Origin: Candidatus Kutchimonas denitrificans
GTDB taxonomy: Bacteria; Gemmatimonadota; Gemmatimonadetes; Palauibacterales; KS3-K002
NCBI GenBank assembly: GCA_011774835.1
Contig: JAACAK010000148.1
Span: 1 to 56,930 of the forward strand
DNA: 56,930 nt
Reading direction: 5' to 3'
The notes under the pieces were generated by a model. That model ran no database searches. It was not told the origin of the DNA and worked only from the letters and a program-made list of their open reading frames with translations. The position numbers were made by a program, and so were the translations under genes. Within the stretch, counting starts at the first letter, position 1; every line of letters starts with the position of its first letter. Shown here piece by piece: positions 1-56,930 of the stretch.

Positions 1-43
1 TCGGGGGCCAGACACGCAGGAACCATCACTAATAGGGGGAGAG

Positions 44-184
44 ATGGACGATTTCGACGCACACTTTGAGCGCACATCCAAGCTGGCGACGGGGATCTTC
101 ATCGTGGCAGCGGTCATCGGGCTGACCGGGGTGGCGTTCCTTCTCTGGGCTGGATATACGCTCGTCACGCACTTCACGGGCTAG
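44..184 (+). CDS. Small single-span membrane protein (46 aa)
   Basis: A short frame opens with ATG eight bases after a strong AGGGGGAGAG-type ribosome site. Residues 1-14 are polar (MDDFDAHFERTSK), residues 15-40 are a hydrophobic span (IFIVAAVIGLTGVAFLL), so it should sit in the cytoplasmic membrane with its N-terminus charged. No family recognised. If the window ends are joined, the frame extends upstream without a stop into the ORF starting at 56866, so the true start could lie there; the good ribosome site favours position 44. Confidence 0.6.
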   Translation: MDDFDAHFERTSKLATGIFIVAAVIGLTGVAFLLWAGYTLVTHFTG

Positions 185-406
185 AGCCAGACATAGACGG
201 CGGACGTGCTGCGGCCACGGCACATATGCGTTAGCGGCCTATTAACTACGGTCGTGAAACTAATTAGACGCACCGTGGGCCGAAGGCGAGGGCCACTAAT
301 TGAGTCGGCGGGGCCGCGCACCCCCAGGTCGGTGACACGCTCAGACCGGCCAGCACGTTCGCCAACACGGAGAGAGGGGCGCACTCACAGATAGGGGAAG
401 GAAAGC
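185..406 (+). other. Intergenic leader with AATTAGA motif
   Basis: No gene is visible in these 222 bases. They hold an AATTAGA element (262-268) shared with three other intergenic regions of the window (around 13433, 27854 and 43382), and an imperfect inverted repeat (GTGGGCC/GGGCCAC, about 273-296) without a U-run. A purine-rich ribosome site (GGGGAAGG) lies just before the next start at 407. A promoter or processing site for the following operon is likely, but no clear -35 box is seen. Confidence 0.35.
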
Positions 407-841
407 ATGAATCAGCGTACGAAGGACAAGATTGATTTGGTCGCGTTGCAGGAGAGCGGACACCCGCGACTGTCTGCTGACGCCGTCCTGTCGATCAACG
501 CGAAGGATGCGGAGGGACCGAACGAGGAAGAACAAGAGGAAATCGCTCGGACGATGGAGGCGGCTCGCAAGTATTTCCGGATGTTCGCGGAACCTATGAA
601 GAAAGACGGCGCCACAGGCATGATGATAGGCGGTGTTTTGTGTATCGGTTGCGGGGAGGTCCTGAACGGGTTCATGGGGACGTTCCAGTACGGGATCGTG
701 CATGGTGAAGGCACTTGTTCCAACTGCGGGTATCCGTGCCGGACACACCACTACATCAAAGACGAGGACGGCGAGGAGTTGCTGTCGCTCACCGGGTATC
801 TGCTCCAATACCACCCGGATGAGCTAAAGGAGACTGCGTAG
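407..841 (+). CDS. Hypothetical zinc-binding phage protein (144 aa)
   Basis: Not assigned to a family. The central part carries CIGCG and then CSNCGYPCRTHH, i.e. two CxxC pairs followed by His residues, which should bind one or two zinc ions. An acidic stretch (EEEQEEIA) precedes it. The ATG follows GGGGAAGGAAAGC, a good ribosome site. First gene after the leader at 185-406 and probably the head of a small-gene operon whose next members share the CACCTACGGGAGA leader. Confidence 0.75.
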   Translation: MNQRTKDKIDLVALQESGHPRLSADAVLSINAKDAEGPNEEEQEEIARTMEAARKYFRMFAEPMKKDGATGMMIGGVLCIGCGEVLNGFMGTFQYGIVHGEGTCSNCGYPCRTHHYIKDEDGEELLSLTGYLLQYHPDELKETA

Positions 842-856
842 ATCTGCCCGCCCCAA

Positions 857-869
857 CACCTACGGGAGA
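857..869 (+). promoter_or_regulatory. Repeated translation leader, copy 1 (CACCTACGGGAGA)
   Basis: Exact 13-base element, 12 bases before the ATG at 882. The purine part (GGGAGA plus GGAG) is the ribosome site, but identity extends upstream beyond what a ribosome site needs. Same element at 1135 and 1346. Confidence 0.6.
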
Positions 870-881
870 GGAGCGAGGAAC

Positions 882-1130
882 ATGGAAGTGCAATTCGCAA
901 CGTGCGTGAGGCCGAAGGCGTTGGAATACATCCAGAAGGTCTACCCAAGCAAAGAGATCACGGATACGGAGGACTCGGCCGGCCCGCTCCTGGACCTCGT
1001 GGAAGCCGGCGTGGTGAGGGTGCAGGACCCGACGATGTACGGCAACCGCATCGGCATCATCCCCGGCAAGAATTGGGATGACAGTAGGCGGGGCGAGGTT
1101 ACGAAAGCTGCCGCCTTATTCACTGGCTGA
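882..1130 (+). CDS. Hypothetical protein (82 aa)
   Basis: No family recognised. Mixed alpha/beta composition, no membrane span, one Cys. Start chosen at ATG behind GGGAGAGGAGCGAGGAAC. It is one of three consecutive small genes (882, 1154, 1368) that share the same 13-base leader, so they are probably translated at similar levels from one transcript. Function unknown. Confidence 0.7.
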   Translation: MEVQFATCVRPKALEYIQKVYPSKEITDTEDSAGPLLDLVEAGVVRVQDPTMYGNRIGIIPGKNWDDSRRGEVTKAAALFTG

Positions 1131-1134
1131 GCCT

Positions 1135-1147
1135 CACCTACGGGAGA
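1135..1147 (+). promoter_or_regulatory. Repeated translation leader, copy 2
   Basis: Exact second copy of CACCTACGGGAGA, six bases before the ATG at 1154. Confidence 0.6.
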
Positions 1148-1153
1148 CACGAG

Positions 1154-1339
1154 ATGGCCTTTGACCCGATGGGAACGATGGTGATAGACGAGCCGGACGC
1201 GGAGAAACTCGCCCGCGCGCTACACGCCGATCAACACGCCCGCGATCAGCAAGGGCCGTGGGAGGATCTGCCGGAGAAAGCGCGCAACATCTACCGAGAA
1301 TGGGCAAGGCGCGTCCTGAAGCACTACACCGAGTTCTAA
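1154..1339 (+). CDS. Hypothetical small protein (61 aa)
   Basis: Unrecognised. Mostly predicted helical: residues 15-61 contain amphipathic helices (EKLARALHADQHARD; RNIYREWARRVLKHY). No Cys, no membrane span. Start at ATG after the repeated leader. Member of the early small-gene operon. Confidence 0.65.
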   Translation: MAFDPMGTMVIDEPDAEKLARALHADQHARDQQGPWEDLPEKARNIYREWARRVLKHYTEF

Positions 1340-1345
1340 CCGAGT

Positions 1346-1358
1346 CACCTACGGGAGA
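1346..1358 (+). promoter_or_regulatory. Repeated translation leader, copy 3
   Basis: Exact third copy of CACCTACGGGAGA, nine bases before the ATG at 1368. Confidence 0.6.
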
Positions 1359-1367
1359 GGATGTGAG

Positions 1368-1586
1368 ATGAGCAAGCCGTTAGGAGTGGCCCTTGGCGTG
1401 TCAGAAGACGGGCCAACGATGAGAGTCACGCGCCCTAGCTCTGCTGAGGACGCCATCTGGCGTGCGGTGGAGGAAGCGCAGTGTGCGGGATGGACGGCCA
1501 AGCAATTCAAGCGTGAGGTCGCCCAAGCGTGGAAGGAGCAGATGGAACGTCAGGCGAAGTGGGACGCGGACACCCTGCGGAAGTGA
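1368..1586 (+). CDS. Hypothetical small protein (72 aa)
   Basis: Unrecognised. The C-terminal half is a long charged helix (QFKREVAQAWKEQMERQAKW). Start at ATG behind the third copy of the shared leader. Followed after three bases by the membrane protein at 1590. Confidence 0.65.
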   Translation: MSKPLGVALGVSEDGPTMRVTRPSSAEDAIWRAVEEAQCAGWTAKQFKREVAQAWKEQMERQAKWDADTLRK

Positions 1587-1589
1587 CCC

Positions 1590-1853
1590 ATGCTCCCCTG
1601 GCTCAAGCGCAACGCCGGCTGGATCGCCTTCTCCGCGCTCGTGGCGCTGGTCGCGAGGCAGGAGCTCCGGCGCACGCCCACGGTGGACGGCCCGCATATA
1701 GAGGTGAGCGAGCCGCGACCCGCTATCAGCTACGGAGCCATCCATCTCACCACCCGCGTCACCCTATCCGACTCTCTGTGCCCCGTAGACGCGATGTACG
1801 AGGTGCCGGGGAAGATGAAGGTCGTGTTGGGGTGTCCGAGGGAGGAGCGATGA
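1590..1853 (+). CDS. Membrane-anchored hypothetical protein (87 aa)
   Basis: An N-terminal positive stretch (MLPWLKRNAGW) is followed by a hydrophobic segment (IAFSALVALVA, residues 12-22) without a clear cleavage site, suggesting a signal anchor with the rest outside the cytoplasm. Two Cys in the C-terminal part (LCPV, GCPR) could form a disulfide. Its last bases overlap the start of the next gene by four (ATGA). Function unknown. Confidence 0.6.
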   Translation: MLPWLKRNAGWIAFSALVALVARQELRRTPTVDGPHIEVSEPRPAISYGAIHLTTRVTLSDSLCPVDAMYEVPGKMKVVLGCPREER

Positions 1854-2032
1854 GCCCGCGTAGGCGAGCATGGGCGGAGGGAGCAAGAGCGTATCTGTCA
1901 GGGCAGGTATTCGCGGCAAACCCGTATGCGCCGAGCCCCAAGACCACGGACTATGAGCGACCAGGCCCGCGTCGGAAATGCTGGGCATACGGATACTGGT
2001 GGGCGATGAAAAACAGGCGTCGGAAGCCATGA
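1850..2032 (+). CDS. RMF/CrpP-like small basic protein (60 aa)
   Basis: The pattern A-x2-G-x2-A-Y-x-S-G-x5-NPY followed by R-R-x-C-W-x2-G-Y-W resembles ribosome modulation factor (Gly-rich first helix, CPY/NPY turn, R-x2-W-x2-GW second helix) and the related plasmid/phage CrpP family. RMF binds the 30S subunit and silences ribosomes. Here residues 6-27 supply the first helix and 41-56 the second. The family link is by motif only; binding partner and effect are unknown. Start at ATG behind GGGAGGAGCG, overlapping 1590-1853 by four bases. Confidence 0.5.
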   Translation: MSPRRRAWAEGARAYLSGQVFAANPYAPSPKTTDYERPGPRRKCWAYGYWWAMKNRRRKP

Positions 2033-2115
2033 CCGTTTTCCTCGGAATCCTCGGATACGGCGCGGTTCTCATCTTCCTCGCGGCCGTGACGGCGGTGCAG
2101 GGGACGAAGCCATGA
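2029..2115 (+). CDS. Tiny single-span membrane peptide (28 aa)
   Basis: Short frame, ATG at 2029 overlapping the stop of the previous gene by four bases and itself overlapping the next start at 2112 by four. Almost the whole peptide is one hydrophobic span (FLGILGYGAVLIFLAAVTA). The perfect overlaps at both ends argue that it is translated. Function unknown. Confidence 0.5.
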   Translation: MTVFLGILGYGAVLIFLAAVTAVQGTKP

Positions 2116-2561
2116 GCAATCTCAGCCTTATCACGCGAATCAAGCACAGCATCCACAACGACCGCTTTCGGAATCTGTCATGGTGGCGACGGTGGATGAT
2201 ACGAGCTCTGGATTATCTGGAGAATCGGGTGTGGGCGACGTGGATCTATCCGCATTTGAGGCCGCGCACCTGGTACAAAAGGCGTCGTGATTTCTGGAAG
2301 GGGCAGGCGGTGCCACCCCGCATCAACGCCTTCCTGTGGGGAAGCGAAGAGGGCGGATACTGCGTCCATCTGATTGAGGACAACGGCCCGTGGGCCGTGT
2401 GTTGTGGGTCCGGTTGGACCGAGGAAGAGGCCAAGGAAAGCGCGCACGACATCCTCGGCATCTGGCAAGAGAACGCCGGCCTCCGATACCCAGAGCAAGG
2501 ATACACGCTCATCTGGAAAGACAGAAAGCCCACGAACACCGACCGCGCCTACACCCGATAG
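2112..2561 (+). CDS. Hypothetical basic N-terminal protein (149 aa)
   Basis: No family recognised. Residues 1-60 are rich in Arg and Trp (LSWWRRWMIRALDYLENRVW, RTWYKRRRDFW), like a membrane-surface or nucleic-acid-binding segment; residues 65-140 look like a compact alpha/beta domain ending in acidic residues. Start at ATG overlapping the upstream peptide by four bases. Confidence 0.65.
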   Translation: MSNLSLITRIKHSIHNDRFRNLSWWRRWMIRALDYLENRVWATWIYPHLRPRTWYKRRRDFWKGQAVPPRINAFLWGSEEGGYCVHLIEDNGPWAVCCGSGWTEEEAKESAHDILGIWQENAGLRYPEQGYTLIWKDRKPTNTDRAYTR

Positions 2562-2564
2562 CGA

Positions 2565-2756
2565 ATGACCCACACCCTCGCCTTCCTCGCCGGCTACACC
2601 TTCGGATGCGTCTGTATGCTGGGCGTGGTGCTGGCGGTGATGGGCGCGGAAGAGGAGCCGGACGGCTGGGAGAAGCTGATGGAGGACGTGGAGGATGCGG
2701 GTGAGATCGGTGAGGCTTTCCGCCAGCAATGGGAGGCGTTGAGCCCGTATGAGTGA
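2565..2756 (+). CDS. Small membrane-anchored protein (63 aa)
   Basis: Residues 3-26 form one hydrophobic span with three Cys/Gly positions (LAFLAGYTFGCVCMLGVVLAV), followed by an acidic cytoplasmic or external helix. The stop overlaps the start of the methyltransferase at 2749 by eight bases in the sequence ATGAGTGA, a junction found eight times in this window. Function unknown. Confidence 0.65.
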   Translation: MTHTLAFLAGYTFGCVCMLGVVLAVMGAEEEPDGWEKLMEDVEDAGEIGEAFRQQWEALSPYE

Positions 2757-3420
2757 GCGTTTGGTGGTGCTCGACCTCTTCTGTGGAGCCGGCGGCGCGG
2801 CGATGGGTTACCACCGCGCGGGCTTTGATGTGGTGGGTATTGACATCGAGCCACAGCCCAACTTCCCGTTCGCATTTATCCAGGCCGATGCGCTCGAGCC
2901 TCCGGTGGATCTCACGGCCCTCGACCTCATCCACGCGAGTCCGCCGTGTCAGGCGTACACGCCCATGAGTAACCGATGGAGGGGATCTGGCGGGTTGGCG
3001 GACGAGCGGCCCGACTTGATCGGTGCGGTTCGGCAGATGCTCGAGCTTGGGGGTGTGCCTTACGTGATAGAGAACGTGCCCGGCGCACCGTTGGCGTGCT
3101 TTATCCGGCTCACGGGCGAGATGTTCGGGCTGTCCGTTCATCGCCCCCGTCTATTCGAGTGTCACCCGTTTCTCATGGGGCCGGCGCCGGAGCGGAGGCA
3201 AAGAGATCCGGTGGCTGTGTACGGCAAACATCACGATGGGCGGTTGTTGTGGACCCGCAAAGACGGCACCGAACTACGCGCCCCCGACAACCTTGAGGAG
3301 CCGTCAGAGGCAATGGGCATCGACTGGATGACGTGGGACGAGCTCAAGGAGTCGATACCGCCCGCGTACACCGAATACATCGGTCGGCAGATGAAGCCGC
3401 TTCTGGAGCAGGCCGCATGA
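2749..3420 (+). CDS. Phage C5-cytosine DNA methyltransferase (small type)
   Basis: Transfers a methyl group from S-adenosylmethionine to cytosine C5 in DNA. Motif I DLFCGAGG is at residues 9-16, the catalytic motif IV SPPCQAY at 64-70 (Cys67), and motif VI VIENVPG at 107-112. At 223 aa it lacks the large target-recognition domain of Dcm-type enzymes; this short form is common in actinobacterial and other phages. No restriction partner is next to it, so it probably protects phage DNA. Start at ATG in the ATGAGTGA overlap. Confidence 0.9.
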   Translation: MSERLVVLDLFCGAGGAAMGYHRAGFDVVGIDIEPQPNFPFAFIQADALEPPVDLTALDLIHASPPCQAYTPMSNRWRGSGGLADERPDLIGAVRQMLELGGVPYVIENVPGAPLACFIRLTGEMFGLSVHRPRLFECHPFLMGPAPERRQRDPVAVYGKHHDGRLLWTRKDGTELRAPDNLEEPSEAMGIDWMTWDELKESIPPAYTEYIGRQMKPLLEQAA

Positions 3421-3572
3421 CCGAACGCTACTGGATCCGCCCCACTCGCCCGGACGCCGTGGCCTGGACGAACCCGCCGGAGTGGATCGCGCGGCTGATG
3501 GCGGCGTTGGGCTATACCGAGGTGGATGCGGCGTGCTTCCGGATACATATAAAGACGAGGTGGCGCGCGTGA
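3417..3572 (+). CDS. Small hypothetical protein (51 aa)
   Basis: Unrecognised. Starts at ATG overlapping the methyltransferase stop by four bases and ends overlapping the GTG of the RusA-like gene by four. Contains a short amphipathic helix (EWIARLMAALGYTEVDAACF). The overlaps on both sides support translation. No function proposed. Confidence 0.55.
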   Translation: MTERYWIRPTRPDAVAWTNPPEWIARLMAALGYTEVDAACFRIHIKTRWRA

Positions 3573-3994
3573 GCATCCGCCAAATCGACCTCACGCTGCC
3601 GGTGCCGCCCTCCCCGAACGAATGGCCGAAGCATCCGATGCAACTCGCTAGGAAGAAGAACCACTACCGCCGGCAGGTATGGATCGAGGCGATCCAGCAG
3701 CACAAGCCGTGGATGGAGCCGCCGCACAAGGTGGTGGCCAGCGCGACCTTCTACGTCTGGAACAAACGCGACGAAGACAACCTCACCGCATCTCTGAAAT
3801 GGACGCTGGACGCGCTGAAACGCGACCAGACGGGCAAGATGCACTGGCGCGAGGGCGTGGCCGACATGAAGGGCTACATCATCGACGACGACCCCGAGCA
3901 CTTGACCGTGGTGAAGCCGAGCCAGGAGATCGACAGGGAAGATCCGAGGCTGGTGCTCATTCTGCGCTGGAACGAGGAAAAGCGGGCCGCATAG
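3569..3994 (+). CDS. rusA: RusA-family Holliday junction resolvase
   Basis: Cleaves four-way DNA junctions during recombination or before packaging. The family pattern is visible: hydrophobic strands around 3-12 (IRQIDLTLPVPPSPNEW), a KRDEDN motif at 66-71 with candidate metal-binding Asp68 and Asp70, helix with Asp81, and IIDDDPE at 104-110. Length 141 aa is typical. GTG start chosen because it overlaps the upstream stop (GTGA); an ATG further upstream lies in the preceding gene. Fits with the ERF annealing protein at 53600 as a recombination set. Confidence 0.85.
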   Translation: MSIRQIDLTLPVPPSPNEWPKHPMQLARKKNHYRRQVWIEAIQQHKPWMEPPHKVVASATFYVWNKRDEDNLTASLKWTLDALKRDQTGKMHWREGVADMKGYIIDDDPEHLTVVKPSQEIDREDPRLVLILRWNEEKRAA

Positions 3995-4876
3995 ATGCCG
4001 CAGATAGACGAAGCACGCTCGGTCGGAGAGTTGGGACTTACGGACGACACGGGCCGCCTCGAAGCGGCCAAGATCATCGCAGAGGATGCGATCCGGTATC
4101 ACGGGCCTCGGCACATCGTCGCGCTATTCAGTGGCGGCCACGACTCGGTTTGTGCCACGCATTTCGCCAGCACGCTCGACGGCTTCACGGGCGTCTTCCA
4201 TGCCAATACGGGCATCGGGATCGAACAGACCCGCGAGTATGTCAGGCAGACGTGTAATGAGCACGGATGGCGGCTGTGGGAATACCACGCGACCGACCCG
4301 AGCTATGACGATCTCGTGCTCGACAAGGGTTTTCCTAGGGGCCCGAAGTCTCACAACTCGATGTACTGGTATCTGAAACAGAAATCGCTAGACCGCTTCG
4401 TGCAGGAGATGAAAGACGAGTGGTCGGACCGCATCATGCTCGTGACCGGCATCCGCACCAGCGAGAGCGTGCGTCGCATGGGCCAGGCGATGAGCCAGCC
4501 GTGGACGCGCACCGGAGCGCAGGTGTGGGTGAACCCGATCCTGCTCTGGTCGAAGCTCGACACGGGCCGCTACATGGCCGCGCACGGCATCCGCAGGAAC
4601 CCCGTCGTAGACACCCTGCACCGCTCGGGTGAGTGTCTGTGTGGAGCGTTCGCCAACGCCAACGAGATCCACGAGATCGAGGAGTGGTATCCCGATACCG
4701 CCGAGCGCATCTACCGGCTGGAGAGGCGGTGCGAGGAGCGCGGCCTCGTGGACTGCCGGTGGGCGCAGAGTCAGGCGCCAGGAAAGAGGTGGGACGAGGT
4801 ACACGAGAGCGAGGTGGACCTACAGATGTGCCTCGCCTGCGTAGCCGATAACCGCAAACCCATGCCGCCGCCATGA
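3995..4876 (+). CDS. PAPS reductase-family PP-loop protein
   Basis: Belongs to the adenine-nucleotide alpha-hydrolase (PP-loop) superfamily: SGGHDS at residues 46-51 is the pyrophosphate-binding loop of PAPS reductase/DndC-like enzymes. Cys214/Cys216 (ECLCG) and Cys279/Cys282 (CLAC) could hold an iron-sulfur cluster or zinc, as in APS reductases and DndC. Substrate unknown: phage members are often annotated as PAPS reductases, but a role in nucleic-acid sulfur or other modification is possible. The neighbours are DNA methyltransferases; a sulfotransferase, which would use PAPS, lies at 17268. Start ATG directly after the upstream stop. Confidence 0.85.
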   Translation: MPQIDEARSVGELGLTDDTGRLEAAKIIAEDAIRYHGPRHIVALFSGGHDSVCATHFASTLDGFTGVFHANTGIGIEQTREYVRQTCNEHGWRLWEYHATDPSYDDLVLDKGFPRGPKSHNSMYWYLKQKSLDRFVQEMKDEWSDRIMLVTGIRTSESVRRMGQAMSQPWTRTGAQVWVNPILLWSKLDTGRYMAAHGIRRNPVVDTLHRSGECLCGAFANANEIHEIEEWYPDTAERIYRLERRCEERGLVDCRWAQSQAPGKRWDEVHESEVDLQMCLACVADNRKPMPPP

Positions 4877-5289
4877 CCGCCCGCCGCATCAAACGTTGCG
4901 CCGGATGCAGGCACGATAAGCCGAGAGCCGAGTTCTATCCGTCACCCAACACGCCGGACGGGCTGTCCTATCACTGCCTCGATTGTGTGGCAGAGCGCAG
5001 GACCAAACAGACCGTCGCGGAACAGGAACGCGACCGCAAGGAAGCGGCAAAAGAGACGGCGGAGCTATCGGCCGAGGAGTTGCTGGCCTGCGAGAGGATG
5101 GCCGAGGCGATCGTCGCGCACAGGCACGGCGAGCTCGCATCCACACCGTCGGGTGAGCCGCTGGATGTGCCGATGCAACCCGTAGACGAGATCGCGGAGG
5201 AATTGAATCTCAGCCCCGTCCGACACCACCGCCTGTGCTCGGTGGCGCTGGACATGGCGGACGCGATGGAGATGGAGGAGGCGGCGTAG
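4873..5289 (+). CDS. Zinc-ribbon protein (138 aa)
   Basis: Residues 9-38 have the form CAGCRHDKPRAEFY followed by CLDC, a treble-clef-like zinc site often seen at the N-terminus of phage endonuclease VII-type or regulatory proteins. The catalytic His-Asn core of endonuclease VII is not visible, so it is probably a DNA- or protein-binding adaptor. The middle is a charged helix (coiled-coil candidate, 42-70). Overlaps the PP-loop gene by four bases and is followed by the N-methyltransferase. Confidence 0.7.
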   Translation: MTARRIKRCAGCRHDKPRAEFYPSPNTPDGLSYHCLDCVAERRTKQTVAEQERDRKEAAKETAELSAEELLACERMAEAIVAHRHGELASTPSGEPLDVPMQPVDEIAEELNLSPVRHHRLCSVALDMADAMEMEEAA

Positions 5290-5291
5290 GG

Positions 5292-6032
5292 GTGGAGCCG
5301 TATTACGAGGATGAGGCGGTCAAGATCTATCACGGGGATTGCCTTGAAGTGCTTCTATCCATCGAGGCGCAGGTCTCCACCACGGTCACGGATCCACCGT
5401 TTTCCAGCGGAGCGCGCACCGATGCGGGCAAGAGTATGAGGCCCGGAGCAATGTTACGTAGCGCCAAGTGGGACGATGAGTGGTTCAGCCACGACAACAT
5501 GGCGACGGTTGGCTTCCTGTTCCTCATGCGTCTCTTGGGGCGCCGCCTGTTTGATGTCACTGCGCTCGATGGTTCGGCCCATGTGTTCATAGACTGGCGG
5601 CAGTATCCCAACCTCTACGGGGCTATGGAGTCCGCTGGCTGGGTGGCGAAGAACCTCGTGGTGTGGGATAAGGGGCATTTCGGCATGGGCTCCAACTATC
5701 GGAATCAGCACGAGTTGATTCTGTATGCCGAAAAGACGAATAGCGCCAGTGACTTCAACGACAACGGGGTCGGCAACGTCCTCAAGACAAAGCGCCCCAG
5801 CAACGAATGGCACCCCACAGAAAAGCCATCTGATCTCATACAGCGCCTCATAACAGCGAGTACAACCGAGGGCGCCACCGTACTCGATCCCTTCATGGGA
5901 AGCGGCACCACGCTAGTCGCGGCAAAGAGCGTGAAGCGCAAGGCAATCGGCATCGAGATCGAAGAGCGCTACTGCGAGATCGCCGCCGAACGATGCTCGC
6001 AGGGCGTGCTCAACCTCGGCGGTGCCGCATGA
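5292..6032 (+). CDS. DNA N4-cytosine/N6-adenine methyltransferase
   Basis: An amino-methyltransferase with the catalytic motif TDPPF at residues 33-37 before the SAM-binding motif LDPFMGSGTT at 198-207; this order is that of the beta class. Length 246 aa. GTG at 5292 is chosen: it follows a TAGGG ribosome site just after the upstream stop, and homologues of this class start close to the YxGD element (IYHGDCLEVL). No restriction gene nearby: an orphan phage methyltransferase. Confidence 0.9.
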   Translation: MEPYYEDEAVKIYHGDCLEVLLSIEAQVSTTVTDPPFSSGARTDAGKSMRPGAMLRSAKWDDEWFSHDNMATVGFLFLMRLLGRRLFDVTALDGSAHVFIDWRQYPNLYGAMESAGWVAKNLVVWDKGHFGMGSNYRNQHELILYAEKTNSASDFNDNGVGNVLKTKRPSNEWHPTEKPSDLIQRLITASTTEGATVLDPFMGSGTTLVAAKSVKRKAIGIEIEERYCEIAAERCSQGVLNLGGAA

Positions 6033-6349
6033 GAATCTCCGACCTCCCCCCTGGTTCTTCCGTGACCGTCCCGGCGGCGTGGCTGGCGGAGCGGTTGGCC
6101 GAAGAGGCGGAGCCGGAGGTGCTGACGACGGAGCAGGCGTCGGAGATGTGGCCCGCGTATAGCGCGGAGACGTGGCGCGGCTGGGCGGCGGACGGGCTGA
6201 TCGGCGGCGCGTGGCAGGACGCGGAGGGTGGCCCGTGGCGGCTCCCGCTCGCATCATGTCGGTCCGTGGTGGCCGACAAGCAGCGAAGGGGGCAGCGGCG
6301 TGGCGAGAAGGGGCCGAGGGGACCGTGGGCTGGCCGAAAAGCCTCCTAG
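6029..6349 (+). CDS. MerR/excisionase-type HTH protein (xis candidate)
   Basis: Residues 32-80 (LTTEQASEM, AETWRGWAADGLIGGAW) fit the winged-helix of the excisionase/HTH_17 family, in which a first helix reads the motif and the wing follows. The C-terminus is very basic. It overlaps the integrase start and sits directly upstream of it, the usual place of a recombination directionality factor. ATG at 6029 overlaps the methyltransferase stop by four bases. Role as excisionase is inferred from position. Confidence 0.65.
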   Translation: MRISDLPPGSSVTVPAAWLAERLAEEAEPEVLTTEQASEMWPAYSAETWRGWAADGLIGGAWQDAEGGPWRLPLASCRSVVADKQRRGQRRGEKGPRGPWAGRKAS

Positions 6350-7400
6350 CGTATTCCCCCGTGGCCGCTACTACGCCGTCGATCTCAGAAGGTGGGACGC
6401 GGGCCGTCCGACGATGCGCGATCCGTCGCATCCGGGCTGGCCGGAGCGTGGCGAGAAAACCGAGCACGAGGACGTAGCGGAGGAATGGGCGTGGGCATAC
6501 CTCAGACACCACCAGGGAAGACGGTGGCGCAACCAGACCGGCCAGCCGGAGCCGACGCCCGCGCTGGAGGACGCGACCACCGAATATCTGCACCACCGCC
6601 AGCGCGTGAGGGAAGAGAACACCTGGGTCAACGACCAGACGATATGCAACCACCTCATCCGCCACTTCGGCAAGGCGCGCAAGCTCGGCTCGATCACGTC
6701 CGACGACCTGCAAGAGTGGTTCGACGAGCGGGTGGACGAAGGCTATTCGCCGAATACGCTCCGCACGTACCGCAAGCAGGTACGGGCGTTCTTCGCCCAC
6801 TACGGGCTCGGCAGCACGGTGGCCGTGGAGCTTCCGTCCGCGCCGACCGAGGACCCGAGGGCGTGGACGGATCTGGAGATGGAGCGGCTGCGGAAGGCGG
6901 CTCGGGACATGGAGCCCCACCACACGCTTCTGTTGGAGACGGGCTGGTGTACCGGAGCGAGGCGAGCGGAGCTATGTGCGCTACGGTGGTCCGACTTCCG
7001 GCAGAAGGACCGGACGGTTCGCATCCAGCGCCAGGTATCGCGGATCACCAGCCGCACGAAGCCGCTCAAGGGCAAGCGGGCACGCACCGCGCTGGTGCTG
7101 CCGGAGTGGTGGGAGATGGACGAAGGGACCGGATACGTGCTCGGCGGCGAGAAGCCGGTGCCGACGCGCACGGTTCACGGCTGGATGGCGGAGATACAGG
7201 AGCGGGTGGGCCTGGACGAGACCGGCGTCGGCGTCCACGCGCTGCGCCACACCTACGCGCGGCGGATCCTCGAGGGCGGCTGTTCGATCCACGAGCTCAA
7301 GGTCTTCCTCGGCCACGCCTCGATCCAGACGACGGAGATGTACGAACACTTCTCGACGGAAGCGGCGGTGAGGCTTGCTTCTGGGAGGATTTATGGGTAA
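6300..7400 (+). CDS. int: Tyrosine recombinase (phage integrase)
   Basis: Carries out integration/excision through a covalent 3'-phosphotyrosine intermediate. Numbering from GTG at 6300: N-terminal arm-binding part to about 75, core-binding SAM-like domain 85-180, catalytic domain after 185 with Arg222 in GARRAEL, Lys257 in LKGK, H313-x2-R316 in HALRH, His339 in LGHAS and nucleophile Tyr348 in TEMYEHF. GTG was preferred because GAAGGGGG precedes it; the same frame is open from an ATG at 6228. Overlaps the excisionase candidate by 50 bases. Confirms a temperate life style. Confidence 0.92.
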   Translation: MARRGRGDRGLAEKPPSVFPRGRYYAVDLRRWDAGRPTMRDPSHPGWPERGEKTEHEDVAEEWAWAYLRHHQGRRWRNQTGQPEPTPALEDATTEYLHHRQRVREENTWVNDQTICNHLIRHFGKARKLGSITSDDLQEWFDERVDEGYSPNTLRTYRKQVRAFFAHYGLGSTVAVELPSAPTEDPRAWTDLEMERLRKAARDMEPHHTLLLETGWCTGARRAELCALRWSDFRQKDRTVRIQRQVSRITSRTKPLKGKRARTALVLPEWWEMDEGTGYVLGGEKPVPTRTVHGWMAEIQERVGLDETGVGVHALRHTYARRILEGGCSIHELKVFLGHASIQTTEMYEHFSTEAAVRLASGRIYG

Positions 7401-7492
7401 TATCTTAAAGGATCCAAACCCCGTTATCGCCCCACGGCAACGGGCCTACCTCCGGCCATCCAGTCTCACGCGAACGGCGTCGGGCAGGCGGG

Positions 7493-7550
7493 GTGTTGGA
7501 CGCCCCGCTCTTCCCGCCAGCCCCGGGACCCTCCCTGGAGTGTTGGACGC
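7493..7550 (+). repeat. Direct repeat pair GTGTTGGACGC
   Basis: Exact 11-base copies at 7493-7503 and 7540-7550, centre spacing 47 bases (about 4.5 helical turns). Possible integrase arm sites. Confidence 0.5.
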
Positions 7551-7724
7551 TCTCAGGGGTGTGCAGGCCGTGGCGGACGGTAGCCCTAGCCGTCAGTTGG
7601 AATCGGCTGGCACCACCTCCTTCCGTTCGGTTTCGGGGGCTGGGCCTGCCACCCCGGGCGTCGAGTGCCCCCGTAAAGGTTGCTCGGCGTCTGGGGTCCC
7701 TTTGGCGGGCCTCCGTTTGTCAGA

Positions 7725-7888
7725 GATTCTGGCACCCGACGCGCCGGAAGCCAGCAACCACGCCAAGCATTATCCTACGGGTGGGAGTAACCCCACACGG
7801 GTGAGCCCCGGTCGTATGGGCACATCTGGCGCCCTCATCCCACCCGACGGACGTCCATCCGCATCCCCTGTGGCAGTGATTCTGGCAC
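7725..7888 (+). repeat. Direct repeat pair GATTCTGGCAC
   Basis: Exact 11-base copies at 7725-7735 and 7878-7888. Possible integrase arm sites or part of a structured RNA. Confidence 0.5.
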
Positions 7889-7904
7889 ACACCCGGCCGA
7901 GCCC

Positions 7905-8000
7905 ATGACCATCAGCTACCCCCACCTATTCGCGTCGTGGGCGATCCCATACGCGCTGTACGTGGTGCTCGATCATCTGGTGCCGGGAGGTGAGGGATGA
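7905..8000 (+). CDS. Tiny hypothetical protein (31 aa)
   Basis: ATG at 7905 to TGA at 8000, overlapping the next start by four bases. The middle is hydrophobic (FASWAIPYALYVVL), possibly one short membrane span. No good ribosome site is visible, so it may depend on coupling, or be non-coding. Confidence 0.4.
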   Translation: MTISYPHLFASWAIPYALYVVLDHLVPGGEG

Positions 8001-8203
8001 GGCTTGTGGAGAAGGTTGCGCGATATGTTGGCTTGGAGCAGATGGGGCGCTCGGATGAACAATATGAAGAGGACATCGAGGCCAACGCCCGCGCCATCAT
8101 CGAGGAGGTGGCGGATGCGGTGCTCTGTGCAAACGTGAGGGGCCCGACGGATTACGTGGCGCAGTGGCTCCGCACCCAGCTACGGGAGGGGGAGGATGAG
8201 TGA
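7997..8203 (+). CDS. Small acidic helical protein (68 aa)
   Basis: Unrecognised; largely helical (EQYEEDIEANARAIIEEVAD). ATG follows GGGAGGTGAGGG. The acidic end (GEDE) arises from the recurring ATGAGTGA overlap with the next gene. Part of a run of small accessory genes from 7905 to 12362. Confidence 0.65.
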   Translation: MRLVEKVARYVGLEQMGRSDEQYEEDIEANARAIIEEVADAVLCANVRGPTDYVAQWLRTQLREGEDE

Positions 8204-8390
8204 GAGAGACGACATGCCGTTCGGATTCAACATCTCCGAGCAACACGAGATAGCCGAACGGGCGAATGAGCAGATCCGCCTCTTCTACACTCGCCGTGGC
8301 TGGACACCCATCCCTCACGTAAGCGCTGGTATGGTTCTGACGGTTCTCCAAGAGGCCGCCATGCTCAAGGTCAGGAGGAGCGATGAGTGA
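8196..8390 (+). CDS. Small hypothetical protein (64 aa)
   Basis: Unrecognised. Helix at residues 13-30 (SEQHEIAERANEQIRLFY). Starts and ends in eight-base ATGAGTGA overlaps with its neighbours, with GGGAGGGGGAGG as ribosome site. Confidence 0.65.
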   Translation: MSERDDMPFGFNISEQHEIAERANEQIRLFYTRRGWTPIPHVSAGMVLTVLQEAAMLKVRRSDE

Positions 8391-8562
8391 GGAACCGTAT
8401 TTCTCGTGGAGGGTGTTTTTCTTCGCTCTGTTCTTAGGAATGGTCGTCTTTACCGGCCTTTCCGCAATCGCCGTACTGACGTGGCGAAGGACGCAGACAC
8501 GGAGCTGGAGAGAGGCGTGGCATGTCGTCGTTGGTCACCGCCTGGATAGCACCGATGAGTGA
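8383..8562 (+). CDS. Small membrane protein (59 aa)
   Basis: ATG behind AGGAGGAGCG. One strong hydrophobic span at residues 11-33 (VFFFALFLGMVVFTGLSAIAVL) followed by a basic tail rich in Arg and Trp, so the C-terminus should stay in the cytoplasm. Ends in the ATGAGTGA overlap with the gene at 8555. Function unknown. Confidence 0.6.
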   Translation: MSEEPYFSWRVFFFALFLGMVVFTGLSAIAVLTWRRTQTRSWREAWHVVVGHRLDSTDE

Positions 8563-8827
8563 GAGGGAAGCGCGAACCGGGAGAATCGGCATGTGCGGGG
8601 ATGAAGTGGTGGGGGCTATGGCGAAATCCTTGGTAGACCAGCGTGCAGCCGCCCCCAATGGATTGGTGGAACCCAAACAAATGGCTCGCCGTGTCCTGCG
8701 GGCTGCGTTGGAGGCGGGGGTTCCAAAAGGCGGGGGAGATCCTCGGGAGATAATGACGATGGAGTTGAAGGAGCGTGTGTTCGATCGGCTCCTCTCGGCC
8801 GCCTACGGAGACGAAGACGATGAGTGA
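8555..8827 (+). CDS. Hypothetical protein (90 aa)
   Basis: Unrecognised. Start at ATG in the ATGAGTGA overlap; an ATG 33 bases upstream in the same frame is less likely because it lies inside the previous gene without a ribosome site. Contains a helix-rich C-terminal half (KQMARRVLRAALEAG) and an acidic tail (GDEDDE). Confidence 0.6.
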   Translation: MSEREARTGRIGMCGDEVVGAMAKSLVDQRAAAPNGLVEPKQMARRVLRAALEAGVPKGGGDPREIMTMELKERVFDRLLSAAYGDEDDE

Positions 8828-9089
8828 GGAGAGGACCGAAGACCGGATCGGGACCCATTGGGAAGGCTGCTATGAAGCCTACGGCCACCATGAGTGTGCG
8901 TTGGCTGAGATCGACCGCCTCCGTGAGCGGGAAGAGGTGTTGAGAGGGCACTTAAAGCGCCTGTTGGGCCTCTACCCACGGAAACCGAACGCACACCCCG
9001 GATACCCAGCGTACAAGGCGCATATGGCGCGGGTGGAAACCATTGAGTCCGCCCGCCAAGCGATGAAGGGGGATGGGGGTGCCGAATGA
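8820..9089 (+). CDS. Hypothetical coiled-coil protein (89 aa)
   Basis: Residues 25-60 (CALAEIDRLREREEVLRGHL) look like a short coiled coil. ATG at 8820 in the ATGAGTGA overlap is chosen over an upstream ATG in the same frame. Function unknown. Confidence 0.6.
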   Translation: MSEERTEDRIGTHWEGCYEAYGHHECALAEIDRLREREEVLRGHLKRLLGLYPRKPNAHPGYPAYKAHMARVETIESARQAMKGDGGAE

Positions 9090-9385
9090 GACAGACGAGC
9101 GGAGTGGAGTGGAGGAAGCCGACAGCGGGTGAGGTCAAGAGAGCGTCCGTGATGATCGCCACGGTATGGATCGCCCTGTTCTTCTACAGCTTCGTCGGCG
9201 TTCTCACCTATCGACTACATGAACGGGTGTTTCCGGGTGAGTCCGAAGGAACCCAACACATGTCGGAAGTGGCGGGTGTGTTTTGGCCGGCCATGCTTCC
9301 GATCACGCTGGCGTTCTATGCTGTGGAAGAAGACGCCCGCCAAGCCCTCGGAGAGAGTGGGGAGGACGACCATGGATCAGCGTGA
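9086..9385 (+). CDS. Two-span membrane protein (99 aa)
   Basis: Hydrophobic spans at about 21-43 (SVMIATVWIALFFYSFVGVL) and 66-81 (FWPAMLPITLAFYAV), with an acidic tail. Size and topology are like a small holin, but the location in the early accessory run rather than near the lysis genes at 43.5-46 kb argues for another membrane role, such as superinfection exclusion. Overlaps its neighbours by 4 and 14 bases. Confidence 0.6.
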   Translation: MRQTSGVEWRKPTAGEVKRASVMIATVWIALFFYSFVGVLTYRLHERVFPGESEGTQHMSEVAGVFWPAMLPITLAFYAVEEDARQALGESGEDDHGSA

Positions 9386-9542
9386 ACGCCTACAGTTGGC
9401 GGCACAAGCGGGAACGTACATCGCCAAGGTGCCGGAGTTGGAGGAGCGCATCCGACAGCTAGAAGCGGCGGTGGCGAAGATGCAGGCCGCGATGCGCCAA
9501 CCCCAGACCAGCGAGGAGGGGGGAGATGGAGACGAAGGTTGA
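9372..9542 (+). CDS. Small coiled-coil protein (56 aa)
   Basis: Residues 18-40 have a heptad pattern (VPELEERIRQLEAAVAKMQ), so it probably forms a dimer or trimer. Acidic tail. ATG at 9372 follows GGGGAGGACGACC. Overlaps both neighbours. Confidence 0.6.
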   Translation: MDQRERLQLAAQAGTYIAKVPELEERIRQLEAAVAKMQAAMRQPQTSEEGGDGDEG

Positions 9543-9696
9543 GGCGCAGATAGTGGAGGGGAAGATCGGCGTCCGTTGTGGATCGTGTGGCAAGCAGACA
9601 GTCAATAATCCATGCGGGCATTGCGGGACGAACATGGAACTGACTCCCGCCGCCCGCAGAGCCCTGGGCCTGGAGACGGGAGAGGAGCGTGAGTGA
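9526..9696 (+). CDS. Zinc-ribbon small protein (56 aa)
   Basis: Cys18-x2-Cys21 (RCGSCG) and Cys30-x2-Cys33 (PCGHCG) form a classical four-Cys zinc ribbon. ATG behind GAGGAGGGGGGAG. Overlaps the next gene (GTG at 9689) by eight bases. Probably an adaptor or transcription-related protein; target unknown. Confidence 0.65.
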   Translation: METKVEAQIVEGKIGVRCGSCGKQTVNNPCGHCGTNMELTPAARRALGLETGEERE

Positions 9697-10021
9697 CCGG
9701 AGGGAGGCCGCACGAGAAGCCGTCAAGACGTTGGTGAGCATCTGCCACACCCGCTACACGCAGGGGTTTCCGGGTGACAAGGTGCGTGAGGCCAAGCGGA
9801 CGATCCTGGCCGCGCTCGATGGGGAGGAGGACGAGCGGGATTACGAGATGTTCCACGACCGCCACATCACCGACGACGAACACCGTCGAGCGAGGGATAC
9901 GTGGGAGACCCTGCACTCCGCCATCGACAGCGGGGCGATCAACGAGAACACCGCCATACACCTACTCGCCAAAGAGTTCGCGGCGATCCGGCGGGTATTT
10001 GAGGAGGGAGCGACCCCATGA
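9689..10021 (+). CDS. Hypothetical helical protein (110 aa)
   Basis: No family recognised. Charged helices throughout; DEHRRARDTWETLHSAID and AIHLLAKEFAAIRR are amphipathic. GTG start in overlap with the previous stop, ribosome site GGGAGAGGAGC. Four-base overlap with the next gene. Confidence 0.65.
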   Translation: MSDRREAAREAVKTLVSICHTRYTQGFPGDKVREAKRTILAALDGEEDERDYEMFHDRHITDDEHRRARDTWETLHSAIDSGAINENTAIHLLAKEFAAIRRVFEEGATP

Positions 10022-10890
10022 GCGAGGCCAAGGATACAGCGGCAGAAGCCGTGTGTTTCGGGTGTCGTCACCAGCAAGAGATCAACCCGAGACGCGCTAT
10101 CGAGAGGGAGGTGTGCAACAACTGTGGAGGCAAGGACATTGCCATCGTTCCAGCCCACCGCCCCGACGAGGTGGGGGAGGACGAGCGAGAAGTATTCCCC
10201 GACGTACAGCGCCGATGCCTCAGTTGCGGAAAGACATTCACGGCGTCCGTGGTGACGAGCCATATGCGCTGTTCGGAATGTAGGTCGCCCACCCCCGAGC
10301 CCTCCGGGGATGAGACTTGCACCTGCGTCGGTGAGAGCCAAGTGGATGCCGAGCCGGGCCGTCACCATTCCCCGAAGTGTCCGATGTGGCGTGAAGGCGG
10401 CGTCGAGCCCTCCGGGGATGGGGAGGCCCGAAAGCTCCTGCGTGGATATGAGGGCGCGTATCAGACGCTCATGCGGGTGGAGTCGGAGCACGGCAGCGAT
10501 GATCGGTGGAACGCGGCCAACAAGCGGTATCAGCGAGCGCGAAAAGAGATCCTCGCCCGCCTCGAACGTCACGGGGAGGTGGTGGCGGAGGGGTGGAACG
10601 GAAAGGAAACCGACCACATTCATCGGCACGCAGTCTGGCTCACCGAGTTGTGTTCGGACCTCGTCCTCGGGGGCGAGCACGGTTGGACCACACTGGACCG
10701 TGAAGAATTTCGGCGCTTCCGAGAGAGGGTCGGAAAACACCTGGGCGACGAGTCGCGGGCCGTAGAGGCCGTGTTGTGGGATGACGACGTGGGCGGCGAT
10801 CCCCGTGACTTGGCGCGTGAAATCGTTCGACTTCGTAAAGAAATCGAGCATCTGAGAGGAAGAGGAGCGAACCGAAATGAATCCGGTTGA
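10018..10890 (+). CDS. Multi-zinc-ribbon plus coiled-coil protein (290 aa)
   Basis: The N-terminal half has repeated Cys pairs: CFGC (13-16), CNNCG (33-37), CLSCG and CSEC (about 67-88), then CTCV and a CPMW segment, enough for two or three zinc ribbons. Two EPSGD elements (about 95 and 130) form short linkers. The C-terminal half is helical, ending in a coiled coil (IVRLRKEIEHLRG). It looks like a fusion of several small accessory modules. Function unknown. Confidence 0.65.
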   Translation: MSEAKDTAAEAVCFGCRHQQEINPRRAIEREVCNNCGGKDIAIVPAHRPDEVGEDEREVFPDVQRRCLSCGKTFTASVVTSHMRCSECRSPTPEPSGDETCTCVGESQVDAEPGRHHSPKCPMWREGGVEPSGDGEARKLLRGYEGAYQTLMRVESEHGSDDRWNAANKRYQRARKEILARLERHGEVVAEGWNGKETDHIHRHAVWLTELCSDLVLGGEHGWTTLDREEFRRFRERVGKHLGDESRAVEAVLWDDDVGGDPRDLAREIVRLRKEIEHLRGRGANRNESG

Positions 10891-11536
10891 AGCAGGTGAT
10901 TGGAATCTTGCTGGTCGCCTTGCCGAGTTTGCGGCCAACGCTCCACCAGGAGTGACGGGCCAAGAAAAGGCCGCAATCCGTGAGGCTGCTCGCCGTTTGC
11001 GTCAGCATCCGACTCCCGAACCCGGAGATGAGAAGATCGTGGTGGAGGGGGAAATCGGAATGATCCATTGGCCAAGTCCCACCGCACCGATCCAGTTCAC
11101 CCTGGAAAGTCACGGATGCCATAGACTGGCCCTGAGTTCGGGTGATTCCGTCCGCCTCGTCCGCCACCACACCGAGCCCGACACCGAACCAAGGGAGCAC
11201 ACCGTGAAAACAGGAGCCGAGAGGATCGCCGCCGAACGCCGCCGTCAGATGGAAGAGGAAGGCTGGGACAGCGACCACGACGACAGCCACCACGGAGGGG
11301 AACTTGCACTTGCCGCCGCCGCCTATGCAGCGGCCCCGCAGCGCTTGTACCAGAAGGTTGAGCGGCGTGACGTGGTGTCTTTTAGGGACGCTTGGCCTTG
11401 GGAGCCAGGCTGGGATAAGCGCGATAAGCACGGAGAGATCCGACGGCTAGAGATCGCGGGTGCTCTGATCGCCGCTGAGATAGACAGGCTTTTGCGGGCG
11501 GTCTACACCAAAACCGCAGAGGTAGAAGATGATTGA
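10877..11536 (+). CDS. Ea22-type protein with C-terminal phage helical domain
   Basis: The C-terminal part (about 112-215) has the widely shared phage pattern GAERIAAERRRQ-x4-GWDSDHD, HGGELALAAAAYA, AWPWEPGWDK and EIRRLEIAGALIAAEIDRL. This domain is found at the end of Ea22-like and other accessory proteins; some recent annotations relate it to all-alpha nucleotide pyrophosphohydrolases. The N-terminal half is a separate unknown module joined by a TEPDTEPRE linker. Biochemical role not established. Confidence 0.7.
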   Translation: MNPVEAGDWNLAGRLAEFAANAPPGVTGQEKAAIREAARRLRQHPTPEPGDEKIVVEGEIGMIHWPSPTAPIQFTLESHGCHRLALSSGDSVRLVRHHTEPDTEPREHTVKTGAERIAAERRRQMEEEGWDSDHDDSHHGGELALAAAAYAAAPQRLYQKVERRDVVSFRDAWPWEPGWDKRDKHGEIRRLEIAGALIAAEIDRLLRAVYTKTAEVEDD

Positions 11537-11680
11537 AACAAAGCAAAGATTGCAGAATGCCCGCTGCTGGCGATGTGGTCATGATGTGGATGAACATGCA
11601 ATCATCGGTTGCGTCCATGGTGCCTGCAAATGTTCAAGTTTCGTTCGGGTTCTGAGGAGGAGGGCCGAGCCCGACACCGA
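11172..11680 (+). repeat. 16-base repeat encoding EPDTE linker
   Basis: CCGAGCCCGACACCGA occurs exactly at 11172-11187 (inside the Ea22-type gene) and 11665-11680 (inside the next gene), in the same reading sense (EPDTE). It marks a shared linker and a possible recombination point between accessory genes. Confidence 0.5.
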
Positions 11681-11702
11681 GCCTGGGGGAGAGGATGGCT
11701 GA
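11529..11702 (+). CDS. Small Cys/His-rich protein (57 aa)
   Basis: Cys13-x2-Cys16-GH and then Cys28, His30, Cys33-x-Cys35 suggest a zinc-binding knuckle. ATG overlaps the end of the Ea22-type gene. C-terminal linker AEPDTEPGG repeats the one in the upstream gene, so the tail may have been copied by recombination. Unknown role. Confidence 0.55.
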   Translation: MIETKQRLQNARCWRCGHDVDEHAIIGCVHGACKCSSFVRVLRRRAEPDTEPGGEDG

Positions 11703-11898
11703 GCGAATGAGCGACGCCCAACTCGAGCGGCTGGCGAAACTGCATTACCTGGAACGACTGTTAGCACATACCGCCCCAGTGCTCCACGCCCAGGAGAAGC
11801 CGTTCTTCGACCGCGAGATCGGGCGAATCATCGAGAACGAGGTTGATCGTCAGTTGGCCGAGCCCACCGAGGCCGATGGGGAGGACGGAGATGAGTAA
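11695..11898 (+). CDS. Small helical acidic protein (67 aa)
   Basis: Unrecognised. Two helices (DAQLERLAKLHYLERLLAHT; FDREIGRIIENEVDRQL) and an acidic tail. ATG with GGGGGAGAGG upstream. Ends in an eight-base ATGAGTAA overlap with the HicB-like gene. Confidence 0.6.
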   Translation: MAERMSDAQLERLAKLHYLERLLAHTAPVLHAQEKPFFDREIGRIIENEVDRQLAEPTEADGEDGDE

Positions 11899-12256
11899 AA
11901 AGCTACACCACGGGTACGCGGTGGCGCTGACATACGACCCGCATTGGCCCTATGACGGTGATCCTGTCGGGGTCTGGTGTGCGCATCCGATAGCGATGCC
12001 GGGATGCATAACTCAGGGGCATACGAAGAGCGAGGCGTTGGCAGATCTCGACCGCATCATCCCGATCATGCACGAGCACGCCGCCAAACACGGCCGAACG
12101 TTGCCGCAACCCGACGTACCCGAGTGTGTGGGCGGCCTGGAATTCATCGGTGAATGGGATTCTGGGATGCACCTAGAGTGGATATCCGTTGGGCCGGCCC
12201 GCCCCCAGGACGCGGAGGACCGGGCGACCCCACAGACGAGGACGAGGGATGAGTAA
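11891..12256 (+). CDS. HicB-like antitoxin-fold protein (121 aa)
   Basis: The order Y-x-V-A-L-T-Y (strand), then WCAHPIAMPGCITQGHT and SEALADLDRIIPIM matches the partial RNase-H fold of HicB antitoxins (strand, P-x-L-PGC-x-T-x-G-x-T, helix with EA). No HicA toxin (a short dsRNA-binding-like protein) is beside it, so it is a solitary HicB-like protein, as often found in phages. ATG chosen at 11891 in the ATGAGTAA overlap. Confidence 0.6.
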   Translation: MSKKLHHGYAVALTYDPHWPYDGDPVGVWCAHPIAMPGCITQGHTKSEALADLDRIIPIMHEHAAKHGRTLPQPDVPECVGGLEFIGEWDSGMHLEWISVGPARPQDAEDRATPQTRTRDE

Positions 12257-12362
12257 GTGGGAAGCAATCGGCTACATAGCGATTCTGGTGGGATTTATCA
12301 TAGGCTCCGTGTCGGGTGTGTTGACGGTCCGGCGGCGCACAGACAGCGAGGACGATGGCTGA
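12249..12362 (+). CDS. Tiny membrane protein (37 aa)
   Basis: ATG at 12249 within an ATGAGTAA overlap; TGA at 12362. Residues 7-27 are one hydrophobic span with Gly spacing (IGYIAILVGFIIGSVSGVL), then a basic/acidic tail (VRRRTDSEDDG). Last gene of the early run; followed by the regulatory region. Confidence 0.55.
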   Translation: MSKWEAIGYIAILVGFIIGSVSGVLTVRRRTDSEDDG

Positions 12363-12370
12363 GGGCCACG

Positions 12371-12398
12371 TTGACCAAAGTTGAGTGAGGATTACGTT
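12371..12398 (+). promoter_or_regulatory. Promoter-like TTGACC...TACGTT
   Basis: A TTGACC -35-like hexamer (12371-12376) is followed after 16 bases by TACGTT and then CAATATG. The pair TTGACC plus TACGT[TC]CAATATG recurs at 13408-13460. The -10 match to TATAAT is weak, so a phage-specific promoter or protein site is possible. Confidence 0.35.
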
Positions 12399-12446
12399 CA
12401 ATATGAGAGAACCGAACACTTGCCGTAAGGACCACACATGCTACCA

Positions 12447-12526
12447 AGAAGTCCGGTTCGCCAAGCGGCGCTTTTTGCGTCGGGGTTCTCTCACGTCCTC
12501 TACGGCGGCGGCCGGGCTTCTTTTTT
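12447..12526 (+). terminator. Long-loop hairpin with U-run
   Basis: AGAAGTCCGG (12447-12456) pairs with CCGGGCTTCT (12512-12521; one G-U), followed directly by six T. Inside the loop a smaller CGCC/GGCG hairpin (12459-12470) is followed by five T. Together they look like a terminator or attenuator. A competing pairing, GAGAGAACC (12405-12413) with GGTTCTCTC (12484-12492), interleaves with it. Confidence 0.5.
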
Positions 12527-12529
12527 GTA

Positions 12530-12950
12530 TCCCACCTATCAGCACCAGGCGGTTTCGGACCCACGTCTCCCGCCAGGTATTCGGCGACCAAACCCCAAAG
12601 ATCGTGCCCTCCCCACGGAGGGGTCAGGAGCGCGGCGAGCGCACCACACAAATCCGGGCTCTGTCCAACCTGACAACCCGGTGCGAGGGAGCGCGCTCAG
12701 ATCCGCGAGCGGCACAGCACCGCACGGCCGTCTCGAGATGCGGCCACAAGGCGAGCTCCGCAATGGCCAGAGCTACGCCCCGGGTGACTGCGATCCCGGA
12801 GCTTTCCACATCTTGCGAGAAGCGGCGCGCCGAGTTTTCCACAGTCTTTTGCGCGGTTCGCCCCGACTGTAAAAGACACAGAGAACAGCCGCACTGCTGC
12901 CGCAGGACCCGCTGGCGGGCCTTCCCTCGCTATAATGGTCGGGGCATGTC
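12530..12950 (+). other. Non-coding region, origin candidate
   Basis: No convincing gene on either strand; the long open frames here are Arg/Ser/Pro-rich shadows. It contains TTTTCCACA (12835-12843), matching the relaxed DnaA box TTWTNCACA, and CTTTCCACA (12802-12810) 33 bases away, i.e. about three helical turns. A 7-base inverted repeat GTCTTTT/AAAAGAC (12844-12877) follows, and a perfect TATAAT box lies at 12931-12936. A replication origin or a control region for the gene at 12954 is possible. Confidence 0.35.
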
Positions 12951-12953
12951 TTG

Positions 12954-13304
12954 ATGGAAAACAAGGTGTTCTTTGGCGCGGCGAAGTTCGCGTTACAGGA
13001 GCACTGGTGGCAGGCAGAGAAACCGCCGGTATACACGATAGGACGCGAGCTTTCGGCGTTGAAACCTTGGCGTAAACAGGTAGACGACGACGAATTGCTG
13101 ATAGAGGCACTCAAGCTGTATGAGGGAAGCCCGCTGATGCTGCTCTACGCCCACAAGAAGGGTAACAACCATATCTTGAACCGCTTACTAGCGAAGGCGC
13201 GCCAGAAGCGGGAGACGCACCGCAACCACGTGAGCGAGGGCCTCAAGGACTTCGCCAGGGGCATCTTGAACGATGAGACGCCGAGCACAGGCACCGATGG
13301 ATAG
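12954..13304 (+). CDS. Hypothetical protein (116 aa) behind TATAAT box
   Basis: Unrecognised. Basic and helical, e.g. HILNRLLAKARQKRETHRNHV, with an aromatic N-terminal segment (EHWWQAEKPP). ATG at 12954 is chosen; an in-frame TTG at 12951 is possible. TATAAT ends 18 bases before the start, so the message would have a very short leader. Standing alone between two regulatory regions, it could be a late-gene regulator or antiterminator; this is inference from position only. Confidence 0.65.
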   Translation: MENKVFFGAAKFALQEHWWQAEKPPVYTIGRELSALKPWRKQVDDDELLIEALKLYEGSPLMLLYAHKKGNNHILNRLLAKARQKRETHRNHVSEGLKDFARGILNDETPSTGTDG

Positions 13305-13407
13305 CGTCACCCCGATCAGCGAGATCATCCGAGGGACGGGCTAGAACGATGCACCGTCAACGGCCCGTGGGTGACGGTGGGGGAGTCAACCGGATTCCAT
13401 TGACACG

Positions 13408-13440
13408 TTGACCGAAACACGAAGGAAGCGGTAAGTTAGA
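13408..13440 (+). promoter_or_regulatory. Promoter-like TTGACCGAAAC...TAAGTTAGA
   Basis: TTGACC, 18 bases, TAAGTT, then AGA. The same layout with many identical positions (TTGACC[C]GAAAC, AAGCGG, AA[AG]TTAGAT) is found at 27830-27863, which argues for a conserved phage promoter used in front of late operons. The -10 match is weak by sigma-70 rules. Confidence 0.5.
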
Positions 13441-13471
13441 TAGACAATACGTCCAATATGGCCGGAGCGTG

Positions 13472-13507
13472 GCCGCCAGTCTCCTGCGGGGGACGTGGCG
13501 GCTTTTT
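13472..13507 (+). terminator. Intrinsic-terminator-like hairpin before operon start
   Basis: GCCGCCA (13472-13478) pairs with TGGCGGC (13496-13502), with an inner GTCTCC/GGGGAC stem and TGCG loop and a single bulge, followed by TTTTTCTTT. It lies between the promoter-like element and the first gene of the operon (13521), so it would have to be read through or regulated. Confidence 0.7.
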
Positions 13508-13520
13508 CTTTAGGTGAGCG

Positions 13521-13721
13521 ATGCCGTTGATTCGCTGTAGGGCCGCGACGAGAGTGAGCGCCAAACCATGCGACGGATTCGTGGCCCGTATCCCCTACCC
13601 GGTACGCTTTGTGGATGTGGTCGACCGCCACGAAGACGCCGATCCCACCTCGCTTGTTATACCGTGCCTGTCCTGCCAGACGCTCCACGAGTTTGCGCCC
13701 GCCTGGAAGGACGCCGCCTGA
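13521..13721 (+). CDS. Small CxxC protein, first gene of late/glycan operon (66 aa)
   Basis: Unrecognised. CLSCQTLHEF (49-58) suggests half a zinc site; a further Cys is at residue 6. ATG follows TTAGGTGAGCG immediately behind the terminator-like hairpin. Stop overlaps the next ATG by one base (TGATG). Confidence 0.6.
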   Translation: MPLIRCRAATRVSAKPCDGFVARIPYPVRFVDVVDRHEDADPTSLVIPCLSCQTLHEFAPAWKDAA

Positions 13722-14179
13722 TGCCATACCTGAAAGAACCTGAGCCGAGGCACTACGGACGTCTGGGGTCGACGATCAAGTACAGCCGGCAGGGTCTACG
13801 CTTCGAGGAAGCGGTCGGCGTGCTCTACGACCCGCAGCAGATCCCGCCGGCGGAGTTGGACCGCAAGTGGGACGAGCTCCAGGAACAGAAGCTCACCGAG
13901 TTGGACGAAATCATCGAGCGCGTCGACATGACACCCGAGACAGCGGCGCGGCTCGTCTATCAGAAGGCGTGGGACATCGCGCTCACGATCCGCGCCGAAT
14001 GGCCGGAGCACGTGATCCCAGACCCGGGGCTCAACCACCCCGAGCCACGAGACGAGCGCGGCTGGTGGTATCCGAGCGAAGACGAGCGCGGCAGGATCGA
14101 GGACCGCAGGGAGCGCAGGGAGAAGGGCATGTACATTGCGGAGACCGGCGACTGGGCCGTAGACGGGGAGGGGGTATGA
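13721..14179 (+). CDS. Hypothetical protein (152 aa)
   Basis: No family recognised. Residues 45-80 are a charged helix (RKWDELQEQKLTELDEIIER); the C-terminal part is rich in Arg/Glu (DERGRIEDRRERREKGMY). ATG at 13721 is chosen over upstream in-frame ATGs because of the TGATG junction. Overlaps the next gene by four bases. Confidence 0.65.
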   Translation: MPYLKEPEPRHYGRLGSTIKYSRQGLRFEEAVGVLYDPQQIPPAELDRKWDELQEQKLTELDEIIERVDMTPETAARLVYQKAWDIALTIRAEWPEHVIPDPGLNHPEPRDERGWWYPSEDERGRIEDRRERREKGMYIAETGDWAVDGEGV

Positions 14180-14478
14180 GCGGTGGATCTCTGAACTATG
14201 TCTACCAGGACGTAGAGAGGGTGGCAGACACGATCCAGCGTCGTGCAGACACACCTCTCCAGCGGGCGTTTGCTCAACACTTGAACCGGGTGGCCACGGC
14301 GTTACATGACCTCGAGTGGGTGTGGAGTTGTGATTATGCCCCAGGTGACGAAGTCGAAGCGATCCTTGCAGTTCTCCATCCAGATGAGCGGGTGGAGGCC
14401 GAATACAAGCGCTGTGCAGATCTCATGGAAGCCCTACTCGATTTCCATCGAGATCGCCAACTGTTGCGGCCCAAATGA
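14176..14478 (+). CDS. MSGGSLNY-type phage/bacterial small protein (100 aa)
   Basis: Begins MSGGSLNYVYQDVE, the signature of a widespread small-protein family in bacteria and phages with no firmly known function (the family usually shows MSGG-S-x-[DN]-Y, a helical core and a DLEW...DY element, here LHDLEWVWSCDYAPGDE). ATG overlaps the upstream stop by four bases, and its own stop overlaps the glycosyltransferase start by four. Confidence 0.75.
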   Translation: MSGGSLNYVYQDVERVADTIQRRADTPLQRAFAQHLNRVATALHDLEWVWSCDYAPGDEVEAILAVLHPDERVEAEYKRCADLMEALLDFHRDRQLLRPK

Positions 14479-15296
14479 ACCTCACGACCGTGATCCCCGC
14501 CGCGCACAACAAGGGCCTGACGCTGCGTATCGCGAACGCGGCGAAGGAGTGCAGCGGGCTGTCGGACGTGGTCGTATTCGACAACGGCGTGGGCCGCGGT
14601 GGCCGGCTCGGCACGGGCACCAACGTTGGCAACTACGCCGTATTCCATCGTAGCGCGAACGATCTGAGTTCCGACCTGATCCTGTTCATCCACAACGACC
14701 TCATCATCTACGAGCACGGCTTCGACCAGCGGCTGATCGAGGCGTTCGCGAACGACCCGAGGCTCGGACTCGTCGGCTTCGTCGCGTCCAACGAGATCGA
14801 CGCGCAGGGCGGCAGGGGGCTCGGCACGCGCTCGAACTACCAGGGCAACGAGCCCGGCACGTCGCCGGCCGAGACGCACGGCATGAGGGAGCGCGGGTTC
14901 TGTGCCGCTGCGGTCGTGGACGGTGCCGCGATGTGCTTCCGCAGGGACGCGTTGCTCGACTGCCCGGAGCTCGATTTCCCGCCGCATCACTTCTATGACA
15001 AGATGTTCTCGTGTCAGATGCTAGAGCGCGGCTGGCACGTCGGCTACCTCGGCGTCGCCTGCGACCACAAGAGCGGACAGACCGCGAACGAGTACAAGGG
15101 CTACCACGACCTCGCCAGAGAGTGGTGCGAGGAGCACGACTGCGTGCGTACCGGCAACCCGGACCAAGACGTCTATCTCGAAGCCGAGCGCCGCTTCCTC
15201 ACCGAGTACAGGGACGAGAAGCGCTTCATCCCTCTCAAGGTCGGCCCGGACCACGAGATCTATCACACGCATTCGCAGGCTTATGCGACGCCATAG
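14475..15296 (+). CDS. GT2-like glycosyltransferase (GT-A fold, 273 aa)
   Basis: Probably transfers a sugar from a nucleotide donor to a phage or host glycan. N-terminal strands (LTTVIPAAH, DVVVFDNG) and the metal-site segment LILFIHNDLIIYE, where HND (73-75) takes the place of DxD, fit the GT-A fold; later AAAVVDGAAMCFRRDALL is the usual acceptor-side segment and FYDKMFSCQMLERGW the catalytic ED-like region. First enzyme of a run of overlapping sugar genes. ATG overlaps the previous stop by four bases; 3' end overlaps the epimerase gene by 14. Confidence 0.8.
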   Translation: MNLTTVIPAAHNKGLTLRIANAAKECSGLSDVVVFDNGVGRGGRLGTGTNVGNYAVFHRSANDLSSDLILFIHNDLIIYEHGFDQRLIEAFANDPRLGLVGFVASNEIDAQGGRGLGTRSNYQGNEPGTSPAETHGMRERGFCAAAVVDGAAMCFRRDALLDCPELDFPPHHFYDKMFSCQMLERGWHVGYLGVACDHKSGQTANEYKGYHDLAREWCEEHDCVRTGNPDQDVYLEAERRFLTEYRDEKRFIPLKVGPDHEIYHTHSQAYATP

Positions 15297-15654
15297 CGAC
15301 GTACGCCGGGACGGATACTTCGACCTGTTCCCGGACGACGTCGTGGAGGTGAACGCGGTCGTGATCCACGACAGCCAGAGCGCCGGCGACTGGCACGGCC
15401 ACCGCTGGCAGGACGACTACTGGTTCGTGCCGCTGGGCAAGCTCAGGGTCGGCATGAAGTTCGCCGGGGAGCGCAGGTGCCGGTTCCTCACGCCCGAGCA
15501 CGACCCGCTGCACATCCCGGCCGGCTGGTGGCACACCTACAAGGCGCTGGAGCCGACGGTGCTGATCTACGGGCTCACGAGGCGCTATGACGAAGCCGAC
15601 CCGGACGAAAGGCGGCTGGAGTTCAGCACGCAGGAGGAGGGGCTGTACGGATGA
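15283..15654 (+). CDS. Cupin sugar epimerase/isomerase-like protein (123 aa)
   Basis: Single-domain cupin related to dTDP-4-dehydrorhamnose 3,5-epimerases and dTDP-sugar keto-isomerases: DWHGHRWQDDYWFVPLGKLRVGM supplies the metal-site strand (His/His/Asp) and IPAGWWHTYKAL the second cupin motif. Shorter than RmlC (about 180 aa), closer to FdtA/WlaRB-size enzymes. Would rearrange a nucleotide-linked deoxysugar made by the SDR encoded next. ATG at 15283 inside the end of the GT gene. Confidence 0.7.
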   Translation: MRRHSDVRRDGYFDLFPDDVVEVNAVVIHDSQSAGDWHGHRWQDDYWFVPLGKLRVGMKFAGERRCRFLTPEHDPLHIPAGWWHTYKALEPTVLIYGLTRRYDEADPDERRLEFSTQEEGLYG

Positions 15655-16589
15655 ACGTCCTCGTCACCGGCGGCACCGGGCTGATCGGCAAGGCGTTCTA
15701 CCGGCACGTCCGGCAGGTCTCCAACGACACGTTCTGGCTCTACAGCCGGCGCACCGGCGGCGACATCCTCGACCACGAGCATCTGCGGCGGGCGGTTCAG
15801 GGCAAGGACCTAGTCATCCATCTCGCGGCCTGCACGCACGTCGATTTCTCGATAGGAGGCGAGCTCACCGAGAAGCAATACTACATCGACGTGAACACGA
15901 AGGGCACGCTCAACGTGCTGGATGCGTGTCGGAAAGCCGGCGCGAAGCTGATCCACGTCTCCACATCCGAGGTCTACGGCACGAATCAGCAACCCGGCGA
16001 GCCGATGACCGAGGAGCACGCATTGCTCGGACAGGCCGGCACCTACGCGGTCTCGAAGGTCGGCGCGGATCTGCTGTGCCGCATGGCGTACATGACAGAG
16101 GGGCAGGACGTGGTGGTCTTGCGACCGTTCAACCAGGTCGGGCCCGGCCAGTCGAAGGAGAAGTTGTTCCCGCGCTTCATCGGGCAGGCGCTCCAGGGCG
16201 AGCCGCTCACGATCTACGGCGACGGCGAGCAGCGCAGGGACTACGTCCACGTCGAGGACACGGCACGCGCTATCTGGGCGGCCAGGAAGCTGGAGCCCGG
16301 CACGATCTGCAACGTCGGCACCGAGCGCAGCTACACCATCAACGAGATTGCCGAGATGATCCTAGAGGTGTGCGGCGACCGAACCACGGCAACGCATGTA
16401 CACGTCGAATCCCGGCCGGCCGAGGTGCGCGAGTTGATCGGCTCCTACCGTAAGCTCAACCGCCTCACCGGCTGGGAGCCCGAGTACATGGTCCGCGACA
16501 TCATCAACGACCTGATCGGCTGGTATGCGGCGAACGGCGAGATCCAGCCACCCGTGCGGGGCGAGTATCCGACCCCGATGGTCGCGTGA
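15651..16589 (+). CDS. NAD-dependent sugar epimerase/dehydratase (extended SDR)
   Basis: Acts on a nucleotide-activated sugar (4-epimerisation or 4,6-dehydration). Rossmann motif GGTGLIG at 7-13, active-site STSEVYG at 104-110 and YAVSK (Tyr132, Lys136) are present, plus the substrate-binding LRPFNQVGPGQ and YGDGEQRRDYVHVEDTA segments typical of UDP-glucose 4-epimerase/dTDP-glucose dehydratase relatives. 312 aa is the family norm. Four-base overlaps on both sides; works with the cupin enzyme and the GTs. Confidence 0.9.
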   Translation: MNVLVTGGTGLIGKAFYRHVRQVSNDTFWLYSRRTGGDILDHEHLRRAVQGKDLVIHLAACTHVDFSIGGELTEKQYYIDVNTKGTLNVLDACRKAGAKLIHVSTSEVYGTNQQPGEPMTEEHALLGQAGTYAVSKVGADLLCRMAYMTEGQDVVVLRPFNQVGPGQSKEKLFPRFIGQALQGEPLTIYGDGEQRRDYVHVEDTARAIWAARKLEPGTICNVGTERSYTINEIAEMILEVCGDRTTATHVHVESRPAEVRELIGSYRKLNRLTGWEPEYMVRDIINDLIGWYAANGEIQPPVRGEYPTPMVA

Positions 16590-17116
16590 CCGACGAGGAG
16601 ATCCTGCGGAAGATCGTAGACGGCACGCCCGACAGCGACATACGCGAGCACCTGCCTACGCTCTACCGGCTGACGGTCGACCTCGATGCGCGCAGGGTGC
16701 TGGAGTTGGGCGTCAAGTACGGCAACTCGACGCTTGCCTTTCTCATGGCGCTGCACGAGACCGGCGGCCACCTGACGAGCGTCGATATCGAGCTACCGAG
16801 GGTCGCCTACAAGCGCATCAAGAGACGCGGCTGGCTCGGGCGCTGGACGCTGCGCTGGAGAGACGACCGGGAATACGAATGGGAGCACGACACGCCACCG
16901 GACATCGTGTTCATCGATTCGTCGCACGCCTATGAGCACACGGCCTATGAGCTCGACGCGTTCGGCGGTCTCGCTACCGGCGCCGTCGTGCTGCACGACA
17001 CGCACGAGAACAACTACCCGGGCGTTAGGAAGGCGCTCGACGAATGGCTCGACGGCAAGGACGTGGAGGTCGAGGAGCACGAGAAACAGCACGGACTCAC
17101 GATCGTCTATCCATGA
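16586..17116 (+). CDS. SAM-dependent methyltransferase-like protein A (176 aa)
   Basis: Class I SAM-binding fold: motif I RVLELGVKYGNSTLAFL (38-53), then LTSVDIE (motif II acidic residue) and DIVFIDSSHAYEHT (post-I strand with DSSH), VVLHDTH. This set is typical of the cephalosporin-hydroxylase/rhamnosyl O-methyltransferase-like group that modify sugars. GTG start at 16586 overlaps the SDR stop by four (GTGA). Paralogous to the gene at 17971 (shared LGV-x2-GNSTLA-x-LM and FIDSSH/WIDSSH). Confidence 0.75.
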   Translation: MTDEEILRKIVDGTPDSDIREHLPTLYRLTVDLDARRVLELGVKYGNSTLAFLMALHETGGHLTSVDIELPRVAYKRIKRRGWLGRWTLRWRDDREYEWEHDTPPDIVFIDSSHAYEHTAYELDAFGGLATGAVVLHDTHENNYPGVRKALDEWLDGKDVEVEEHEKQHGLTIVYP

Positions 17117-17271
17117 CGAATGAACGGCGGTTGCAGTTCAACATCATCGCAGACGTACCGCCGCCGGGATATATCGCGTTCGGTGTCATGGCCCACTGGT
17201 CGGCCGAGAAGCGGTCTCTTGAATTGATCCTCGGGCGCATCCGGTTGTCTGTCGGCTGGTTCCGGCTGTGA
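17113..17271 (+). CDS. Small hypothetical protein inside glycan operon (52 aa)
   Basis: Unrecognised. ATG at 17113 overlaps the upstream stop by four bases and its end overlaps the sulfotransferase GTG by four, so it is translationally built into the operon. Mostly beta-like with hydrophobic patches (FNIIADVPPPGYIAFGVM; ILGRIRLSVGWF). Role unknown. Confidence 0.55.
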   Translation: MTNERRLQFNIIADVPPPGYIAFGVMAHWSAEKRSLELILGRIRLSVGWFRL

Positions 17272-17984
17272 CCGGGCCGCTCGTCGTCACCGGCACCGGC
17301 GGCTCCGGCACCCGCGTCTTCGCTCGTATCGCGATGCACGCCGGCTGGCATCTCGGCACGCGGCTGAACGAGTCCGAGGACAACATGCGTATCGCCGACC
17401 TCGAAAACGACCCGGTCGGCACGAGGTTCCTCGCGAACGGCGGGCCGACGGAACACCAACTCGCCCATTATATGTCCGTCGTTGAGTCCGAACGCTGGCC
17501 GCACGAGCGCTGGGGCTGGAAGCATCCGCAGAGCATGTACTTCATGCGGTGGCTGCACGCCGAGTTTCCGCACACGATCCGCGTGCTGCATGTCGTCAGG
17601 GACGGCAGGGACATGGCATACGCCCGCAACGTGTTCGAGCACTGGTTCGGGCCGCTGCTGCTCACCGACGAGGAACGGAACGCGCCGCTATACGTCCGCA
17701 AGGCGCGGCTGTGGCAGGCGTCGAACCTGCGGCTCACGGAGCTATGCGAGGAACGCTTCCCCGACCGCTACTTGCGCGTGAGGCTCGAGGATCTGTGCAA
17801 GTGCCCGGAGTGCGAGGTACGCAAGGTGTTCCGGTTCCTGGGCGCAAAGCACGGCAAGGCCGGCGCGGTCGCCGAGGTGGAGCAGCCGGATACGCTCGGC
17901 CGCTGGCAGAACGCGCCGGAGCCGGAACAGAGGGCGGTGGAGGCGGCGTGCAGAAACGGGCTGGAAGCGTATGGCTATGTCTGA
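17268..17984 (+). CDS. Sulfotransferase-family protein (238 aa)
   Basis: Likely transfers a sulfuryl group from PAPS to a sugar or tyrosine hydroxyl. The 5'-phosphosulfate loop is VTGTGGSGTR (7-16) and the 3'-phosphate-binding element RVLHVVRDGRDMAYA (105-119), both canonical for the P-loop sulfotransferase fold; WGWKHPQ (83-88) supplies the Lys-His-Pro segment often seen in the active site of this group. GTG start overlaps the upstream stop by four bases. Position among sugar genes suggests a sulfated glycan. Confidence 0.82.
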   Translation: MTGPLVVTGTGGSGTRVFARIAMHAGWHLGTRLNESEDNMRIADLENDPVGTRFLANGGPTEHQLAHYMSVVESERWPHERWGWKHPQSMYFMRWLHAEFPHTIRVLHVVRDGRDMAYARNVFEHWFGPLLLTDEERNAPLYVRKARLWQASNLRLTELCEERFPDRYLRVRLEDLCKCPECEVRKVFRFLGAKHGKAGAVAEVEQPDTLGRWQNAPEPEQRAVEAACRNGLEAYGYV

Positions 17985-18507
17985 GGTGTGGGACATCTCG
18001 GAGCCGGAGCCGGCGATCACACACGCCGAGCTTCTGTTGTTGCACAACGCCGTGCTCGACACGACCGCACAGACGGTGGTGGAGCTCGGCGTAGAGACCG
18101 GCAACTCGACGCTCGCGCTGCTGATGGGGCTCCGGTATACCGGCGGCTACCTCGTTTCGTATGACATCGACCCGTGCGACCGCGCGTTTGAGCGCGTGGA
18201 CGGCGCACGACTCGGCACAAGGTGGCTGTTCCGGCAGCGGCACTCGTTGTCCGACCGCTGGGACCGCCCGATCGACGTGCTGTGGATCGACTCCAGCCAC
18301 GAGTTTCACGAGACGCGCCAGGAGCTTCGCTTCTATGAGCCGCATGTGAGGACAGGCGGGATTATCGCGATGCACGACATCGAGAGCGTACCGGACGTGG
18401 AGCGCGCGATCGGCGCGTACTTCGACGGCGGCTACCGCATCGAGCGACATCGTCTGAGGGGCCTGCGGGCCAACGGGCTCGCGCTCATCTACAAGGGGGA
18501 GGCATGA
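17971..18507 (+). CDS. SAM-dependent methyltransferase-like protein B (178 aa)
   Basis: Paralogue of 16586-17116: motif I TVVELGVETGNSTLALLM (35-52), DVLWIDSSHEFHET and GGIIAMHDIES. Same class I fold as sugar O-methyltransferases and cephalosporin hydroxylase-like proteins. Its start lies inside the sulfotransferase gene (14-base overlap) and its stop overlaps the next start. The two copies flank the sulfotransferase, so they may act on different positions of one glycan. Confidence 0.75.
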   Translation: MAMSEVWDISEPEPAITHAELLLLHNAVLDTTAQTVVELGVETGNSTLALLMGLRYTGGYLVSYDIDPCDRAFERVDGARLGTRWLFRQRHSLSDRWDRPIDVLWIDSSHEFHETRQELRFYEPHVRTGGIIAMHDIESVPDVERAIGAYFDGGYRIERHRLRGLRANGLALIYKGEA

Positions 18508-18809
18508 GCGAGCAGGAAGAGTGGTGGACGCATTTCGCGGACGTCATGGTGCCCGACTATCGCGAGAACTGGACGCCGCTGGTCGGGCACCTCATGGACG
18601 AACTGGACATCACGGAGGACGAGGCGTGGCGTTACATCCACGCCCGCAACATGCACCTCGTGCTCAACCATCTCAGCGGCATGTTGCACGCCTATAACCA
18701 GGTCGTGCAGATACAGACGGAGTTGAGGGAGGAATGCGGGCCGATCCTCGAGGCGGCACAGCGCGAGATCGAAGATCTGGGCGACGAGCCGTGGAGGGAC
18801 TCGGCATGA
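18504..18809 (+). CDS. Hypothetical helical protein in glycan operon (101 aa)
   Basis: Unrecognised. Helical and acidic; MDELDITEDEAWRYIHARNM and LHAYNQVVQIQTELREE are amphipathic. Four-base overlaps with both neighbours, GGGGGAGGC as ribosome site. Possibly an accessory subunit of the large glycosyltransferase that follows. Confidence 0.6.
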   Translation: MSEQEEWWTHFADVMVPDYRENWTPLVGHLMDELDITEDEAWRYIHARNMHLVLNHLSGMLHAYNQVVQIQTELREECGPILEAAQREIEDLGDEPWRDSA

Positions 18810-20953
18810 AGGTTGGCGTGGTGATGACGTGCCGGGACGCGTGGGACTACACCCGCGCCGCGCTGGACTCGATCGCGTCCGAGTATGACCTGCTCACGAT
18901 CGTGGTCGACGACGGCTCGACCGACGGCACGAAGGACGGGCTGGAAGCGTGGCAGGACGGCAGCGACGACCGCATGGTGCTCACCGACCCGCCGTTCGAT
19001 TCGCTCGCCGGGAAGTGGAACGCCGGGATCCGCAAGGCATGGGAGGCGGGCTGCGACTGCGTGCTCGTCACCAACAACGACGTGCTGTTCCATCCGGAGA
19101 CGATCGATCGGCTCGTGGAACGCATCCAAGACGACGACGTGGTGCTCGTCTCGGCTCACAATATCGAGGGCATCTTCACCGAGAGCGGCATCCCGCCCGA
19201 ATTCATCATCTCCGGCGAATGGGAGCTTGAGGACGACATCGGCGGCGAGGCCGAATGTCCCGATTTCTCGTGCTTCATGCTCTCGCGCGAATGCTGGGAC
19301 ATCGTCGGCGACTTCGATGAGCGCTACGAGCCGGCGTTCTTCGAGGACAACGACTATCACGAGCGCATACTACGCAAGGGCCTCAAGGCGCTCAACATCC
19401 CATCAGCGCCGTACTATCACTACGGCTCGATCACCGTCGATCAGGACCAGTCCGAGGCGCGCCACGAACGGTTCCGTAAGACGCGGGACAAGTTCTACCA
19501 GAAATGGGGTTACGTGCCGGCCGGCCACGCGGCGGTCGGCAAGCTCGGCCCAATCCGGTTGCTGGTGATCGGCGACGGCGCGAAGCCGACGGGGTTCGCG
19601 AGGGTCACGCACTCGATCCTAGAGCGGCTGCACGAGACCGGCGACTACGACATCCACCATCTCGCGATCAACCACCACGGCGACCCGCCGGGCGTGCCGT
19701 GGCGCATGTATCCGGCGCACCTCTCGAACCCGCCGGACCAGTTCGGCAGAGGCCGCGTGAGAGAGCTTTACGACGCCCTCAACCCCGATGCGGTGTTCAT
19801 GGTGCAGGACGTGTGGCACATCAGCGAATACGTACAGAGCCGCCACGGGATGCGCGGGCTCGTCGCGTACTATCCCGTCGACTCACCGAACCTGCATCCG
19901 CTGTGGACGATCCATCTCGGCCGCTGCGTCGAGGTCTGCACCTACACCGAGTTCGGCGCCGCCCAATCCGCGCTGTCGATGGAGATGGCGTGGCGACAGA
20001 CGGTGAACGACGTCTTTGCCGCGCGGGGCGACCCCGACAAGGTGGCGCTCGGCGCAATTCGCCTGAACCGTGGCACGCGCTGGCTGGATCAGCGCTACCA
20101 GATCCCGATGCATCGGCTGCACCAGCTATGCGATCCCGGCGAATACAACGTCGTGCCGCACGGCGTCGATTCGGAGATCTTCCGTCCGGTGGACCAGCAA
20201 ATAGCACGGCGTCGCATGGGCGTGCCGGAGGATGCGTTCGTGGTCGGTTATGTGCATCGCAACCAGCCGCGCAAGCGCCAGGATCTCATGCTGAGGGCAT
20301 TTGCGAAGTTCATCAAGGGCGTCCGCGACGACGACGTAGGCATCGCGGCGCTGGAGAAGCTCAGGGCCGCGCCGGCCAAGATCCGTGACGCGGTGCTGGT
20401 GCTGCACTGCGCGCTGGAGGAACAGGCCGGCTGGGATCTCGAAGAGCTCGCGAGCAGCTACGGCATCGACGGCAGGGTGCAGTTCAGCAAGTCCGAGCAG
20501 GGCCACATCACGAACGCCGAACTCAACCTGCTGTACAACACATTCGACGTGAACGCGAACCTCGGCGGCGGCGAAGGCTGGGGCCTCAGCCACTTCGAGT
20601 CCGGCGTATCGGGCGTGCCACAGATGGTGCCGGACTGGGCCGCGACTCGCGAGCTCTGGCACGGCCGCGCCAAGGTCGTGCCTGTGGTCGAGGTGCGCCA
20701 CGCCGACTACCAACTCAACACGATGCAGGCGCAGTGCTCGTCCGACGCGGCGGCGGACATGCTACTAGAGCTCTACGAGGACGCCGGCGAGCGGGAACGG
20801 CTGGGAGAGGCGGCCCGCGAGTTCTGCACGCGCGACGAATACACCTGGGACAGCGTCGCCGAGAACTTCGACGGCATCATCAAGCGGGCGGCGACACTCA
20901 AAGGCGTACCGCACAAGACGGTGACGCTCACCAAGCAAGGAGCAGCGGCATGA
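18806..20953 (+). CDS. Bifunctional GT2-GT4 glycosyltransferase (715 aa)
   Basis: Two fused transferases. Residues 1-245: GT-A fold with MKVGVVMTCRD, VVDDGSTDG (33-41), VLVTNNDVLF (metal-site segment, 87-96) and FFEDNDYHERI. Residues about 255-715: GT-B/GT4 fold with GDGAKPTGFARVTHSIL at its N-lobe, NVVPHGVDSEIFRPV and GYVHRNQPRKRQDLMLRAF (donor-side), and LGGGEGWGLSHFESGVSGVP, the E-x7-E-like donor-binding segment. Such fusions build two successive linkages. Start at ATG 18806 (ATGA overlap), not the open upstream frame. Confidence 0.85.
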   Translation: MKVGVVMTCRDAWDYTRAALDSIASEYDLLTIVVDDGSTDGTKDGLEAWQDGSDDRMVLTDPPFDSLAGKWNAGIRKAWEAGCDCVLVTNNDVLFHPETIDRLVERIQDDDVVLVSAHNIEGIFTESGIPPEFIISGEWELEDDIGGEAECPDFSCFMLSRECWDIVGDFDERYEPAFFEDNDYHERILRKGLKALNIPSAPYYHYGSITVDQDQSEARHERFRKTRDKFYQKWGYVPAGHAAVGKLGPIRLLVIGDGAKPTGFARVTHSILERLHETGDYDIHHLAINHHGDPPGVPWRMYPAHLSNPPDQFGRGRVRELYDALNPDAVFMVQDVWHISEYVQSRHGMRGLVAYYPVDSPNLHPLWTIHLGRCVEVCTYTEFGAAQSALSMEMAWRQTVNDVFAARGDPDKVALGAIRLNRGTRWLDQRYQIPMHRLHQLCDPGEYNVVPHGVDSEIFRPVDQQIARRRMGVPEDAFVVGYVHRNQPRKRQDLMLRAFAKFIKGVRDDDVGIAALEKLRAAPAKIRDAVLVLHCALEEQAGWDLEELASSYGIDGRVQFSKSEQGHITNAELNLLYNTFDVNANLGGGEGWGLSHFESGVSGVPQMVPDWAATRELWHGRAKVVPVVEVRHADYQLNTMQAQCSSDAAADMLLELYEDAGERERLGEAAREFCTRDEYTWDSVAENFDGIIKRAATLKGVPHKTVTLTKQGAAA

Positions 20954-21333
20954 TGGACCGCAAGGCGTTTCTAAAAAAGAGCTTTCTGGGGTTGCTTGCT
21001 GGTCCCGCTATTTTTGGGGGGTTGGCAGACCAAGAACGTGATAGGATCTACAATGTCGTCGAGCATGGTGCGTCTCCGGACGGGTCCCACGATGATAGCC
21101 ATGCCATTCAGCAGGCAATCGATCATGCTGCGCGTACAGGGGAGCCGTTCGTGTTCAGCGGTGGGGTTTTCCACCTTGGGCACACGGTAACGGTCCCGCG
21201 CCATGCCCCGGTTTCGTTTGTCAACTGTAGATTCGTGGCAAAGCACGATCTATCGCCCCCCATGTTTCATATGTTGGCTGGCGACGGCCCCCAAAATTGG
21301 CGCTTTGATTACAATTACTTGGCTATGGCATGA
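20950..21333 (+). CDS. Short pectate-lyase-like beta-helix protein with Tat/Sec-like N-terminus (127 aa)
   Basis: N-terminus MDRKAFLKKSFLGLLAGPAI resembles a twin-arginine or Sec signal (RK-x-FLKK then hydrophobic run). From residue 33, YNVVEHGASPDGSHDDSHAIQQAID is the characteristic start of the pectate-lyase_3/tailspike beta-helix family (Y-V-x-D-x-GA-x-DG-x2-DD-x2-AIQ-AI). Only about 90 residues of the helix follow, so it is a truncated or capping form. It overlaps both the glycosyltransferase and the small terminase by four bases. Base use is less GC-rich than its neighbours, hinting at recent acquisition. Confidence 0.65.
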   Translation: MMDRKAFLKKSFLGLLAGPAIFGGLADQERDRIYNVVEHGASPDGSHDDSHAIQQAIDHAARTGEPFVFSGGVFHLGHTVTVPRHAPVSFVNCRFVAKHDLSPPMFHMLAGDGPQNWRFDYNYLAMA

Positions 21334-21803
21334 CCGAAGACCGCAACCCGTGGGACAAGCTCCCCGAAGAGACGCAGCGTGGGTATAGCTATTTCCGTGA
21401 ATATCTGGAGATGCCCGCCACGGAGCGCTCGATCCACCGGGCTGCGGAGAAGCACGGCAAGGCCGACCGCTACTGGCAGGAGCTATCGGCCAAGCACAAC
21501 TGGGTCGAGCGAGCGACGGCATATGATGAATGGATCGCCGAGCAGGCCGACGAGGAGATGGTCCGCATGGCTCGCATGGCCCGGCGAGAGATGGCGATGG
21601 AGGCCACGAAACTCGCTCGCCGGCTAGTGGAGGTCGGGCTATTCGAGACGGACGAGCCGAACCCGACCGTGGTGCGCGCGATCGTCGCTGCGCTCGACAG
21701 GGCGGGCGTATCCGTGCCGAAGGACATCAACGTCTCCGGCGAGATGAGCCTGGAGCACATCCTCATGGAACTCGCGGATGAAGACGGCGACGATCAAGGG
21801 TAG
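21330..21803 (+). CDS. Terminase small subunit (probable)
   Basis: Located directly before the large terminase, with features of the DNA-recognition subunit: N-terminal helical HTH-like part (RSIHRAAEKHGKADRYWQELSAKHNWVERATAYDEW), the W-x2-R-x2-AYD element common in this group, a helical oligomerisation part (EEMVRMARMARREMAMEATKLARRLVE) and an acidic C-terminus. Length 157 aa fits. ATG overlaps the upstream stop by four; 26-base overlap with terL. Confidence 0.75.
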   Translation: MTEDRNPWDKLPEETQRGYSYFREYLEMPATERSIHRAAEKHGKADRYWQELSAKHNWVERATAYDEWIAEQADEEMVRMARMARREMAMEATKLARRLVEVGLFETDEPNPTVVRAIVAALDRAGVSVPKDINVSGEMSLEHILMELADEDGDDQG

Positions 21804-23355
21804 GCTCGACCGGCTGCGGAAGGACTTCCCCACGTGGGCGAAGGCGTGCTACACGATCCGCGACAAGCACGGCGACCTCATCAAGCTCGCCCCGAACGAG
21901 GCACAGCGGCGCATCCTCGCCACCGAGCGGGCGCAGATGCAGAACAACGGCAAATGCCGGCTCTACATCCTCAAGGCGCGGCAGGGCGGCGTCACGACGT
22001 ATGAGCAGGCCAGGAACCTGCACACGATCTGGGCGAACCCCGGCGCGGCGGTGATGACGCTGGCCCACACCCGAGAGGACACCGACAAGATCTTCCGCAT
22101 CACACAGCGGGCGGTCAACAACTTCCCGCAGGCGCTGTTGCCGACGCTCGGCGGGCGCCAGACGCGCGAGATCGGGTTCCCGGGCATGGACTCGACGTTC
22201 TGGACCGCGACGGCCGGCGCGAAGCGCGTGGGCCGTTCGGTGACGCTCAGTAGGCTGCATGGCTCGGAGTTCGCGTTCTGGGACGAGCCAACCGATACGC
22301 TCAACCAGCTATCGCCGGCGCTGGAGAAGCCCAATACGTCGATCGTGCTGGAGACGACGGCCTCCGCGCACGGCTCAACCGCCCACGAGTTCTGGGAGAA
22401 GGCCGAGAGCGGTGAGAGCGGCTACGAGGCGCTGTTCCTGCCGTGGTGGATCTGCGACCACGAACTCTACCGCAGCCCGCTGGAGCACGAGGACGAGATC
22501 AGCACGCTCAGCGAGGAAGAGCAGATCCTTGTCGACAACCACGGGCTCGACCTGGAGCAGATCAAGTGGCGGCGCGAGAAGATCGCCGAGAAGGGCAGAG
22601 CCGAGTTCCTACAGGAATACGCCGAGGACCCCGAAAGCTGCTGGCTCACGGCCGGCGATCTGTTCTTCGACGGCAACGTGCTCAAGTATCTGCAAGAGAG
22701 CGCACCCGAGCCGAAGCGCCGCGAGCCGGTGCATCTCAAGGGCTGGAACGGCATGATCCTGGTGTATGGTGAGCAGGTGGGGTTCGACTGGGAGAAAGAG
22801 CGCGTCGTGATCGGCGTGGACGTGGCTGAGGGCGGCGGCGGCGACCGCTCGGCGTGGGTCGCTCGATCGTTTCCGTCGTGGGAGTTGCTGGAGACGTTCG
22901 CGGATTCGTCGATCACGCCGAAGCAACTCGCCGAGATCCTGAACGCACGCGGTCGCAAGCACGACAATGCGTTGCTGGTGATCGAGAAGAACGGCCACGG
23001 AATCACGGTGCTAAGGGAGCTAAGAGACGAGCACCGCTACCCGCTCGCCAAGCTCTACCATCGCACGCAGGTGGACCGCGCCGCGAACAAACAGACGCTC
23101 GCGATGGGCTGGACGACGACGGCGCAGTCCAAGCCACTGATGCTCGACGCCGGACGCGAACTCATCACCTCGGCCAAGAACGGCGAGGTCGCACCGCCCG
23201 GCATCGACGCGATCCGCGACGCCTTCAACACGGTGCGCGACAAGAACGGAAAGGTGGACCTCAACGGACGTGACATGCTGGTCGCCGAGATGCTCGCATG
23301 GCTCGGCCGCGACTACGCGGTCGGCGGCTACAAGAGCTTCACGGCGCCGGTCTAG
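21778..23355 (+). CDS. terL: Terminase large subunit
   Basis: ATP-driven DNA packaging motor with nuclease. Walker A-like LKARQGGVTT at 65-74, Walker B SEFAFWDE at 163-170, coupling motif IVLETTASA soon after. C-terminal RNase-H-like nuclease: VIGVDVAEGGGGDRSAW (first Asp), LLVIEKNGHGITVL (Glu) and a final acidic site near RDMLVAEMLAW. 525 aa is typical. Sits between small terminase and portal. Confidence 0.93.
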   Translation: MKTATIKGRLDRLRKDFPTWAKACYTIRDKHGDLIKLAPNEAQRRILATERAQMQNNGKCRLYILKARQGGVTTYEQARNLHTIWANPGAAVMTLAHTREDTDKIFRITQRAVNNFPQALLPTLGGRQTREIGFPGMDSTFWTATAGAKRVGRSVTLSRLHGSEFAFWDEPTDTLNQLSPALEKPNTSIVLETTASAHGSTAHEFWEKAESGESGYEALFLPWWICDHELYRSPLEHEDEISTLSEEEQILVDNHGLDLEQIKWRREKIAEKGRAEFLQEYAEDPESCWLTAGDLFFDGNVLKYLQESAPEPKRREPVHLKGWNGMILVYGEQVGFDWEKERVVIGVDVAEGGGGDRSAWVARSFPSWELLETFADSSITPKQLAEILNARGRKHDNALLVIEKNGHGITVLRELRDEHRYPLAKLYHRTQVDRAANKQTLAMGWTTTAQSKPLMLDAGRELITSAKNGEVAPPGIDAIRDAFNTVRDKNGKVDLNGRDMLVAEMLAWLGRDYAVGGYKSFTAPV

Positions 23356-23363
23356 GAGAACAC

Positions 23364-25001
23364 ATGCCCCACGACAGCTTCGATCAAGACGAACTCGGCG
23401 ACGGCTCGGCGAAGGACTTCATGAGCCCCGTCGGTGACGACGGCTTCGACCCGAGAAACGAGCACCCAGATTACGCGAAGCACAAGGAAGCTTGGGAGAC
23501 GACGCGCGACGTCTATCTCGGTGCCGAAGGCGTGCTGCCGAGCGTCGAGAAATACGTGCCGCGCAGGAGCATCGGCGAGGCCGAAGAAAGCTACGATGAG
23601 CGCAAGGCGCTCGTGCATGTCTCGGGGCTACTCGGCTCGGTGATCGACGCGCTGGTCGGGCTGTGGGCGCGTAAGCCGCCGGAGGAGGACGAATGGGGTT
23701 CGCTAGGCGAGCGCGGCGAGGACGGCGAGCTCAACCCGGACTCCGTGGCGCAGATGATCGTCGAGGACGCCGACCGGTCGCGCACGACGTGGGACAACCA
23801 CCGCAGGGCGCGCGCGACGTGGACGCTCGTCTACCGCAAGGTCTTTACCTACATCGATACCAACAAGCCGCCCCAGGACCCGGACGCGGACGAGGATATG
23901 GACCGAGAGGAGGCGCGGCAGGCCAACATCCGGCCGTTCGTCACGCTCGTCTCTCCGCTCGACGTGATCGACTGGATCGAGAAGGACGGCCGCAAGGTCG
24001 AGGTCGTGATCCGCGAGGAGGCCGACAACCGCGATTCGCTGGACGACGGCTCGGCGGATGTCGAGGAGCGCTTCCTGCGGCTGCGCCTGAACGGCTGGGA
24101 GCGCTTCCGCGTCGTCAAGGAAGGCGAGAACGTGCGCGTGGAGCGCATCGGCGGCAACAGCTACGCCTACGAGGACTCGGATGGCACCCCCCGCCTGCCA
24201 CTCGTCGAGGCGACGCTACCGCTGCCGCGCTACATCTCCTACAACCTCGCGCGCATCGTGCTGGCGATCATCAACCACGACAGCCACCTCGATTCACTCG
24301 ACCGGGCAGGTGCCCTCGCACAGTTTCTCGCCGTGCAGGGCGACTCTGAAGAGATCAAGAAAGAAATCAAGCTTGGGGACAAGGTGCTGCCCTATCCGCC
24401 CGGCGTCGAGCCGCCGTCCTTCATCGCCTACCTGATGGACGCCGCCGGGCCGCTGGAGAAGCGCATCGAGACGCTGGTCGCGCAATTCTGGAACGCCGCG
24501 ATGTGGGAGTTCAGCGACCGCCCGAAGGAGCGCACCGCGACCGAGGTCACGCAGGAATGGGCGGCCGGTGTCGGCGCGTTCCTGACGCAACTTGCCGGCG
24601 CGATGGAAGAGGCCGAGAACGAAGAGAAGATGCTACTTGCTCAGGCCGACAACCCCGACGTGTCGACCTCCGAGGTCGGCACCACGAAGTTCGCCAGGGA
24701 ATACAAGATCCAGGACGTGATCGCCGAGCTCACGCGGCTCAAGGAACTCGTGTTCGGGATCGGCGACCGGCTGCCGATGAGCGCGGCGCTCAAGGCCGCC
24801 GTCGGCGAATACTTCCTCACACGCCTCGACGAACAGGCCGGCATCCTACAAGCCGTCGACGAGGACACCGACGTGGGCGAGGAGATCCGTGCCGCGACCG
24901 AAGAGGCCGAACTACAGGCGAGCCAGCTTTCGGGGCTGCGTGAAGAGGCCGACCGGCAGCCCGGGTTCCCCGAGGAGGACGAGACCGAGGAGGCGGCGTG
25001 A
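23364..25001 (+). CDS. Portal protein
   Basis: Forms the dodecameric vertex through which DNA enters. 545 aa, directly after terL and before the MuF protein; acidic N-terminus (DSFDQDELGDGSAKDF), a stem/wing region with YISYNLARIVLAIINHDSHLD and a C-terminal helical crown (VIAELTRLKELVFGIGDR). The pattern resembles the DUF4055-type portal group. ATG at 23364 follows TAGGAGAACAC; the upstream in-frame ATG lies inside terL. Confidence 0.82.
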   Translation: MPHDSFDQDELGDGSAKDFMSPVGDDGFDPRNEHPDYAKHKEAWETTRDVYLGAEGVLPSVEKYVPRRSIGEAEESYDERKALVHVSGLLGSVIDALVGLWARKPPEEDEWGSLGERGEDGELNPDSVAQMIVEDADRSRTTWDNHRRARATWTLVYRKVFTYIDTNKPPQDPDADEDMDREEARQANIRPFVTLVSPLDVIDWIEKDGRKVEVVIREEADNRDSLDDGSADVEERFLRLRLNGWERFRVVKEGENVRVERIGGNSYAYEDSDGTPRLPLVEATLPLPRYISYNLARIVLAIINHDSHLDSLDRAGALAQFLAVQGDSEEIKKEIKLGDKVLPYPPGVEPPSFIAYLMDAAGPLEKRIETLVAQFWNAAMWEFSDRPKERTATEVTQEWAAGVGAFLTQLAGAMEEAENEEKMLLAQADNPDVSTSEVGTTKFAREYKIQDVIAELTRLKELVFGIGDRLPMSAALKAAVGEYFLTRLDEQAGILQAVDEDTDVGEEIRAATEEAELQASQLSGLREEADRQPGFPEEDETEEAA

Positions 25002-25213
25002 CGCCCGAAGCCGGAAAGCGACGTGACGAGCCGGAGCCGTATTGCCATACTTGCGGAGGCTACCATACGGACAGGGACCGGCATCTGTGTCCGGACCAGC
25101 CGCCCGAGGGCACGTATGAGGAAGGCTACGCACACGGCTTTGAGGACGCACTGAAGCACTTCGTCGGGCTGTACATGGGCGCGTCCGGGATCAAGGGCAT
25201 GCGGGCGGCCTGA
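24998..25213 (+). CDS. Small zinc-binding protein between portal and MuF (71 aa)
   Basis: CHTCGGYHTDRDRHLC (16-31) forms a Cys/His zinc site; the C-terminal part is a helix (EGYAHGFEDALKHFVGLYMG). GTG start overlaps the portal stop by four; its stop overlaps the MuF ATG by one base. Function unknown. Confidence 0.6.
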   Translation: MTPEAGKRRDEPEPYCHTCGGYHTDRDRHLCPDQPPEGTYEEGYAHGFEDALKHFVGLYMGASGIKGMRAA

Positions 25214-27204
25214 TGCCGTTCGACCCGGGCGCCTATACCCGACGCATCCTCGCCGCCCGCCGGCTACATCTGGCTTTGGATGCGAGGGCTCTGCGCGAAC
25301 TCAGGCGGCTGCTCACGGAGCACGCAAACGAACTCGCACGCAGGATCGCAAACCTGCCGGCCGGAGATGCACGGACCAGGACGATAGCGGCCCGGCGCAT
25401 CACCGAGGACCTGTACGCGCGACTCGCCCGAGACCTGGAGCGGCTGACGGAGGACGGCGTCCGGCTACAGTTCACGACGATCAAGCGCGAGATGGACCGT
25501 GCGACCGTCGAGGCGATCCGTGCGGCGGAGCAGAGTGTATCGGCGGTGTTCCAACCGCGCCCGCCGGCACAATCGGCGGCGGCGTATCTGGCACGGGGCG
25601 ATACCGCCGAGGTGTTCCGCACGCTGGACGCGGCCGTGGACGGCGCGGCAGCGGGCACCGACGAACTCATTGCCGAAGCGCTCGCAAGGGGATGGAGCCC
25701 GGAACGGCTGGCGCGCCGCATCCGGCCCTATGTGCTCGGCCAGACGCAATTCTCGGCCGAAGAGTTGCGTGACCTCAGGCGCGTGCCGATGGAACGTAGA
25801 GAGGCGTCGAGGCAGCTACAGTTCAACGCCCGGCGCATTGCGATCACCGAGATGGGCAACGCGGTCCACGAGGCGCAGATACAGAACATGATCGAGGCGC
25901 CGATGGTCGAGGCGTGGCGTTGGCGGCTGAGCCCCGTGAGAGGCACGCAGCAGGGCAAGCCCGACGTGTGCGATATCCTGGCCAGCTTCGACGCCTACGG
26001 GATCGGTGGCGGGCTATATCCGGTCCGCAAAGTGCCGCGCCGGCCGCACCCATTTGACCGCTCTGTCGCAGCATGGACACCCGTCTTAACGCGCAGTGGA
26101 TGGAAGAGTGTCAACAATATTTGTGAAGGCGAACAGGTGATGACGCACAAAGGTAGATGGCGTTCGGTGAAGCGAAGTATCCACGGGCGCAGAACTGGCG
26201 ATTGGGTGAAGCTACGAACCACCAGCGGCCAAGAGCTTTACATCACGACCGATCATCCAGTTCTCACGTCAGGCGGCAAATGGCTCTTCGTAGGCGACCT
26301 GTCGCCCGGTGATCTTGTTGTATGCCTCGATGGTTTCCTCAACGATGATGTCAAGGAACTTACGCGATCGCCGCTTCGTCTTGGTGATGTTGCCACGGTC
26401 GACTACCACCAGCGTCCAGCCCTCGCGATCCAGCTTCTCGGCCTTCCTGCGGTCTTGGTCGATCTTTTTCGCCGAACTATGCCACCCACCGTGGATTTCT
26501 ATGGCGAGCTTGGCCTCGGGGATGGCGACGTCGATGTTGAATCGGCCGATGGGCCACAGAGTTTCGGCGGGTATGCCAAGGCTGTGAAGCTTCATTCGGA
26601 CTGCGCGCTCGTAGACGGAAAGCTGGGATTGGTTCTCGTAGACCGTCTGTGCGCTTTTTTCCAGTACCTCTTCGGGGACATCGCGCCCAGTGAAAAACTC
26701 GCGAGCATGTTGCGCAGCGCGTTCGCGTTCTTTCGGAAGACGCTCGTACCGAAGACGGTTCGCCTCACTCTGGCCACGGGGCTCAATGTCCATTTCGAGC
26801 AGGCGGTTACGGATCGTCCATCTATTCACCCCCAACCGTTGAGCTACAACGTATTCGGGCAGCAGTTCGTCGACATAGAGCCGCCGAATTTCGTCGAGGT
26901 CGAGATCGAGTCGCTTACCCATGTTCCTCTGACCTTGCGGCGGTACTGTTTGACCGTTGTTGAAGATAACAGTTTCGTGGCCGCCGGAGTAGTTGTCCAC
27001 AACTGCTGGGGCCAGAGCGAGACGCGACCCGTGGAGCGCTGGCAGGACCCGAAGCCGGAGCCTGGGATCGAACGGCTGCCGACGATCGCGGCGGTAAGAG
27101 ACTTGTTCAACCCGGACCAGACGCAAAACCATATCGAGCGCCAGACGTTGCTCGCACGGCGCGTCATCCGAGAGGCGTCGGCGAGCGCGGACGCTGCGGC
27201 ATAG
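25213..27204 (+). CDS. MuF-type head morphogenesis protein interrupted by an intein
   Basis: Phage Mu gpF-like head protein. Extein N-part (1-283) is helical with RRIAITEMGNAVHEAQ and the conserved W-x2-S-x9-PDVC segment (Cys253) ending PRRPHPFDR; the C-extein starts at Cys598 (CWGQSE) and restores the conserved HP-x-C core. Between them lies a 314-residue intein (284-597) that starts with Ser1 and ends VVVHN before Cys+1. The spliced product would have 349 residues, normal for the family. The whole 663-codon frame is open. The splice site sits in the best-conserved spot of the host protein, as usual for inteins. Confidence 0.85.
   Translation: MPFDPGAYTRRILAARRLHLALDARALRELRRLLTEHANELARRIANLPAGDARTRTIAARRITEDLYARLARDLERLTEDGVRLQFTTIKREMDRATVEAIRAAEQSVSAVFQPRPPAQSAAAYLARGDTAEVFRTLDAAVDGAAAGTDELIAEALARGWSPERLARRIRPYVLGQTQFSAEELRDLRRVPMERREASRQLQFNARRIAITEMGNAVHEAQIQNMIEAPMVEAWRWRLSPVRGTQQGKPDVCDILASFDAYGIGGGLYPVRKVPRRPHPFDRSVAAWTPVLTRSGWKSVNNICEGEQVMTHKGRWRSVKRSIHGRRTGDWVKLRTTSGQELYITTDHPVLTSGGKWLFVGDLSPGDLVVCLDGFLNDDVKELTRSPLRLGDVATVDYHQRPALAIQLLGLPAVLVDLFRRTMPPTVDFYGELGLGDGDVDVESADGPQSFGGYAKAVKLHSDCALVDGKLGLVLVDRLCAFFQYLFGDIAPSEKLASMLRSAFAFFRKTLVPKTVRLTLATGLNVHFEQAVTDRPSIHPQPLSYNVFGQQFVDIEPPNFVEVEIESLTHVPLTLRRYCLTVVEDNSFVAAGVVVHNCWGQSETRPVERWQDPKPEPGIERLPTIAAVRDLFNPDQTQNHIERQTLLARRVIREASASADAAA
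26062..27003 (+). mobile_element. Intein in MuF protein (314 aa)
   Basis: Splicing blocks are visible in the sense frame: block A SVAAWTPVLTRSGWKSV, GEQVMTHKG, block B GQELYITTDHPVLT (TxxH), LSPGDLV; block F LTVVEDNSFVAAG and block G VVVHN before Cys+1. Between blocks B and F the sense frame shows no LAGLIDADG or HNH signature. Instead the opposite strand carries a 217-codon endonuclease gene (26269-26922) that fills exactly this gap. Ser at position 1 is less common than Cys but functional in known inteins. Confidence 0.88.
26269..26922 (-). CDS. Antisense Vsr/DUF559-like homing endonuclease inside the intein (217 aa)
   Basis: Residues 11-45 form an HTH (EIRRLYVDELLPEYVVAQRL, then NRWTIRNRLLEM) of the kind joined to phage homing nucleases, followed by QSEANRLR. 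The catalytic part is PD-(D/E)XK/Vsr-like: YERAVRMKLHSLGI, FNIDVAIPEAKLAIEIHGGWH (Asp131, Glu142, His148) and RRKAEKLDREGWTLVVVDRG, the DUF559 hallmark. ATG at 26922 has AGAGG upstream; the frame is open further upstream to 27132 but that part is a shadow of the extein. Codons are exactly aligned with sense codons. Confidence 0.85.
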   Translation of the reverse strand: MGKRLDLDLDEIRRLYVDELLPEYVVAQRLGVNRWTIRNRLLEMDIEPRGQSEANRLRYERLPKERERAAQHAREFFTGRDVPEEVLEKSAQTVYENQSQLSVYERAVRMKLHSLGIPAETLWPIGRFNIDVAIPEAKLAIEIHGGWHSSAKKIDQDRRKAEKLDREGWTLVVVDRGNITKTKRRSRKFLDIIVEETIEAYNKITGRQVAYEEPFAA

Positions 27205-27216
27205 GGGGAAGAGAAG

Positions 27217-27402
27217 ATGGGTGGGTATCTTGCATTGGCTCTATTGGTGTTTCTGTTGCTTCTGCCGCCGCTCGGGATGGTGCACGAATCACTCAAGGGC
27301 GTGGATGACGATCTGCGCCGCATCGGATGGTTGATGGTGTTCTGCACTCTTTCGGTGGTCGCCGCACTGGGCGGTATCCTCGTAGTGCTTATCCGTTTTT
27401 AA
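27217..27402 (+). CDS. Two-span small membrane protein (61 aa)
   Basis: Hydrophobic spans at 4-22 (YLALALLVFLLLLPPLGMV) and 39-60 (LMVFCTLSVVAALGGILVVLI) with a charged loop between. ATG follows GGGGGAAGAGAAG. Located between head genes; function unknown. Confidence 0.65.
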   Translation: MGGYLALALLVFLLLLPPLGMVHESLKGVDDDLRRIGWLMVFCTLSVVAALGGILVVLIRF

Positions 27403-27582
27403 GTGCAGGAGAAAGAGCTTGAGCGTGAACCGATCGGGCAATGCGACGAATGCGGTGCGTGGAGTTTTCGGGTGACCGTATTGAGGATGCAGGTGCGTCC
27501 CGGCATGGGCGCGACGCTGCGCCGTATCGAGCGCATCGAGTTCGAGTGCGACCACAGGGGGAGCCGCGCCGGTGAGCGATAA
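27403..27582 (+). CDS. Small zinc-site protein (59 aa)
   Basis: GTG at 27403 immediately after the upstream stop; Cys14-x2-Cys17 (QCDECG) and Cys49-x-His51 could bind zinc. Stop overlaps the next GTG (27572). Beta-rich middle (SFRVTVLRMQV). No family known. Confidence 0.5.
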   Translation: MQEKELEREPIGQCDECGAWSFRVTVLRMQVRPGMGATLRRIERIEFECDHRGSRAGER

Positions 27583-27871
27583 CCCGCTCTACTACGTGAA
27601 GTGCCCGAGGTGCAGGGACAGTCTCGGGCCGCCATTCAACCGTCTCGGAGGGCCGCAGTATTATGAGCACCGCTGCGGTGACGGCCACCGGCCGCGCATG
27701 GCCCGGTTTCTCGTCGCGGCCAGCGGTACGGGGTACGTATCGTATGAGCTAGACAAGGGCGAGCGCGCCGAGGCGGTCTATGTGCGTATGATCGACTATT
27801 GGGAGCGTGAGATCCGCGAGACGATACCCTTGACCCGAAACGGTGCAAGCGGCAAATTAGATGTAGCGTAA
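27572..27871 (+). CDS. Zinc-binding hypothetical protein (99 aa)
   Basis: YYVKCPRCRDSLG (8-20) and HRCGDGH (33-39) form a zinc ribbon; the rest is a small alpha/beta domain. GTG start inside the end of the preceding gene. The 3' end overlaps the promoter-like element at 27830. Confidence 0.6.
   Translation: MSDNPLYYVKCPRCRDSLGPPFNRLGGPQYYEHRCGDGHRPRMARFLVAASGTGYVSYELDKGERAEAVYVRMIDYWEREIRETIPLTRNGASGKLDVA
27830..27861 (+). promoter_or_regulatory. Promoter-like TTGACCCGAAAC...AAATTAGA
   Basis: TTGACC (27830-27835), 17 bases, CAAATT, continuing TAGATG. Strongly similar to the element at 13408 (shared GAAAC, AAGCGG, TTAGAT), and with the AAATTAGA octamer shared with 43382. Likely drives the XRE regulator-scaffold-capsid operon. 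Confidence 0.55.
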
Positions 27872-27921
27872 TCCAGCGGGGGCAGGTGCCCCCGGTCTAA
27901 AACATAGAGCACCGCACTAGC

Positions 27922-27955
27922 GCGGCTGAGGCCCTTCTGGGCCCGGCCGCTTTTT
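27922..27955 (+). terminator. Intrinsic-terminator-like hairpin
   Basis: GCGGCT (27922-27927) pairs with GGCCGC (27945-27950; one G-U), with an inner GGCCC/GGGCC stem and TTCT loop, followed by TTTTTCTTT. Lies between the promoter-like element and the next gene. Confidence 0.7.
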
Positions 27956-28016
27956 CTTTGCACCCCAACCGGCTTCCTCTCGCGCCGCCAAGCGAGTGAG
28001 TAGACAGCGGCCAACA

Positions 28017-28095
28017 GGTTGCCGTCTGACCTTCAACCAGACTGTGAGATCATCATGGCCGAGGATGGTTGCCACCTGACCGATAATCAGGTTGC
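28017..28095 (+). promoter_or_regulatory. Operator-like repeats GGTTGCC[GA][TC]CTGACC
   Basis: Copies at 28017-28031 and 28067-28081 differ at two of 15 positions; an inverted half (TCAGGTTGC, 28087-28095) follows the second so that CCTGA/TCAGG form a palindrome with a 7-base centre. Placed 60-140 bases before the XRE regulator gene, so probably its binding sites. Confidence 0.5.
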
Positions 28096-28156
28096 GGAAG
28101 GCATGATTAGACCAGTGCCGGGCAGACGGTCTCTCAGCCACCTGTGAGTATCTGAC

Positions 28157-28381
28157 ATGGCTCAGACACAATTCGGGACATGGCTCGAACGGATGATGGA
28201 AGAAAAGGGCGTGTCCGTCGAAGAACTCGCTCGCGCCGCCGGGATCGATCCCAAGACGGTGCAGAACATCATCAGCGGTAATATCAAACGGCCGCCGGAT
28301 GATAGGCTAGAGGGATTTGCAGAAGCCCTTGGCGTGTCACTAGAAACCGTCAAGAGACAACTGCCGAAGTCGCTCCGTTAA
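28157..28381 (+). CDS. XRE/Cro-type HTH regulator before capsid genes (74 aa)
   Basis: Complete small HTH domain: WLERMMEEKGVSVEELARAAGIDPKTVQNII with the recognition helix IDPKTVQNIISG, and a final helical segment. Size is that of Cro-like single-domain repressors. ATG follows a weak ribosome site. Its place between head genes, behind repeated operator-like sites, is unusual; it may set capsid operon timing or be a moron. Confidence 0.85.
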   Translation: MAQTQFGTWLERMMEEKGVSVEELARAAGIDPKTVQNIISGNIKRPPDDRLEGFAEALGVSLETVKRQLPKSLR

Positions 28382-28393
28382 TCAGGAGCACAC

Positions 28394-29251
28394 ATGAGCG
28401 ACCTGCCCGAGGTCGTCTTTTCACTAGACGACGTACCCGACAGTGCGCGCGGACGCTACATCGAAACCGCGCCAGGAGAATACTGGTTACCCATGCCTGA
28501 GAAAAATGAAGGTGGAGAGGGCTCAGAGAAGCGGTTCAGCGAGGAGCAGGTTCAGGAGTTTGTAACGGACCGGCTCAAACGCGAACGTAAGCGGCTCAAG
28601 AGCGAACTCCGCGACCAAGTCCGGACGGAACTGCTGGTAGACGACGCGTTCCGGCGCGAAGCGCTCGACGAATGGGACATTGATCCTGCGCACGACGGAG
28701 AGGGCGGCAAGCTGGACGACGGCAAGGTACAGGAGCTCCACCAGACTTGGAAAACCGAGCATCTCGACCCGGTGCAGGAACGGGCGGAGACGCTCGAATC
28801 TGAGATCGATTCGCTGCGCGTCAGCCAGCTAGAGTCGGACCTGCTGGCCGAGGCCGGCGGCATCGTCCAGAAAAGCGTTCTCAAACGTCAGGCGAACGGC
28901 AGGACGGCGCTGTTCAACATGATCGGCGGCGAGTTCACCTACGACGAAGAGGACGGCGAGTGGCGCGTGAAGGGCGAGAACGGCGACTACCGGCCGTCTC
29001 CGTCCGGCGACCGTCTCTACATGACGCCCCCGGAGTTCGTGAAGAACGTGTGGGCGACCGACGACGACAACGCGCCGTTCATTCGGGACACGACGCAGGG
29101 CGGTAGCGACTACCAGGGCGGAAGCTCTGGCGGCGGCAAGCGCACATACAGCCGCGACGAGTACAACAAGCTCTGCGCCGACGAAAGGTACTACGCGAAG
29201 CACAGAGACGAACTTCTTGCCGCCGAGCGTGAAGGGCGCGTCAAAGGATAG
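28394..29251 (+). CDS. Scaffolding protein (probable)
   Basis: 285 aa, acidic, directly before the capsid gene. Predicted long charged coiled coil (EEQVQEFVTDRLKRERKRLKSEL; ERAETLESEIDSLRVSQLES) typical of head scaffolds, and a Gly-rich linker near the end (GGSSGGGKR) before a charged C-terminal helix, as in scaffolds that bind the coat with their C-terminus. No protease motif seen. Confidence 0.7.
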   Translation: MSDLPEVVFSLDDVPDSARGRYIETAPGEYWLPMPEKNEGGEGSEKRFSEEQVQEFVTDRLKRERKRLKSELRDQVRTELLVDDAFRREALDEWDIDPAHDGEGGKLDDGKVQELHQTWKTEHLDPVQERAETLESEIDSLRVSQLESDLLAEAGGIVQKSVLKRQANGRTALFNMIGGEFTYDEEDGEWRVKGENGDYRPSPSGDRLYMTPPEFVKNVWATDDDNAPFIRDTTQGGSDYQGGSSGGGKRTYSRDEYNKLCADERYYAKHRDELLAAEREGRVKG

Positions 29252-29285
29252 CGCGACCGTGAGTTCGGCCTGGAGGGAAACCTAG

Positions 29286-30167
29286 ATGGCACTCGTAAGC
29301 GGTCTATCTTACGACGCTTTCAAGCCGGAACTCTGGAGCGCCGAGCTCAACTTCTCGCTCAAGAACGCGCTGGTCGCCGACTCGCTGGTCAACCGCAACT
29401 GGCAGGGCGACATCCAGCAGTTCGGCGACACGGTCCACATTCAGGAGCCCGGAAGCGTCACGTCCCGCGCCTACACGGCGTACTCCGACATCACCTGGGA
29501 ACAGCCCAGCCCGACGGACCGGACGCTGGTGATCGACAACGCCGACTACACGGCGGTCGACGTCGACGACATCGACGAAGCCCAGGCGCGCGTCGATCTG
29601 ATGCAGTCGCACATGCAGGAAGCTGCGTTCAGCCTCGCCGATACCGAGGACGCGTTCATCTTCGAGATGTACACGGACGCGAACTCGGGCGTCTCCTCGG
29701 ATCACGCGAACTCGCTGGCGCTCACCGCCGGCAACGTCTACCAGCGCTTCGTCGAGGCCGCGTTCGTGCTCGACACGCAGGACGTGCCGAAGACGGGCCG
29801 CTGGGCGGCGATCACGCCGGAAGAGACCTCGCTGATCCGTCAGGCCGGGCAGTTCGTGCCGGTCGACGACTCGTCCAACAACCGGGCGGGCGGCGGAACG
29901 TCCGACTCCGCGCGCATCGTGCGTACCGGAGAGGTCGGACAGATCGCGGGCTTCACGGTCTTCGAGTCGAACAACATGACCACGGTTTCCGGGGTCAAGA
30001 AGCTGCTGTTCGGCACGCGGCGCGCCACGACCTTCGCCAACCAGATCACCGAGATGGAGGCGATCCGGCGCGAGTCGCGCTTCGCCGACGGTGTGAAGAG
30101 CCTCAACGTCTACGGCAAGAGCACCCAGCGTGCCGAGGCTCTGGCGCTGCTACACGTCACCGCGTAA
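29286..30167 (+). CDS. Major capsid protein (HK97/P22-coat-like fold, probable)
   Basis: 293 aa. N-terminal WSAELNFSLKNALVADSLVNR and GDTVHIQEPG are like the N-arm/E-loop start of P22 coat-type capsid proteins; ESNNMTTVSGVKKLLFGTRRATTFANQI and MEAIRRESRFADGVKSLNVYG resemble the A-domain/P-domain end. Position after the scaffold and the strong AGGGAAACCTAG-ATG start fit. Followed by a very stable hairpin, consistent with high expression. Confidence 0.85.
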   Translation: MALVSGLSYDAFKPELWSAELNFSLKNALVADSLVNRNWQGDIQQFGDTVHIQEPGSVTSRAYTAYSDITWEQPSPTDRTLVIDNADYTAVDVDDIDEAQARVDLMQSHMQEAAFSLADTEDAFIFEMYTDANSGVSSDHANSLALTAGNVYQRFVEAAFVLDTQDVPKTGRWAAITPEETSLIRQAGQFVPVDDSSNNRAGGGTSDSARIVRTGEVGQIAGFTVFESNNMTTVSGVKKLLFGTRRATTFANQITEMEAIRRESRFADGVKSLNVYGKSTQRAEALALLHVTA

Positions 30168-30181
30168 GCGGTAGCCTGAGC

Positions 30182-30214
30182 GCGGGGTCGGGGACCGTAG
30201 AGCCCCGGCCCCGC
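30182..30214 (+). other. 12-bp stem-loop behind capsid gene
   Basis: GCGGGGTCGGGG pairs with CCCCGGCCCCGC (one G-U) with a 9-base loop. No U-run follows, so it may stabilise the capsid message or partly block read-through rather than end it. Confidence 0.6.
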
Positions 30215-30237
30215 ACACACATACGAGGGGAGGAGAG

Positions 30238-30747
30238 ATGCCGAAGCTCGATCCGAGGAACATGAACCCCACCGAGCTCGTCGAGGCGACCAAGAGCGCC
30301 AAGGCGTTCCTGCGCGCGCTGGAACAGTCGCGATCCGACGCGAGAGACGAGGAACTCGTGTGGATCGAGCAGCCGAACGGCCGCAAGGAGGTCTGCCGGT
30401 ACGGGCTCTGGCGCAAGCACCTATCGCGCCAGCAGGAGCGCGGGTTCCGGCTACTCGACCCCGACGAGGTCGCGGACGAGCAGGCGAAGGTCGCACAGGC
30501 CGCAGCCGCGCGTAAGGAGCGCCGCAAGCTCTGGATGAAGATTCCGAAGGGCGAGCGCGGCGAGTTCGAGGCCAGGAAGCCGCGAGAGAAGTATTCGCTC
30601 GGCGAGCTCCGGCAGATCCTCGAGGAGAACGGCTGGCAGAACCGCGACCAGTTCGACGACTTCTCGCTGGCGCAGCTACAGGCGAAGGTGATCGAGCTCC
30701 AGAACCAGATCGAGGAGCAGAAGAAGCCACCTCCGGCTGCGGCATAG
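30238..30747 (+). CDS. Hypothetical head-module protein (169 aa)
   Basis: Highly charged and helical: ADEQAKVAQAAAARKERRKLWMK and LAQLQAKVIELQNQIEEQKK (coiled coil). ATG behind GGGGAGGAGAG. Between capsid and decoration genes; possibly a head-completion or minor structural protein. No family recognised. Confidence 0.65.
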   Translation: MPKLDPRNMNPTELVEATKSAKAFLRALEQSRSDARDEELVWIEQPNGRKEVCRYGLWRKHLSRQQERGFRLLDPDEVADEQAKVAQAAAARKERRKLWMKIPKGERGEFEARKPREKYSLGELRQILEENGWQNRDQFDDFSLAQLQAKVIELQNQIEEQKKPPPAAA

Positions 30748-30792
30748 CATCGCCCCTCCCACAGCTAACCCGAGCCTCATAAGGGGCGAGCT

Positions 30793-31125
30793 ATGGCACT
30801 GAAAGACATGAGCGTCGTGACGCTCGACGGCGAGACCTCAGACACGACCGGCGAAGTCGTCACCCTCGATAACCTGCGCGCGAGCGACGTCGGCATCCAC
30901 GTCCGTACGATCGACTCGGGCGAGGTGCGCTTCGAGGGCTCGATCGACGGCGAGAACTGGTCGCTCATGCAGGTGACGAACAAGGTCGACGGCACGACCG
31001 CCACCTCCACCACCGCCAGCGGCTATTTCGTGCTCGACGCGGCCGGGCTCGCTGCTGTGCGCACCCCCCTCGGGAGCCATTCCACCGGATCCGTCACGGC
31101 CGTGGTGCTCCCGCAGTTCGACTAG
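30793..31125 (+). CDS. Beta-rich head decoration-like protein (110 aa)
   Basis: Beta-sandwich-like composition, Thr/Gly/Val-rich (VRTIDSGEVRFEGSIDGENWSLM, TSTTASGYFVLDAAGLAAVR), resembling small phage proteins annotated as head decoration or tail-associated beta-domains. Start ATG behind AAGGGGCGAGCT. Five bases before the beta-helix protein. Confidence 0.6.
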   Translation: MALKDMSVVTLDGETSDTTGEVVTLDNLRASDVGIHVRTIDSGEVRFEGSIDGENWSLMQVTNKVDGTTATSTTASGYFVLDAAGLAAVRTPLGSHSTGSVTAVVLPQFD

Positions 31126-31130
31126 CCTAG

Positions 31131-32840
31131 ATGACGACCGTCGATGCCGGCTTCGGGTCGGTCTCCGACGTAGCGGACGGCGGCGAAGCGCACATATCCG
31201 ATACGTCGTCCGCATTCACCTCGGGCGACATCCACGCCTTCAAGAGCGGCGGCACGAAGAAGTCCGCCGTGCTCTACGACGGCACGTTTTACGGCCCCGT
31301 ATGGGACAACGGTGGTGCGGTCTACAACGCAAAACACCCAGACTACGGCGCGAAGGGTGACAATTCGAGCGATGATACATCCGCGCTGCAGGCGTGGATA
31401 GACGCCGTCGAGGCGAGCGGTGGCGTGGGTGTGTTACCTCCCGGCACGTACTTGGTATCGCTCACCGGCAATGGATACGCACTGCAGGTCGACGCAGACG
31501 ATGTAACACTGCGCTTGGCGGCTGGTGCCAGCATAAAGCTTGCCGACAACGAGCTATCCGGGGCTGGTACTGGACACGTGTTGCAGGTGGGGAACGGCTC
31601 TACGGCTAGATCAAATATCGCAATACTAGGCCCCGGCAGGATAGACGGAAATCGTGCCAACAATTCCAGTTCTGGCGACGTTACGGGAAGTGCAGGCGTG
31701 GCCGTGGATGGCCCCCATACAGACGTGGAAATATCACTAGATGTTGAAAACACGGTCGGCACGGGAATATTCGCAACCGGCGTCGATACCAGCAATAGAG
31801 GCGAACGCCTTAATATCCACAGTTGCAAAGTTAACAACTGCGGCGAGGGTATTGTATGGAAGTTCTGGGACTATGTCGTTGTGGCAAACAATATCGCGTC
31901 CAACCTACAGGCGACCCAAGACGCATTTGAGGCTGCGACTGCTGATTATTTTGTCATCGATGGGAATGTCGCCGAAAATGTGCCCGGTAGCGGCATCGAC
32001 CTTTTCGGAGCACAGCATGGAACCGTAGTTGGGAATACCCTCCATAATTGCGGCACGACAGCGGGCGCGTCGATTGTTGCTGGTGGGACCGGGGGTACGA
32101 GAGATACCACGGATGTCGTCATTACAGGCAATGAAGTCCACGTCAACACCACCGGTAACGGTATTGCGGTCGTGCAGAACACCGCCCAAGGCAACAGCAG
32201 AATCCTCATTCGCGGTAATGACGTATCCGAGTGTGAATATGGCATCCACTTGGCCAACAATCCCGATAACAGGGTCTCAGGAAACGTCTGTTACAACAAC
32301 GCCATCTCCGGTATCCGCACACATGGAGACGGAGTAGTCTGCAAAGACAATATCTGTTTCAATAACAACCAAGATAACAACGCAAACCAGGGTGGTATTC
32401 TCGGCACCGGTGGCGATCGGGCCGTTATCTCCGGGAACGTATGTTACGATACACAGGGCACGGCCACACAAGATTGGGGCATCAACCTCCAATCGAGTGT
32501 GACCAACGGAGTTGTGGAGGGGAATGTGTTCTGGGGCAACGATGGCGGTCTTAATGATGGTTCCGGCTCCGGTACGGTGGTCCGCAGGAATTCTGGCTAT
32601 ACGACCGAAAACAACGGGACGGCTACCGTTGCCAGCGGGACCACATCTATTGCCGTAAATCACGGATTAGACGCGACACCCAGCATCCAAGACATCTCCG
32701 TGACCCCGACGAACGACCCCACGAACGACGTCGGCAACTTCTGGATATCGAGCGTGGGGGCATCTCAGTTCACCATCAATGTTGGGGCGGATCCCGGAAG
32801 TGGTGGCGCGACATTCGCCTGGAAGGCGGCGATTGAGTAG
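31131..32840 (+). CDS. Right-handed beta-helix spike/fibre protein (569 aa)
   Basis: From residue 68, YGAKGDNSSDDTSALQAWIDA is the pectate-lyase/tailspike family entry; then many coils of the parallel beta-helix with Asn ladders (ISGNVCYNN, VVGNTLHNC, VISGNVCYD, VVEGNVFWG). Residues 1-65 are a short beta-domain that may anchor to the virion; the C-terminal 75 residues (GTTSIAVNHGLDATPSI ... WISSVGASQFTINV) form a separate beta-domain seen at the end of other phage spikes. Unusual site: within head/connector genes rather than behind the tail hub. AT content is higher than in its neighbours, a sign of transfer. Confidence 0.82.
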   Translation: MTTVDAGFGSVSDVADGGEAHISDTSSAFTSGDIHAFKSGGTKKSAVLYDGTFYGPVWDNGGAVYNAKHPDYGAKGDNSSDDTSALQAWIDAVEASGGVGVLPPGTYLVSLTGNGYALQVDADDVTLRLAAGASIKLADNELSGAGTGHVLQVGNGSTARSNIAILGPGRIDGNRANNSSSGDVTGSAGVAVDGPHTDVEISLDVENTVGTGIFATGVDTSNRGERLNIHSCKVNNCGEGIVWKFWDYVVVANNIASNLQATQDAFEAATADYFVIDGNVAENVPGSGIDLFGAQHGTVVGNTLHNCGTTAGASIVAGGTGGTRDTTDVVITGNEVHVNTTGNGIAVVQNTAQGNSRILIRGNDVSECEYGIHLANNPDNRVSGNVCYNNAISGIRTHGDGVVCKDNICFNNNQDNNANQGGILGTGGDRAVISGNVCYDTQGTATQDWGINLQSSVTNGVVEGNVFWGNDGGLNDGSGSGTVVRRNSGYTTENNGTATVASGTTSIAVNHGLDATPSIQDISVTPTNDPTNDVGNFWISSVGASQFTINVGADPGSGGATFAWKAAIE

Positions 32841-33521
32841 ATGGCCACCCACGAGAGCCTGAACCCGGCTGAACGCTCGGGATCGTCGTCCGATACGAAC
32901 GGACGCTGGATCCCGATAGCAGGACGCGTGGGCAAGTTCTATCCGTGGGACGTGACGGTGAACGTCGGCAACGTGCAGAACACCGGAGACACGGTGGACG
33001 TGACAGTCGAAGCCGCGCTCACGAGGGACAACGACGATGTGGTGACGCTCGCGACATTCTCGCAGTTCACGACGCCGAACCAGGCGAATACGACGATCAC
33101 CGTCTCGGGGTACTTCGGGCGCGGCTATCTGAGGTCGGTCGCGACGATCAACGGCACGGTGACGGTGGGCACGACCGAAGAAGCGCCGCTGTTCAGCGTC
33201 GACGCCGAGAAGGCGCGCCTCACGAAGCAGGTGCAAAACTGGGACGACGTGAAGGAAGCGGCGGCGCGCGCCGAAGCGGAACTCATCGATCCGTACCGGA
33301 TGCCGGCGGGGCGCTACGCGCTGTACATGGACCGCCACGGCTTCGGTGAGAACATCCGCGACGCGATCGCCACGCAGATCGAACGCCGCTTCCAGCTATG
33401 GGCATTGTCCAAGAGCAATGACGCCTCGCAGGTCGTGACGCGCCGGCAGATGGACGCGATCGATCCCGAGGCGAAGCGCAAGGTGAAGAGCTACTCCGCA
33501 CTCGGACCGACATACTTCTGA
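32841..33521 (+). CDS. Head-tail connector-region protein (226 aa)
   Basis: Starts directly at the stop of the spike gene. N-terminal half is beta-rich (VTVNVGNVQNTGDTVDVTVEAAL), C-terminal half helical (RDAIATQIERRFQLWALSKSND). No clear family match; in gene order it fills the slot of a connector or head-completion protein. Confidence 0.55.
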   Translation: MATHESLNPAERSGSSSDTNGRWIPIAGRVGKFYPWDVTVNVGNVQNTGDTVDVTVEAALTRDNDDVVTLATFSQFTTPNQANTTITVSGYFGRGYLRSVATINGTVTVGTTEEAPLFSVDAEKARLTKQVQNWDDVKEAAARAEAELIDPYRMPAGRYALYMDRHGFGENIRDAIATQIERRFQLWALSKSNDASQVVTRRQMDAIDPEAKRKVKSYSALGPTYF

Positions 33522-34048
33522 TGGCCGTATCCGTCCACACCCGGCTCGGTGAAAGGGGCGTGCTGCGCCTGGAGGGCGCGCTGACGGAGCTCGCGGAGGA
33601 CGCGAAGGATCTGGAGAAAGCGGGCGCGTGGCAGGCGGTTTCGGTGGTGCTATCGGACGAGTTCGAGAGTCTGTTCGAGGCGCAGGGCGGGCACCGTGGC
33701 CCGAGATGGTCCAGGCTGTCGCCCGTGACGGTCAAGCAGCGCACGAAAAAGAACCTGACGCCGATTCGCATAGGCTGGGCGACCGGACGCATGGCGACCT
33801 CGCTGATCGAGCCGACGCACCCGGAGGCGTTCGAGCTTCGCACACCGAACCTATTCGTTAGGGGCACGTCGGTGAACGCTCGCGGCGTCGCCTATCCGGC
33901 AATCTTCGAGGCGGGCAGACACGGCCGCCAGCCGCCGCGCCCGATCGTCGGGCGGCTGTTTAGAACGGGTAACACGCGCACCGCCGAACTGATCGCGGAA
34001 GCGGTCGAAGAAAAGGTGTTCAAGAGCCTCAAGGGCGGCGGCGGATGA
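33521..34048 (+). CDS. Virion morphogenesis/tail-completion protein (gpG/gpS-like, 175 aa)
   Basis: The middle and end fit the phage virion morphogenesis family (P2 gpS, Mu gpG, HK97 gp10 group): WSRLSPVTVKQRTKK, GRMATSLIEP, AYPAIFEAGRHGRQPPRPIVGRL, where Y-x2-IFE-G-x5-PPRP is the hallmark. Would join head and tail. One-base overlap with the upstream gene and four with the next. Confidence 0.75.
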   Translation: MAVSVHTRLGERGVLRLEGALTELAEDAKDLEKAGAWQAVSVVLSDEFESLFEAQGGHRGPRWSRLSPVTVKQRTKKNLTPIRIGWATGRMATSLIEPTHPEAFELRTPNLFVRGTSVNARGVAYPAIFEAGRHGRQPPRPIVGRLFRTGNTRTAELIAEAVEEKVFKSLKGGGG

Positions 34049-34554
34049 TCTCGGACGTGATCTCGCAACTCGAGACCGGGCTGAAAGACGATACGGTCGG
34101 CATCCAGGTCGAGATCGAGACCGTAGAATCGAATCGTGCGATCACGCTGCCGGATCTGCCGGACGCGAATATCTACGGACGCGGCGCGCCGCTGAATCCG
34201 GCGACGGTGAACGTCCCGGCGCTCACGGTATCGCCGTCGGACTCGGCGGCCGGCCAGACGCGCTCCGAGGGCATCCGCGACGCGACACACCGCGTGACGT
34301 TCGAGTGGGCGACCGACCAACCGGACGAGAACGAATGGCGCAGAGAGGCGCTGCATATGGGCGAGGCGCTGACGCGGTGGCTGCACAACCTGCACGCCGG
34401 CAACAGCGGCTACGTCGGTAGTTCTCGTATCCTGCTCGTGGACGGCTGGACGGCGGACTATACCGTGACATGGCAGACGACACCGAACGCGATCCGGGGA
34501 TTCATCCTTGACGCGACGATCGAGGCCAGGGACCGGCGCGATGCGTTCTTCTAG
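34045..34554 (+). CDS. Tail terminator-like protein A (169 aa)
   Basis: Position after the gpG-like protein and before the tube protein is that of a tail terminator. Pattern IYGRGAPLNPATVNVPALTV, HRVTFEWATD, WLHNLHAGN, and YTVTWQTTPNAIRGFILDATIEARD is shared almost point for point with the next gene, so they are tandem paralogues. Overlaps upstream stop by four (ATGA). Confidence 0.6.
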   Translation: MISDVISQLETGLKDDTVGIQVEIETVESNRAITLPDLPDANIYGRGAPLNPATVNVPALTVSPSDSAAGQTRSEGIRDATHRVTFEWATDQPDENEWRREALHMGEALTRWLHNLHAGNSGYVGSSRILLVDGWTADYTVTWQTTPNAIRGFILDATIEARDRRDAFF

Positions 34555-34565
34555 GGCGGCACGCG

Positions 34566-35240
34566 ATGATGATCGACGTGATCGACCAGCTTGTGAGCGC
34601 GCTCGGCGACTACACGGGCGAGCTCGCACACAACGCGGTCAAAGGGCCGCTCTACCCAAGCGTATCCGGCGGGCGGTTCACGCTGAGCGACACCGACACG
34701 GACCTGCGGTTCAAGGTCGACGACAACCACTTCACGATCGACGACGCCGACGGCACGCACGTCGCATGGGTCCCGTCGGTCACGCTCGCGAGCGAGGACA
34801 TCAACCGCTTCGTGCTCAGGCCGGAGGAAGAGAGCGGCACGCTACCGAGTTTGCCGGAGCCGCAGGTCTACGGGCTCGACGCGCCCGTGAACCTCGACAC
34901 CGTGAACGTGCCGGCGCTGATCGTCACCCCGGTACGCACAGCGACGCAGGTGCAGGCGAGCCAGAACACCTGGGACAGCCTGCACACGATCGGCATCGAG
35001 TACGCGACCGACGAGGTCGACGAGGACACGTGGCGGCAGCAGGCGATGGACTGGTCCGAGGCGGTGCTGCAATTCCTCGACCGCTTCAACGCGAACGAGC
35101 CGTCGTATGTCGGCACCTCGGATGCGATCCGTGTGACGGACTGGAGCGTGGACTACGCGGTCACGTGGCGCGATCCACCGAACGCGCTCAGGGGCTTTTC
35201 GATGGAAGTGGACATACTGGCGAGGGACATTCTCAACTAG
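34566..35240 (+). CDS. Tail terminator-like protein B, tandem paralogue (224 aa)
   Basis: The C-terminal 130 residues match the gene upstream (VYGLDAPVNLDTVNVPALIV, HTIGIEYATD, YAVTWRDPPNALRGFSMEVDILARD), but an extra beta-rich N-terminal module of about 60 residues is inserted (GRFTLSDTDTDLRFKVDDNHFTIDDADG). One copy may act as terminator, the other as tail completion or be a duplicate with a new role. Confidence 0.6.
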   Translation: MMIDVIDQLVSALGDYTGELAHNAVKGPLYPSVSGGRFTLSDTDTDLRFKVDDNHFTIDDADGTHVAWVPSVTLASEDINRFVLRPEEESGTLPSLPEPQVYGLDAPVNLDTVNVPALIVTPVRTATQVQASQNTWDSLHTIGIEYATDEVDEDTWRQQAMDWSEAVLQFLDRFNANEPSYVGTSDAIRVTDWSVDYAVTWRDPPNALRGFSMEVDILARDILN

Positions 35241-35251
35241 AGGCATAAACG

Positions 35252-36217
35252 ATGCCCAAGATTCTGGTAGCACAGGGACTCACCGCGCTCAGGGAAGCGG
35301 CGTACAGGACCGACGCCGGCCTATCGACCAGCGACGGGATCGAGTTCACCGAAGCGACGCTCACGCCGCGCGACGCCTTCGACGGCTCGAGGGCGGATGT
35401 CAGGCACGGCACCGGCGGCGAGCTCGTGCCGACCTCACGCGCGGGCCGCACCTACGACATCACGCTGCGCGGCGAGCTCAAGGGACGCGGCGCGGCATAC
35501 ACGACAACCGCGAACGTGCTGTCCGAGTTCCCGCTGTACAACATCATGCTCGGCGCGGCGCTCAGCGGCTCGGTCGCGGGCGGCGAGATCAGCGTGACAC
35601 CCGTGCGGCCCGACAACTCCGGCTCGTTCACGCTCGGGTTCTACACCTCCGACAATCTGCACAAGGTCGAGGGCTGTAGGGGCTCGTTCGTCGTCGAGGC
35701 GAACGCAGGCGAGCGCGCGTTCTGGGAGTTCAACGGCCAGGGCGTGATCGCCGACTCGTATCCGGTCTCGCAGACGCTACCCGCGATCACCTATGCGACG
35801 CAGAGCGGCAGCCCGCCGGTCTACACGGCCGACACGCCCGCACTCGGCAACTGGACGCCGGTCATCGGCGGCTACCGCTTCGAGGTCGCCAATGACATCG
35901 CGCCACGTCAGGACGGCGGCGCCAGCCTCGGCCACGCCGGCTTCGTGCTCACGAACCGCACGCTCAACTGGAGCTTCCCGGGCGAGAGCGTGAACCTCGA
36001 CACCTTCGACCCGTGGAGCACGTCGATCTCGGGCACGACTCAGCAGCTACAACTCGACCACGGCTCGGCGACCGGCAACAGCTTCCAGTACACGCTCGAC
36101 GATGCGTCGGTGAGCGCGCCGGAGGATACGAGCGACAACGGCAAGCTGATCTGGAATCTGTCGGGGCGCGGCCATATCGACAGCGGCAACGACGAGATCA
36201 CGATCACGATCAAGTAG
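35252..36217 (+). CDS. Major tail (tube) protein (probable)
   Basis: 321 aa, beta-rich, in the slot for the tube protein. TYDITLRGELKGRGAAYTT and FTLGFYTSDNLHKVEGCRGSFVVEANAGE are like the tube-forming sheets of siphovirus tail proteins, while the C-terminal part (WTPVIGGYRFEVANDI ... HIDSGNDEITITI) may be a surface domain. ATG behind AGAGGCATAAACG. Confidence 0.7.
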   Translation: MPKILVAQGLTALREAAYRTDAGLSTSDGIEFTEATLTPRDAFDGSRADVRHGTGGELVPTSRAGRTYDITLRGELKGRGAAYTTTANVLSEFPLYNIMLGAALSGSVAGGEISVTPVRPDNSGSFTLGFYTSDNLHKVEGCRGSFVVEANAGERAFWEFNGQGVIADSYPVSQTLPAITYATQSGSPPVYTADTPALGNWTPVIGGYRFEVANDIAPRQDGGASLGHAGFVLTNRTLNWSFPGESVNLDTFDPWSTSISGTTQQLQLDHGSATGNSFQYTLDDASVSAPEDTSDNGKLIWNLSGRGHIDSGNDEITITIK

Positions 36218-36225
36218 GAGGCGAT

Positions 36226-36348
36226 ATGCCGAAGCGCGTGAACAAGACCGCAGAGCTCGCCGGCAAGACGATGCGTGCCGAGGGCAAGCTCAAGCGCAAG
36301 CGGACGGGCGTGAATCTCAAGAAGGTCGCCAAGGTCCGCACGAAGTAA
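36226..36348 (+). CDS. Very basic small protein (40 aa)
   Basis: Lys/Arg-rich (PKRVNKTAELAGKTMRAEGK, LKRKRTGVNLKKVAKVRTK). ATG behind AGGAGGCGAT, eight bases after the tube stop. Possibly a nucleic-acid or tail-assembly binding peptide. Followed by a terminator. Confidence 0.6.
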   Translation: MPKRVNKTAELAGKTMRAEGKLKRKRTGVNLKKVAKVRTK

Positions 36349-36380
36349 GCCGCCCCGCGACCAGGCGGGAAGCATGGATG

Positions 36381-36415
36381 GCCCGGAGCACGGTCGCACT
36401 CCGCTCCGGGCTTTT
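36381..36415 (+). terminator. Intrinsic terminator behind tube gene
   Basis: Perfect 9-base stem GCCCGGAGC (36381-36389) with GCTCCGGGC (36403-36411), 13-base loop, then TTTT. Would lower expression of the chaperone and tape-measure genes relative to the tube. Confidence 0.8.
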
Positions 36416-36432
36416 CGCTAACGGGGGGGGAT

Positions 36433-36843
36433 ATGGACGACGCACCCGCGACGCTCGACGTGGACGAGTACCTGGAGGCGCTCGGCGAGCCGTCGATCAG
36501 GATCCGTGGCGAGGTATATCGTGGCCGCTACCCGACGTTCAACGAGCGGCTCAAGATCGCGCGCATCCTACAGGAAGCCGAGGACGCTGATGACGTCGTG
36601 GACGGCACGGCCGACCGCGAATTGATCGAACTGATCGTCGAGCTCTTCGAGATGCCGGACGCGGAGATACTGCTTGAGCTTCCGCGCAGCGTTCTGGACA
36701 AGGTGGTGTTCTATTTTTTGGGAATCATGGGAGGCTACGACGGGGGCCGCGATCTGGCGATCAGCGAACGGACTCGGGAGGAATCGACGCCGTCAAGCGA
36801 CGACACGGACTCGGGCGCAGCCTCCCCACCGGAGCCAGCGTAG
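36433..36843 (+). CDS. Tail assembly chaperone, short form (gpG-like, 136 aa)
   Basis: Between tube and tape measure, the slot of the lambda gpG/gpGT pair. N-terminal LDVDEYLEALGEPSIRIRGEVYRGR, helical core RLKIARILQEAEDADD and LIELIVELFEMPDAEILLELPRSVLDKVVFYFLG, acidic tail. ATG follows AACGGGGGGGGATAT. At codon Tyr-Phe-Leu the frame carries T TTT TTG, allowing a -1 shift into a second open frame that runs to 37061. Confidence 0.75.
   Translation: MDDAPATLDVDEYLEALGEPSIRIRGEVYRGRYPTFNERLKIARILQEAEDADDVVDGTADRELIELIVELFEMPDAEILLELPRSVLDKVVFYFLGIMGGYDGGRDLAISERTREESTPSSDDTDSGAASPPEPA
36714..36720 (+). promoter_or_regulatory. Predicted -1 frameshift site (T TTT TTG)
   Basis: Canonical X XXY YYZ heptamer in the chaperone frame (codons TAT TTT TTG). 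After a -1 slip the new frame is open for 113 codons. Confidence 0.75.
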
Positions 36844-37061
36844 CCGCGTTCATCCATTTCTACGGCCCGGAGGTCTTCCAGGGCGGTGAGATTTCGTGGC
36901 CGTGGTTCCGCTACCTGTGGAAGTACATGGAGAACGCGCGCGCGCTGCTCAAGATCGACCAGGCCAAGGCCGTCGGCGCCGTCGTCGGCGCGCTCGGCGA
37001 CCCGGACGCCGCGAAGCAGATGATGAAGGACATGGGCGACGATCTCTACAAGAGACGATAG
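36720..37061 (+). CDS. Frameshift extension of tail chaperone (gpGT-like)
   Basis: No start codon suits this frame; it is open from the slippery site to TAG at 37059-37061, one base before the tape-measure ATG. It encodes 113 residues with a natural-looking end (GASVAAFIHFYGPEVFQGGE, WPWFRYLWKYMENARALLK, QMMKDMGDDLYKRR). Fused to the first 96 residues of the short form it gives about 209 residues, like gpGT proteins that bind the tape measure. Slip point is inferred. Confidence 0.72.
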   Translation, partial: GNHGRLRRGPRSGDQRTDSGGIDAVKRRHGLGRSLPTGASVAAFIHFYGPEVFQGGEISWPWFRYLWKYMENARALLKIDQAKAVGAVVGALGDPDAAKQMMKDMGDDLYKRR

Positions 37062-38558
37062 ATGCCACGCCGTGAGAACCTAGAGGTCCGCATCGAGGCC
37101 CGGGACGAGGCATCCCGCGCGCTCGACAAGGTCAAGCGGAACATGCTCACCGTGAACACCGCGTCCAAGGCGTCGTTCAAGGACGCGGGCGACGTGGCGG
37201 AGCAGACGTTCTCGCGCATCCGCCGCGACGTGAACCTCGCGACGGAGGACTACAAGCGCGGCATCCTCGGCATCGAGGGCTACGTCCAAGCGCTAGAGTT
37301 CGCCAGGAACGAGGCGTTGGAGCTTCGCGCATCGGGCCTCAAGCCGGTCGGTACCGAACTCAAGAGCTTCAATGCCGTGATGAAGGCGACCGGCGGCGTT
37401 GCGCAGCGCTCGACCTCTGGACTCGGCACCGTGCGCCGCTCTCTGGGCTCGCTCGCGTTCGTTGCAGCCGGGCTGCCCGGCCGGCTGGGTTCCGTGGCGT
37501 CGGTACTCTCGGGGTTCGCGTTCGGCAATCTCGCCGCCGCCGGCGTTTTCGCCGGGCTCACGGCGATTGCGGCCGGCTTCAAAGCGATCACGAAGGAGGG
37601 TCGCGAGGCGGGCAAAGAATCACAGCAACTAATAGACGAGCTTATCGCGGCCTCCCCCACGCTCCAGGCTCGACGAGAGGCACGTAGACCCAGAGAAGGG
37701 CGGGTGAGGCAGCAGGAAATCATCCAGCTGCTGACGGAGGGGGAGACGCGCCAGCTACTCGGCGGTCCGGTAACATTGCCGGTAAGCGACGAGCGCCGCG
37801 CCGAACTCACCCTTGAGCTCCATAACCTAAACCAGGCCCTACGCGATAACACCGAAGCCGAACGTGAAAAGGCACTGGAGCGGCGCAGGGAGGCGGTGGA
37901 GGCACGCCTTCTTGACCGCATCATCAACCAGCCGCTCCCACGTGCGCCTGATCTTTCCGGGCTCACGACGGCCCAGGCCGTGTTTCCGGAGGCTGCGGGT
38001 ACGCGTCCCGGGCCGCTGGCCGGCACGTTCTCGCGACAATTCTTGGAAGAGGGCGTGGCCGAAGGCGCGCAGGTATTCGGGGACCAGGTATTTGACGCCA
38101 CGATGAAAGAGTTCCGGGGCCTCGGCGTCCGTATCCGCGAAGCGGGAGAGGAGACGGAGCAAGACGTTGTCCGTGGCGGGCGTGCGATGGTCACGGGGCT
38201 CTCCACCATCGCCTCGTCCCTTGCCCAGCTTGCCACCGGAGAGGGTGGGCCCGGCGCGTTCGGGGGTATCCTGACTGGATTCGGCTCGCTTCTCACGGGT
38301 CCCGCCGGGATCGGACTACAGGTGGCCGGCGTCGGCTTCAGCTTTTTCGACGCGCTCACCTCCGACAGCCACCGCGACACGATCAAGCGCGCGAACCTCG
38401 ACGCGATGCGCGAATTCGAGCGCGAGAAGCCGCCCGCGACCATCGTCATCCGTATGCCCGGCTTCGACCCCGGCTCGGCCGAGTTTCAGCGGCTCGTGGA
38501 CGAGGCGCGCAGGGAGGCGCAGGCCAGGGGGTTCAACGTCGATATAAGGCAGGGCTGA
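37062..38558 (+). CDS. Tail tape measure protein (short, 498 aa)
   Basis: Sets tail length and is ejected on infection. N-terminal helical part (EVRIEARDEASRALDKVKRNMLTV), hydrophobic Gly/Ala segments at about 125-170 (LGSLAFVAAGLPGRLGSVAS, FGNLAAAGVFAGLTAIAAGF) and 375-420 (AFGGILTGFGSLLTGPAGIG), charged helices between. At about 0.15 nm per residue this predicts a short tail near 75 nm. ATG at 37062 directly after the frameshift stop. Confidence 0.82.
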   Translation: MPRRENLEVRIEARDEASRALDKVKRNMLTVNTASKASFKDAGDVAEQTFSRIRRDVNLATEDYKRGILGIEGYVQALEFARNEALELRASGLKPVGTELKSFNAVMKATGGVAQRSTSGLGTVRRSLGSLAFVAAGLPGRLGSVASVLSGFAFGNLAAAGVFAGLTAIAAGFKAITKEGREAGKESQQLIDELIAASPTLQARREARRPREGRVRQQEIIQLLTEGETRQLLGGPVTLPVSDERRAELTLELHNLNQALRDNTEAEREKALERRREAVEARLLDRIINQPLPRAPDLSGLTTAQAVFPEAAGTRPGPLAGTFSRQFLEEGVAEGAQVFGDQVFDATMKEFRGLGVRIREAGEETEQDVVRGGRAMVTGLSTIASSLAQLATGEGGPGAFGGILTGFGSLLTGPAGIGLQVAGVGFSFFDALTSDSHRDTIKRANLDAMREFEREKPPATIVIRMPGFDPGSAEFQRLVDEARREAQARGFNVDIRQG

Positions 38559-38559
38559 G

Positions 38560-38991
38560 ATGCCGCTACATTTCCCGTCGATCTCGTGGTCCGGCGGCAA
38601 CCACACGATCACGTTCGGCACGCCGGTCGACAGCCCGCGCACGTTCGATCACATGGAGCAGACGGTCGCGCGGGTGCCAGAGACCGGCGAACAGGATTCG
38701 TGGACGAAAGGCATCTTCCCACGCGCTCACTTCGACGTGCGCTACGTGCCCGCGTCGGGCTCCGCAACCGACACCGGCTGGAACTTCCCCGATCCGGGCT
38801 GGAAGGCGTTCAAGGCGCACCAGACGCAGAACAAGGACGATTTCACGTTCAAGCCCGACAAGGACTCCGGCGGTTCACACACCTGCCGGCTGATATCGTT
38901 CAACGAGCGCAAGGAACCCGACTCCGGCCAGCACTACCGCATCGAGATCGAGATCGAGGACGTGGACGGCAACACCTTCGATGAATACTGA
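38560..38991 (+). CDS. Distal tail-type protein (143 aa, probable)
   Basis: Follows the tape measure, where the distal tail or tail-tip adaptor is encoded. Beta-rich: ISWSGGNHTITFGTPVDSPRT, HFDVRYVPASG, YRIEIEIEDVDGNTF. No specific family recognised. Start ATG one base after the tape stop; one-base overlap with the hub gene. Confidence 0.6.
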   Translation: MPLHFPSISWSGGNHTITFGTPVDSPRTFDHMEQTVARVPETGEQDSWTKGIFPRAHFDVRYVPASGSATDTGWNFPDPGWKAFKAHQTQNKDDFTFKPDKDSGGSHTCRLISFNERKEPDSGQHYRIEIEIEDVDGNTFDEY

Positions 38992-41900
38992 TGGCTGAAT
39001 ACGGCGTCATCCACCGGGTCACGGTCTACTCGGGCGTGAGCAACTCCGTGCAGCTTTTCCAGATGCACTCGCGCGCGGGGCTCACGAACCCGTACCTGTC
39101 GAACGTGCGCATCACCGGCCGGCGCATCACCGTGCCCGAGAACACAGCAGCGCCCGGCGAGGCGCGGTTCACGGTGCTCGACAAGCGCAACGCCGCCGGC
39201 GACCAGACCGACCGCTTCCTGACGCAGCTTCTCGGCGACTCTGAGGGCCGCTTCGCACTCAGGAACTCGCGTATTGAGGTCGATATCTCGGACGACGACG
39301 GCCAGACCTACCAGCGCGAATTCACCGGCCGCGTCTTCGACGTGAAACAGACCGACGAGGTGCAGTTCGAGGTCGTCGCCGGTGATCTCAGGATGGACGA
39401 GTTGGACGAGATCTTCGACGGCACCGTGCCGGACGTGGACTGGGCGTTTCCGCCGGTCCTGCTGCCGATGGGTACACTGTCGGGGCATCGCTACGGGCCG
39501 GTGCGCGCCTATCACCGCAGATTGCTGGGCGAGTGGAAGAACTTCGCGGCCGGCGGGCTGTGGAGTTCCTCACACTATATCCAGACGGTCGGCGAGGTCA
39601 ACGCAGAACGGCGCCCGCCTACGGCGGTCTACAGCGATGCGCTACGCGAACACGCGGCATACACGAAGAAAAGCCCAGAGGTATCCATCGGGCCGTCCAT
39701 CGCCCCGGACCTCCGCGTGCGCTGGCTCAGCGACGGCGAGGCGGCTGAGCGTGATTTCACGGTCGGCGTGGTCGCGCCGACGGTCCTACTGCCCGGCGGC
39801 CAACAGCGTTTCACGGTTATCGGCGACCCTGCGGATGGGGGAAAGGTGGACGCCGTTGCCATCGAACCGCTGTCCACCGACGACACGGCACCCTCCGCCG
39901 GCACGCTCGGGCGCTTCTACATCTACTCCGTCGCACCGCCAACGTCTTCGGCTCCGCTCCATATCGGCACGGGCACCTCGAATTCGGGTGTAGCTTGGCC
40001 GACGGTCGTCTCGGGCATCGCCTACGGCAAGTTCGGCGGCAGGGGCTTCGCGGTGGACGACGAGGCCCTGAACACGCTCATACAGGACACCTCACAACCC
40101 AAGCTGCGGTTCCGCGTCACCGAGGGGCCGGTGAGTGCCGCACGCTGGCTGGAAGAGAACGTATGGCCCGTCGTCGGCTACGCGCCCGCGATCACCGCGT
40201 CCGGTGAACTGTTGCCCGTCACCTACGACCTGCCGGATTCGACCGCCGGGCTGCTCACGCTCGACGACACGAACCTGATCGACGCGCGCTGGACACAGAC
40301 GAAGACCGGCCAGATCAATCACGTGCGCTTCGAGACGGTGCGCGAGACGCGCATCCCGACGACCAGAGCGCAGCCGTCGGACCCCGTTGATCTGATCCAG
40401 GAGAGCGACAATGACCGCATCATCATCGCCCAGGACGCCGGCAAGAAGCGCCGGCAGTTCCGCATCGTCGCCAAGGGGTTCCGCCCGACCACCGACGATG
40501 CTAGCCAGTTATCTGCCCGCAAGAAGGCGGAAGAACGCGGGCTCATCATCCTCGACCGCTTTCAGGACGGCCCGCGCACGGTGCGGCTGACGGTCCGGCG
40601 CACATCCGGCACGAAGACCGCGAGGGTCGGCGATCACGTGCTCATCGACGGCTCGTGGCTGCCGAACCTGGAGACGCAGGTGCGCGGCGGCCAACGGCTC
40701 ATGCTCATCACCGAAAAGGGCCTGAACCCCGACGGCACCTATACCCTGCTGCTGTTGGACGCCGGCCCCGACCAGAACGCATCCTCGCCGACGGTCGACG
40801 GGCTCGACAAGAACACGACCGACGGCAAGCACGCCTACGATATCACGATCACACCGCCGGGCGACGATGAGCGCGCGGTGGTCCAGATCGCGACGGTGCC
40901 GTCCGGAGATCCGGAGCCCGCAACGGACTCGGAACTGTGGCAGCACGCCACGTCGATCTCGGGTAGCGCACAGCAGACCGTCACGATCAACGAACTGCCG
41001 TCGCGTCGGACACATTGGTTCCGGGCGAGGGGCCAGGGACCCGGCAAGATCCCGACGTCGTGGACGACGGCGCTCTCGGGCACGACCGACTCGATCCTGC
41101 CGCCGTCGAACCTGTCGGCGACCATATCGGGCACGATGCTACGCCTGACGTGGACGGTCGGCGATACCGACTATCCCGTCATGCCGGTGCTCGACGGCGA
41201 GGACTTTCTACCCGAGCCGCTCAACCGGCAGTCCACGCGCTTCATCTTCACCGAGCTCGACGCATCCACGTCCTACACGCCCGGCGTGAAGCACGTCGAT
41301 CGCTTCGGCGGTGATTCGACGACGACGACGACCTCGGACACCACGAGCACCGGCACAGTGCTCAAGACGCCGAAGAACTTCACGGTGCGCCAGGGTCGCG
41401 GAGACACCGATCCCGGCTCACCGATCTCGGTCGCCGTCGGTACCGGCATCGAGGTCGGATGGCATAACGCCGAGCATTACACCGGCGTGGTGGTTCACCA
41501 CGACACGGACTCGAACTTCACCTCGCCGACCGCGATCTCGGGCATCAAGGGCACGAGCAAGCGCATCTCGTTCCCGATGGACGACACGACGCGCTATTTC
41601 CGCGCCTTCCACCAGCGCCCGGGATGGGGCACGAGCTTCGCGACGCCGACGATCTCTGCCAAGCCCGTCCACTTCGATCCGCTGGCAGATCCGCTCGACG
41701 GCTTCGCGGGCGGCTCCGCAGGCATCACGTCGACCTCCACTGGCCGCATCATCCTGCACGTCGGCACGCAGGACCCCGACGCCGACCGCTTCTATTACGA
41801 GATCGACAAGACCACACCCGTCGAGCCGACCACATCGTCGAGCGTGGTCCACGACAGCGAGATGCCGTTTTCTGAGGACAGCGGCGTCACGATCGCCGGC

Positions 41901-42929
41901 TCCGGCATCGCCTATCTGTGGGGCAAGTTCTGGAACCGCACGAACGGCTTTGGCCAGGGCGTACAGCAGAGCATCGGGCTGGATTACGATGTGAACAGCT
42001 TGGGTCCCAACGGTCTTGAGGACCTCGTGCTCAACGGTGGCTTCGAGGACGGATGGAAGTTTTGGGTCAACAACGGTACCGGCACGGGGCGGCTTGAGAC
42101 GGGTGGCGACGTCATTAGCGGCAGCACGTCGATGGAACTCGAGGGACCGGCGGGCGGCGGCGTCCACTTGGTCGAACAGGCCGACAACCCGAACCCCGAT
42201 AGCTCGGGAGGGACGAATACCAAGGTCCGGGTGCAGCCCAGTGGATTCCTGCACTTTATCGCCACCGGCAAAGTCTCGGGCGCGAGTGTCCAGGCCGACG
42301 TCGGCATCCGGACGTTCGATGAGAGCGGCAACCAGCTCTCCGCCCACGTCGAGGTCATCAATTTCGACGGCGAGACCACGGCGGTCACGAAGCACGGCAA
42401 CTGGGAGATCGGGGCTAATGTCCACTTTGTGCGCGTGGCTGCCCGGATCCAAGGAGACGACACCGAACAGTTCTGGGTCGACGACATTCATATGATCCGC
42501 GTGAAGGACTTCCGGGAGATCCTGGCCGCTCGGATGGCCAATGTGGGAGCGCGGCCCGTGGAGAGCACGGTCACCGGCGGGTCGGTGCTGTCCGCTGAAT
42601 CCAACGATACCGGCACATGCTCGCAGGACGCGACGATCACGATGGAGGCCCACGACATACAATTCCCGTTCGGGGCCAGCGGGAAGGTGATCCAGTATAA
42701 CAAGGCAACCGCTACGCTGTTGAGTTGCAGCGAGGAGTACATCGTGTTCTTCGACGACCCGACCTACGAGGGCGGCAACGTCACGCTCCAGACGCGCGAT
42801 GAGACCGTCGGCGATGAGCGCGCGGACGTCGTGAAGGTGCCCGGCAGGATCTATGTCGGCAAAATCACGACGCCCCCCGTCGGCGGTGGTGGTACGGGCG
42901 GTGACGATTCATACGGGGGGAGGTTCTGA
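38991..42929 (+). CDS. Large tail hub/tip protein with FN3-like and carbohydrate-binding domains (1312 aa)
   Basis: N-terminal 1-150 looks like a baseplate-hub domain (RITGRRITVPENTAAPGEARFTVLD, REFTGRVFDVKQTDEVQFEV). Residues about 380-590 resemble the central gpJ/hub region (ITASGELLPVTYDLPDS, INHVRFETVRETR). From about 610 to 900 several fibronectin-III-like domains follow (TITPPGDDERAVVQIATVPS, PPSNLSATISGTMLRLTW, VAVGTGIEVGWHNAEHYTG). Near 1010-1170, LVLNGGFEDGWKFWVNN starts a CBM-like jelly roll that ends WVDDIHMIRV. Likely host-recognition tip. Confidence 0.8.
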   Translation: MAEYGVIHRVTVYSGVSNSVQLFQMHSRAGLTNPYLSNVRITGRRITVPENTAAPGEARFTVLDKRNAAGDQTDRFLTQLLGDSEGRFALRNSRIEVDISDDDGQTYQREFTGRVFDVKQTDEVQFEVVAGDLRMDELDEIFDGTVPDVDWAFPPVLLPMGTLSGHRYGPVRAYHRRLLGEWKNFAAGGLWSSSHYIQTVGEVNAERRPPTAVYSDALREHAAYTKKSPEVSIGPSIAPDLRVRWLSDGEAAERDFTVGVVAPTVLLPGGQQRFTVIGDPADGGKVDAVAIEPLSTDDTAPSAGTLGRFYIYSVAPPTSSAPLHIGTGTSNSGVAWPTVVSGIAYGKFGGRGFAVDDEALNTLIQDTSQPKLRFRVTEGPVSAARWLEENVWPVVGYAPAITASGELLPVTYDLPDSTAGLLTLDDTNLIDARWTQTKTGQINHVRFETVRETRIPTTRAQPSDPVDLIQESDNDRIIIAQDAGKKRRQFRIVAKGFRPTTDDASQLSARKKAEERGLIILDRFQDGPRTVRLTVRRTSGTKTARVGDHVLIDGSWLPNLETQVRGGQRLMLITEKGLNPDGTYTLLLLDAGPDQNASSPTVDGLDKNTTDGKHAYDITITPPGDDERAVVQIATVPSGDPEPATDSELWQHATSISGSAQQTVTINELPSRRTHWFRARGQGPGKIPTSWTTALSGTTDSILPPSNLSATISGTMLRLTWTVGDTDYPVMPVLDGEDFLPEPLNRQSTRFIFTELDASTSYTPGVKHVDRFGGDSTTTTTSDTTSTGTVLKTPKNFTVRQGRGDTDPGSPISVAVGTGIEVGWHNAEHYTGVVVHHDTDSNFTSPTAISGIKGTSKRISFPMDDTTRYFRAFHQRPGWGTSFATPTISAKPVHFDPLADPLDGFAGGSAGITSTSTGRIILHVGTQDPDADRFYYEIDKTTPVEPTTSSSVVHDSEMPFSEDSGVTIAGSGIAYLWGKFWNRTNGFGQGVQQSIGLDYDVNSLGPNGLEDLVLNGGFEDGWKFWVNNGTGTGRLETGGDVISGSTSMELEGPAGGGVHLVEQADNPNPDSSGGTNTKVRVQPSGFLHFIATGKVSGASVQADVGIRTFDESGNQLSAHVEVINFDGETTAVTKHGNWEIGANVHFVRVAARIQGDDTEQFWVDDIHMIRVKDFREILAARMANVGARPVESTVTGGSVLSAESNDTGTCSQDATITMEAHDIQFPFGASGKVIQYNKATATLLSCSEEYIVFFDDPTYEGGNVTLQTRDETVGDERADVVKVPGRIYVGKITTPPVGGGGTGGDDSYGGRF

Positions 42930-43309
42930 TGGCTTGGCAAAAGACAACCGACCTGAACCCGCTACAGTTCGGGGAGTTCGGCTTCCACGATCCGGCTTCC
43001 GGGCGTTACGCCATCGTACTACTCCAGGAGGGCCCGACGGGCAGGGGCGAGGAGAAGCGAAGCTTCGCGCTGTGGTGGGAGGCCCGTGAGGTCGATTCCA
43101 ACAAGGACCCGGTGCTGAGGGACGGCGTGCCTGTAGAAGATGCGGGTACGTGGAGCGTGCGGTACTCCCGGCTCAAGCGCGGCCGTTGGACGCCCGACGA
43201 CTTCGAGGAAGTGGTCTTGGATAGCGCCCTGAAGGCACTGGACGCGCAAAGCCAGGCAATGGACATCAAGGGCCGGTATCCGCTGCACCCGAAGCATCCC
43301 AATGCCTGA
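42929..43309 (+). CDS. Tail-associated hypothetical protein (126 aa)
   Basis: ATG overlaps the hub stop by one base. Alpha/beta with an amphipathic helix near the end (DSALKALDAQSQAMDIKG). No family recognised; last gene of the tail operon before the 43.4 kb leader. Confidence 0.6.
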   Translation: MAWQKTTDLNPLQFGEFGFHDPASGRYAIVLLQEGPTGRGEEKRSFALWWEAREVDSNKDPVLRDGVPVEDAGTWSVRYSRLKRGRWTPDDFEEVVLDSALKALDAQSQAMDIKGRYPLHPKHPNA

Positions 43310-43460
43310 GGGTACTGAGGATGAACAGGTCCTACAGGACACGACGCTCCCGTAGGGTTTATGTGAGCGCCGCCGAGTAGTAAATTAGAGGGACAACCTA
43401 GAGCACCGCATCTGCGCGGCCCGGGCCATAGCGGCCCCGGCCGCTTTTTCTTTTGGAGCC
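43310..43460 (+). other. Leader region with AAATTAGA, TAGAGCACCGCA and hairpin
   Basis: Contains AAATTAGA (43382-43389), TAGAGCACCGCA (43399-43410) and GCGCGGC (43414-43420), all shared in the same order with 27854-27926, then a terminator-like hairpin. No gene. A -35 box is not clear (TTTATG at the corresponding spacing). Confidence 0.55.
43416..43449 (+). terminator. Intrinsic-terminator-like hairpin
   Basis: GCGGCC (43416-43421) pairs with GGCCGC (43439-43444) with an inner GGGCC/GGCCCC stem, followed by TTTTTCTTTT. Directly before the lysis-region genes. Confidence 0.7.
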
Positions 43461-43766
43461 ATGCCATATCCGAACGGCGCGAATACGCTCGGAGAGTTCG
43501 TCACCTCGCTTCCCGAGTGGGTCAAGATTCTCACCGTGTTGCTCGTCATCGGTGCCGGCGTGGCTGGTGTCCTGGAGCTTCCAGAGATGCGCGGTCAGGT
43601 CGAAGCGAACACCGACTCTGTGCGCGCCCTCAGCAGATACAACAGGGTGCAAGACCTGCGCTTCGACCGCCACCAAGAAGCGACGAACGCTCGGCTACAG
43701 CGCATCCTTTGTCACCTAGAAGAACAGCGGGAGAGCAACCCGACATGGGAACGCTGCGAGCAATAA
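43461..43766 (+). CDS. Single-span membrane protein, holin-like candidate (101 aa)
   Basis: One hydrophobic span at about 21-40 (VKILTVLLVIGAGVAGVLEL) followed by a helical, charged cytoplasmic or periplasmic part (MRGQVEANTDSVRALSRYNR ... LEEQRE) with one Cys in a coiled-coil-like stretch. First gene after a terminator and ahead of the peptidase, so a holin or spanin-like role is possible but not shown by motif. ATG behind TTTTGGAGCC. Confidence 0.6.
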   Translation: MPYPNGANTLGEFVTSLPEWVKILTVLLVIGAGVAGVLELPEMRGQVEANTDSVRALSRYNRVQDLRFDRHQEATNARLQRILCHLEEQRESNPTWERCEQ

Positions 43767-43781
43767 TCCCAAGGAGACAGC

Positions 43782-43901
43782 ATGGCAAGGCGCCCGCCGT
43801 ACACGGCTGAATGGAAGGATCCCGACCGCGACGTCGTCTGGGTCGATCCGGACCGCGACGCCGAGTGGGACGAACCCGACCGTGACGCGAGGTGGAAGTG
43901 A
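43782..43901 (+). CDS. PDRD-W repeat peptide (39 aa)
   Basis: Three repeats of about nine residues: W-K-DPDRD-V-V, W-V-DPDRD-A-E, W-D-EPDRD-A-R, then W-K. ATG behind AAGGAGACAGC; the stop overlaps the next ATG by one base (TGATG). Periodic Trp and Asp suggests a metal-binding or stacking repeat; related short WxDPxRD peptides may occur near phage tail genes. Function unknown. Confidence 0.6.
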   Translation: MARRPPYTAEWKDPDRDVVWVDPDRDAEWDEPDRDARWK

Positions 43902-44245
43902 TGCCGAAGAGAATCGGACTCACCGCAGGCGACACCGAGCCGCTGGAGCTCACCATCGGCGCGAGGGGCGAATCGAACCTCGACAACGTGAGCACCGTCC
44001 AAGCTTACTTCTGGCGGAAGGGCCAGAACACCAACCTCGTGAACGCGGCGGCGGCGGGCGTCTCCGACTCCGCGAATAAGGAGATCAGCTTCCCGCCGGC
44101 AGGAGCCACGACCACGAGCGGCAACGCCTTCGGGTCGAGCGGGATGTATCTCGGTTATTTCCTGGTCACGTGGTCCGATGGCGAGACCACGCGCCACCCG
44201 AACGGCGACACGCTGGAAGTCGAAGTCGCACCGAACCGCGAATAG
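43901..44245 (+). CDS. Beta-sandwich protein, BppU-N-like (114 aa)
   Basis: ITLTAGDT-like start (IGLTAGDTEPLELTIGARGE), then VSTVQAYFWRKGQ, ISFPPAG, GMYLGYFLVTWSDGETTRHPNG: the strand pattern of small Ig-like/BppU N-terminal modules used in receptor-binding assemblies. Works perhaps with the PDRD-W peptide encoded just upstream. ATG chosen at 43901 in the TGATG overlap. Confidence 0.6.
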   Translation: MPKRIGLTAGDTEPLELTIGARGESNLDNVSTVQAYFWRKGQNTNLVNAAAAGVSDSANKEISFPPAGATTTSGNAFGSSGMYLGYFLVTWSDGETTRHPNGDTLEVEVAPNRE

Positions 44246-44254
44246 GGGAGAACA

Positions 44255-44563
44255 ATGGACACGAAGCTCGCAGGAGAGGCACAGGCGCTCATCGGACCAC
44301 GGAGGTTCATCGGTTTGCGTGACGAACTACAGCAGGTAGAGGTCGATACGATCCCGGAGCAGTTGGAAGATCTCGGCCGCGAGACGGTCTACGACGTGAT
44401 CGACGTGCTCATCTCGGAGCAGACGGCGGACCATCTCAGGCGCGCACTGACCAAGGCGTTGCCCGGCTGGCTCAGGCCGTTCGTCGGGCTTGCGCTCCGG
44501 GCGGTGTTCCCCGACAGGGCGAACCTCGTGCTCAAGGGGCTCGCCGACCGCGTGTTCCCATGA
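44255..44563 (+). CDS. Hypothetical helical protein in lysis region (102 aa)
   Basis: Amphipathic helices (GLRDELQQVEVDTIPEQLEDL; ADHLRRALTKALPGWLRPFVGLALRAVF). The last part is hydrophobic enough for a membrane-peripheral helix. ATG after AGGGGAGAACA. Overlaps the next start by four. Confidence 0.6.
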   Translation: MDTKLAGEAQALIGPRRFIGLRDELQQVEVDTIPEQLEDLGRETVYDVIDVLISEQTADHLRRALTKALPGWLRPFVGLALRAVFPDRANLVLKGLADRVFP

Positions 44564-44661
44564 GGCGTGTTGCCATCGCGGCACTCGCCGGCTTCGCGGT
44601 CGGCTGGATGCTCGCCAGGACAAAGACGATTCAGGCATTGCTATGCGCGTCCGGTACCTGA
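44560..44661 (+). CDS. Tiny membrane peptide (33 aa)
   Basis: ATG at 44560 in an ATGA overlap; TGA at 44661. MRRVAIAALAGFAVGWMLART is a short hydrophobic segment flanked by Arg, possibly one span. Overlaps the peptidase-like gene by 19 bases. Could be a small holin/antiholin; speculative. Confidence 0.45.
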   Translation: MRRVAIAALAGFAVGWMLARTKTIQALLCASGT

Positions 44662-44978
44662 GTTGGCGGCGGGTGCCGCTCGCGGTGGTGGAGTGGCATC
44701 CCGCGATGCTGTTCGCGCACGAGGTCGTGGACCGCGTCTACCGCAAGTTCACGGGTGAGGACGCAATGCTCACTGCCGCCCAGGAAGATGCGCACGGCGA
44801 GCATTCGCTGCACTTCGGCATCGAGGATGACCCGAGGTGCAGGGCCGCCGACTATGCAGACGACGGCGTGGACGACCGTGGCGCCGTCCTGACCGAAACC
44901 AGGGCACGGCTCGGATCGGAATTCGACGTGGTGTGGGAAGGCGATCATCTCCACGTCGAGTACGACCCCGAACCGTGA
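44643..44978 (+). CDS. Peptidase M15-like endolysin candidate (111 aa)
   Basis: Zinc D-Ala-D-Ala/L-Ala-D-Glu peptidase pattern: HSLHFG (54-59, S-x-H-x2-G form) with candidate ligand His57, then CRAADYA (Asp70), and the final DHLHVEYDP (His102/His104) after EFDVVWEG. Shorter than VanY or phage Ply500 catalytic domains (about 150 aa) but all ligand positions are present. No signal peptide, so release would need a holin. ATG at 44643. Confidence 0.65.
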   Translation: MRVRYLSWRRVPLAVVEWHPAMLFAHEVVDRVYRKFTGEDAMLTAAQEDAHGEHSLHFGIEDDPRCRAADYADDGVDDRGAVLTETRARLGSEFDVVWEGDHLHVEYDPEP

Positions 44979-45184
44979 CGGACATGGGCAAGCACTTCCG
45001 GTTCCAGCGGACGAGCGAGGACGCGGGCGATGGGGGCACAGTCATCGTGCGCCGCGCGCCTCCGCCGCCGGTCTGGTGGTGCAACTTCTGCGGCCAGAAG
45101 AACACGAACGACGGCATCAACTGCATGTTCTGCAACAAGATCGGGCGATGGGATGAGCCAGAAAACGAAGCCGGTCGTCCGTGA
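44975..45184 (+). CDS. RanBP2-type zinc-finger small protein (69 aa)
   Basis: WWCNFCGQKNTNDGINCMFCNKIG (about 34-57) has the W-x-C-x2-C-x10-C-x2-C spacing of RanBP2/zinc-ribbon knuckles. GTG at 44975 overlaps the upstream stop (GTGA); ATG at 44984 is the alternative. Role unknown. Confidence 0.6.
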   Translation: MTDMGKHFRFQRTSEDAGDGGTVIVRRAPPPPVWWCNFCGQKNTNDGINCMFCNKIGRWDEPENEAGRP

Positions 45185-45380
45185 ACTCGGGTTCTCTGAG
45201 ACGGATCGGGACGAAATCTACTACGCGGTCGAAGACGAAGGTCATGTGATGGACGAGGGCGGCGCGCTCGTGACGCTCAAGGGAGACGTCGCCCACTGCA
45301 AGGCTCACGACAGCACGCGTCATCTCAGCAGAGGTTGTTGGCACATCCAAGCTCTGAGAAGGGAGATACAAGGGGAATAG
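45153..45380 (+). CDS. SWIM-like Cys/His small protein (75 aa)
   Basis: End of the protein has VAHCKAHDSTRHLSRGCWHI, similar to the Cx..CxH part of SWIM zinc fingers (C, H, C, H). ATG at 45153 lies within the previous gene (32-base overlap) with GATGGG upstream. Function unknown. Confidence 0.55.
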   Translation: MSQKTKPVVRELGFSETDRDEIYYAVEDEGHVMDEGGALVTLKGDVAHCKAHDSTRHLSRGCWHIQALRREIQGE

Positions 45381-45481
45381 CACTCAAGGCCCGTCGTCCG
45401 CCGTGGCCACCGCGCCAAGTCCGGTTGCTCCCCCCTGGGCGTCAGGCGTTGGCGGGCGGCGGGTCCCGCAGGGGCAGAACG

Positions 45482-45958
45482 ATGCCGAATCGTGAGCCGG
45501 GACCGTGGGCCGCAGTCTTCGTACTCGTCGTCATCGTCGTGCTTGGGCTCATCTTCGCGTCGTGTGCCGGGGCACAGGGTGTCCAGCCTCCGCCGGATAG
45601 CTTGGCGCACGATTGGGGGGCGAAGCGGGTGAAGGGCCGGACACCGATCGAGCCCACGCCGATGCACATAGCGATCTACGAAATGATGGAGGGCTGTACC
45701 GGCATCTCCGGCGACCCCGATCGCGTCCACTGGTCGATGGCATGGAGCATTGAAGATGCGGAGACGGGCGAGATCAAGGCATCCATGTGGTCGGGGACGG
45801 ACGGCTACCGGCAGATCATCCTCGCGAAAGAGTGGGCGTTCAGCGGGCACTACATCTCCCACGAGGTCCTCCACGACTTATACGACGGCCCAGCACCAAT
45901 GGACACGGCCATGCGCTGCCTCTTCTTCTGGTGGAATCTCAGAGAGGCGAGGCCATGA
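45482..45958 (+). CDS. Lipoprotein with HEXXH motif (158 aa)
   Basis: Signal peptide with lipobox: hydrophobic run VFVLVVIVVLGLIFASC, Cys28 as the lipidated residue. The mature part contains SHEVLHDLYDG (HEXXH at 127-131), the core of zinc metallopeptidases, so it may cut peptide or peptidoglycan at the membrane surface. 49 upstream in-frame residues are ignored since no signal would then be N-terminal. Next to a second lipoprotein gene (four-base overlap). Confidence 0.65.
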   Translation: MPNREPGPWAAVFVLVVIVVLGLIFASCAGAQGVQPPPDSLAHDWGAKRVKGRTPIEPTPMHIAIYEMMEGCTGISGDPDRVHWSMAWSIEDAETGEIKASMWSGTDGYRQIILAKEWAFSGHYISHEVLHDLYDGPAPMDTAMRCLFFWWNLREARP

Positions 45959-46335
45959 AGACGCTCGCGCTGGCCCTGACATTCGTGGTGCTATCCTGCA
46001 CAGTCACCCCGCGTTCGATCTATTCCACCCGGCCCGTGGGAGCACCGGACCTCACGCTCCGTGTGATCAACAATACCGCACAACCCATCCACGTCTATCT
46101 CTGGCCCTCGCGGGAACCAATAGGTGTGGCTGACCTGCCCGACAACTGCCTGACAGTAAATTACGTGAGCCCGTATGCGACGGGGTTTGTCTTTGAGATG
46201 GATGGGCACTACTACACAACGCCGAATGCGCCGCTCTCCAAAGGTGGCTGGGAGACCACGATCAATAGTGCCCCCGCCAACTGGCAGCACGATGTAAATC
46301 GCACTACACCCGCCGAGCGGTGTGACTGGCGGTGA
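45955..46335 (+). CDS. Small lipoprotein (126 aa)
   Basis: MKTLALALTFVVLSC gives a short lipoprotein signal with Cys15. The mature domain is beta-like (LTLRVINNTAQPIHVYLW, GFVFEMDGHYY) with two further Cys (DNC, ERC) that may be linked. Overlaps the HEXXH lipoprotein by four bases. Might be an outer-membrane spanin-type or exclusion lipoprotein; not shown by motif. Confidence 0.6.
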   Translation: MKTLALALTFVVLSCTVTPRSIYSTRPVGAPDLTLRVINNTAQPIHVYLWPSREPIGVADLPDNCLTVNYVSPYATGFVFEMDGHYYTTPNAPLSKGGWETTINSAPANWQHDVNRTTPAERCDWR

Positions 46336-46352
46336 GGGTGTCGTGAAATGGT

Positions 46353-46377
46353 GACACTTGCGGATAAGTGTCTCCGC
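46353..46377 (+). ncRNA. H-type pseudoknot candidate
   Basis: GACACTT (46353-46359) pairs with AAGTGTC (46366-46372); the loop GCGGA (46360-46364) can pair with TCCGC (46373-46377). The two stems abut and interleave as in an H-type pseudoknot, 11 bases before the tRNA-like element. Confidence 0.5.
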
Positions 46378-46387
46378 ATCACAACAC

Positions 46388-46495
46388 GGGGGCGAATGGC
46401 ATTGACCGCCGAATCCGCCAGTCAAATTCGGCTCCGGCCGTCTGTCATGCTGGAAACGGAGCGGCGGGACCCCGGTTCGAGTCCGGGCGCCTCCA
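46388..46495 (+). ncRNA. tRNA/tmRNA-like structured RNA (108 nt)
   Basis: Seven-base acceptor GGGGGCG (46388-46394) pairs with CGCCTCC (46488-46494), discriminator A. A perfect T-arm CCCGG-TTCGAGT-CCGGG (46471-46487) precedes it. Between them: a 7-base hairpin GCCGAAT/ATTCGGC (46408-46432) and a CCGGC/GCTGG hairpin (46434-46453) with a 10-base loop. Too long and irregular for an ordinary tRNA. The GGGGGCG...CGCCTCCA ends and T-arm are typical of tmRNA termini, so it may be a degenerate tmRNA, a tRNA-like decoy, or an attP copy of the host ssrA/tRNA 3' end. Confidence 0.45.
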
Positions 46496-46502
46496 TGTTC
46501 AT

Positions 46503-46514
46503 GGTTCATGAACC
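46503..46514 (+). promoter_or_regulatory. 12-base palindrome GGTTCATGAACC
   Basis: Perfect palindrome 8 bases behind the tRNA-like element and 40 bases before the phosphoesterase start. Possible protein-binding site. Confidence 0.35.
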
Positions 46515-46553
46515 GTGAAATCGGTTGTGCTGACTAGACTCTAGGGGGGACAC

Positions 46554-47393
46554 GTGGCACACGCGGTCATCGCTATCGTATCCGACATCCACGCCGTATC
46601 CACCACCGCGCTCTGTCCACCGGGCGCGATTCGTTTAGATGACGGCGGCGAATATCATCCGTCGAAAGCGCAACTCTGGCTGTGGCAATGCTGGACGGAC
46701 TATTGGGACCGGGTGGAGCGGGTAAGGGACGAAGAAAAAGCCGACCTGTTCATCATCCTGCTCGGCGACCTCATCGACGGCGACCACCACGGCACCGCGC
46801 AGATCATCACGAAGCACCCGGGCGTGATGCACGACATCGCAATGCGCTGTATCGAGGAGCCGCTAGGGCTGGGCCCCGACCACATCTTCGTGATTCGCGG
46901 CACCGAGTCCCACACCGGCAAATCCGCATCCAAGGAAGAGGCGCTCGCGAAGAATATCCGCGACATGGGCCACCCCCTCGAGGAGGACCCCGCCGCCGAG
47001 ACGGCGTCCTGGTGGTACATGATGGCCGACATCAACGGCAAGCGCATCGACGCCGCCCACCACGGCCGCATGGGCACCCGATCCTATACGCGCGGCTCCT
47101 ATAGCCGCCTCTACGCATTCGACATCTGGGCGGAGCGTCAATTAAACGGTGAGAGACCACCCGACATCGCGTTCCGCGCACACCGTCACAAGATGGCCGA
47201 CTCCGGCGACCACTACCCGACGCGGCTCTTGCAATCCGGCGCGTGGCAGCTACAGACCGCGTTCGCCCACAAGATCGCGACGGAATCGCTGGCCGACATC
47301 GGCGGCTGGATCACCACGATCCGCGAGGACGGCTCAGTGTTTGTCCGCAAGGCGTATTACCAGCCCAAACGGGGGGCAGTATGGACCGGATAG
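46554..47393 (+). CDS. Calcineurin-like metallophosphoesterase (279 aa)
   Basis: Two-metal phosphoesterase fold: SDIH (9-12), GDLIDGDHH (about 70-78), RGTESH (about 118-123; replaces GNHE), AHHGR and FRAHRHK near the end. Family members cleave phosphodiesters in nucleic acids or nucleotides; the phage ones have no settled substrate. GTG start at 46554 behind AGGGGGGACAC. Stands at the right end of the lysis region, before the small HTH gene. Confidence 0.85.
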   Translation: MAHAVIAIVSDIHAVSTTALCPPGAIRLDDGGEYHPSKAQLWLWQCWTDYWDRVERVRDEEKADLFIILLGDLIDGDHHGTAQIITKHPGVMHDIAMRCIEEPLGLGPDHIFVIRGTESHTGKSASKEEALAKNIRDMGHPLEEDPAAETASWWYMMADINGKRIDAAHHGRMGTRSYTRGSYSRLYAFDIWAERQLNGERPPDIAFRAHRHKMADSGDHYPTRLLQSGAWQLQTAFAHKIATESLADIGGWITTIREDGSVFVRKAYYQPKRGAVWTG

Positions 47394-47662
47394 AAGTCAC
47401 CGAGAGCGAACTCCTCGAGGCGCTACAGGAGGCGACCGACGCCGAGCCGGACTGGGGGCCGTCCGACGCGCACACGGTGAGGGAGTTGGCGGCAGCGATG
47501 GACGTGGACCGCTCGGTGGTGCGGCGCAAGCTGCGCCCGCTGATCTTCGACGGCCAGGCGGAAGCCGTGAAGGTGCGTAGACCCGCGATGGACGGCTCGC
47601 TCCGTAAGGTGCCTGCGTATCGGTTGTTGGGCGAACCGGGGCAAAATGGCGAGGGTGAGTAG
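47381..47662 (+). CDS. Winged-helix DNA-binding protein (93 aa)
   Basis: HTVRELAAAMDVDRSVVRRKLRPLIFDGQAEAVKVRRPA (about 27-66) is a winged helix: two helices, recognition helix DRSVVRRKLRPLI and a beta wing, as in MarR/GntR-like small regulators. ATG 13 bases inside the phosphoesterase gene. Convergent with the - strand lipoprotein gene, so close to the lysogeny locus. Confidence 0.65.
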   Translation: MDRIEVTESELLEALQEATDAEPDWGPSDAHTVRELAAAMDVDRSVVRRKLRPLIFDGQAEAVKVRRPAMDGSLRKVPAYRLLGEPGQNGEGE

Positions 47663-47676
47663 CCCACCAACGCCAC

Positions 47677-48588
47677 TCAGCAGCCCTGTGTCCAAGCGAC
47701 GGTCACGTAATTCGCACCGTCGGCACTCCAGCATACGGGCATAAAGATTGTGAGGTCTACAATGCCACCCGGCCCCGGCGTTACTCCGGATATCTGGAAC
47801 TCCACACTCCCAGACACATCCATGCTATCCGGCAGATTGGTCGGATCCGTCGCGCCCGTCGTGTCGAAAGGATGCCAGCCGTCCCGGTGGAGATCGACCG
47901 GTCCGGCATCCCAGCCCGTACCCTGCCGGGTCGGTCCGGCGATCGATGGATGAAAATAATACCACTCCGTTGAGAGCGTCGAGATTGTGCCAGGAGTAAC
48001 CGGGTTACCCCATTCATCCCGGCCGAAGTTCGTGTCGTCTAGGTCGGCCAAATCTCGGAGTGGGTTGAACGCATCGCCGGCTTTCAACGAGAGCGGATGA
48101 ATCTGGCCGCCCTGACTCTGTGCCTCATCAAAGGTGAGCTCCGCTGGAGGACCGGCCGCAACGGCGAATGTGAACGTGGCAATCTCTTCTGCCCTCCCCC
48201 CCTTGGATGCGACTAGACGGGCCGTATAGGCACTATCCTCGCCGGACTCCATACGTGACGTCCATGCCCGGGTGCCCGTCGTGAGTTCGTTATACACGCG
48301 GCCGTTGGCGTCCGTGGTAAGCGACGGTGTAGCGAACGTGCCGGCACCGGGTCCATCCACTACCTCGAAGTTGACGAGCACGCCTTCCACGGGATTCGAG
48401 GCACCATCCGTAACGGACGCCACAACCGAATCCGATAGCGGTGTCTCTGGCGGCGCAAGTTGGTCCGCCCCGGCGGATACCTGAAGCGAAGAGAAAGTCA
48501 CGGAACTGGCCTCCGTGATGCTCTCCCCCGCGTCTCCGCACGCCACCAGCAACGCCACCGCCAGTCCCATCCATCCTATCCTGCTCAT
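47677..48588 (-). CDS. Ig-like (Big) domain lipoprotein, lysogenic-conversion candidate (303 aa)
   Basis: Lipoprotein signal MSRIGWMGLAVALLVACG with Cys17. Residues about 45-145 form a bacterial Ig-like domain (SVVASVTDGASNPVEGVLVNF, TDANGRVYNELTTG, YTARLVASKGGRAE), of the Big_1/invasin type frequent in lipoproteins of Gemmatimonadota and related groups. The C-terminal 150 residues are a second unknown beta-rich domain. On the - strand together with the repressor, it could be made in the lysogen and alter the cell surface. Ribosome site AGGGGGGAGAT. Confidence 0.75.
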   Translation of the reverse strand: MSRIGWMGLAVALLVACGDAGESITEASSVTFSSLQVSAGADQLAPPETPLSDSVVASVTDGASNPVEGVLVNFEVVDGPGAGTFATPSLTTDANGRVYNELTTGTRAWTSRMESGEDSAYTARLVASKGGRAEEIATFTFAVAAGPPAELTFDEAQSQGGQIHPLSLKAGDAFNPLRDLADLDDTNFGRDEWGNPVTPGTISTLSTEWYYFHPSIAGPTRQGTGWDAGPVDLHRDGWHPFDTTGATDPTNLPDSMDVSGSVEFQISGVTPGPGGIVDLTIFMPVCWSADGANYVTVAWTQGC

Positions 48589-48742
48589 ATCTCCCCCCTA
48601 CTGACCCTACACGCGTCTTGTACTACGGTACACCTTCCTGAAATCTTGTATAGGTAGGCACCGGCCCTCAAGCTTTTTCCCCCCGAGGGCTGTCAGAGGG
48701 CCGGTTCTTCGCTGGGTTTCCCTCCCCGTAGGACATCCCGCC
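48589..48742 (-). other. Intergenic region between lipoprotein and repressor
   Basis: Holds the leader of the - strand lipoprotein gene and a long perfect inverted repeat (48661-48704). No further gene is seen. Confidence 0.5.
48661..48704. terminator. Inverted repeat CCGGCCCTC/GAGGGCCGG
   Basis: Nine-base perfect arms (48661-48669 and 48696-48704), with an alternative inner pairing GCCCTC/GAGGGC (48664-48690). S-free of a long U-run on either side; could end repressor transcription on the - strand or act on both strands. Confidence 0.45.
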
Positions 48743-48982
48743 ATGCGTGTTGCTATCGAGGTTATCAAGCCCATCCCGGGTGTCGCCCGGCCAGGTGACT
48801 CCATCGTGCTCTTCCTCGACAAGCGACCCTATCCCGTCTCTGTAGTCAGACACTACCCGCCCAACACCGTCGCGAAGCTCATCCGTTATCGTTCTCATCT
48901 CCGTCTGGCTCCTCACCATCTCGGCCTTCTGGTTCAGTTGCTTCAAGAGCTTGAGAACCGAGGTAGGGATGCGGCTGGTTAG
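48743..48982 (+). CDS. Possible small + strand protein (79 aa)
   Basis: MRVAIEVIKPIPGVARPGDSI with later VVRHYPPNTVAKLI resembles a small phage protein type (short beta-barrel with PGVARPGD turn). Ribosome site TAGGA is only fair. It overlaps the end of the - strand repressor gene by 104 bases, and a competing - strand frame (48668-49000) is also open, so assignment is uncertain. Confidence 0.4.
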   Translation: MRVAIEVIKPIPGVARPGDSIVLFLDKRPYPVSVVRHYPPNTVAKLIRYRSHLRLAPHHLGLLVQLLQELENRGRDAAG

Positions 48983-49280
48983 CCTCAGCCTCCAATTCAT
49001 CGGCCTTCACCCGCATCCACTTCGCGGCGATGCGCATCTCCTCTCCCTCCGCAGGTTGTGCAGATGCACCCTCCCGGAGAAATGCTGGTGTGACGCCCAG
49101 TGCGCTAGCCAGTGATGCCACGGTATCGTCGTCGGGGCTGCTTCGGTTGTTCTCGATTCTCGACAGCGTATTGCGGTGAACCCGCGCTAGATCTGCCAAT
49201 TTTCCCACCGTAAGGTTTCGGGCCTTCCGGAGACGACACACTCTGTCGCCCAACCTTTCTGGCGGCACCCCTCCGTGCAC
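48879..49280 (-). CDS. XRE-family repressor (CI-like, 133 aa)
   Basis: HTH_XRE domain: LGDRVCRLRKARNLTVGKLADLARVHRNTLSRIEN with recognition helix VHRNTLSRIENN and SSPDDDTVASLASALGVTPAFL. A helical second part (AAKWMRVKADELEAEAN) and acidic tail lack a LexA-type Ser-Lys protease, so induction would differ from lambda. GTG at 49280 (preceded by GGAGG) is chosen; the frame is open to 49349 with a TTG. Divergent from the + strand promoter at 49308 with repeated operator half-sites. Confidence 0.85.
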   Translation of the reverse strand: MHGGVPPERLGDRVCRLRKARNLTVGKLADLARVHRNTLSRIENNRSSPDDDTVASLASALGVTPAFLREGASAQPAEGEEMRIAAKWMRVKADELEAEANQPHPYLGSQALEATEPEGRDGEEPDGDENDNG

Positions 49281-49382
49281 TCGCACAGCCCTCCACCGAG
49301 ATGAGGGTTGACTTCTGTGCAGGCGCACAGTATACTCGCACAGTGTCAACCTAGAACCCCCGCCGCTGTGCGGGAAACCAGA
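49279..49382. promoter_or_regulatory. Operator region with CGCACAG/CTGTGCG half-sites
   Basis: Half-sites at 49282-49288, 49315-49320 with 49325-49330 (a perfect CTGTGC-N4-GCACAG palindrome), 49337-49343 and 49376-49382. ACTCGCACAG is an exact repeat at 49279 and 49334. They cover the spacer and start of the rightward promoter, the expected repressor sites. Confidence 0.75.
49308..49336 (+). promoter_or_regulatory. Sigma-70 promoter PR-like
   Basis: TTGACT (49308-49313), exactly 17 bases, TATACT (49331-49336). Near-consensus and overlapped by the operators. Drives the RHH/methyltransferase/ERF early operon. Confidence 0.85.
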
Positions 49383-49390
49383 GGTAGAAC

Positions 49391-49600
49391 ATGCCGAGTG
49401 ACCCCACGGTGACGCAAGAATCTCGGACCCAAAAGGTGGCCATCGCCGTCACCCCGTCTGAGAAGGATGCTATCGATATCTACGTGAAGGTCCACCGGCC
49501 GGAGGGTGGCGCGTCGGGGCTTCTCCGCGACAAGCCATTCCAAGAAGTCGTGACCGCCGGCCGCAAGATGCTCGACCGCTTGGCCGAGGATGTGGCCTGA
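49391..49600 (+). CDS. Ribbon-helix-helix-like small regulator (69 aa)
   Basis: KVAIAVTPSEKDAIDIYVKV followed by GASGLLRDKPFQEVVTAGRKML fits the beta-strand/helix/helix of Arc/MetJ-type or MobC-like proteins. First gene under the rightward promoter, the slot of Cro. ATG behind AGAGGTAGAAC. Whether it opposes the repressor is inference. Confidence 0.6.
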   Translation: MPSDPTVTQESRTQKVAIAVTPSEKDAIDIYVKVHRPEGGASGLLRDKPFQEVVTAGRKMLDRLAEDVA

Positions 49601-49601
49601 G

Positions 49602-50603
49602 ATGTCGAAGACCGACCAGCTTCGCGAGATGCGCGAGGCGCAAGCCAAGTCGATGGAAATCGGCAAGGGACCTGTCATGGCCGAGGACCACGTCCGTGAG
49701 GCGTGGGGCGCATGGCAGGACACCGTGGACGGGATCATGAGGGCGGCGCGTCATACTCAGGCCGCTTTCGATGCCGCGAAGGAAGAGGGTATCGAGTGGC
49801 AGACGTTCTTCGCGGCGAAGGGCGAACGGGTGGAGGGGGAGCACTTTCCGTTCGGGGACTCCACGGCCCGAATGCTCCGCACCATCGCCACCGACAGCCG
49901 GCTGGTGGAGTGTTACCACGGTAACGCTCTCCCCCCCGCCTGGAGGACCCTCTACAAGCTCTCCACGCTGGACGATGAGGAGTGGGAGAAGGTCGAGCCC
50001 CACATCTCGCCGGACATGGAGCGGCGGGACATCACCCGCCTGCTGAGAGACGGCGACCGGGGCGAGGCTCCTCCACTCCCCAAGGGCATTTACAGGGTCG
50101 TCTACGCAGACCCGCCGTGGTCCTACGGACAGTCGGTGGAGGGTTACGGTCCCGCCGAATTCCACTACCCCACGATGGACACCGAAGACATCTGCGAGAT
50201 GGGCGTGCGGGAGATCGTCGCGGACGATGCGGCGCTCTTTCTCTGGACCACGTCCCCGAAGTTGCGGGAGGGCCTCGCGGTGGTGGACGCCTGGGGCTTC
50301 AGCTACAAGGCATCGTTCGTGTGGGACAAGGTCCGCCACAACTACGGCCACTACAACTCGGTCCGGCACGAATTCCTGCTGGTGGCGACCCGGGGGAGTT
50401 GCACCCCGGACCGCCCGAAGCTTTACGACAGCGTGGTATCCGAGGAGCGCACCGAGCACTCGCGCAAGCCGCGCCTGTTCCGCGAGATGATCGACGATCT
50501 CTATTCCCCGCCCGACCTGCCGTCCGTGGACCGCGTTGAGCTTTTTGCTCGCGGCGAGCTTCCCGAGCACTGGCATGGACATGGTGACGAGGTCGCAGCG
50601 TGA
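49602..50603 (+). CDS. MT-A70 family N6-adenine methyltransferase with N-terminal domain (333 aa)
   Basis: Catalytic DPPW (170-173) in VVYADPPWSYG, then PTMDTEDICEM, ALFLWTTSPKL, FSYKASFVWDK and HEFLLVATRG: the complete MT-A70 pattern. The first 155 residues are a separate helical domain (DUF3102-like: FPFGDSTARMLRTIATDS, ALPPAWRTLYKLSTL) that may guide DNA binding. ATG at 49602, one base after the RHH stop. Confidence 0.88.
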   Translation: MSKTDQLREMREAQAKSMEIGKGPVMAEDHVREAWGAWQDTVDGIMRAARHTQAAFDAAKEEGIEWQTFFAAKGERVEGEHFPFGDSTARMLRTIATDSRLVECYHGNALPPAWRTLYKLSTLDDEEWEKVEPHISPDMERRDITRLLRDGDRGEAPPLPKGIYRVVYADPPWSYGQSVEGYGPAEFHYPTMDTEDICEMGVREIVADDAALFLWTTSPKLREGLAVVDAWGFSYKASFVWDKVRHNYGHYNSVRHEFLLVATRGSCTPDRPKLYDSVVSEERTEHSRKPRLFREMIDDLYSPPDLPSVDRVELFARGELPEHWHGHGDEVAA

Positions 50604-51109
50604 GCCGGGCGGAGGTGCGGGCGAATCAGAAAGGAGAGGCCATCGCCCAAGGGCATCTGGACCGGTTCTATCGCTCCCAAGGCTGGGAGCCGGACCGCAG
50701 TCAGGCATGCCCGCAATTCGACGTGCTCCTACGTGCGGATGCTTCATGGCACCCCGTAGAAGAGAAGTGCCTGCGCTGGGCCGGTGCGGAGGAAGCGTTC
50801 CTGGTAGAGGTCGTGCAAGCCGTGTGGGAGACGGATTGGGGCTGGTATCACCACACAGACTGCCAGCGCCTCTTTTGGGTGCCGTGCGACAGCGAGTGGC
50901 GGCCCCGGTGCCTGTTCAGCGTGAATTGGCCGCGCTTCAAGGAGTGGGTGCCCGAGATGATGGAAGAGCACCCACACCCGGGCCAGCAGTGGCGTTGGCA
51001 CGAATGCCCCGATGGATACGGGTACACGCTCAACGTCCGCATCCCGTGGGAAAGAATACCCGACGGACTCTATCACTACTGGCGGCACGTGGACGATCTG
51101 CCGTTCTAG
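50600..51109 (+). CDS. PD-(D/E)XK-like nuclease candidate (169 aa)
   Basis: GEAIAQGHLDRFYRSQGWEPDRS, FDVLLRADASWHPVEEKCLRW and LVEVVQAVWETDWGWYHHTDCQRLFWV give the helix-strand-strand-helix order with Asp (FDVLL) and E-x-K (VEEK) of PD-(D/E)XK nucleases (VRR-like/Holliday or repair nucleases). GTG at 50600 overlaps the methyltransferase stop by four bases. Function in early recombination or restriction is possible. Confidence 0.55.
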   Translation: MSRAEVRANQKGEAIAQGHLDRFYRSQGWEPDRSQACPQFDVLLRADASWHPVEEKCLRWAGAEEAFLVEVVQAVWETDWGWYHHTDCQRLFWVPCDSEWRPRCLFSVNWPRFKEWVPEMMEEHPHPGQQWRWHECPDGYGYTLNVRIPWERIPDGLYHYWRHVDDLPF

Positions 51110-51222
51110 GTCTGCCAACACCCTCTTGAGCGGCCCGGATATGTGCTCCATGCGCAGGAATGTTCACCGAAGCACCCGAAGCGTCACGTCGGAATGAGCC
51201 CAAAATCGACAGGAGGTGCGCG
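51110..51222 (+). other. Short intergenic region
   Basis: 113 bases without gene; ends in a very strong ribosome site (AGGAGGTGCGCG) for the HTH protein at 51223. No promoter boxes recognised. Confidence 0.4.
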
Positions 51223-51711
51223 ATGAGCGACCGAGGCCCGGTGGCAGACACGCACCGCAGGAGATACGCGGGACGGACGCTCAGGACGGCGATACCGAGG
51301 GATACAACGGCGGCGCTCGCGGAGAGGCGCGGGGTTACGCAGCGGACGATCCAGCGTGACTGCGACGGCGAGAACCGCTCGTGGCTCACCGGCTTCCTGG
51401 ACGAGTTGGAGCGGGTGTACGAGGCCGGTGGCGACCTGTTTCCCATCGTCGCCCACGTCACGTCCTACGCGAAATACCTCAAGCTCCACGGCCGCCCGGC
51501 GCACGCTCTGGTGGAGCGCTGGCACGAGCTAGCCGAGGCCGAACACGAATACGAGATGCGCCAGAACCGAGCGCGCCAGAACGGCGAGTCTGCCGAGGGC
51601 GAGGTCCTCGCGGACCAGGCCCATGCCGCCGTCCTCACGGAGCTTTCGGCGGTACGGAGGATCCTCGAAGAGCGGCATATCGATCCGCGTGGATATAGGA
51701 GGGAGATGTGA
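51223..51711 (+). CDS. HTH regulator with helical C-terminal domain (162 aa)
   Basis: TAALAERRGVTQRTIQRDCDGEN contains an HTH (TQRTIQRD recognition helix); then a long helical part (LTGFLDELERVYEAGGDLF, HELAEAEHEYEMRQNRARQ). Resembles CII/regulatory proteins of lambdoid-type lysogeny regions only in size and place. Strong ribosome site, so probably well expressed early. Confidence 0.65.
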   Translation: MSDRGPVADTHRRRYAGRTLRTAIPRDTTAALAERRGVTQRTIQRDCDGENRSWLTGFLDELERVYEAGGDLFPIVAHVTSYAKYLKLHGRPAHALVERWHELAEAEHEYEMRQNRARQNGESAEGEVLADQAHAAVLTELSAVRRILEERHIDPRGYRREM

Positions 51712-51971
51712 GCCGAAGGAGCCTGCATTGGAAGCGATTGTTGGGCGCGCCCGGTTGGGCGAAGGGCAAGAATCCCGGCCCGCACAAGCGCCACGAGGCC
51801 AAGGATTCTCAGTGCGGCGGATCCAGCGACAAGCTCAAGCGCACTCTTCCGAGCGGCAAGGTGAAGGACAAGAACGGGAACGTCTGCACCCTCCCGATGA
51901 AGCCCGAGACACGCGAACGGGCCATCGCGGCGGCAGAGGGGCGCCCGCCCAAGCTGGAGCAATTCAAATGA
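51708..51971 (+). CDS. Small basic protein (87 aa)
   Basis: Lys/Arg-rich and Gly-containing (KRLLGAPGWAKGKNPGPHKR; KLKRTLPSGKVKDKNGN), with two Cys. GTG overlaps upstream stop by four. Likely binds nucleic acid; unrecognised. Confidence 0.6.
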   Translation: MSRRSLHWKRLLGAPGWAKGKNPGPHKRHEAKDSQCGGSSDKLKRTLPSGKVKDKNGNVCTLPMKPETRERAIAAAEGRPPKLEQFK

Positions 51972-52057
51972 CCCACCCTCAACCCATCCGCGCCGTTCTC
52001 TACCTGGCCGCGACCTGGGGACTGGCCGTGTGGATGATCGGAGGTGGTGCGTTGTGA
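51968..52057 (+). CDS. Tiny membrane peptide (29 aa)
   Basis: ATG at 51968 (ATGA overlap), TGA at 52057, itself overlapped by the next GTG. One hydrophobic span (RAVLYLAATWGLAVWMIGGGAL). Confidence 0.5.
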   Translation: MTHPQPIRAVLYLAATWGLAVWMIGGGAL

Positions 52058-52257
52058 AGTGCGGACGATGCGGTGAAAAGGCTGCGATTCGAGTCCGGCG
52101 GGGGGAGATCTATGTGTGTCTCGGTTGCGCGATGGACGACCCCCCCGAGCCGGATCCCGAGAAACTAGCTGAGTGTGAGCGCAACTGGAGAGCATTCCGC
52201 GAACGCATGAGGAAGCGAAAGAAGGCCCATTGCGCTCGTGTGGGCGGGGATGGTTGA
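52054..52257 (+). CDS. Zinc-ribbon small protein (67 aa)
   Basis: CGRCGEKAAIRVRRGEIYVCLGC (3-25): CxxC and CxxC separated by a short hairpin, a zinc ribbon. The rest is a charged helix (CERNWRAFRERMRKRKKAHC). GTG overlaps the previous stop by four bases. Confidence 0.6.
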   Translation: MKCGRCGEKAAIRVRRGEIYVCLGCAMDDPPEPDPEKLAECERNWRAFRERMRKRKKAHCARVGGDG

Positions 52258-52292
52258 CCCGCTGGCCGTGTGGATGGCAACCGGAGGCTGAT

Positions 52293-52376
52293 ATGAAGAA
52301 CGGATGCTGGATGGTGGGCCGGATTCGGTCCGGCGTGGTGGTCTACCTCGTGGCCGTGCTGAGGGGGTGGAAGTGA
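52293..52376 (+). CDS. Tiny membrane peptide (27 aa)
   Basis: ATG to TGA, span SGVVVYLVAVL; overlaps the next GTG by four. The frame could also start at TTG 52254 inside the stop of the upstream gene. Low certainty. Confidence 0.4.
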   Translation: MKNGCWMVGRIRSGVVVYLVAVLRGWK

Positions 52377-52657
52377 GCGAAGCGACCGAGGGGACCACGA
52401 GACAGCGTGCGGAGCACTGGATCGACGTTTGTGAGAACTCGATCGGTCCCATGCCGAGCCGTGAGTATCGGGAAGTCGGTGAAGCGTTGAAGCACTACGT
52501 CGGCCTCCTCGATCGACTCCCCCATAAGCGCATCATCTACAGACGGGAAGACGGCTCGTTCACGATCCAGAAGACGAACCCCGCCCAGCGTCCCGAGAAA
52601 CTGAGGTTCGCGGACGCAGACGAACTGGCCGACTGGCTCCTGAGAGACGATGCCTGA
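52373..52657 (+). CDS. Hypothetical protein (94 aa)
   Basis: GTG behind GAGGGGGTGGAA. Helical with a beta hairpin (KRIIYRREDGSFTIQK). No family recognised. Eight-base overlap with the next start. Confidence 0.6.
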   Translation: MSEATEGTTRQRAEHWIDVCENSIGPMPSREYREVGEALKHYVGLLDRLPHKRIIYRREDGSFTIQKTNPAQRPEKLRFADADELADWLLRDDA

Positions 52658-52832
52658 CGACACCCCCACCAACCTCCGCGCCCGCGACAGGGACGAGCAG
52701 AAGCTACGCAGGCGCGTCAACGAGGCGTTCTATCGCTACCGGGAGTATGGCGGGCACGGCTACAAGGCATCGCTGGACGCGGCCAGACGGACGCTCACGA
52801 CCTATCTGAGACAGCGCGAGAGGACCGCATGA
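52650..52832 (+). CDS. Small basic helical protein (60 aa)
   Basis: Arg-rich (NLRARDRDEQKLRRRVNEAF, ASLDAARRTLTTYLRQR). Overlaps both neighbours by 4-8 bases. Unknown. Confidence 0.6.
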   Translation: MPDDTPTNLRARDRDEQKLRRRVNEAFYRYREYGGHGYKASLDAARRTLTTYLRQRERTA

Positions 52833-53110
52833 GAACCTCGACGCAGGTCCCGCCGAAGCCGAAGCCACCGACTTACGAGGACATCCGCATCCGCATCCTC
52901 CAGAAAGAGAACGCGCGCCTGCGCGGTGAGATACGCGACCTGGTTCGTGAGAAGGGCGATTTCAAGTCCATGGTGAAATGGCTCTGCCAGGACGCCGAGC
53001 CCGTCATCGCGAAGCCGACCGAGAACCGCCTCAACTATCTGGCGAGGACCGTGAGCGACGCGCGACGGCTGTTGAGGCCGAAGCCGGAGAACAAGGCGGG
53101 CAAGCGGTGA
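52829..53110 (+). CDS. Coiled-coil hypothetical protein (93 aa)
   Basis: Pro-rich start (QVPPKPKPPTYE) then a heptad helix (IRILQKENARLRGEIRDLVRE). ATGA overlap upstream, GTGA overlap downstream. Unknown. Confidence 0.6.
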   Translation: MRTSTQVPPKPKPPTYEDIRIRILQKENARLRGEIRDLVREKGDFKSMVKWLCQDAEPVIAKPTENRLNYLARTVSDARRLLRPKPENKAGKR

Positions 53111-53292
53111 GCATCTACGGCATGGGCCGCCCGCACATCGACGAGAACGGCCAGCGCCGCGACCTAAAGGACACCCTCGAATACATCGAGACCGAGGCCG
53201 AGATGGCGGAACGGGAGAGCAGATACGAACGGCGCACGCTCGGGCCCGCGCCCGTGCTGAGACATGAGGTACAATCAAGGGAGGAGACGTGA
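53107..53292 (+). CDS. Small hypothetical protein (61 aa)
   Basis: GTG in the overlap with the previous stop. Charged helix TLEYIETEAEMAERESRYER. Unknown. Overlaps next GTG by four. Confidence 0.55.
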   Translation: MSIYGMGRPHIDENGQRRDLKDTLEYIETEAEMAERESRYERRTLGPAPVLRHEVQSREET

Positions 53293-53603
53293 GCACAGAG
53301 ACGAAGGTGAGGCATACGGCTGGGCCGTGGAGGGTGTCGCGTTGGTTGGACGGGATTGGCGGCTCACAGCCCTGCGTGTGCGCCGGTGGGGCAACGGTGG
53401 CGAGGATGCACGTCGCTCCTATCACACCCGAAAGAGAAGCCGAAGCCAACGCCCGCCTCATCGCCGCCGCGCCGGAGCTTCTGAAGGCGCTCAAAGCGTT
53501 GGTCGAGCCCTGCGAATGCTATGGACGTGACAGGGGCGAGCACGGGCCGCTCTGTGAACACGCCCGCGCCGCCATCGCCAAGGCCACCCGGGAGGAGACA
53601 TGA
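53289..53603 (+). CDS. Common phage ANARLIAAAPELL-type protein (104 aa)
   Basis: Starts with HTAGPWRVS and contains REAEANARLIAAAPELLKALKALV, the signature of a small protein found next to recombination genes in many phages (function unknown). Cys-containing end (CECYGRDRGEHGPLCEHAR). GTG start, GTGA overlap. Confidence 0.75.
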   Translation: MSTETKVRHTAGPWRVSRWLDGIGGSQPCVCAGGATVARMHVAPITPEREAEANARLIAAAPELLKALKALVEPCECYGRDRGEHGPLCEHARAAIAKATREET

Positions 53604-54454
53604 GCGAGATGAACGGGGGACCGGGCATCTACCGCAAGATCGCGGACGTGCTCGCAGAGATCGAGGAGATCCCGAAGACGGGCAAGAACCCGCACTTCGG
53701 CTACGCCTTCCACGAGGAGCAAGTCATCGTCGAGCACCTCCGGCCGTTGCTGGCGGAGCGAGGCGTGACGCTGGTGGTGAGCCAGGGAGAACGCACCGTC
53801 GAGGAATACGGCAACGATGAGGACGGCTACAAGAAGATCGTGGTCGCCCCCACGAGCGTGACGTTCGTGGACGCCGAGGACGGATCGAACTTCACGGCGA
53901 CTGTCTGGGGCGAAGGGCAGGACACGCAGGACAAGGGATCCCACAAGGCGCTCGTCGGCGCGTTCAAGTACGCGCTGATGAAGACGTTCCTCATCTCCTC
54001 GGGCAAGGACGACCCGGAGCACGACCGTGGCGCCAAGCCGAGTAGGCGGTCGAAGCGTCAGGGGGATTCGGGATATGCCTGCCCGGAGTGTGGGGCGACG
54101 AATATGTGGGACAACCGCGACGACAAGAAGGCGGGCAAGCGGAGCGCGAAGTTTCCCGACTTCAAGTGCCGCGAGTGTGACCACCCCATCTGGGGCACAC
54201 ACCCCGATGACCAGACGGACGCCCCCGAGGAGCTCATCAGCCGCGTGAAGGGCTTGCTGGACGTGGCAGGGATGCAGGACCTCGTGACGGTGGAACAGGC
54301 CACACGCGTACACGAGGCGCTGGAGAGCGGCGATAAGGGCCGCGTGGAGCGCGCAAGGACGTGGCTCAAAGACCTCATCGCCAACGAAGGCGAAGACCCC
54401 GAGCCGAACCCCGAGAACCCGGCAGAGGCCGAGGAGCAGGAGGCGTTGCTGTGA
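53600..54454 (+). CDS. erf: ERF-family single-strand annealing protein
   Basis: Anneals complementary single strands in phage recombination. ERF core at about 8-135: YRKIADVLAEIEEIPKTGKNP, GYAFHEEQVIVEHLRPLLAE, then GEGQDTQDKGSHKALVGAFKYALMKTFLIS, the conserved G-x-D-x-DK-x2-A-x4-KY segment. A zinc ribbon (CPECGATN ... CRECDHP, about 155-195) and an acidic C-terminus follow. 284 aa. Works with RusA (3569) and other early functions. Confidence 0.88.
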   Translation: MSEMNGGPGIYRKIADVLAEIEEIPKTGKNPHFGYAFHEEQVIVEHLRPLLAERGVTLVVSQGERTVEEYGNDEDGYKKIVVAPTSVTFVDAEDGSNFTATVWGEGQDTQDKGSHKALVGAFKYALMKTFLISSGKDDPEHDRGAKPSRRSKRQGDSGYACPECGATNMWDNRDDKKAGKRSAKFPDFKCRECDHPIWGTHPDDQTDAPEELISRVKGLLDVAGMQDLVTVEQATRVHEALESGDKGRVERARTWLKDLIANEGEDPEPNPENPAEAEEQEALL

Positions 54455-54624
54455 GCGTGGGCGAGTGGGTCTACGAGCGGATCGTGAGGCCGTTGCTGGC
54501 CCGCACGTCCTTCCCTTGTCACGCCTGCGCGAGTTTCGATGAGCGACCGATGAAGGACTTCCGCGACTGCGACTGCGAGTGGGGGCGCATCGCCCGCCAG
54601 GAATACGAGCGGGAAAACCAATGA
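54451..54624 (+). CDS. Cys-rich small protein (57 aa)
   Basis: CHACASFDERPMKDFRDCDC (27-46) has four or five Cys, a likely zinc site. GTG overlaps the ERF stop by four; next ATG overlaps by four. Confidence 0.6.
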   Translation: MSVGEWVYERIVRPLLARTSFPCHACASFDERPMKDFRDCDCEWGRIARQEYERENQ

Positions 54625-54791
54625 CCCTCCGCCACGTCGATACGTGGACCTACGGTGAGCGCGGCACGTGCTGGTTTCGCATGGACGAGTGCGGCCACTG
54701 GCAGACGTTCCCGCAGGAGAAGGCGCTCAAGATCCAGACGCGGCCCGACACACAGTATCGGTGCAAGAAATGCGAGCGGGAGGAGCGGTGA
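54621..54791 (+). CDS. Small zinc-site protein (56 aa)
   Basis: CWFRMDECGHW and YRCKKCERE give Cys/His pairs for a zinc knuckle. ATGA and GTGA overlaps on either side. Unknown role. Confidence 0.6.
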   Translation: MTLRHVDTWTYGERGTCWFRMDECGHWQTFPQEKALKIQTRPDTQYRCKKCEREER

Positions 54792-56164
54792 CGGTCGGCT
54801 CGCTGTTCGCTGGCGTGGGCGGCTTCGACCTCGGGTTGGAACTCGCCGGATGGGAAACGATGTGGCAGGTGGAGATCGACGATCAATGCCGGCAGGTGCT
54901 CCGAAGGCACTGGCCGGAAGCCGATAGATACGAGGACGTGACGGATGTGGGTGGCGTACAGCGATCAGAACGGGATGGTCTGGAGAGAGCTCGCCCCGAC
55001 AATCCAAGCGAAGGACACGGGCGGGTGGTCGCTGGCGTTTCAGCCGATGATATGCAAGGTGGCAAGAGTGGTGAAAGACGACGACGATCAAACCTCGCTC
55101 GAGTTGACCTCATCTGCGGGGGATTCCCCTGCCAGGACCTCTCGGTGGCTGGACGCCGTGAGGGACTGGATGGAGAGCGATCCGGACTATTCTTCGAGTT
55201 CATGCGCGTCGTTGATGCGCTCGCTCCCCGTTGGGTTCTCATCGAGAACGTCCCTGGCCTTCTTTCATCGAACGAAGGACGGGACATGGGAACGGTCGTC
55301 GGAACGCTGGCGGACCTCGGGTATGGGTGGTCCTACAGGGTGCTTGACACACAATTCTTCGGCCCACCCCAGAGACGCCGTCGTGTGTTCATTGTCGGAC
55401 ATCTTGGAGGCCCGTGTCCCCCCGAAATACTACTTGAGCCCGAGAGCGTGCCGTGGAATCCTCCGCCGAGCCGAACAGAGGGGGAAGAGGCTCCCACAAT
55501 TCCTGCAAGCGGCGCTGGAACGTCGCGCCCGGGAGGGCCGGGACTCGGAAGCGAAGAAAAGTACGTGATGCTCCAGGCCGGCCAATGCCACGGCACCAAC
55601 GTGGGCGAGATGGGGGCGCTATGTAGGGGCAACGGGAACGTGACGGGCGGGGTGCCGTTCGTGGCGAGCGTTCTGGGCCGAAACACACATGCGCTTACCG
55701 GGGAGGGGTGTGACGCGAGCGAGGACGGTACGGGCCGCGGCACCCCCATTGTGGCCGAAACCCTCCGCGTCGGTGGACGGGAACAGGGCGCGGGAAGCTC
55801 GCACGACAACACGCCGTGGGTAATGGCGTTTCAGGACCGCACTAGGGGGACGGAAGTGGAGCACGGTGACGGGACACTCGCCGGCAGTCTACGGGCCGGT
55901 GACGGGGGCTCAAGCCGCTCACGCAAGCTGATAGACGGGCGCGGCATCCCCCGCAGACTTACGCCACGGGAGTGTGAGCGCCTACAGGGACTACCGGACG
56001 ACTGGACTGCGTGGGGCGTGGACGAAGACGGCGAGCGCGTCGATATGGCCGATACCCCCCGCTACCGGATGCTAGGTAACGCCGTGAGCGTGCCCGTCGC
56101 GGCGTGGATCGGGAAGCGGATCGCGGACGTCCAGGCGGAAATGAAGAAGGAGCAAGCCGCATGA
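54788..56164 (+). CDS. Dcm-type C5-cytosine DNA methyltransferase (458 aa)
   Basis: Motif I SLFAGVGGFDLG (5-16), motif IV ICGGFPCQDLS (109-119, Cys115), ENV (153-155), motif VIII QRRRR (195-199), motifs IX-X LTPRECERLQGLP and YRMLGNAVSVPVA near the end. Between motif III (YEDVTDVGG) and IV an unusual insert of about 45 residues appears, which coincides with the start of a second, +1-frame ORF (54945-55568). GTG start in the overlap with the upstream stop. Confidence 0.9.
   Translation: MTVGSLFAGVGGFDLGLELAGWETMWQVEIDDQCRQVLRRHWPEADRYEDVTDVGGVQRSERDGLERARPDNPSEGHGRVVAGVSADDMQGGKSGERRRRSNLARVDLICGGFPCQDLSVAGRREGLDGERSGLFFEFMRVVDALAPRWVLIENVPGLLSSNEGRDMGTVVGTLADLGYGWSYRVLDTQFFGPPQRRRRVFIVGHLGGPCPPEILLEPESVPWNPPPSRTEGEEAPTIPASGAGTSRPGGPGLGSEEKYVMLQAGQCHGTNVGEMGALCRGNGNVTGGVPFVASVLGRNTHALTGEGCDASEDGTGRGTPIVAETLRVGGREQGAGSSHDNTPWVMAFQDRTRGTEVEHGDGTLAGSLRAGDGGSSRSRKLIDGRGIPRRLTPRECERLQGLPDDWTAWGVDEDGERVDMADTPRYRMLGNAVSVPVAAWIGKRIADVQAEMKKEQAA
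54945..55568 (+). CDS. Nested +1-frame protein inside the Dcm gene (207 aa)
   Basis: The product is not a random shadow: SPRACRGILRRAEQRGKRLP (165-184) followed by FLQAALERRA, and TSLELTSSAGDSPARTSRWL (50-69) with WERSSERWRTSGM, are the signature of a phage protein family usually encoded overlapping or next to Dcm-type genes. ATG at 54945 has GAGG nine bases upstream. Function unknown; an antirestriction or methyltransferase partner is a guess. Dual coding makes this frame unusual. Confidence 0.65.
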   Translation: MWVAYSDQNGMVWRELAPTIQAKDTGGWSLAFQPMICKVARVVKDDDDQTSLELTSSAGDSPARTSRWLDAVRDWMESDPDYSSSSCASLMRSLPVGFSSRTSLAFFHRTKDGTWERSSERWRTSGMGGPTGCLTHNSSAHPRDAVVCSLSDILEARVPPKYYLSPRACRGILRRAEQRGKRLPQFLQAALERRAREGRDSEAKKST

Positions 56165-56562
56165 CCGACCGCAAGGGCTACCGCCAGTGGAACAGCACAC
56201 TCAGACGACGAACCCCCCTACGTGCGAACAAGCGCCTCCGCCCCGTGGGCGATAAGAAGCGAGAGAGGTGGGAGCGGGCATACGGGAGTGAAGAACGGGT
56301 CACTTTTGTGGGGCGGATGGAGTGCTGCGTGCCGGGCTGTGAGAACCCGAGCGAGTGCGCGCATCTGCCGGGTTCGGGCGGCATGGGCATGAAGGGGCCG
56401 TACACCGAGACGATCAACCTCTGCCCGCGCCACCATCGGCATGATTTCGACGGGAGCCTGCACGACCTCGGCAGCGTCGAGCGTTTCGATGCCAAGTGGA
56501 AGACGGATCTCCGGCAGGTAGCGAAAGACCTACAGCGCAAGTGGAGGGAGAGAGATGAGTGA
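56161..56562 (+). CDS. HNH-type endonuclease candidate (133 aa)
   Basis: Residues 17-40 (TLRRRTPLRANKRLRPVGDK) and CCVPGCENPSECAHLPGSGGMGMKGPY, then NLCPRHHRHDFDGSLHDLG: the Cys/His zinc frame and the N-x-CP-HHR end of phage HNH proteins (DUF968-like). ATG overlaps the Dcm stop by four; stop overlaps the next start by eight (ATGAGTGA). Confidence 0.75.
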   Translation: MTDRKGYRQWNSTLRRRTPLRANKRLRPVGDKKRERWERAYGSEERVTFVGRMECCVPGCENPSECAHLPGSGGMGMKGPYTETINLCPRHHRHDFDGSLHDLGSVERFDAKWKTDLRQVAKDLQRKWRERDE

Positions 56563-56869
56563 GGCGGAGATGACCCGGAAGGACTACAACCCGGGATGGA
56601 TCCAGTTCTACGGCGACATGCTGAACTGTCCGCGTTGCGGCAACGATCATCCGCGTCTCCTCTACAGGCGCTTCCGTAGGCAGTCGCGCATCGACCACGG
56701 ACCCCATCGGTGGGCGATCCACACGCACCACGCAACCTGCCCCGACACGGGCGAGTCGATCCATCTGGTGCGTAGATACACGCGGTCTTGGAGGACGACC
56801 GAGTTCACGATGAATAGCGGATCCGGTGGCACGAATACGTGGATGTTCGGACTGGAATTCGCCGCATGA
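56555..56869 (+). CDS. Zinc-ribbon hypothetical protein (104 aa)
   Basis: CPRCGND (24-30) plus a later Cys and several His (HTHHATCPDTGE) suggest one zinc site. Basic middle (LLYRRFRRQSRIDHG). ATG in the ATGAGTGA overlap. Unknown. Confidence 0.6.
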   Translation: MSEAEMTRKDYNPGWIQFYGDMLNCPRCGNDHPRLLYRRFRRQSRIDHGPHRWAIHTHHATCPDTGESIHLVRRYTRSWRTTEFTMNSGSGGTNTWMFGLEFAA

Positions 56870-56930
56870 CCCACGGCCCCCAGGGACACCGAGGCACGGT
56901 CGGAAGGCCGGTGGGAGCGTCCCACATCCC
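56866..56930 (+). CDS. Partial ORF at window end
   Basis: ATG overlaps the previous stop (ATGA); 21 codons are visible (MTHGPQGHRGTVGRPVGASH...) before the window ends. If base 1 follows, the frame stays open and enters the gene at 44 in phase. Confidence 0.4.
   Translation, partial: MTHGPQGHRGTVGRPVGASHI

Follow-up and report, generated by a model that had tools for sequence, protein, structure and literature searches.

A phage head-protein intein with a predicted homing endonuclease gene on its opposite strand

We describe an intein in a phage MuF-type minor head protein gene. The gene lies in a window of 56,930 nucleotides, the whole stretch of DNA analysed. The element is very probably a mobile intein of such head proteins, whose endonuclease is supplied by a gene of its own on the other strand. 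A sequence-only reading of the window had proposed an antisense nuclease inside a contiguous, still open intein. The results below support that reading. The features are as follows.

21778-23355, terminase gene; 23298-25001, portal gene; 28394-29251, scaffold gene; 29286-30167, major head gene (neighbours)
25213-27204, plus strand, MuF-like minor head protein gene carrying the intein (single open reading frame, 663 aa)
26062-27003, plus strand, intein of 314 aa (Ser1 to His-Asn, then Cys+1 of the C-extein)
26269-26922, minus strand, antisense nuclease gene (217 aa, coding from 26922 to 26272, codon-aligned with the sense frame)
26271-26269, minus strand, nuclease stop codon TGA (complement of the sense TCA at 26269-26271)
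26272-26922, plus strand, sense shadow of the nuclease, a stop-free translated intein linker from block B to block F (no family match)
26389-26610, minus strand, PD-(D/E)XK nuclease domain of Vsr type, residues 105-178 (families, model and conserved residues)
26788-26901, minus strand, N-terminal helix-turn-helix, residues about 8-45 (model, PHROG and profile match)
26920-26936, minus strand, predicted start ATG (26922-26920) with weak Shine-Dalgarno (SD)-like AGAGG (26930-26926) and AAGG (26936-26933), from sequence
26923-27003, plus strand, C-terminal splicing segment with blocks F and G (NCBIfam match; carries a predicted antisense promoter in many relatives)

The host gene sits between the portal gene and the scaffold and major head genes. 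Its product matched PHROG 1657, head morphogenesis, in a profile search (2.5e-23). The claim that this protein is split by a 314-residue intein was borne out by a match to Pfam Intein_splicing (9.8e-10, 38.9 bits, cut-off 35.8). Among NCBIfam models, intein_Cterm scored above its cut-off and intein_Nterm below its own. Blocks A, B, F and G are all in the host frame, residue 1 is Ser, the last residues are VVVHN and residue +1 is Cys, as in a class 1 intein. In the structure model, pLDDT is 34-46 for the first 20 residues, 72-94 for residues 21-90 and 86-89 for the last 14. The nearest folds include the Mtu RecA mini-intein (E 2.6e-3), with none below 0.001. Between residues 91 and 300 the sense linker has pLDDT values of 38-81. 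Pfam, PHROG and NCBIfam profile searches of the sense frame matched no nuclease family, and an in-frame endonuclease was accordingly rejected.

The nuclease is on the other strand. The window protein matched DUF559 above its cut-off (3.2e-5) and MTES_1575 just under its cut-off (3.4e-9; 37.1 bits against 38.2). As a sequence it also matched I-Bth0305I (PDB 3r3p; 5.6e-4). The structure model is confident, and Foldseek ranked I-Bth0305I first (E 6.8e-4). With a profile, I-Bth0305I came second (1.1e-6) to the 'endonuclease-like protein' 3hrl (9.9e-9). Across relatives D131 and E142 are invariant and E105 is conserved in over 90%. The PD-(D/E)XK fold and these acidic residues place the protein in the Vsr-like class, and probably among the homing endonucleases called EDxHD. 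The model has N-terminal helices at residues 9-18, 23-30 and 34-43. This helix-turn-helix is matched by PHROG 7545 and 8446 and, by profile, by 2lvs, and many relatives match helix-turn-helix families. The predicted 217-residue HTH plus Vsr/DUF559 protein has homologues, and tblastn recovered relatives from a phage collection.

The antisense layout recurs. It was present in 25 of the 27 nuclease-bearing phage loci examined, as well as in the window. In each of these the nuclease lies in one and the same register inside an annotated head gene, that gene is one continuous sense open reading frame, and there are no sense stops. The exceptions are a free-standing nuclease adjoining an intein-less MuF gene (L019) and a record, itself unverified, in which neither frame is intact (L145). 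A further exception, L123, has an intein-less MuF end (HPRCRC, then a stop) followed by an antisense nuclease; its aligned frame is still open, but just 24 codons precede the nuclease. Clustering at 70% nuclease identity left 80 intein loci. With one sequence per cluster, 75 of the 80 sense segments matched Intein_splicing at E up to 0.01. MTES_1575 was found in 57 of 80 nuclease rows, these being 79 antisense proteins and L019, with a LAGLIDADG-like case (L007) left out. Most loci were found through the nuclease, so that the sample speaks for nuclease-bearing inteins; many are related, and combined P values therefore overstate independence. Among the loci fetched and sampled in this way, none had a nuclease in sense inside the intein.

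The sequence-only reading had called the arrangement non-standard. The antisense nuclease inside an open intein was read correctly, but in MuF genes the arrangement is not a rare one: 132 phage records match one such nuclease, with the layout checked in those fetched. Used as single-protein queries, the window intein and the window nuclease found no relative in IMG/VR. The 43 genomes of the order gave the window's own gene only, with neither a close relative of its intein nor an intein-less allele of its phage. In the 395 genomes of the host phylum, 68 matched the nuclease profile, and the 67 besides the window were partial matches. As a separate observation, a Brevundimonas intein in another host gene, TerL, matched both Intein_splicing (3.4e-5) and LAGLIDADG_3 (0.0022) in frame, each below its cut-off.

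Intein presence is patchy, and intein-less relatives occur alongside. Salmonella phage Ent1 has the exact intein site, HPN|C, empty. Hence, for a relative of the window's element, comparison with the intein-bearing Salmonella phage sam gives a precise intein-less junction. The two phages differ at 97 of 729 positions in the N-extein and 13 of 315 in the C-extein. Ten of these 13 fall within the first 60 bases after the junction, and because of this we do not claim a simple co-conversion tract.

Such patchiness would also be expected by a different account of the nuclease. It may no longer home and may serve the phage otherwise, for instance by cutting co-infecting intein-less phages, with the intein as shelter and immunity. 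The Vsr-like fold and the free-standing relative beside an intein-less MuF gene both fit. However, unrelated phages carry the insert at precisely the same point, ahead of one conserved Cys, which is the usual mark of homing. We consider loss of homing unlikely, and the two roles are compatible.

Substitutions separate the two strands. In the N-extein the fractions at sense positions 1, 2 and 3 are.28,.23 and.49, and in the C-extein they are.26,.22 and.52. In the nuclease zone they are.49,.19 and.33. The count used 36 of 128 qualifying pairs, several of them near-duplicates. The peak moves from position 3 on both sides to position 1 in the nuclease zone, which points to protein selection on the nuclease strand there. 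Taken with the open sense frame, this pattern also answers the concern that only one strand is coding.

Both strands could nonetheless encode selected proteins throughout, so that the sense linker is a functional domain and not filler. The linker has a conserved-looking core, DFHGDG..G.V.VV, and pLDDT rises to 76-81 at residues 121-140 of the sense model. Furthermore, all 101 contig loci, at GC 0.34-0.71, keep the aligned frame open across from the nuclease; some of these contigs duplicate phage records, and L123, without an intein, is among them. The other two registers contain 2-18 and 3-34 stops. On inspection, however, the DNA of this core encodes the active-site stretch of the nuclease when read as its reverse complement (VAVEV opposite DFHGD). 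Positions in the nuclease zone vary as ordinary coding of the antisense strand would. The linker matches no family and is mostly modelled at low confidence. A functional linker is very unlikely.

Expression signals were sought on the nuclease strand. For the window, SD scoring gave a weak AAGG at a spacing of 10, and no promoter of the antisense gene was found, the best match being 8/12 and on both strands. Many relatives have a predicted ribosome site and ATG opposite block F, a stop facing the intein's first codons, and a predicted sigma70-like promoter opposite the C-terminal splicing segment. An SD of at least 6 nt precedes the gene in 26 of 81 loci (including L019), compared with 1.0 in control frames, and an SD-like 5-mer precedes the start in 34 of 53. 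Codon choice in block F was counted in the 53 of 80 loci with the required motif. His is CAT in 45 of 53 (23.9 expected) and Leu is CTC in 47 of 53 (11.6 expected). The nuclease stop falls within -3 to +12 codons of presumed residue 1 in 42 of the 59 loci called, out of 80; a wrong Cys may be called, as in the window, where the Cys called lies 20 residues inside the intein.

Shuffle and promoter tests used 76 of the 80 loci, the shuffle regions being too short to score in two of the 76. A promoter match of at least 10/12 occurs on the nuclease strand in 18 of 76 loci and on the other strand in 0 of 76. The suggestion that the nuclease has its own promoter is therefore supported for the class and finds no counterpart in the window. 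Nine of the 51 loci called have an exact TATAAT immediately across from block G, and ATA in that place is in slight excess (10 of 29, 5.4 expected). In a synonymous-shuffle test, the SD plus ATG combination was significant below 56% GC. Above 56% GC it was not (p<0.05 in 3 of 40, combined 0.21). The start, stop and promoter sites of the relatives suggest that the whole nuclease gene travels with the intein and would not depend on the late head operon for the timing of its expression.

The register of the two frames was as first described. Antisense base 1 is opposite sense base 3, codon on codon, and the sense frame stays open only if the nuclease gene avoids TTA, CTA and TCA. The window gene has none of these codons; the two other registers hold 6 and 5 stops. 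At 64% GC, 3.1 such codons are expected and the probability of none is ~0.04. Hence, the open antisense frame of the window alone is weak evidence. Homology and the relatives confirm the observation. In the antisense genes of 120 loci, 509.1 such codons were expected and 0 were seen; the other 7 of 127 intein loci had too few reference codons. Using representatives only (75 of 80 loci), 346.8 were expected and 0 seen. The free-standing relative L019 has 11, against 9.1 expected.

The antisense frame might still be an accident of GC-rich coding, and the nuclease match weak or due to chance. The window's own odds leave room for this, and in another phage a TerL intein gene of high GC content has an antisense open frame of 837 codons for which no gene is claimed. 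Yet the same protein family lies antisense across GC 0.34-0.71, substitutions track its frame, its confident model matches a homing endonuclease, and promoter-like signals are on its strand only. An accident is thus highly improbable. Removal of the insert as RNA, by a group I or II intron, has next to no likelihood: antisense endonuclease genes are described for group I introns (PMC9548176), but no Rfam family reached its gathering score between 25000 and 27500 of the window, in-frame intein families are found in 75 of 80 relatives, and the insert does not interrupt the sense frame.

We therefore return to a mobile intein with an opposite-strand endonuclease gene. In this reading the sense strand encodes a HINT splicing domain, whose halves flank a translated linker that need only stay free of stops. 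Opposite that linker, the antisense strand encodes the helix-turn-helix and Vsr/EDxHD-type endonuclease. The codon-on-codon register lets both frames coexist, leaving the nuclease protein free and limiting only its choice of Leu and Ser codons. At the conserved Cys site the nuclease would cut MuF genes that lack the intein, repair would copy the intein in, and the precursor would then splice. Cleavage, splicing and homing are all inferred.

A broader reading seems reasonably probable. These would be ambigrammatic two-gene inteins, with the antisense promoter, ribosome site, start and stop written within splicing-motif codons, namely those of the C-terminal segment that holds blocks F and G and those of the residues following Cys1. 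The mobile gene would be parasitic on the late head gene but expressed separately from it, and it could not be parted from the splicing domain. The arrangement would have arisen, or been refilled, at least twice (Vsr-type and LAGLIDADG-like), always in the codon-aligned register, and would be a widespread form of MuF head gene intein among phages of Actinobacteria, Gammaproteobacteria and Helicobacter. Our confidence in this reading is somewhat reduced because the SD plus ATG shuffle test fails above 56% GC and L123 has no intein.

Such an element would split into two halves what is usually drawn as one selfish protein. The loci would offer many natural examples of genes that overlap on opposite strands, with both products open to assay, by splicing and by DNA cutting. 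Overlapping-frame evolution would become testable, with one register, one codon rule and control signals inside protein motifs. The results also suggest that standard annotation misses likely homing endonucleases in well-studied phages (Salmonella Jerseyvirus, Escherichia Kagunavirus).

Full-length inteins of the PI-SceI type have an in-frame homing endonuclease domain between blocks B and F. The present element shares their host-frame splicing blocks, insertion at a conserved residue, patchy presence and an endonuclease between blocks B and F. Here, however, the endonuclease is on the opposite strand and outside the precursor, and what fills the gap in the sense frame is a linker with no evident role. 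In split-intein fractured genes, the host gene is in two pieces and a Vsr-like nuclease gene lies between the split intein halves, whereas here there is one continuous sense frame. I-Bth0305I, of the EDxHD/Vsr-like homing endonucleases, shares the catalytic fold, but was deposited as a mobile intron protein; the present nuclease is an antisense gene inside an intein and has N-terminal helix-turn-helix segments. A 2025 preprint by Gosselin, Arsenault and Gogarten reportedly concerns actinobacteriophage inteins of 'non-canonical architecture', to go by its title. It may overlap with cases such as those of Gordonia and Mycobacterium; the proteobacterial and Helicobacter cases are outside the scope of that title. 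Among the titles and abstract openings listed, which covered neither preprints nor most subscription journals, none described an antisense endonuclease inside an intein.

Related arrangements are known elsewhere. Nuclear group I introns of Didymium have antisense homing endonuclease genes, opposite the strand of the splicing element; these are RNA introns of rRNA genes with a His-Cys nuclease and no sense frame kept open (PMC9548176). The ShiLan domain is a mobile phage insertion, open in the host frame, that hides an HNH endonuclease in another frame; as far as the source's main text goes, it has no splicing domain, and the words 'antisense' and 'reverse' are absent there (PMC11855218). Ambigrammatic narnaviruses keep a codon-aligned reverse frame open by avoiding UUA, CUA and UCA, the same kind of codon avoidance. 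They are RNA viruses, and their reverse frame has no known function (PMC6884476), whereas in the present inteins both products can be assigned.

The window is contig 14 in an assembly of 149 contigs (3.76 Mb) and contains a phage head module of terminase, portal, MuF, scaffold and major head protein. Three features concern us here.

25213-27204, forward strand: MuF-type head gene, split by an intein (family matches).
26062-27003, forward strand: intein with Ser1, the end VVVHN and Cys+1 (intein family matches).
26922 to 26269, reverse strand: antisense nuclease gene, 217 aa, carrying a helix-turn-helix at the N terminus followed by a PD-(D/E)XK domain (homology).

The sequence-only reading had placed an antisense nuclease inside the MuF intein, codon-aligned with a sense frame devoid of nuclease motifs. 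The register in the window is indeed exact, codon on codon, and family searches with the sense frame matched no nuclease family. Only 3.1 stops are expected in the aligned antisense frame of the window alone. Hence the open frame is unremarkable by itself and homology is the deciding evidence. The TerL gene of Brevundimonas phage Kikimora (2099-4834) is a caution. Its intein matches LAGLIDADG weakly and in frame, and the codon-aligned antisense frame over the gene is open for 837 codons; antisense frames open in GC-rich genes count for little alone.

Most of the homologues examined share the layout. In tblastn searches the window nuclease matched 10 phage records, and the nucleases of two relatives matched 121 and 132; the layout was examined in a subset. 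Among the 27 phage loci with a nuclease that were examined (L002-L027 plus L145; L007-L009 entered via their intein), 25 resemble the window. In each, the nuclease is encoded antisense within an annotated head gene, in the same codon register as in the window and with no sense stops. The records name actinobacterial hosts (Gordonia, Mycobacterium, Rhodococcus) as well as Salmonella, Escherichia, Klebsiella, Cronobacter, Pantoea, Pseudomonas, Vibrio, Idiomarinaceae, Actinobacillus and Helicobacter; one is an Edwardsiella phage. We added 101 loci (18 from IMG/VR, the best 80 of 150 from IMG/VR and 3 from GTDB), some of which are contigs from those phages. Opposite the matched nuclease, the aligned frame was stop-free in all 101, the other two registers having 2-18 and 3-34 stops. 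It extended at least 150 codons toward the head gene start in 98, and was truncated by the contig end in L097 and L102; the remaining locus, L123, is an exception. Clustering at 70% nuclease identity gave 81 clusters, or 80 without L019.

The sense strand encodes an intein. With one sense segment per 70% cluster, 75 of 80 matched Intein_splicing. Host families were Phage_Mu_F (41), Phage_min_cap2 (11) and VG15 (2), searched in segments that began no more than 110 codons ahead of the nuclease zone. The PHROG 15127 'head protein' model matched 79 of the 80; it probably contains the intein, and is therefore unsafe for assigning the host gene. Salmonella phage records such as MZ560703, OQ507916 and MT677934 label the gene that the nuclease match overlies 'NAD+--asparagine ADP-ribosyltransferase'; for the MuF gene this is probably a wrong name carried over from other records.

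An empty site was found in a Salmonella phage: Ent1 reads HPN|CRSTT where phage sam reads HPN|CLLGD...IIAHN|CRSTT. This head gene matched 498 phage records, with at least 80% covered at one place in 70. In 48 of 60 rows sampled evenly down the ranking, two pieces touched both gene ends and the middle was absent. The Snoke announcement describes this intein and an intein-less relative; its main text contains neither 'endonuclease' nor 'antisense' (PMC6776784). Upstream of the intein site, sam (vB_StyS-sam) and Ent1 show 97 differences in 729 bases; downstream there are 13 in 315, and 10 of those fall within the first 60 bases. Such divergence points to mosaic recombination around the site. A structural model of the window's sense intein was confident for residues 21-90 and the last 14, though not the first 20, with a linker pLDDT of 38-81. 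Its best Foldseek matches were inteins, weakly (E 2.6e-3). In part, the model agrees with a linker whose sense reading is only kept open.

Selection acts on both readings. With expectations derived from the codon usage of each locus itself, 509.1 TTA, CTA and TCA codons were predicted in the nuclease frames of 120 of the 127 loci and none was found. With one locus per cluster (75 of 80), 346.8 were expected, again with none found. The free-standing relative in L019 had 11 (9.1 expected). In the aligned register each sense stop corresponds to one Leu or Ser codon with synonyms, and the nuclease sequence is therefore left free; in other registers, sense stops span two antisense codons. Ambigrammatic narnaviruses are described as following the same codon-avoidance rule (PMC6884476).

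Substitutions were scored by sense codon position in 36 sequence pairs. The fractions at positions 1/2/3 were.28/.23/.49 in the N-extein,.26/.18/.56 in the N-splicing segment,.49/.19/.33 in the nuclease zone,.20/.18/.62 in the C-splicing segment and.26/.22/.52 in the C-extein. Since substitutions peak at sense position 1, the nuclease zone evolves as the antisense protein and the sense frame is only kept open; the flanks follow the sense protein. The sense string DFHGD, conserved in appearance, is the reverse complement of nuclease VAVEV. The antisense ORF tail often overlaps the N-splicing segment. Because that segment shows the sense pattern, selection on the nuclease probably does not extend to this tail.

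MTES_1575 was matched by 57 of 80 nuclease rows (E up to 0.01), and HTH families by many. In window numbering D131 and E142 are invariant and E105 exceeds 90%. In a structure search with an AlphaFold model of the window nuclease (67 sequences, mean pLDDT 87.9), the top match was the catalytic domain of I-Bth0305I, a homing endonuclease (E 6.8e-4), with Vsr lower (0.057). Gordonia phages Lennon and Barsten (L007, L008; nuclease 3097-3684, minus strand) carry an antisense gene of another family. Lennon's protein matched PHROG 5046 'HNH endonuclease' (2.2e-15). A Pfam search with this type gave no match; its best solved sequence was that of the LAGLIDADG enzyme I-MsoI (E 0.0013), and its motif AAYVAAFIDGEG is LAGLIDADG in appearance. 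The intein differs, and its insertion site VIN|C is shared with Vsr-type members such as Angelicage; all three phages belong to genus Vividuovirus. Because LAGLIDADG-like and Vsr-type genes share site and phage genus, at least two origins, or refillings, of the layout are probable.

Some copies are unusual: L019 and L145 are the two exceptions among the 27 phage loci, and L123 is one among the 101 contig loci. Acinetobacter phage P1068 (L019, 2390-4053) has an intein-less MuF gene, with a free-standing, convergent nuclease relative overlapping its end; the antisense cassette may derive from such a gene, or the gene may be a copy that escaped from the cassette. In L123, an IMG/VR contig, the nuclease match (2501-3355) lies downstream of an intein-less MuF end (HPRCRCSLGLPGD... 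stop, in another frame). That end reads HPRCRC... stop, the antisense nuclease comes after it, and the aligned open frame terminates in a second similar stretch, HCRCSLGLGDDNG. L123 is perhaps a remnant or intermediate of insertion. In Salmonella phage GE_vB_M5 (L145, an unverified record) a single stop interrupts the nuclease frame, and the sense frame is broken and does not run through from the head gene; in GE_vB_M4 (MG969409) the nuclease match is split into 3 pieces. Both are interrupted copies, from sequencing errors or decay.

We looked for expression signals of the nuclease. A ribosome site (SD) match of at least 6 nt preceded a start codon of the nuclease frame in 26 of 81 loci, the mean in two control frames being 1.0. 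The commonest arrangement lies opposite splicing block F, GHVYNLQ, the complement of whose codons, TTGGAGGTT..A.ACATG, is a predicted ribosome site plus ATG. Block F His was CAT in 45 of 53 loci with the motif (23.9 expected) and Leu was CTC in 47 (11.6 expected); an SD-like 5-mer occurred in 34. In a shuffle test that held sense protein and codon usage fixed, SD+ATG was enriched in loci of less than 56% GC (p<0.05 in 9 of 36, combined 2.9e-5) but not in those above (3 of 40, combined 0.21). The nuclease stop fell -3 to +12 codons from the presumed first intein residue, a Cys, in 42 of the 59 loci where this could be called.

Sigma70-like promoters were scored on both strands in the 300 bases upstream of the nuclease gene. 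Mean z was 1.78 on the nuclease strand versus 0.12 on the other below 56% GC (36 loci), and 0.87 versus 0.10 above it (40 loci). A promoter shuffle test, again with fixed sense protein and codon usage, gave p<0.05 for the nuclease strand in 27 of 76 loci and for the opposite strand in 5 of 76. Promoter matches of 10 or more of the 12 positions occurred in 18 of 76 loci on the nuclease strand and in 0 of 76 on the opposite one; four were 12 of 12. Thirteen of the 18 lie entirely in the last 40 intein bases, 4 have a -35 reaching into the C-extein and one is deeper. Thus, the own promoter proposed from sequence has support in many relatives but not in the window, where no promoter was found, the best match was 8 of 12 on either strand and the nuclease SD is AAGG/AGAGG only. 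Own start, stop and promoter signals are supported as predicted features of many, not all, members.

We observe the architecture, its homology and conservation, selection on both readings and a relative's empty site. In the mechanism we consider most likely, expression of the nuclease would not depend on the late head operon, and the enzyme would cleave an intein-less MuF gene. Intein plus antisense gene would then be copied into the cut gene, and splicing of the precursor would leave the head protein unharmed.

In the titles and abstract openings of the literature searched, an antisense endonuclease within an intein is not described. A preprint from 2025 that deals with actinobacteriophage inteins of 'non-canonical architecture', cited in PMC11855218, may cover the actinophage cases. 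PMC11855218 itself describes phage methylases in which a nuclease is hidden out of frame in an open insertion that does not splice. Antisense endonuclease genes, as in the MuF inteins, are known from nuclear group I introns (PMC9548176). Homing inteins are characterised by an in-frame endonuclease, which the MuF intein lacks; we infer that it is nonetheless a homing intein in mode of action.
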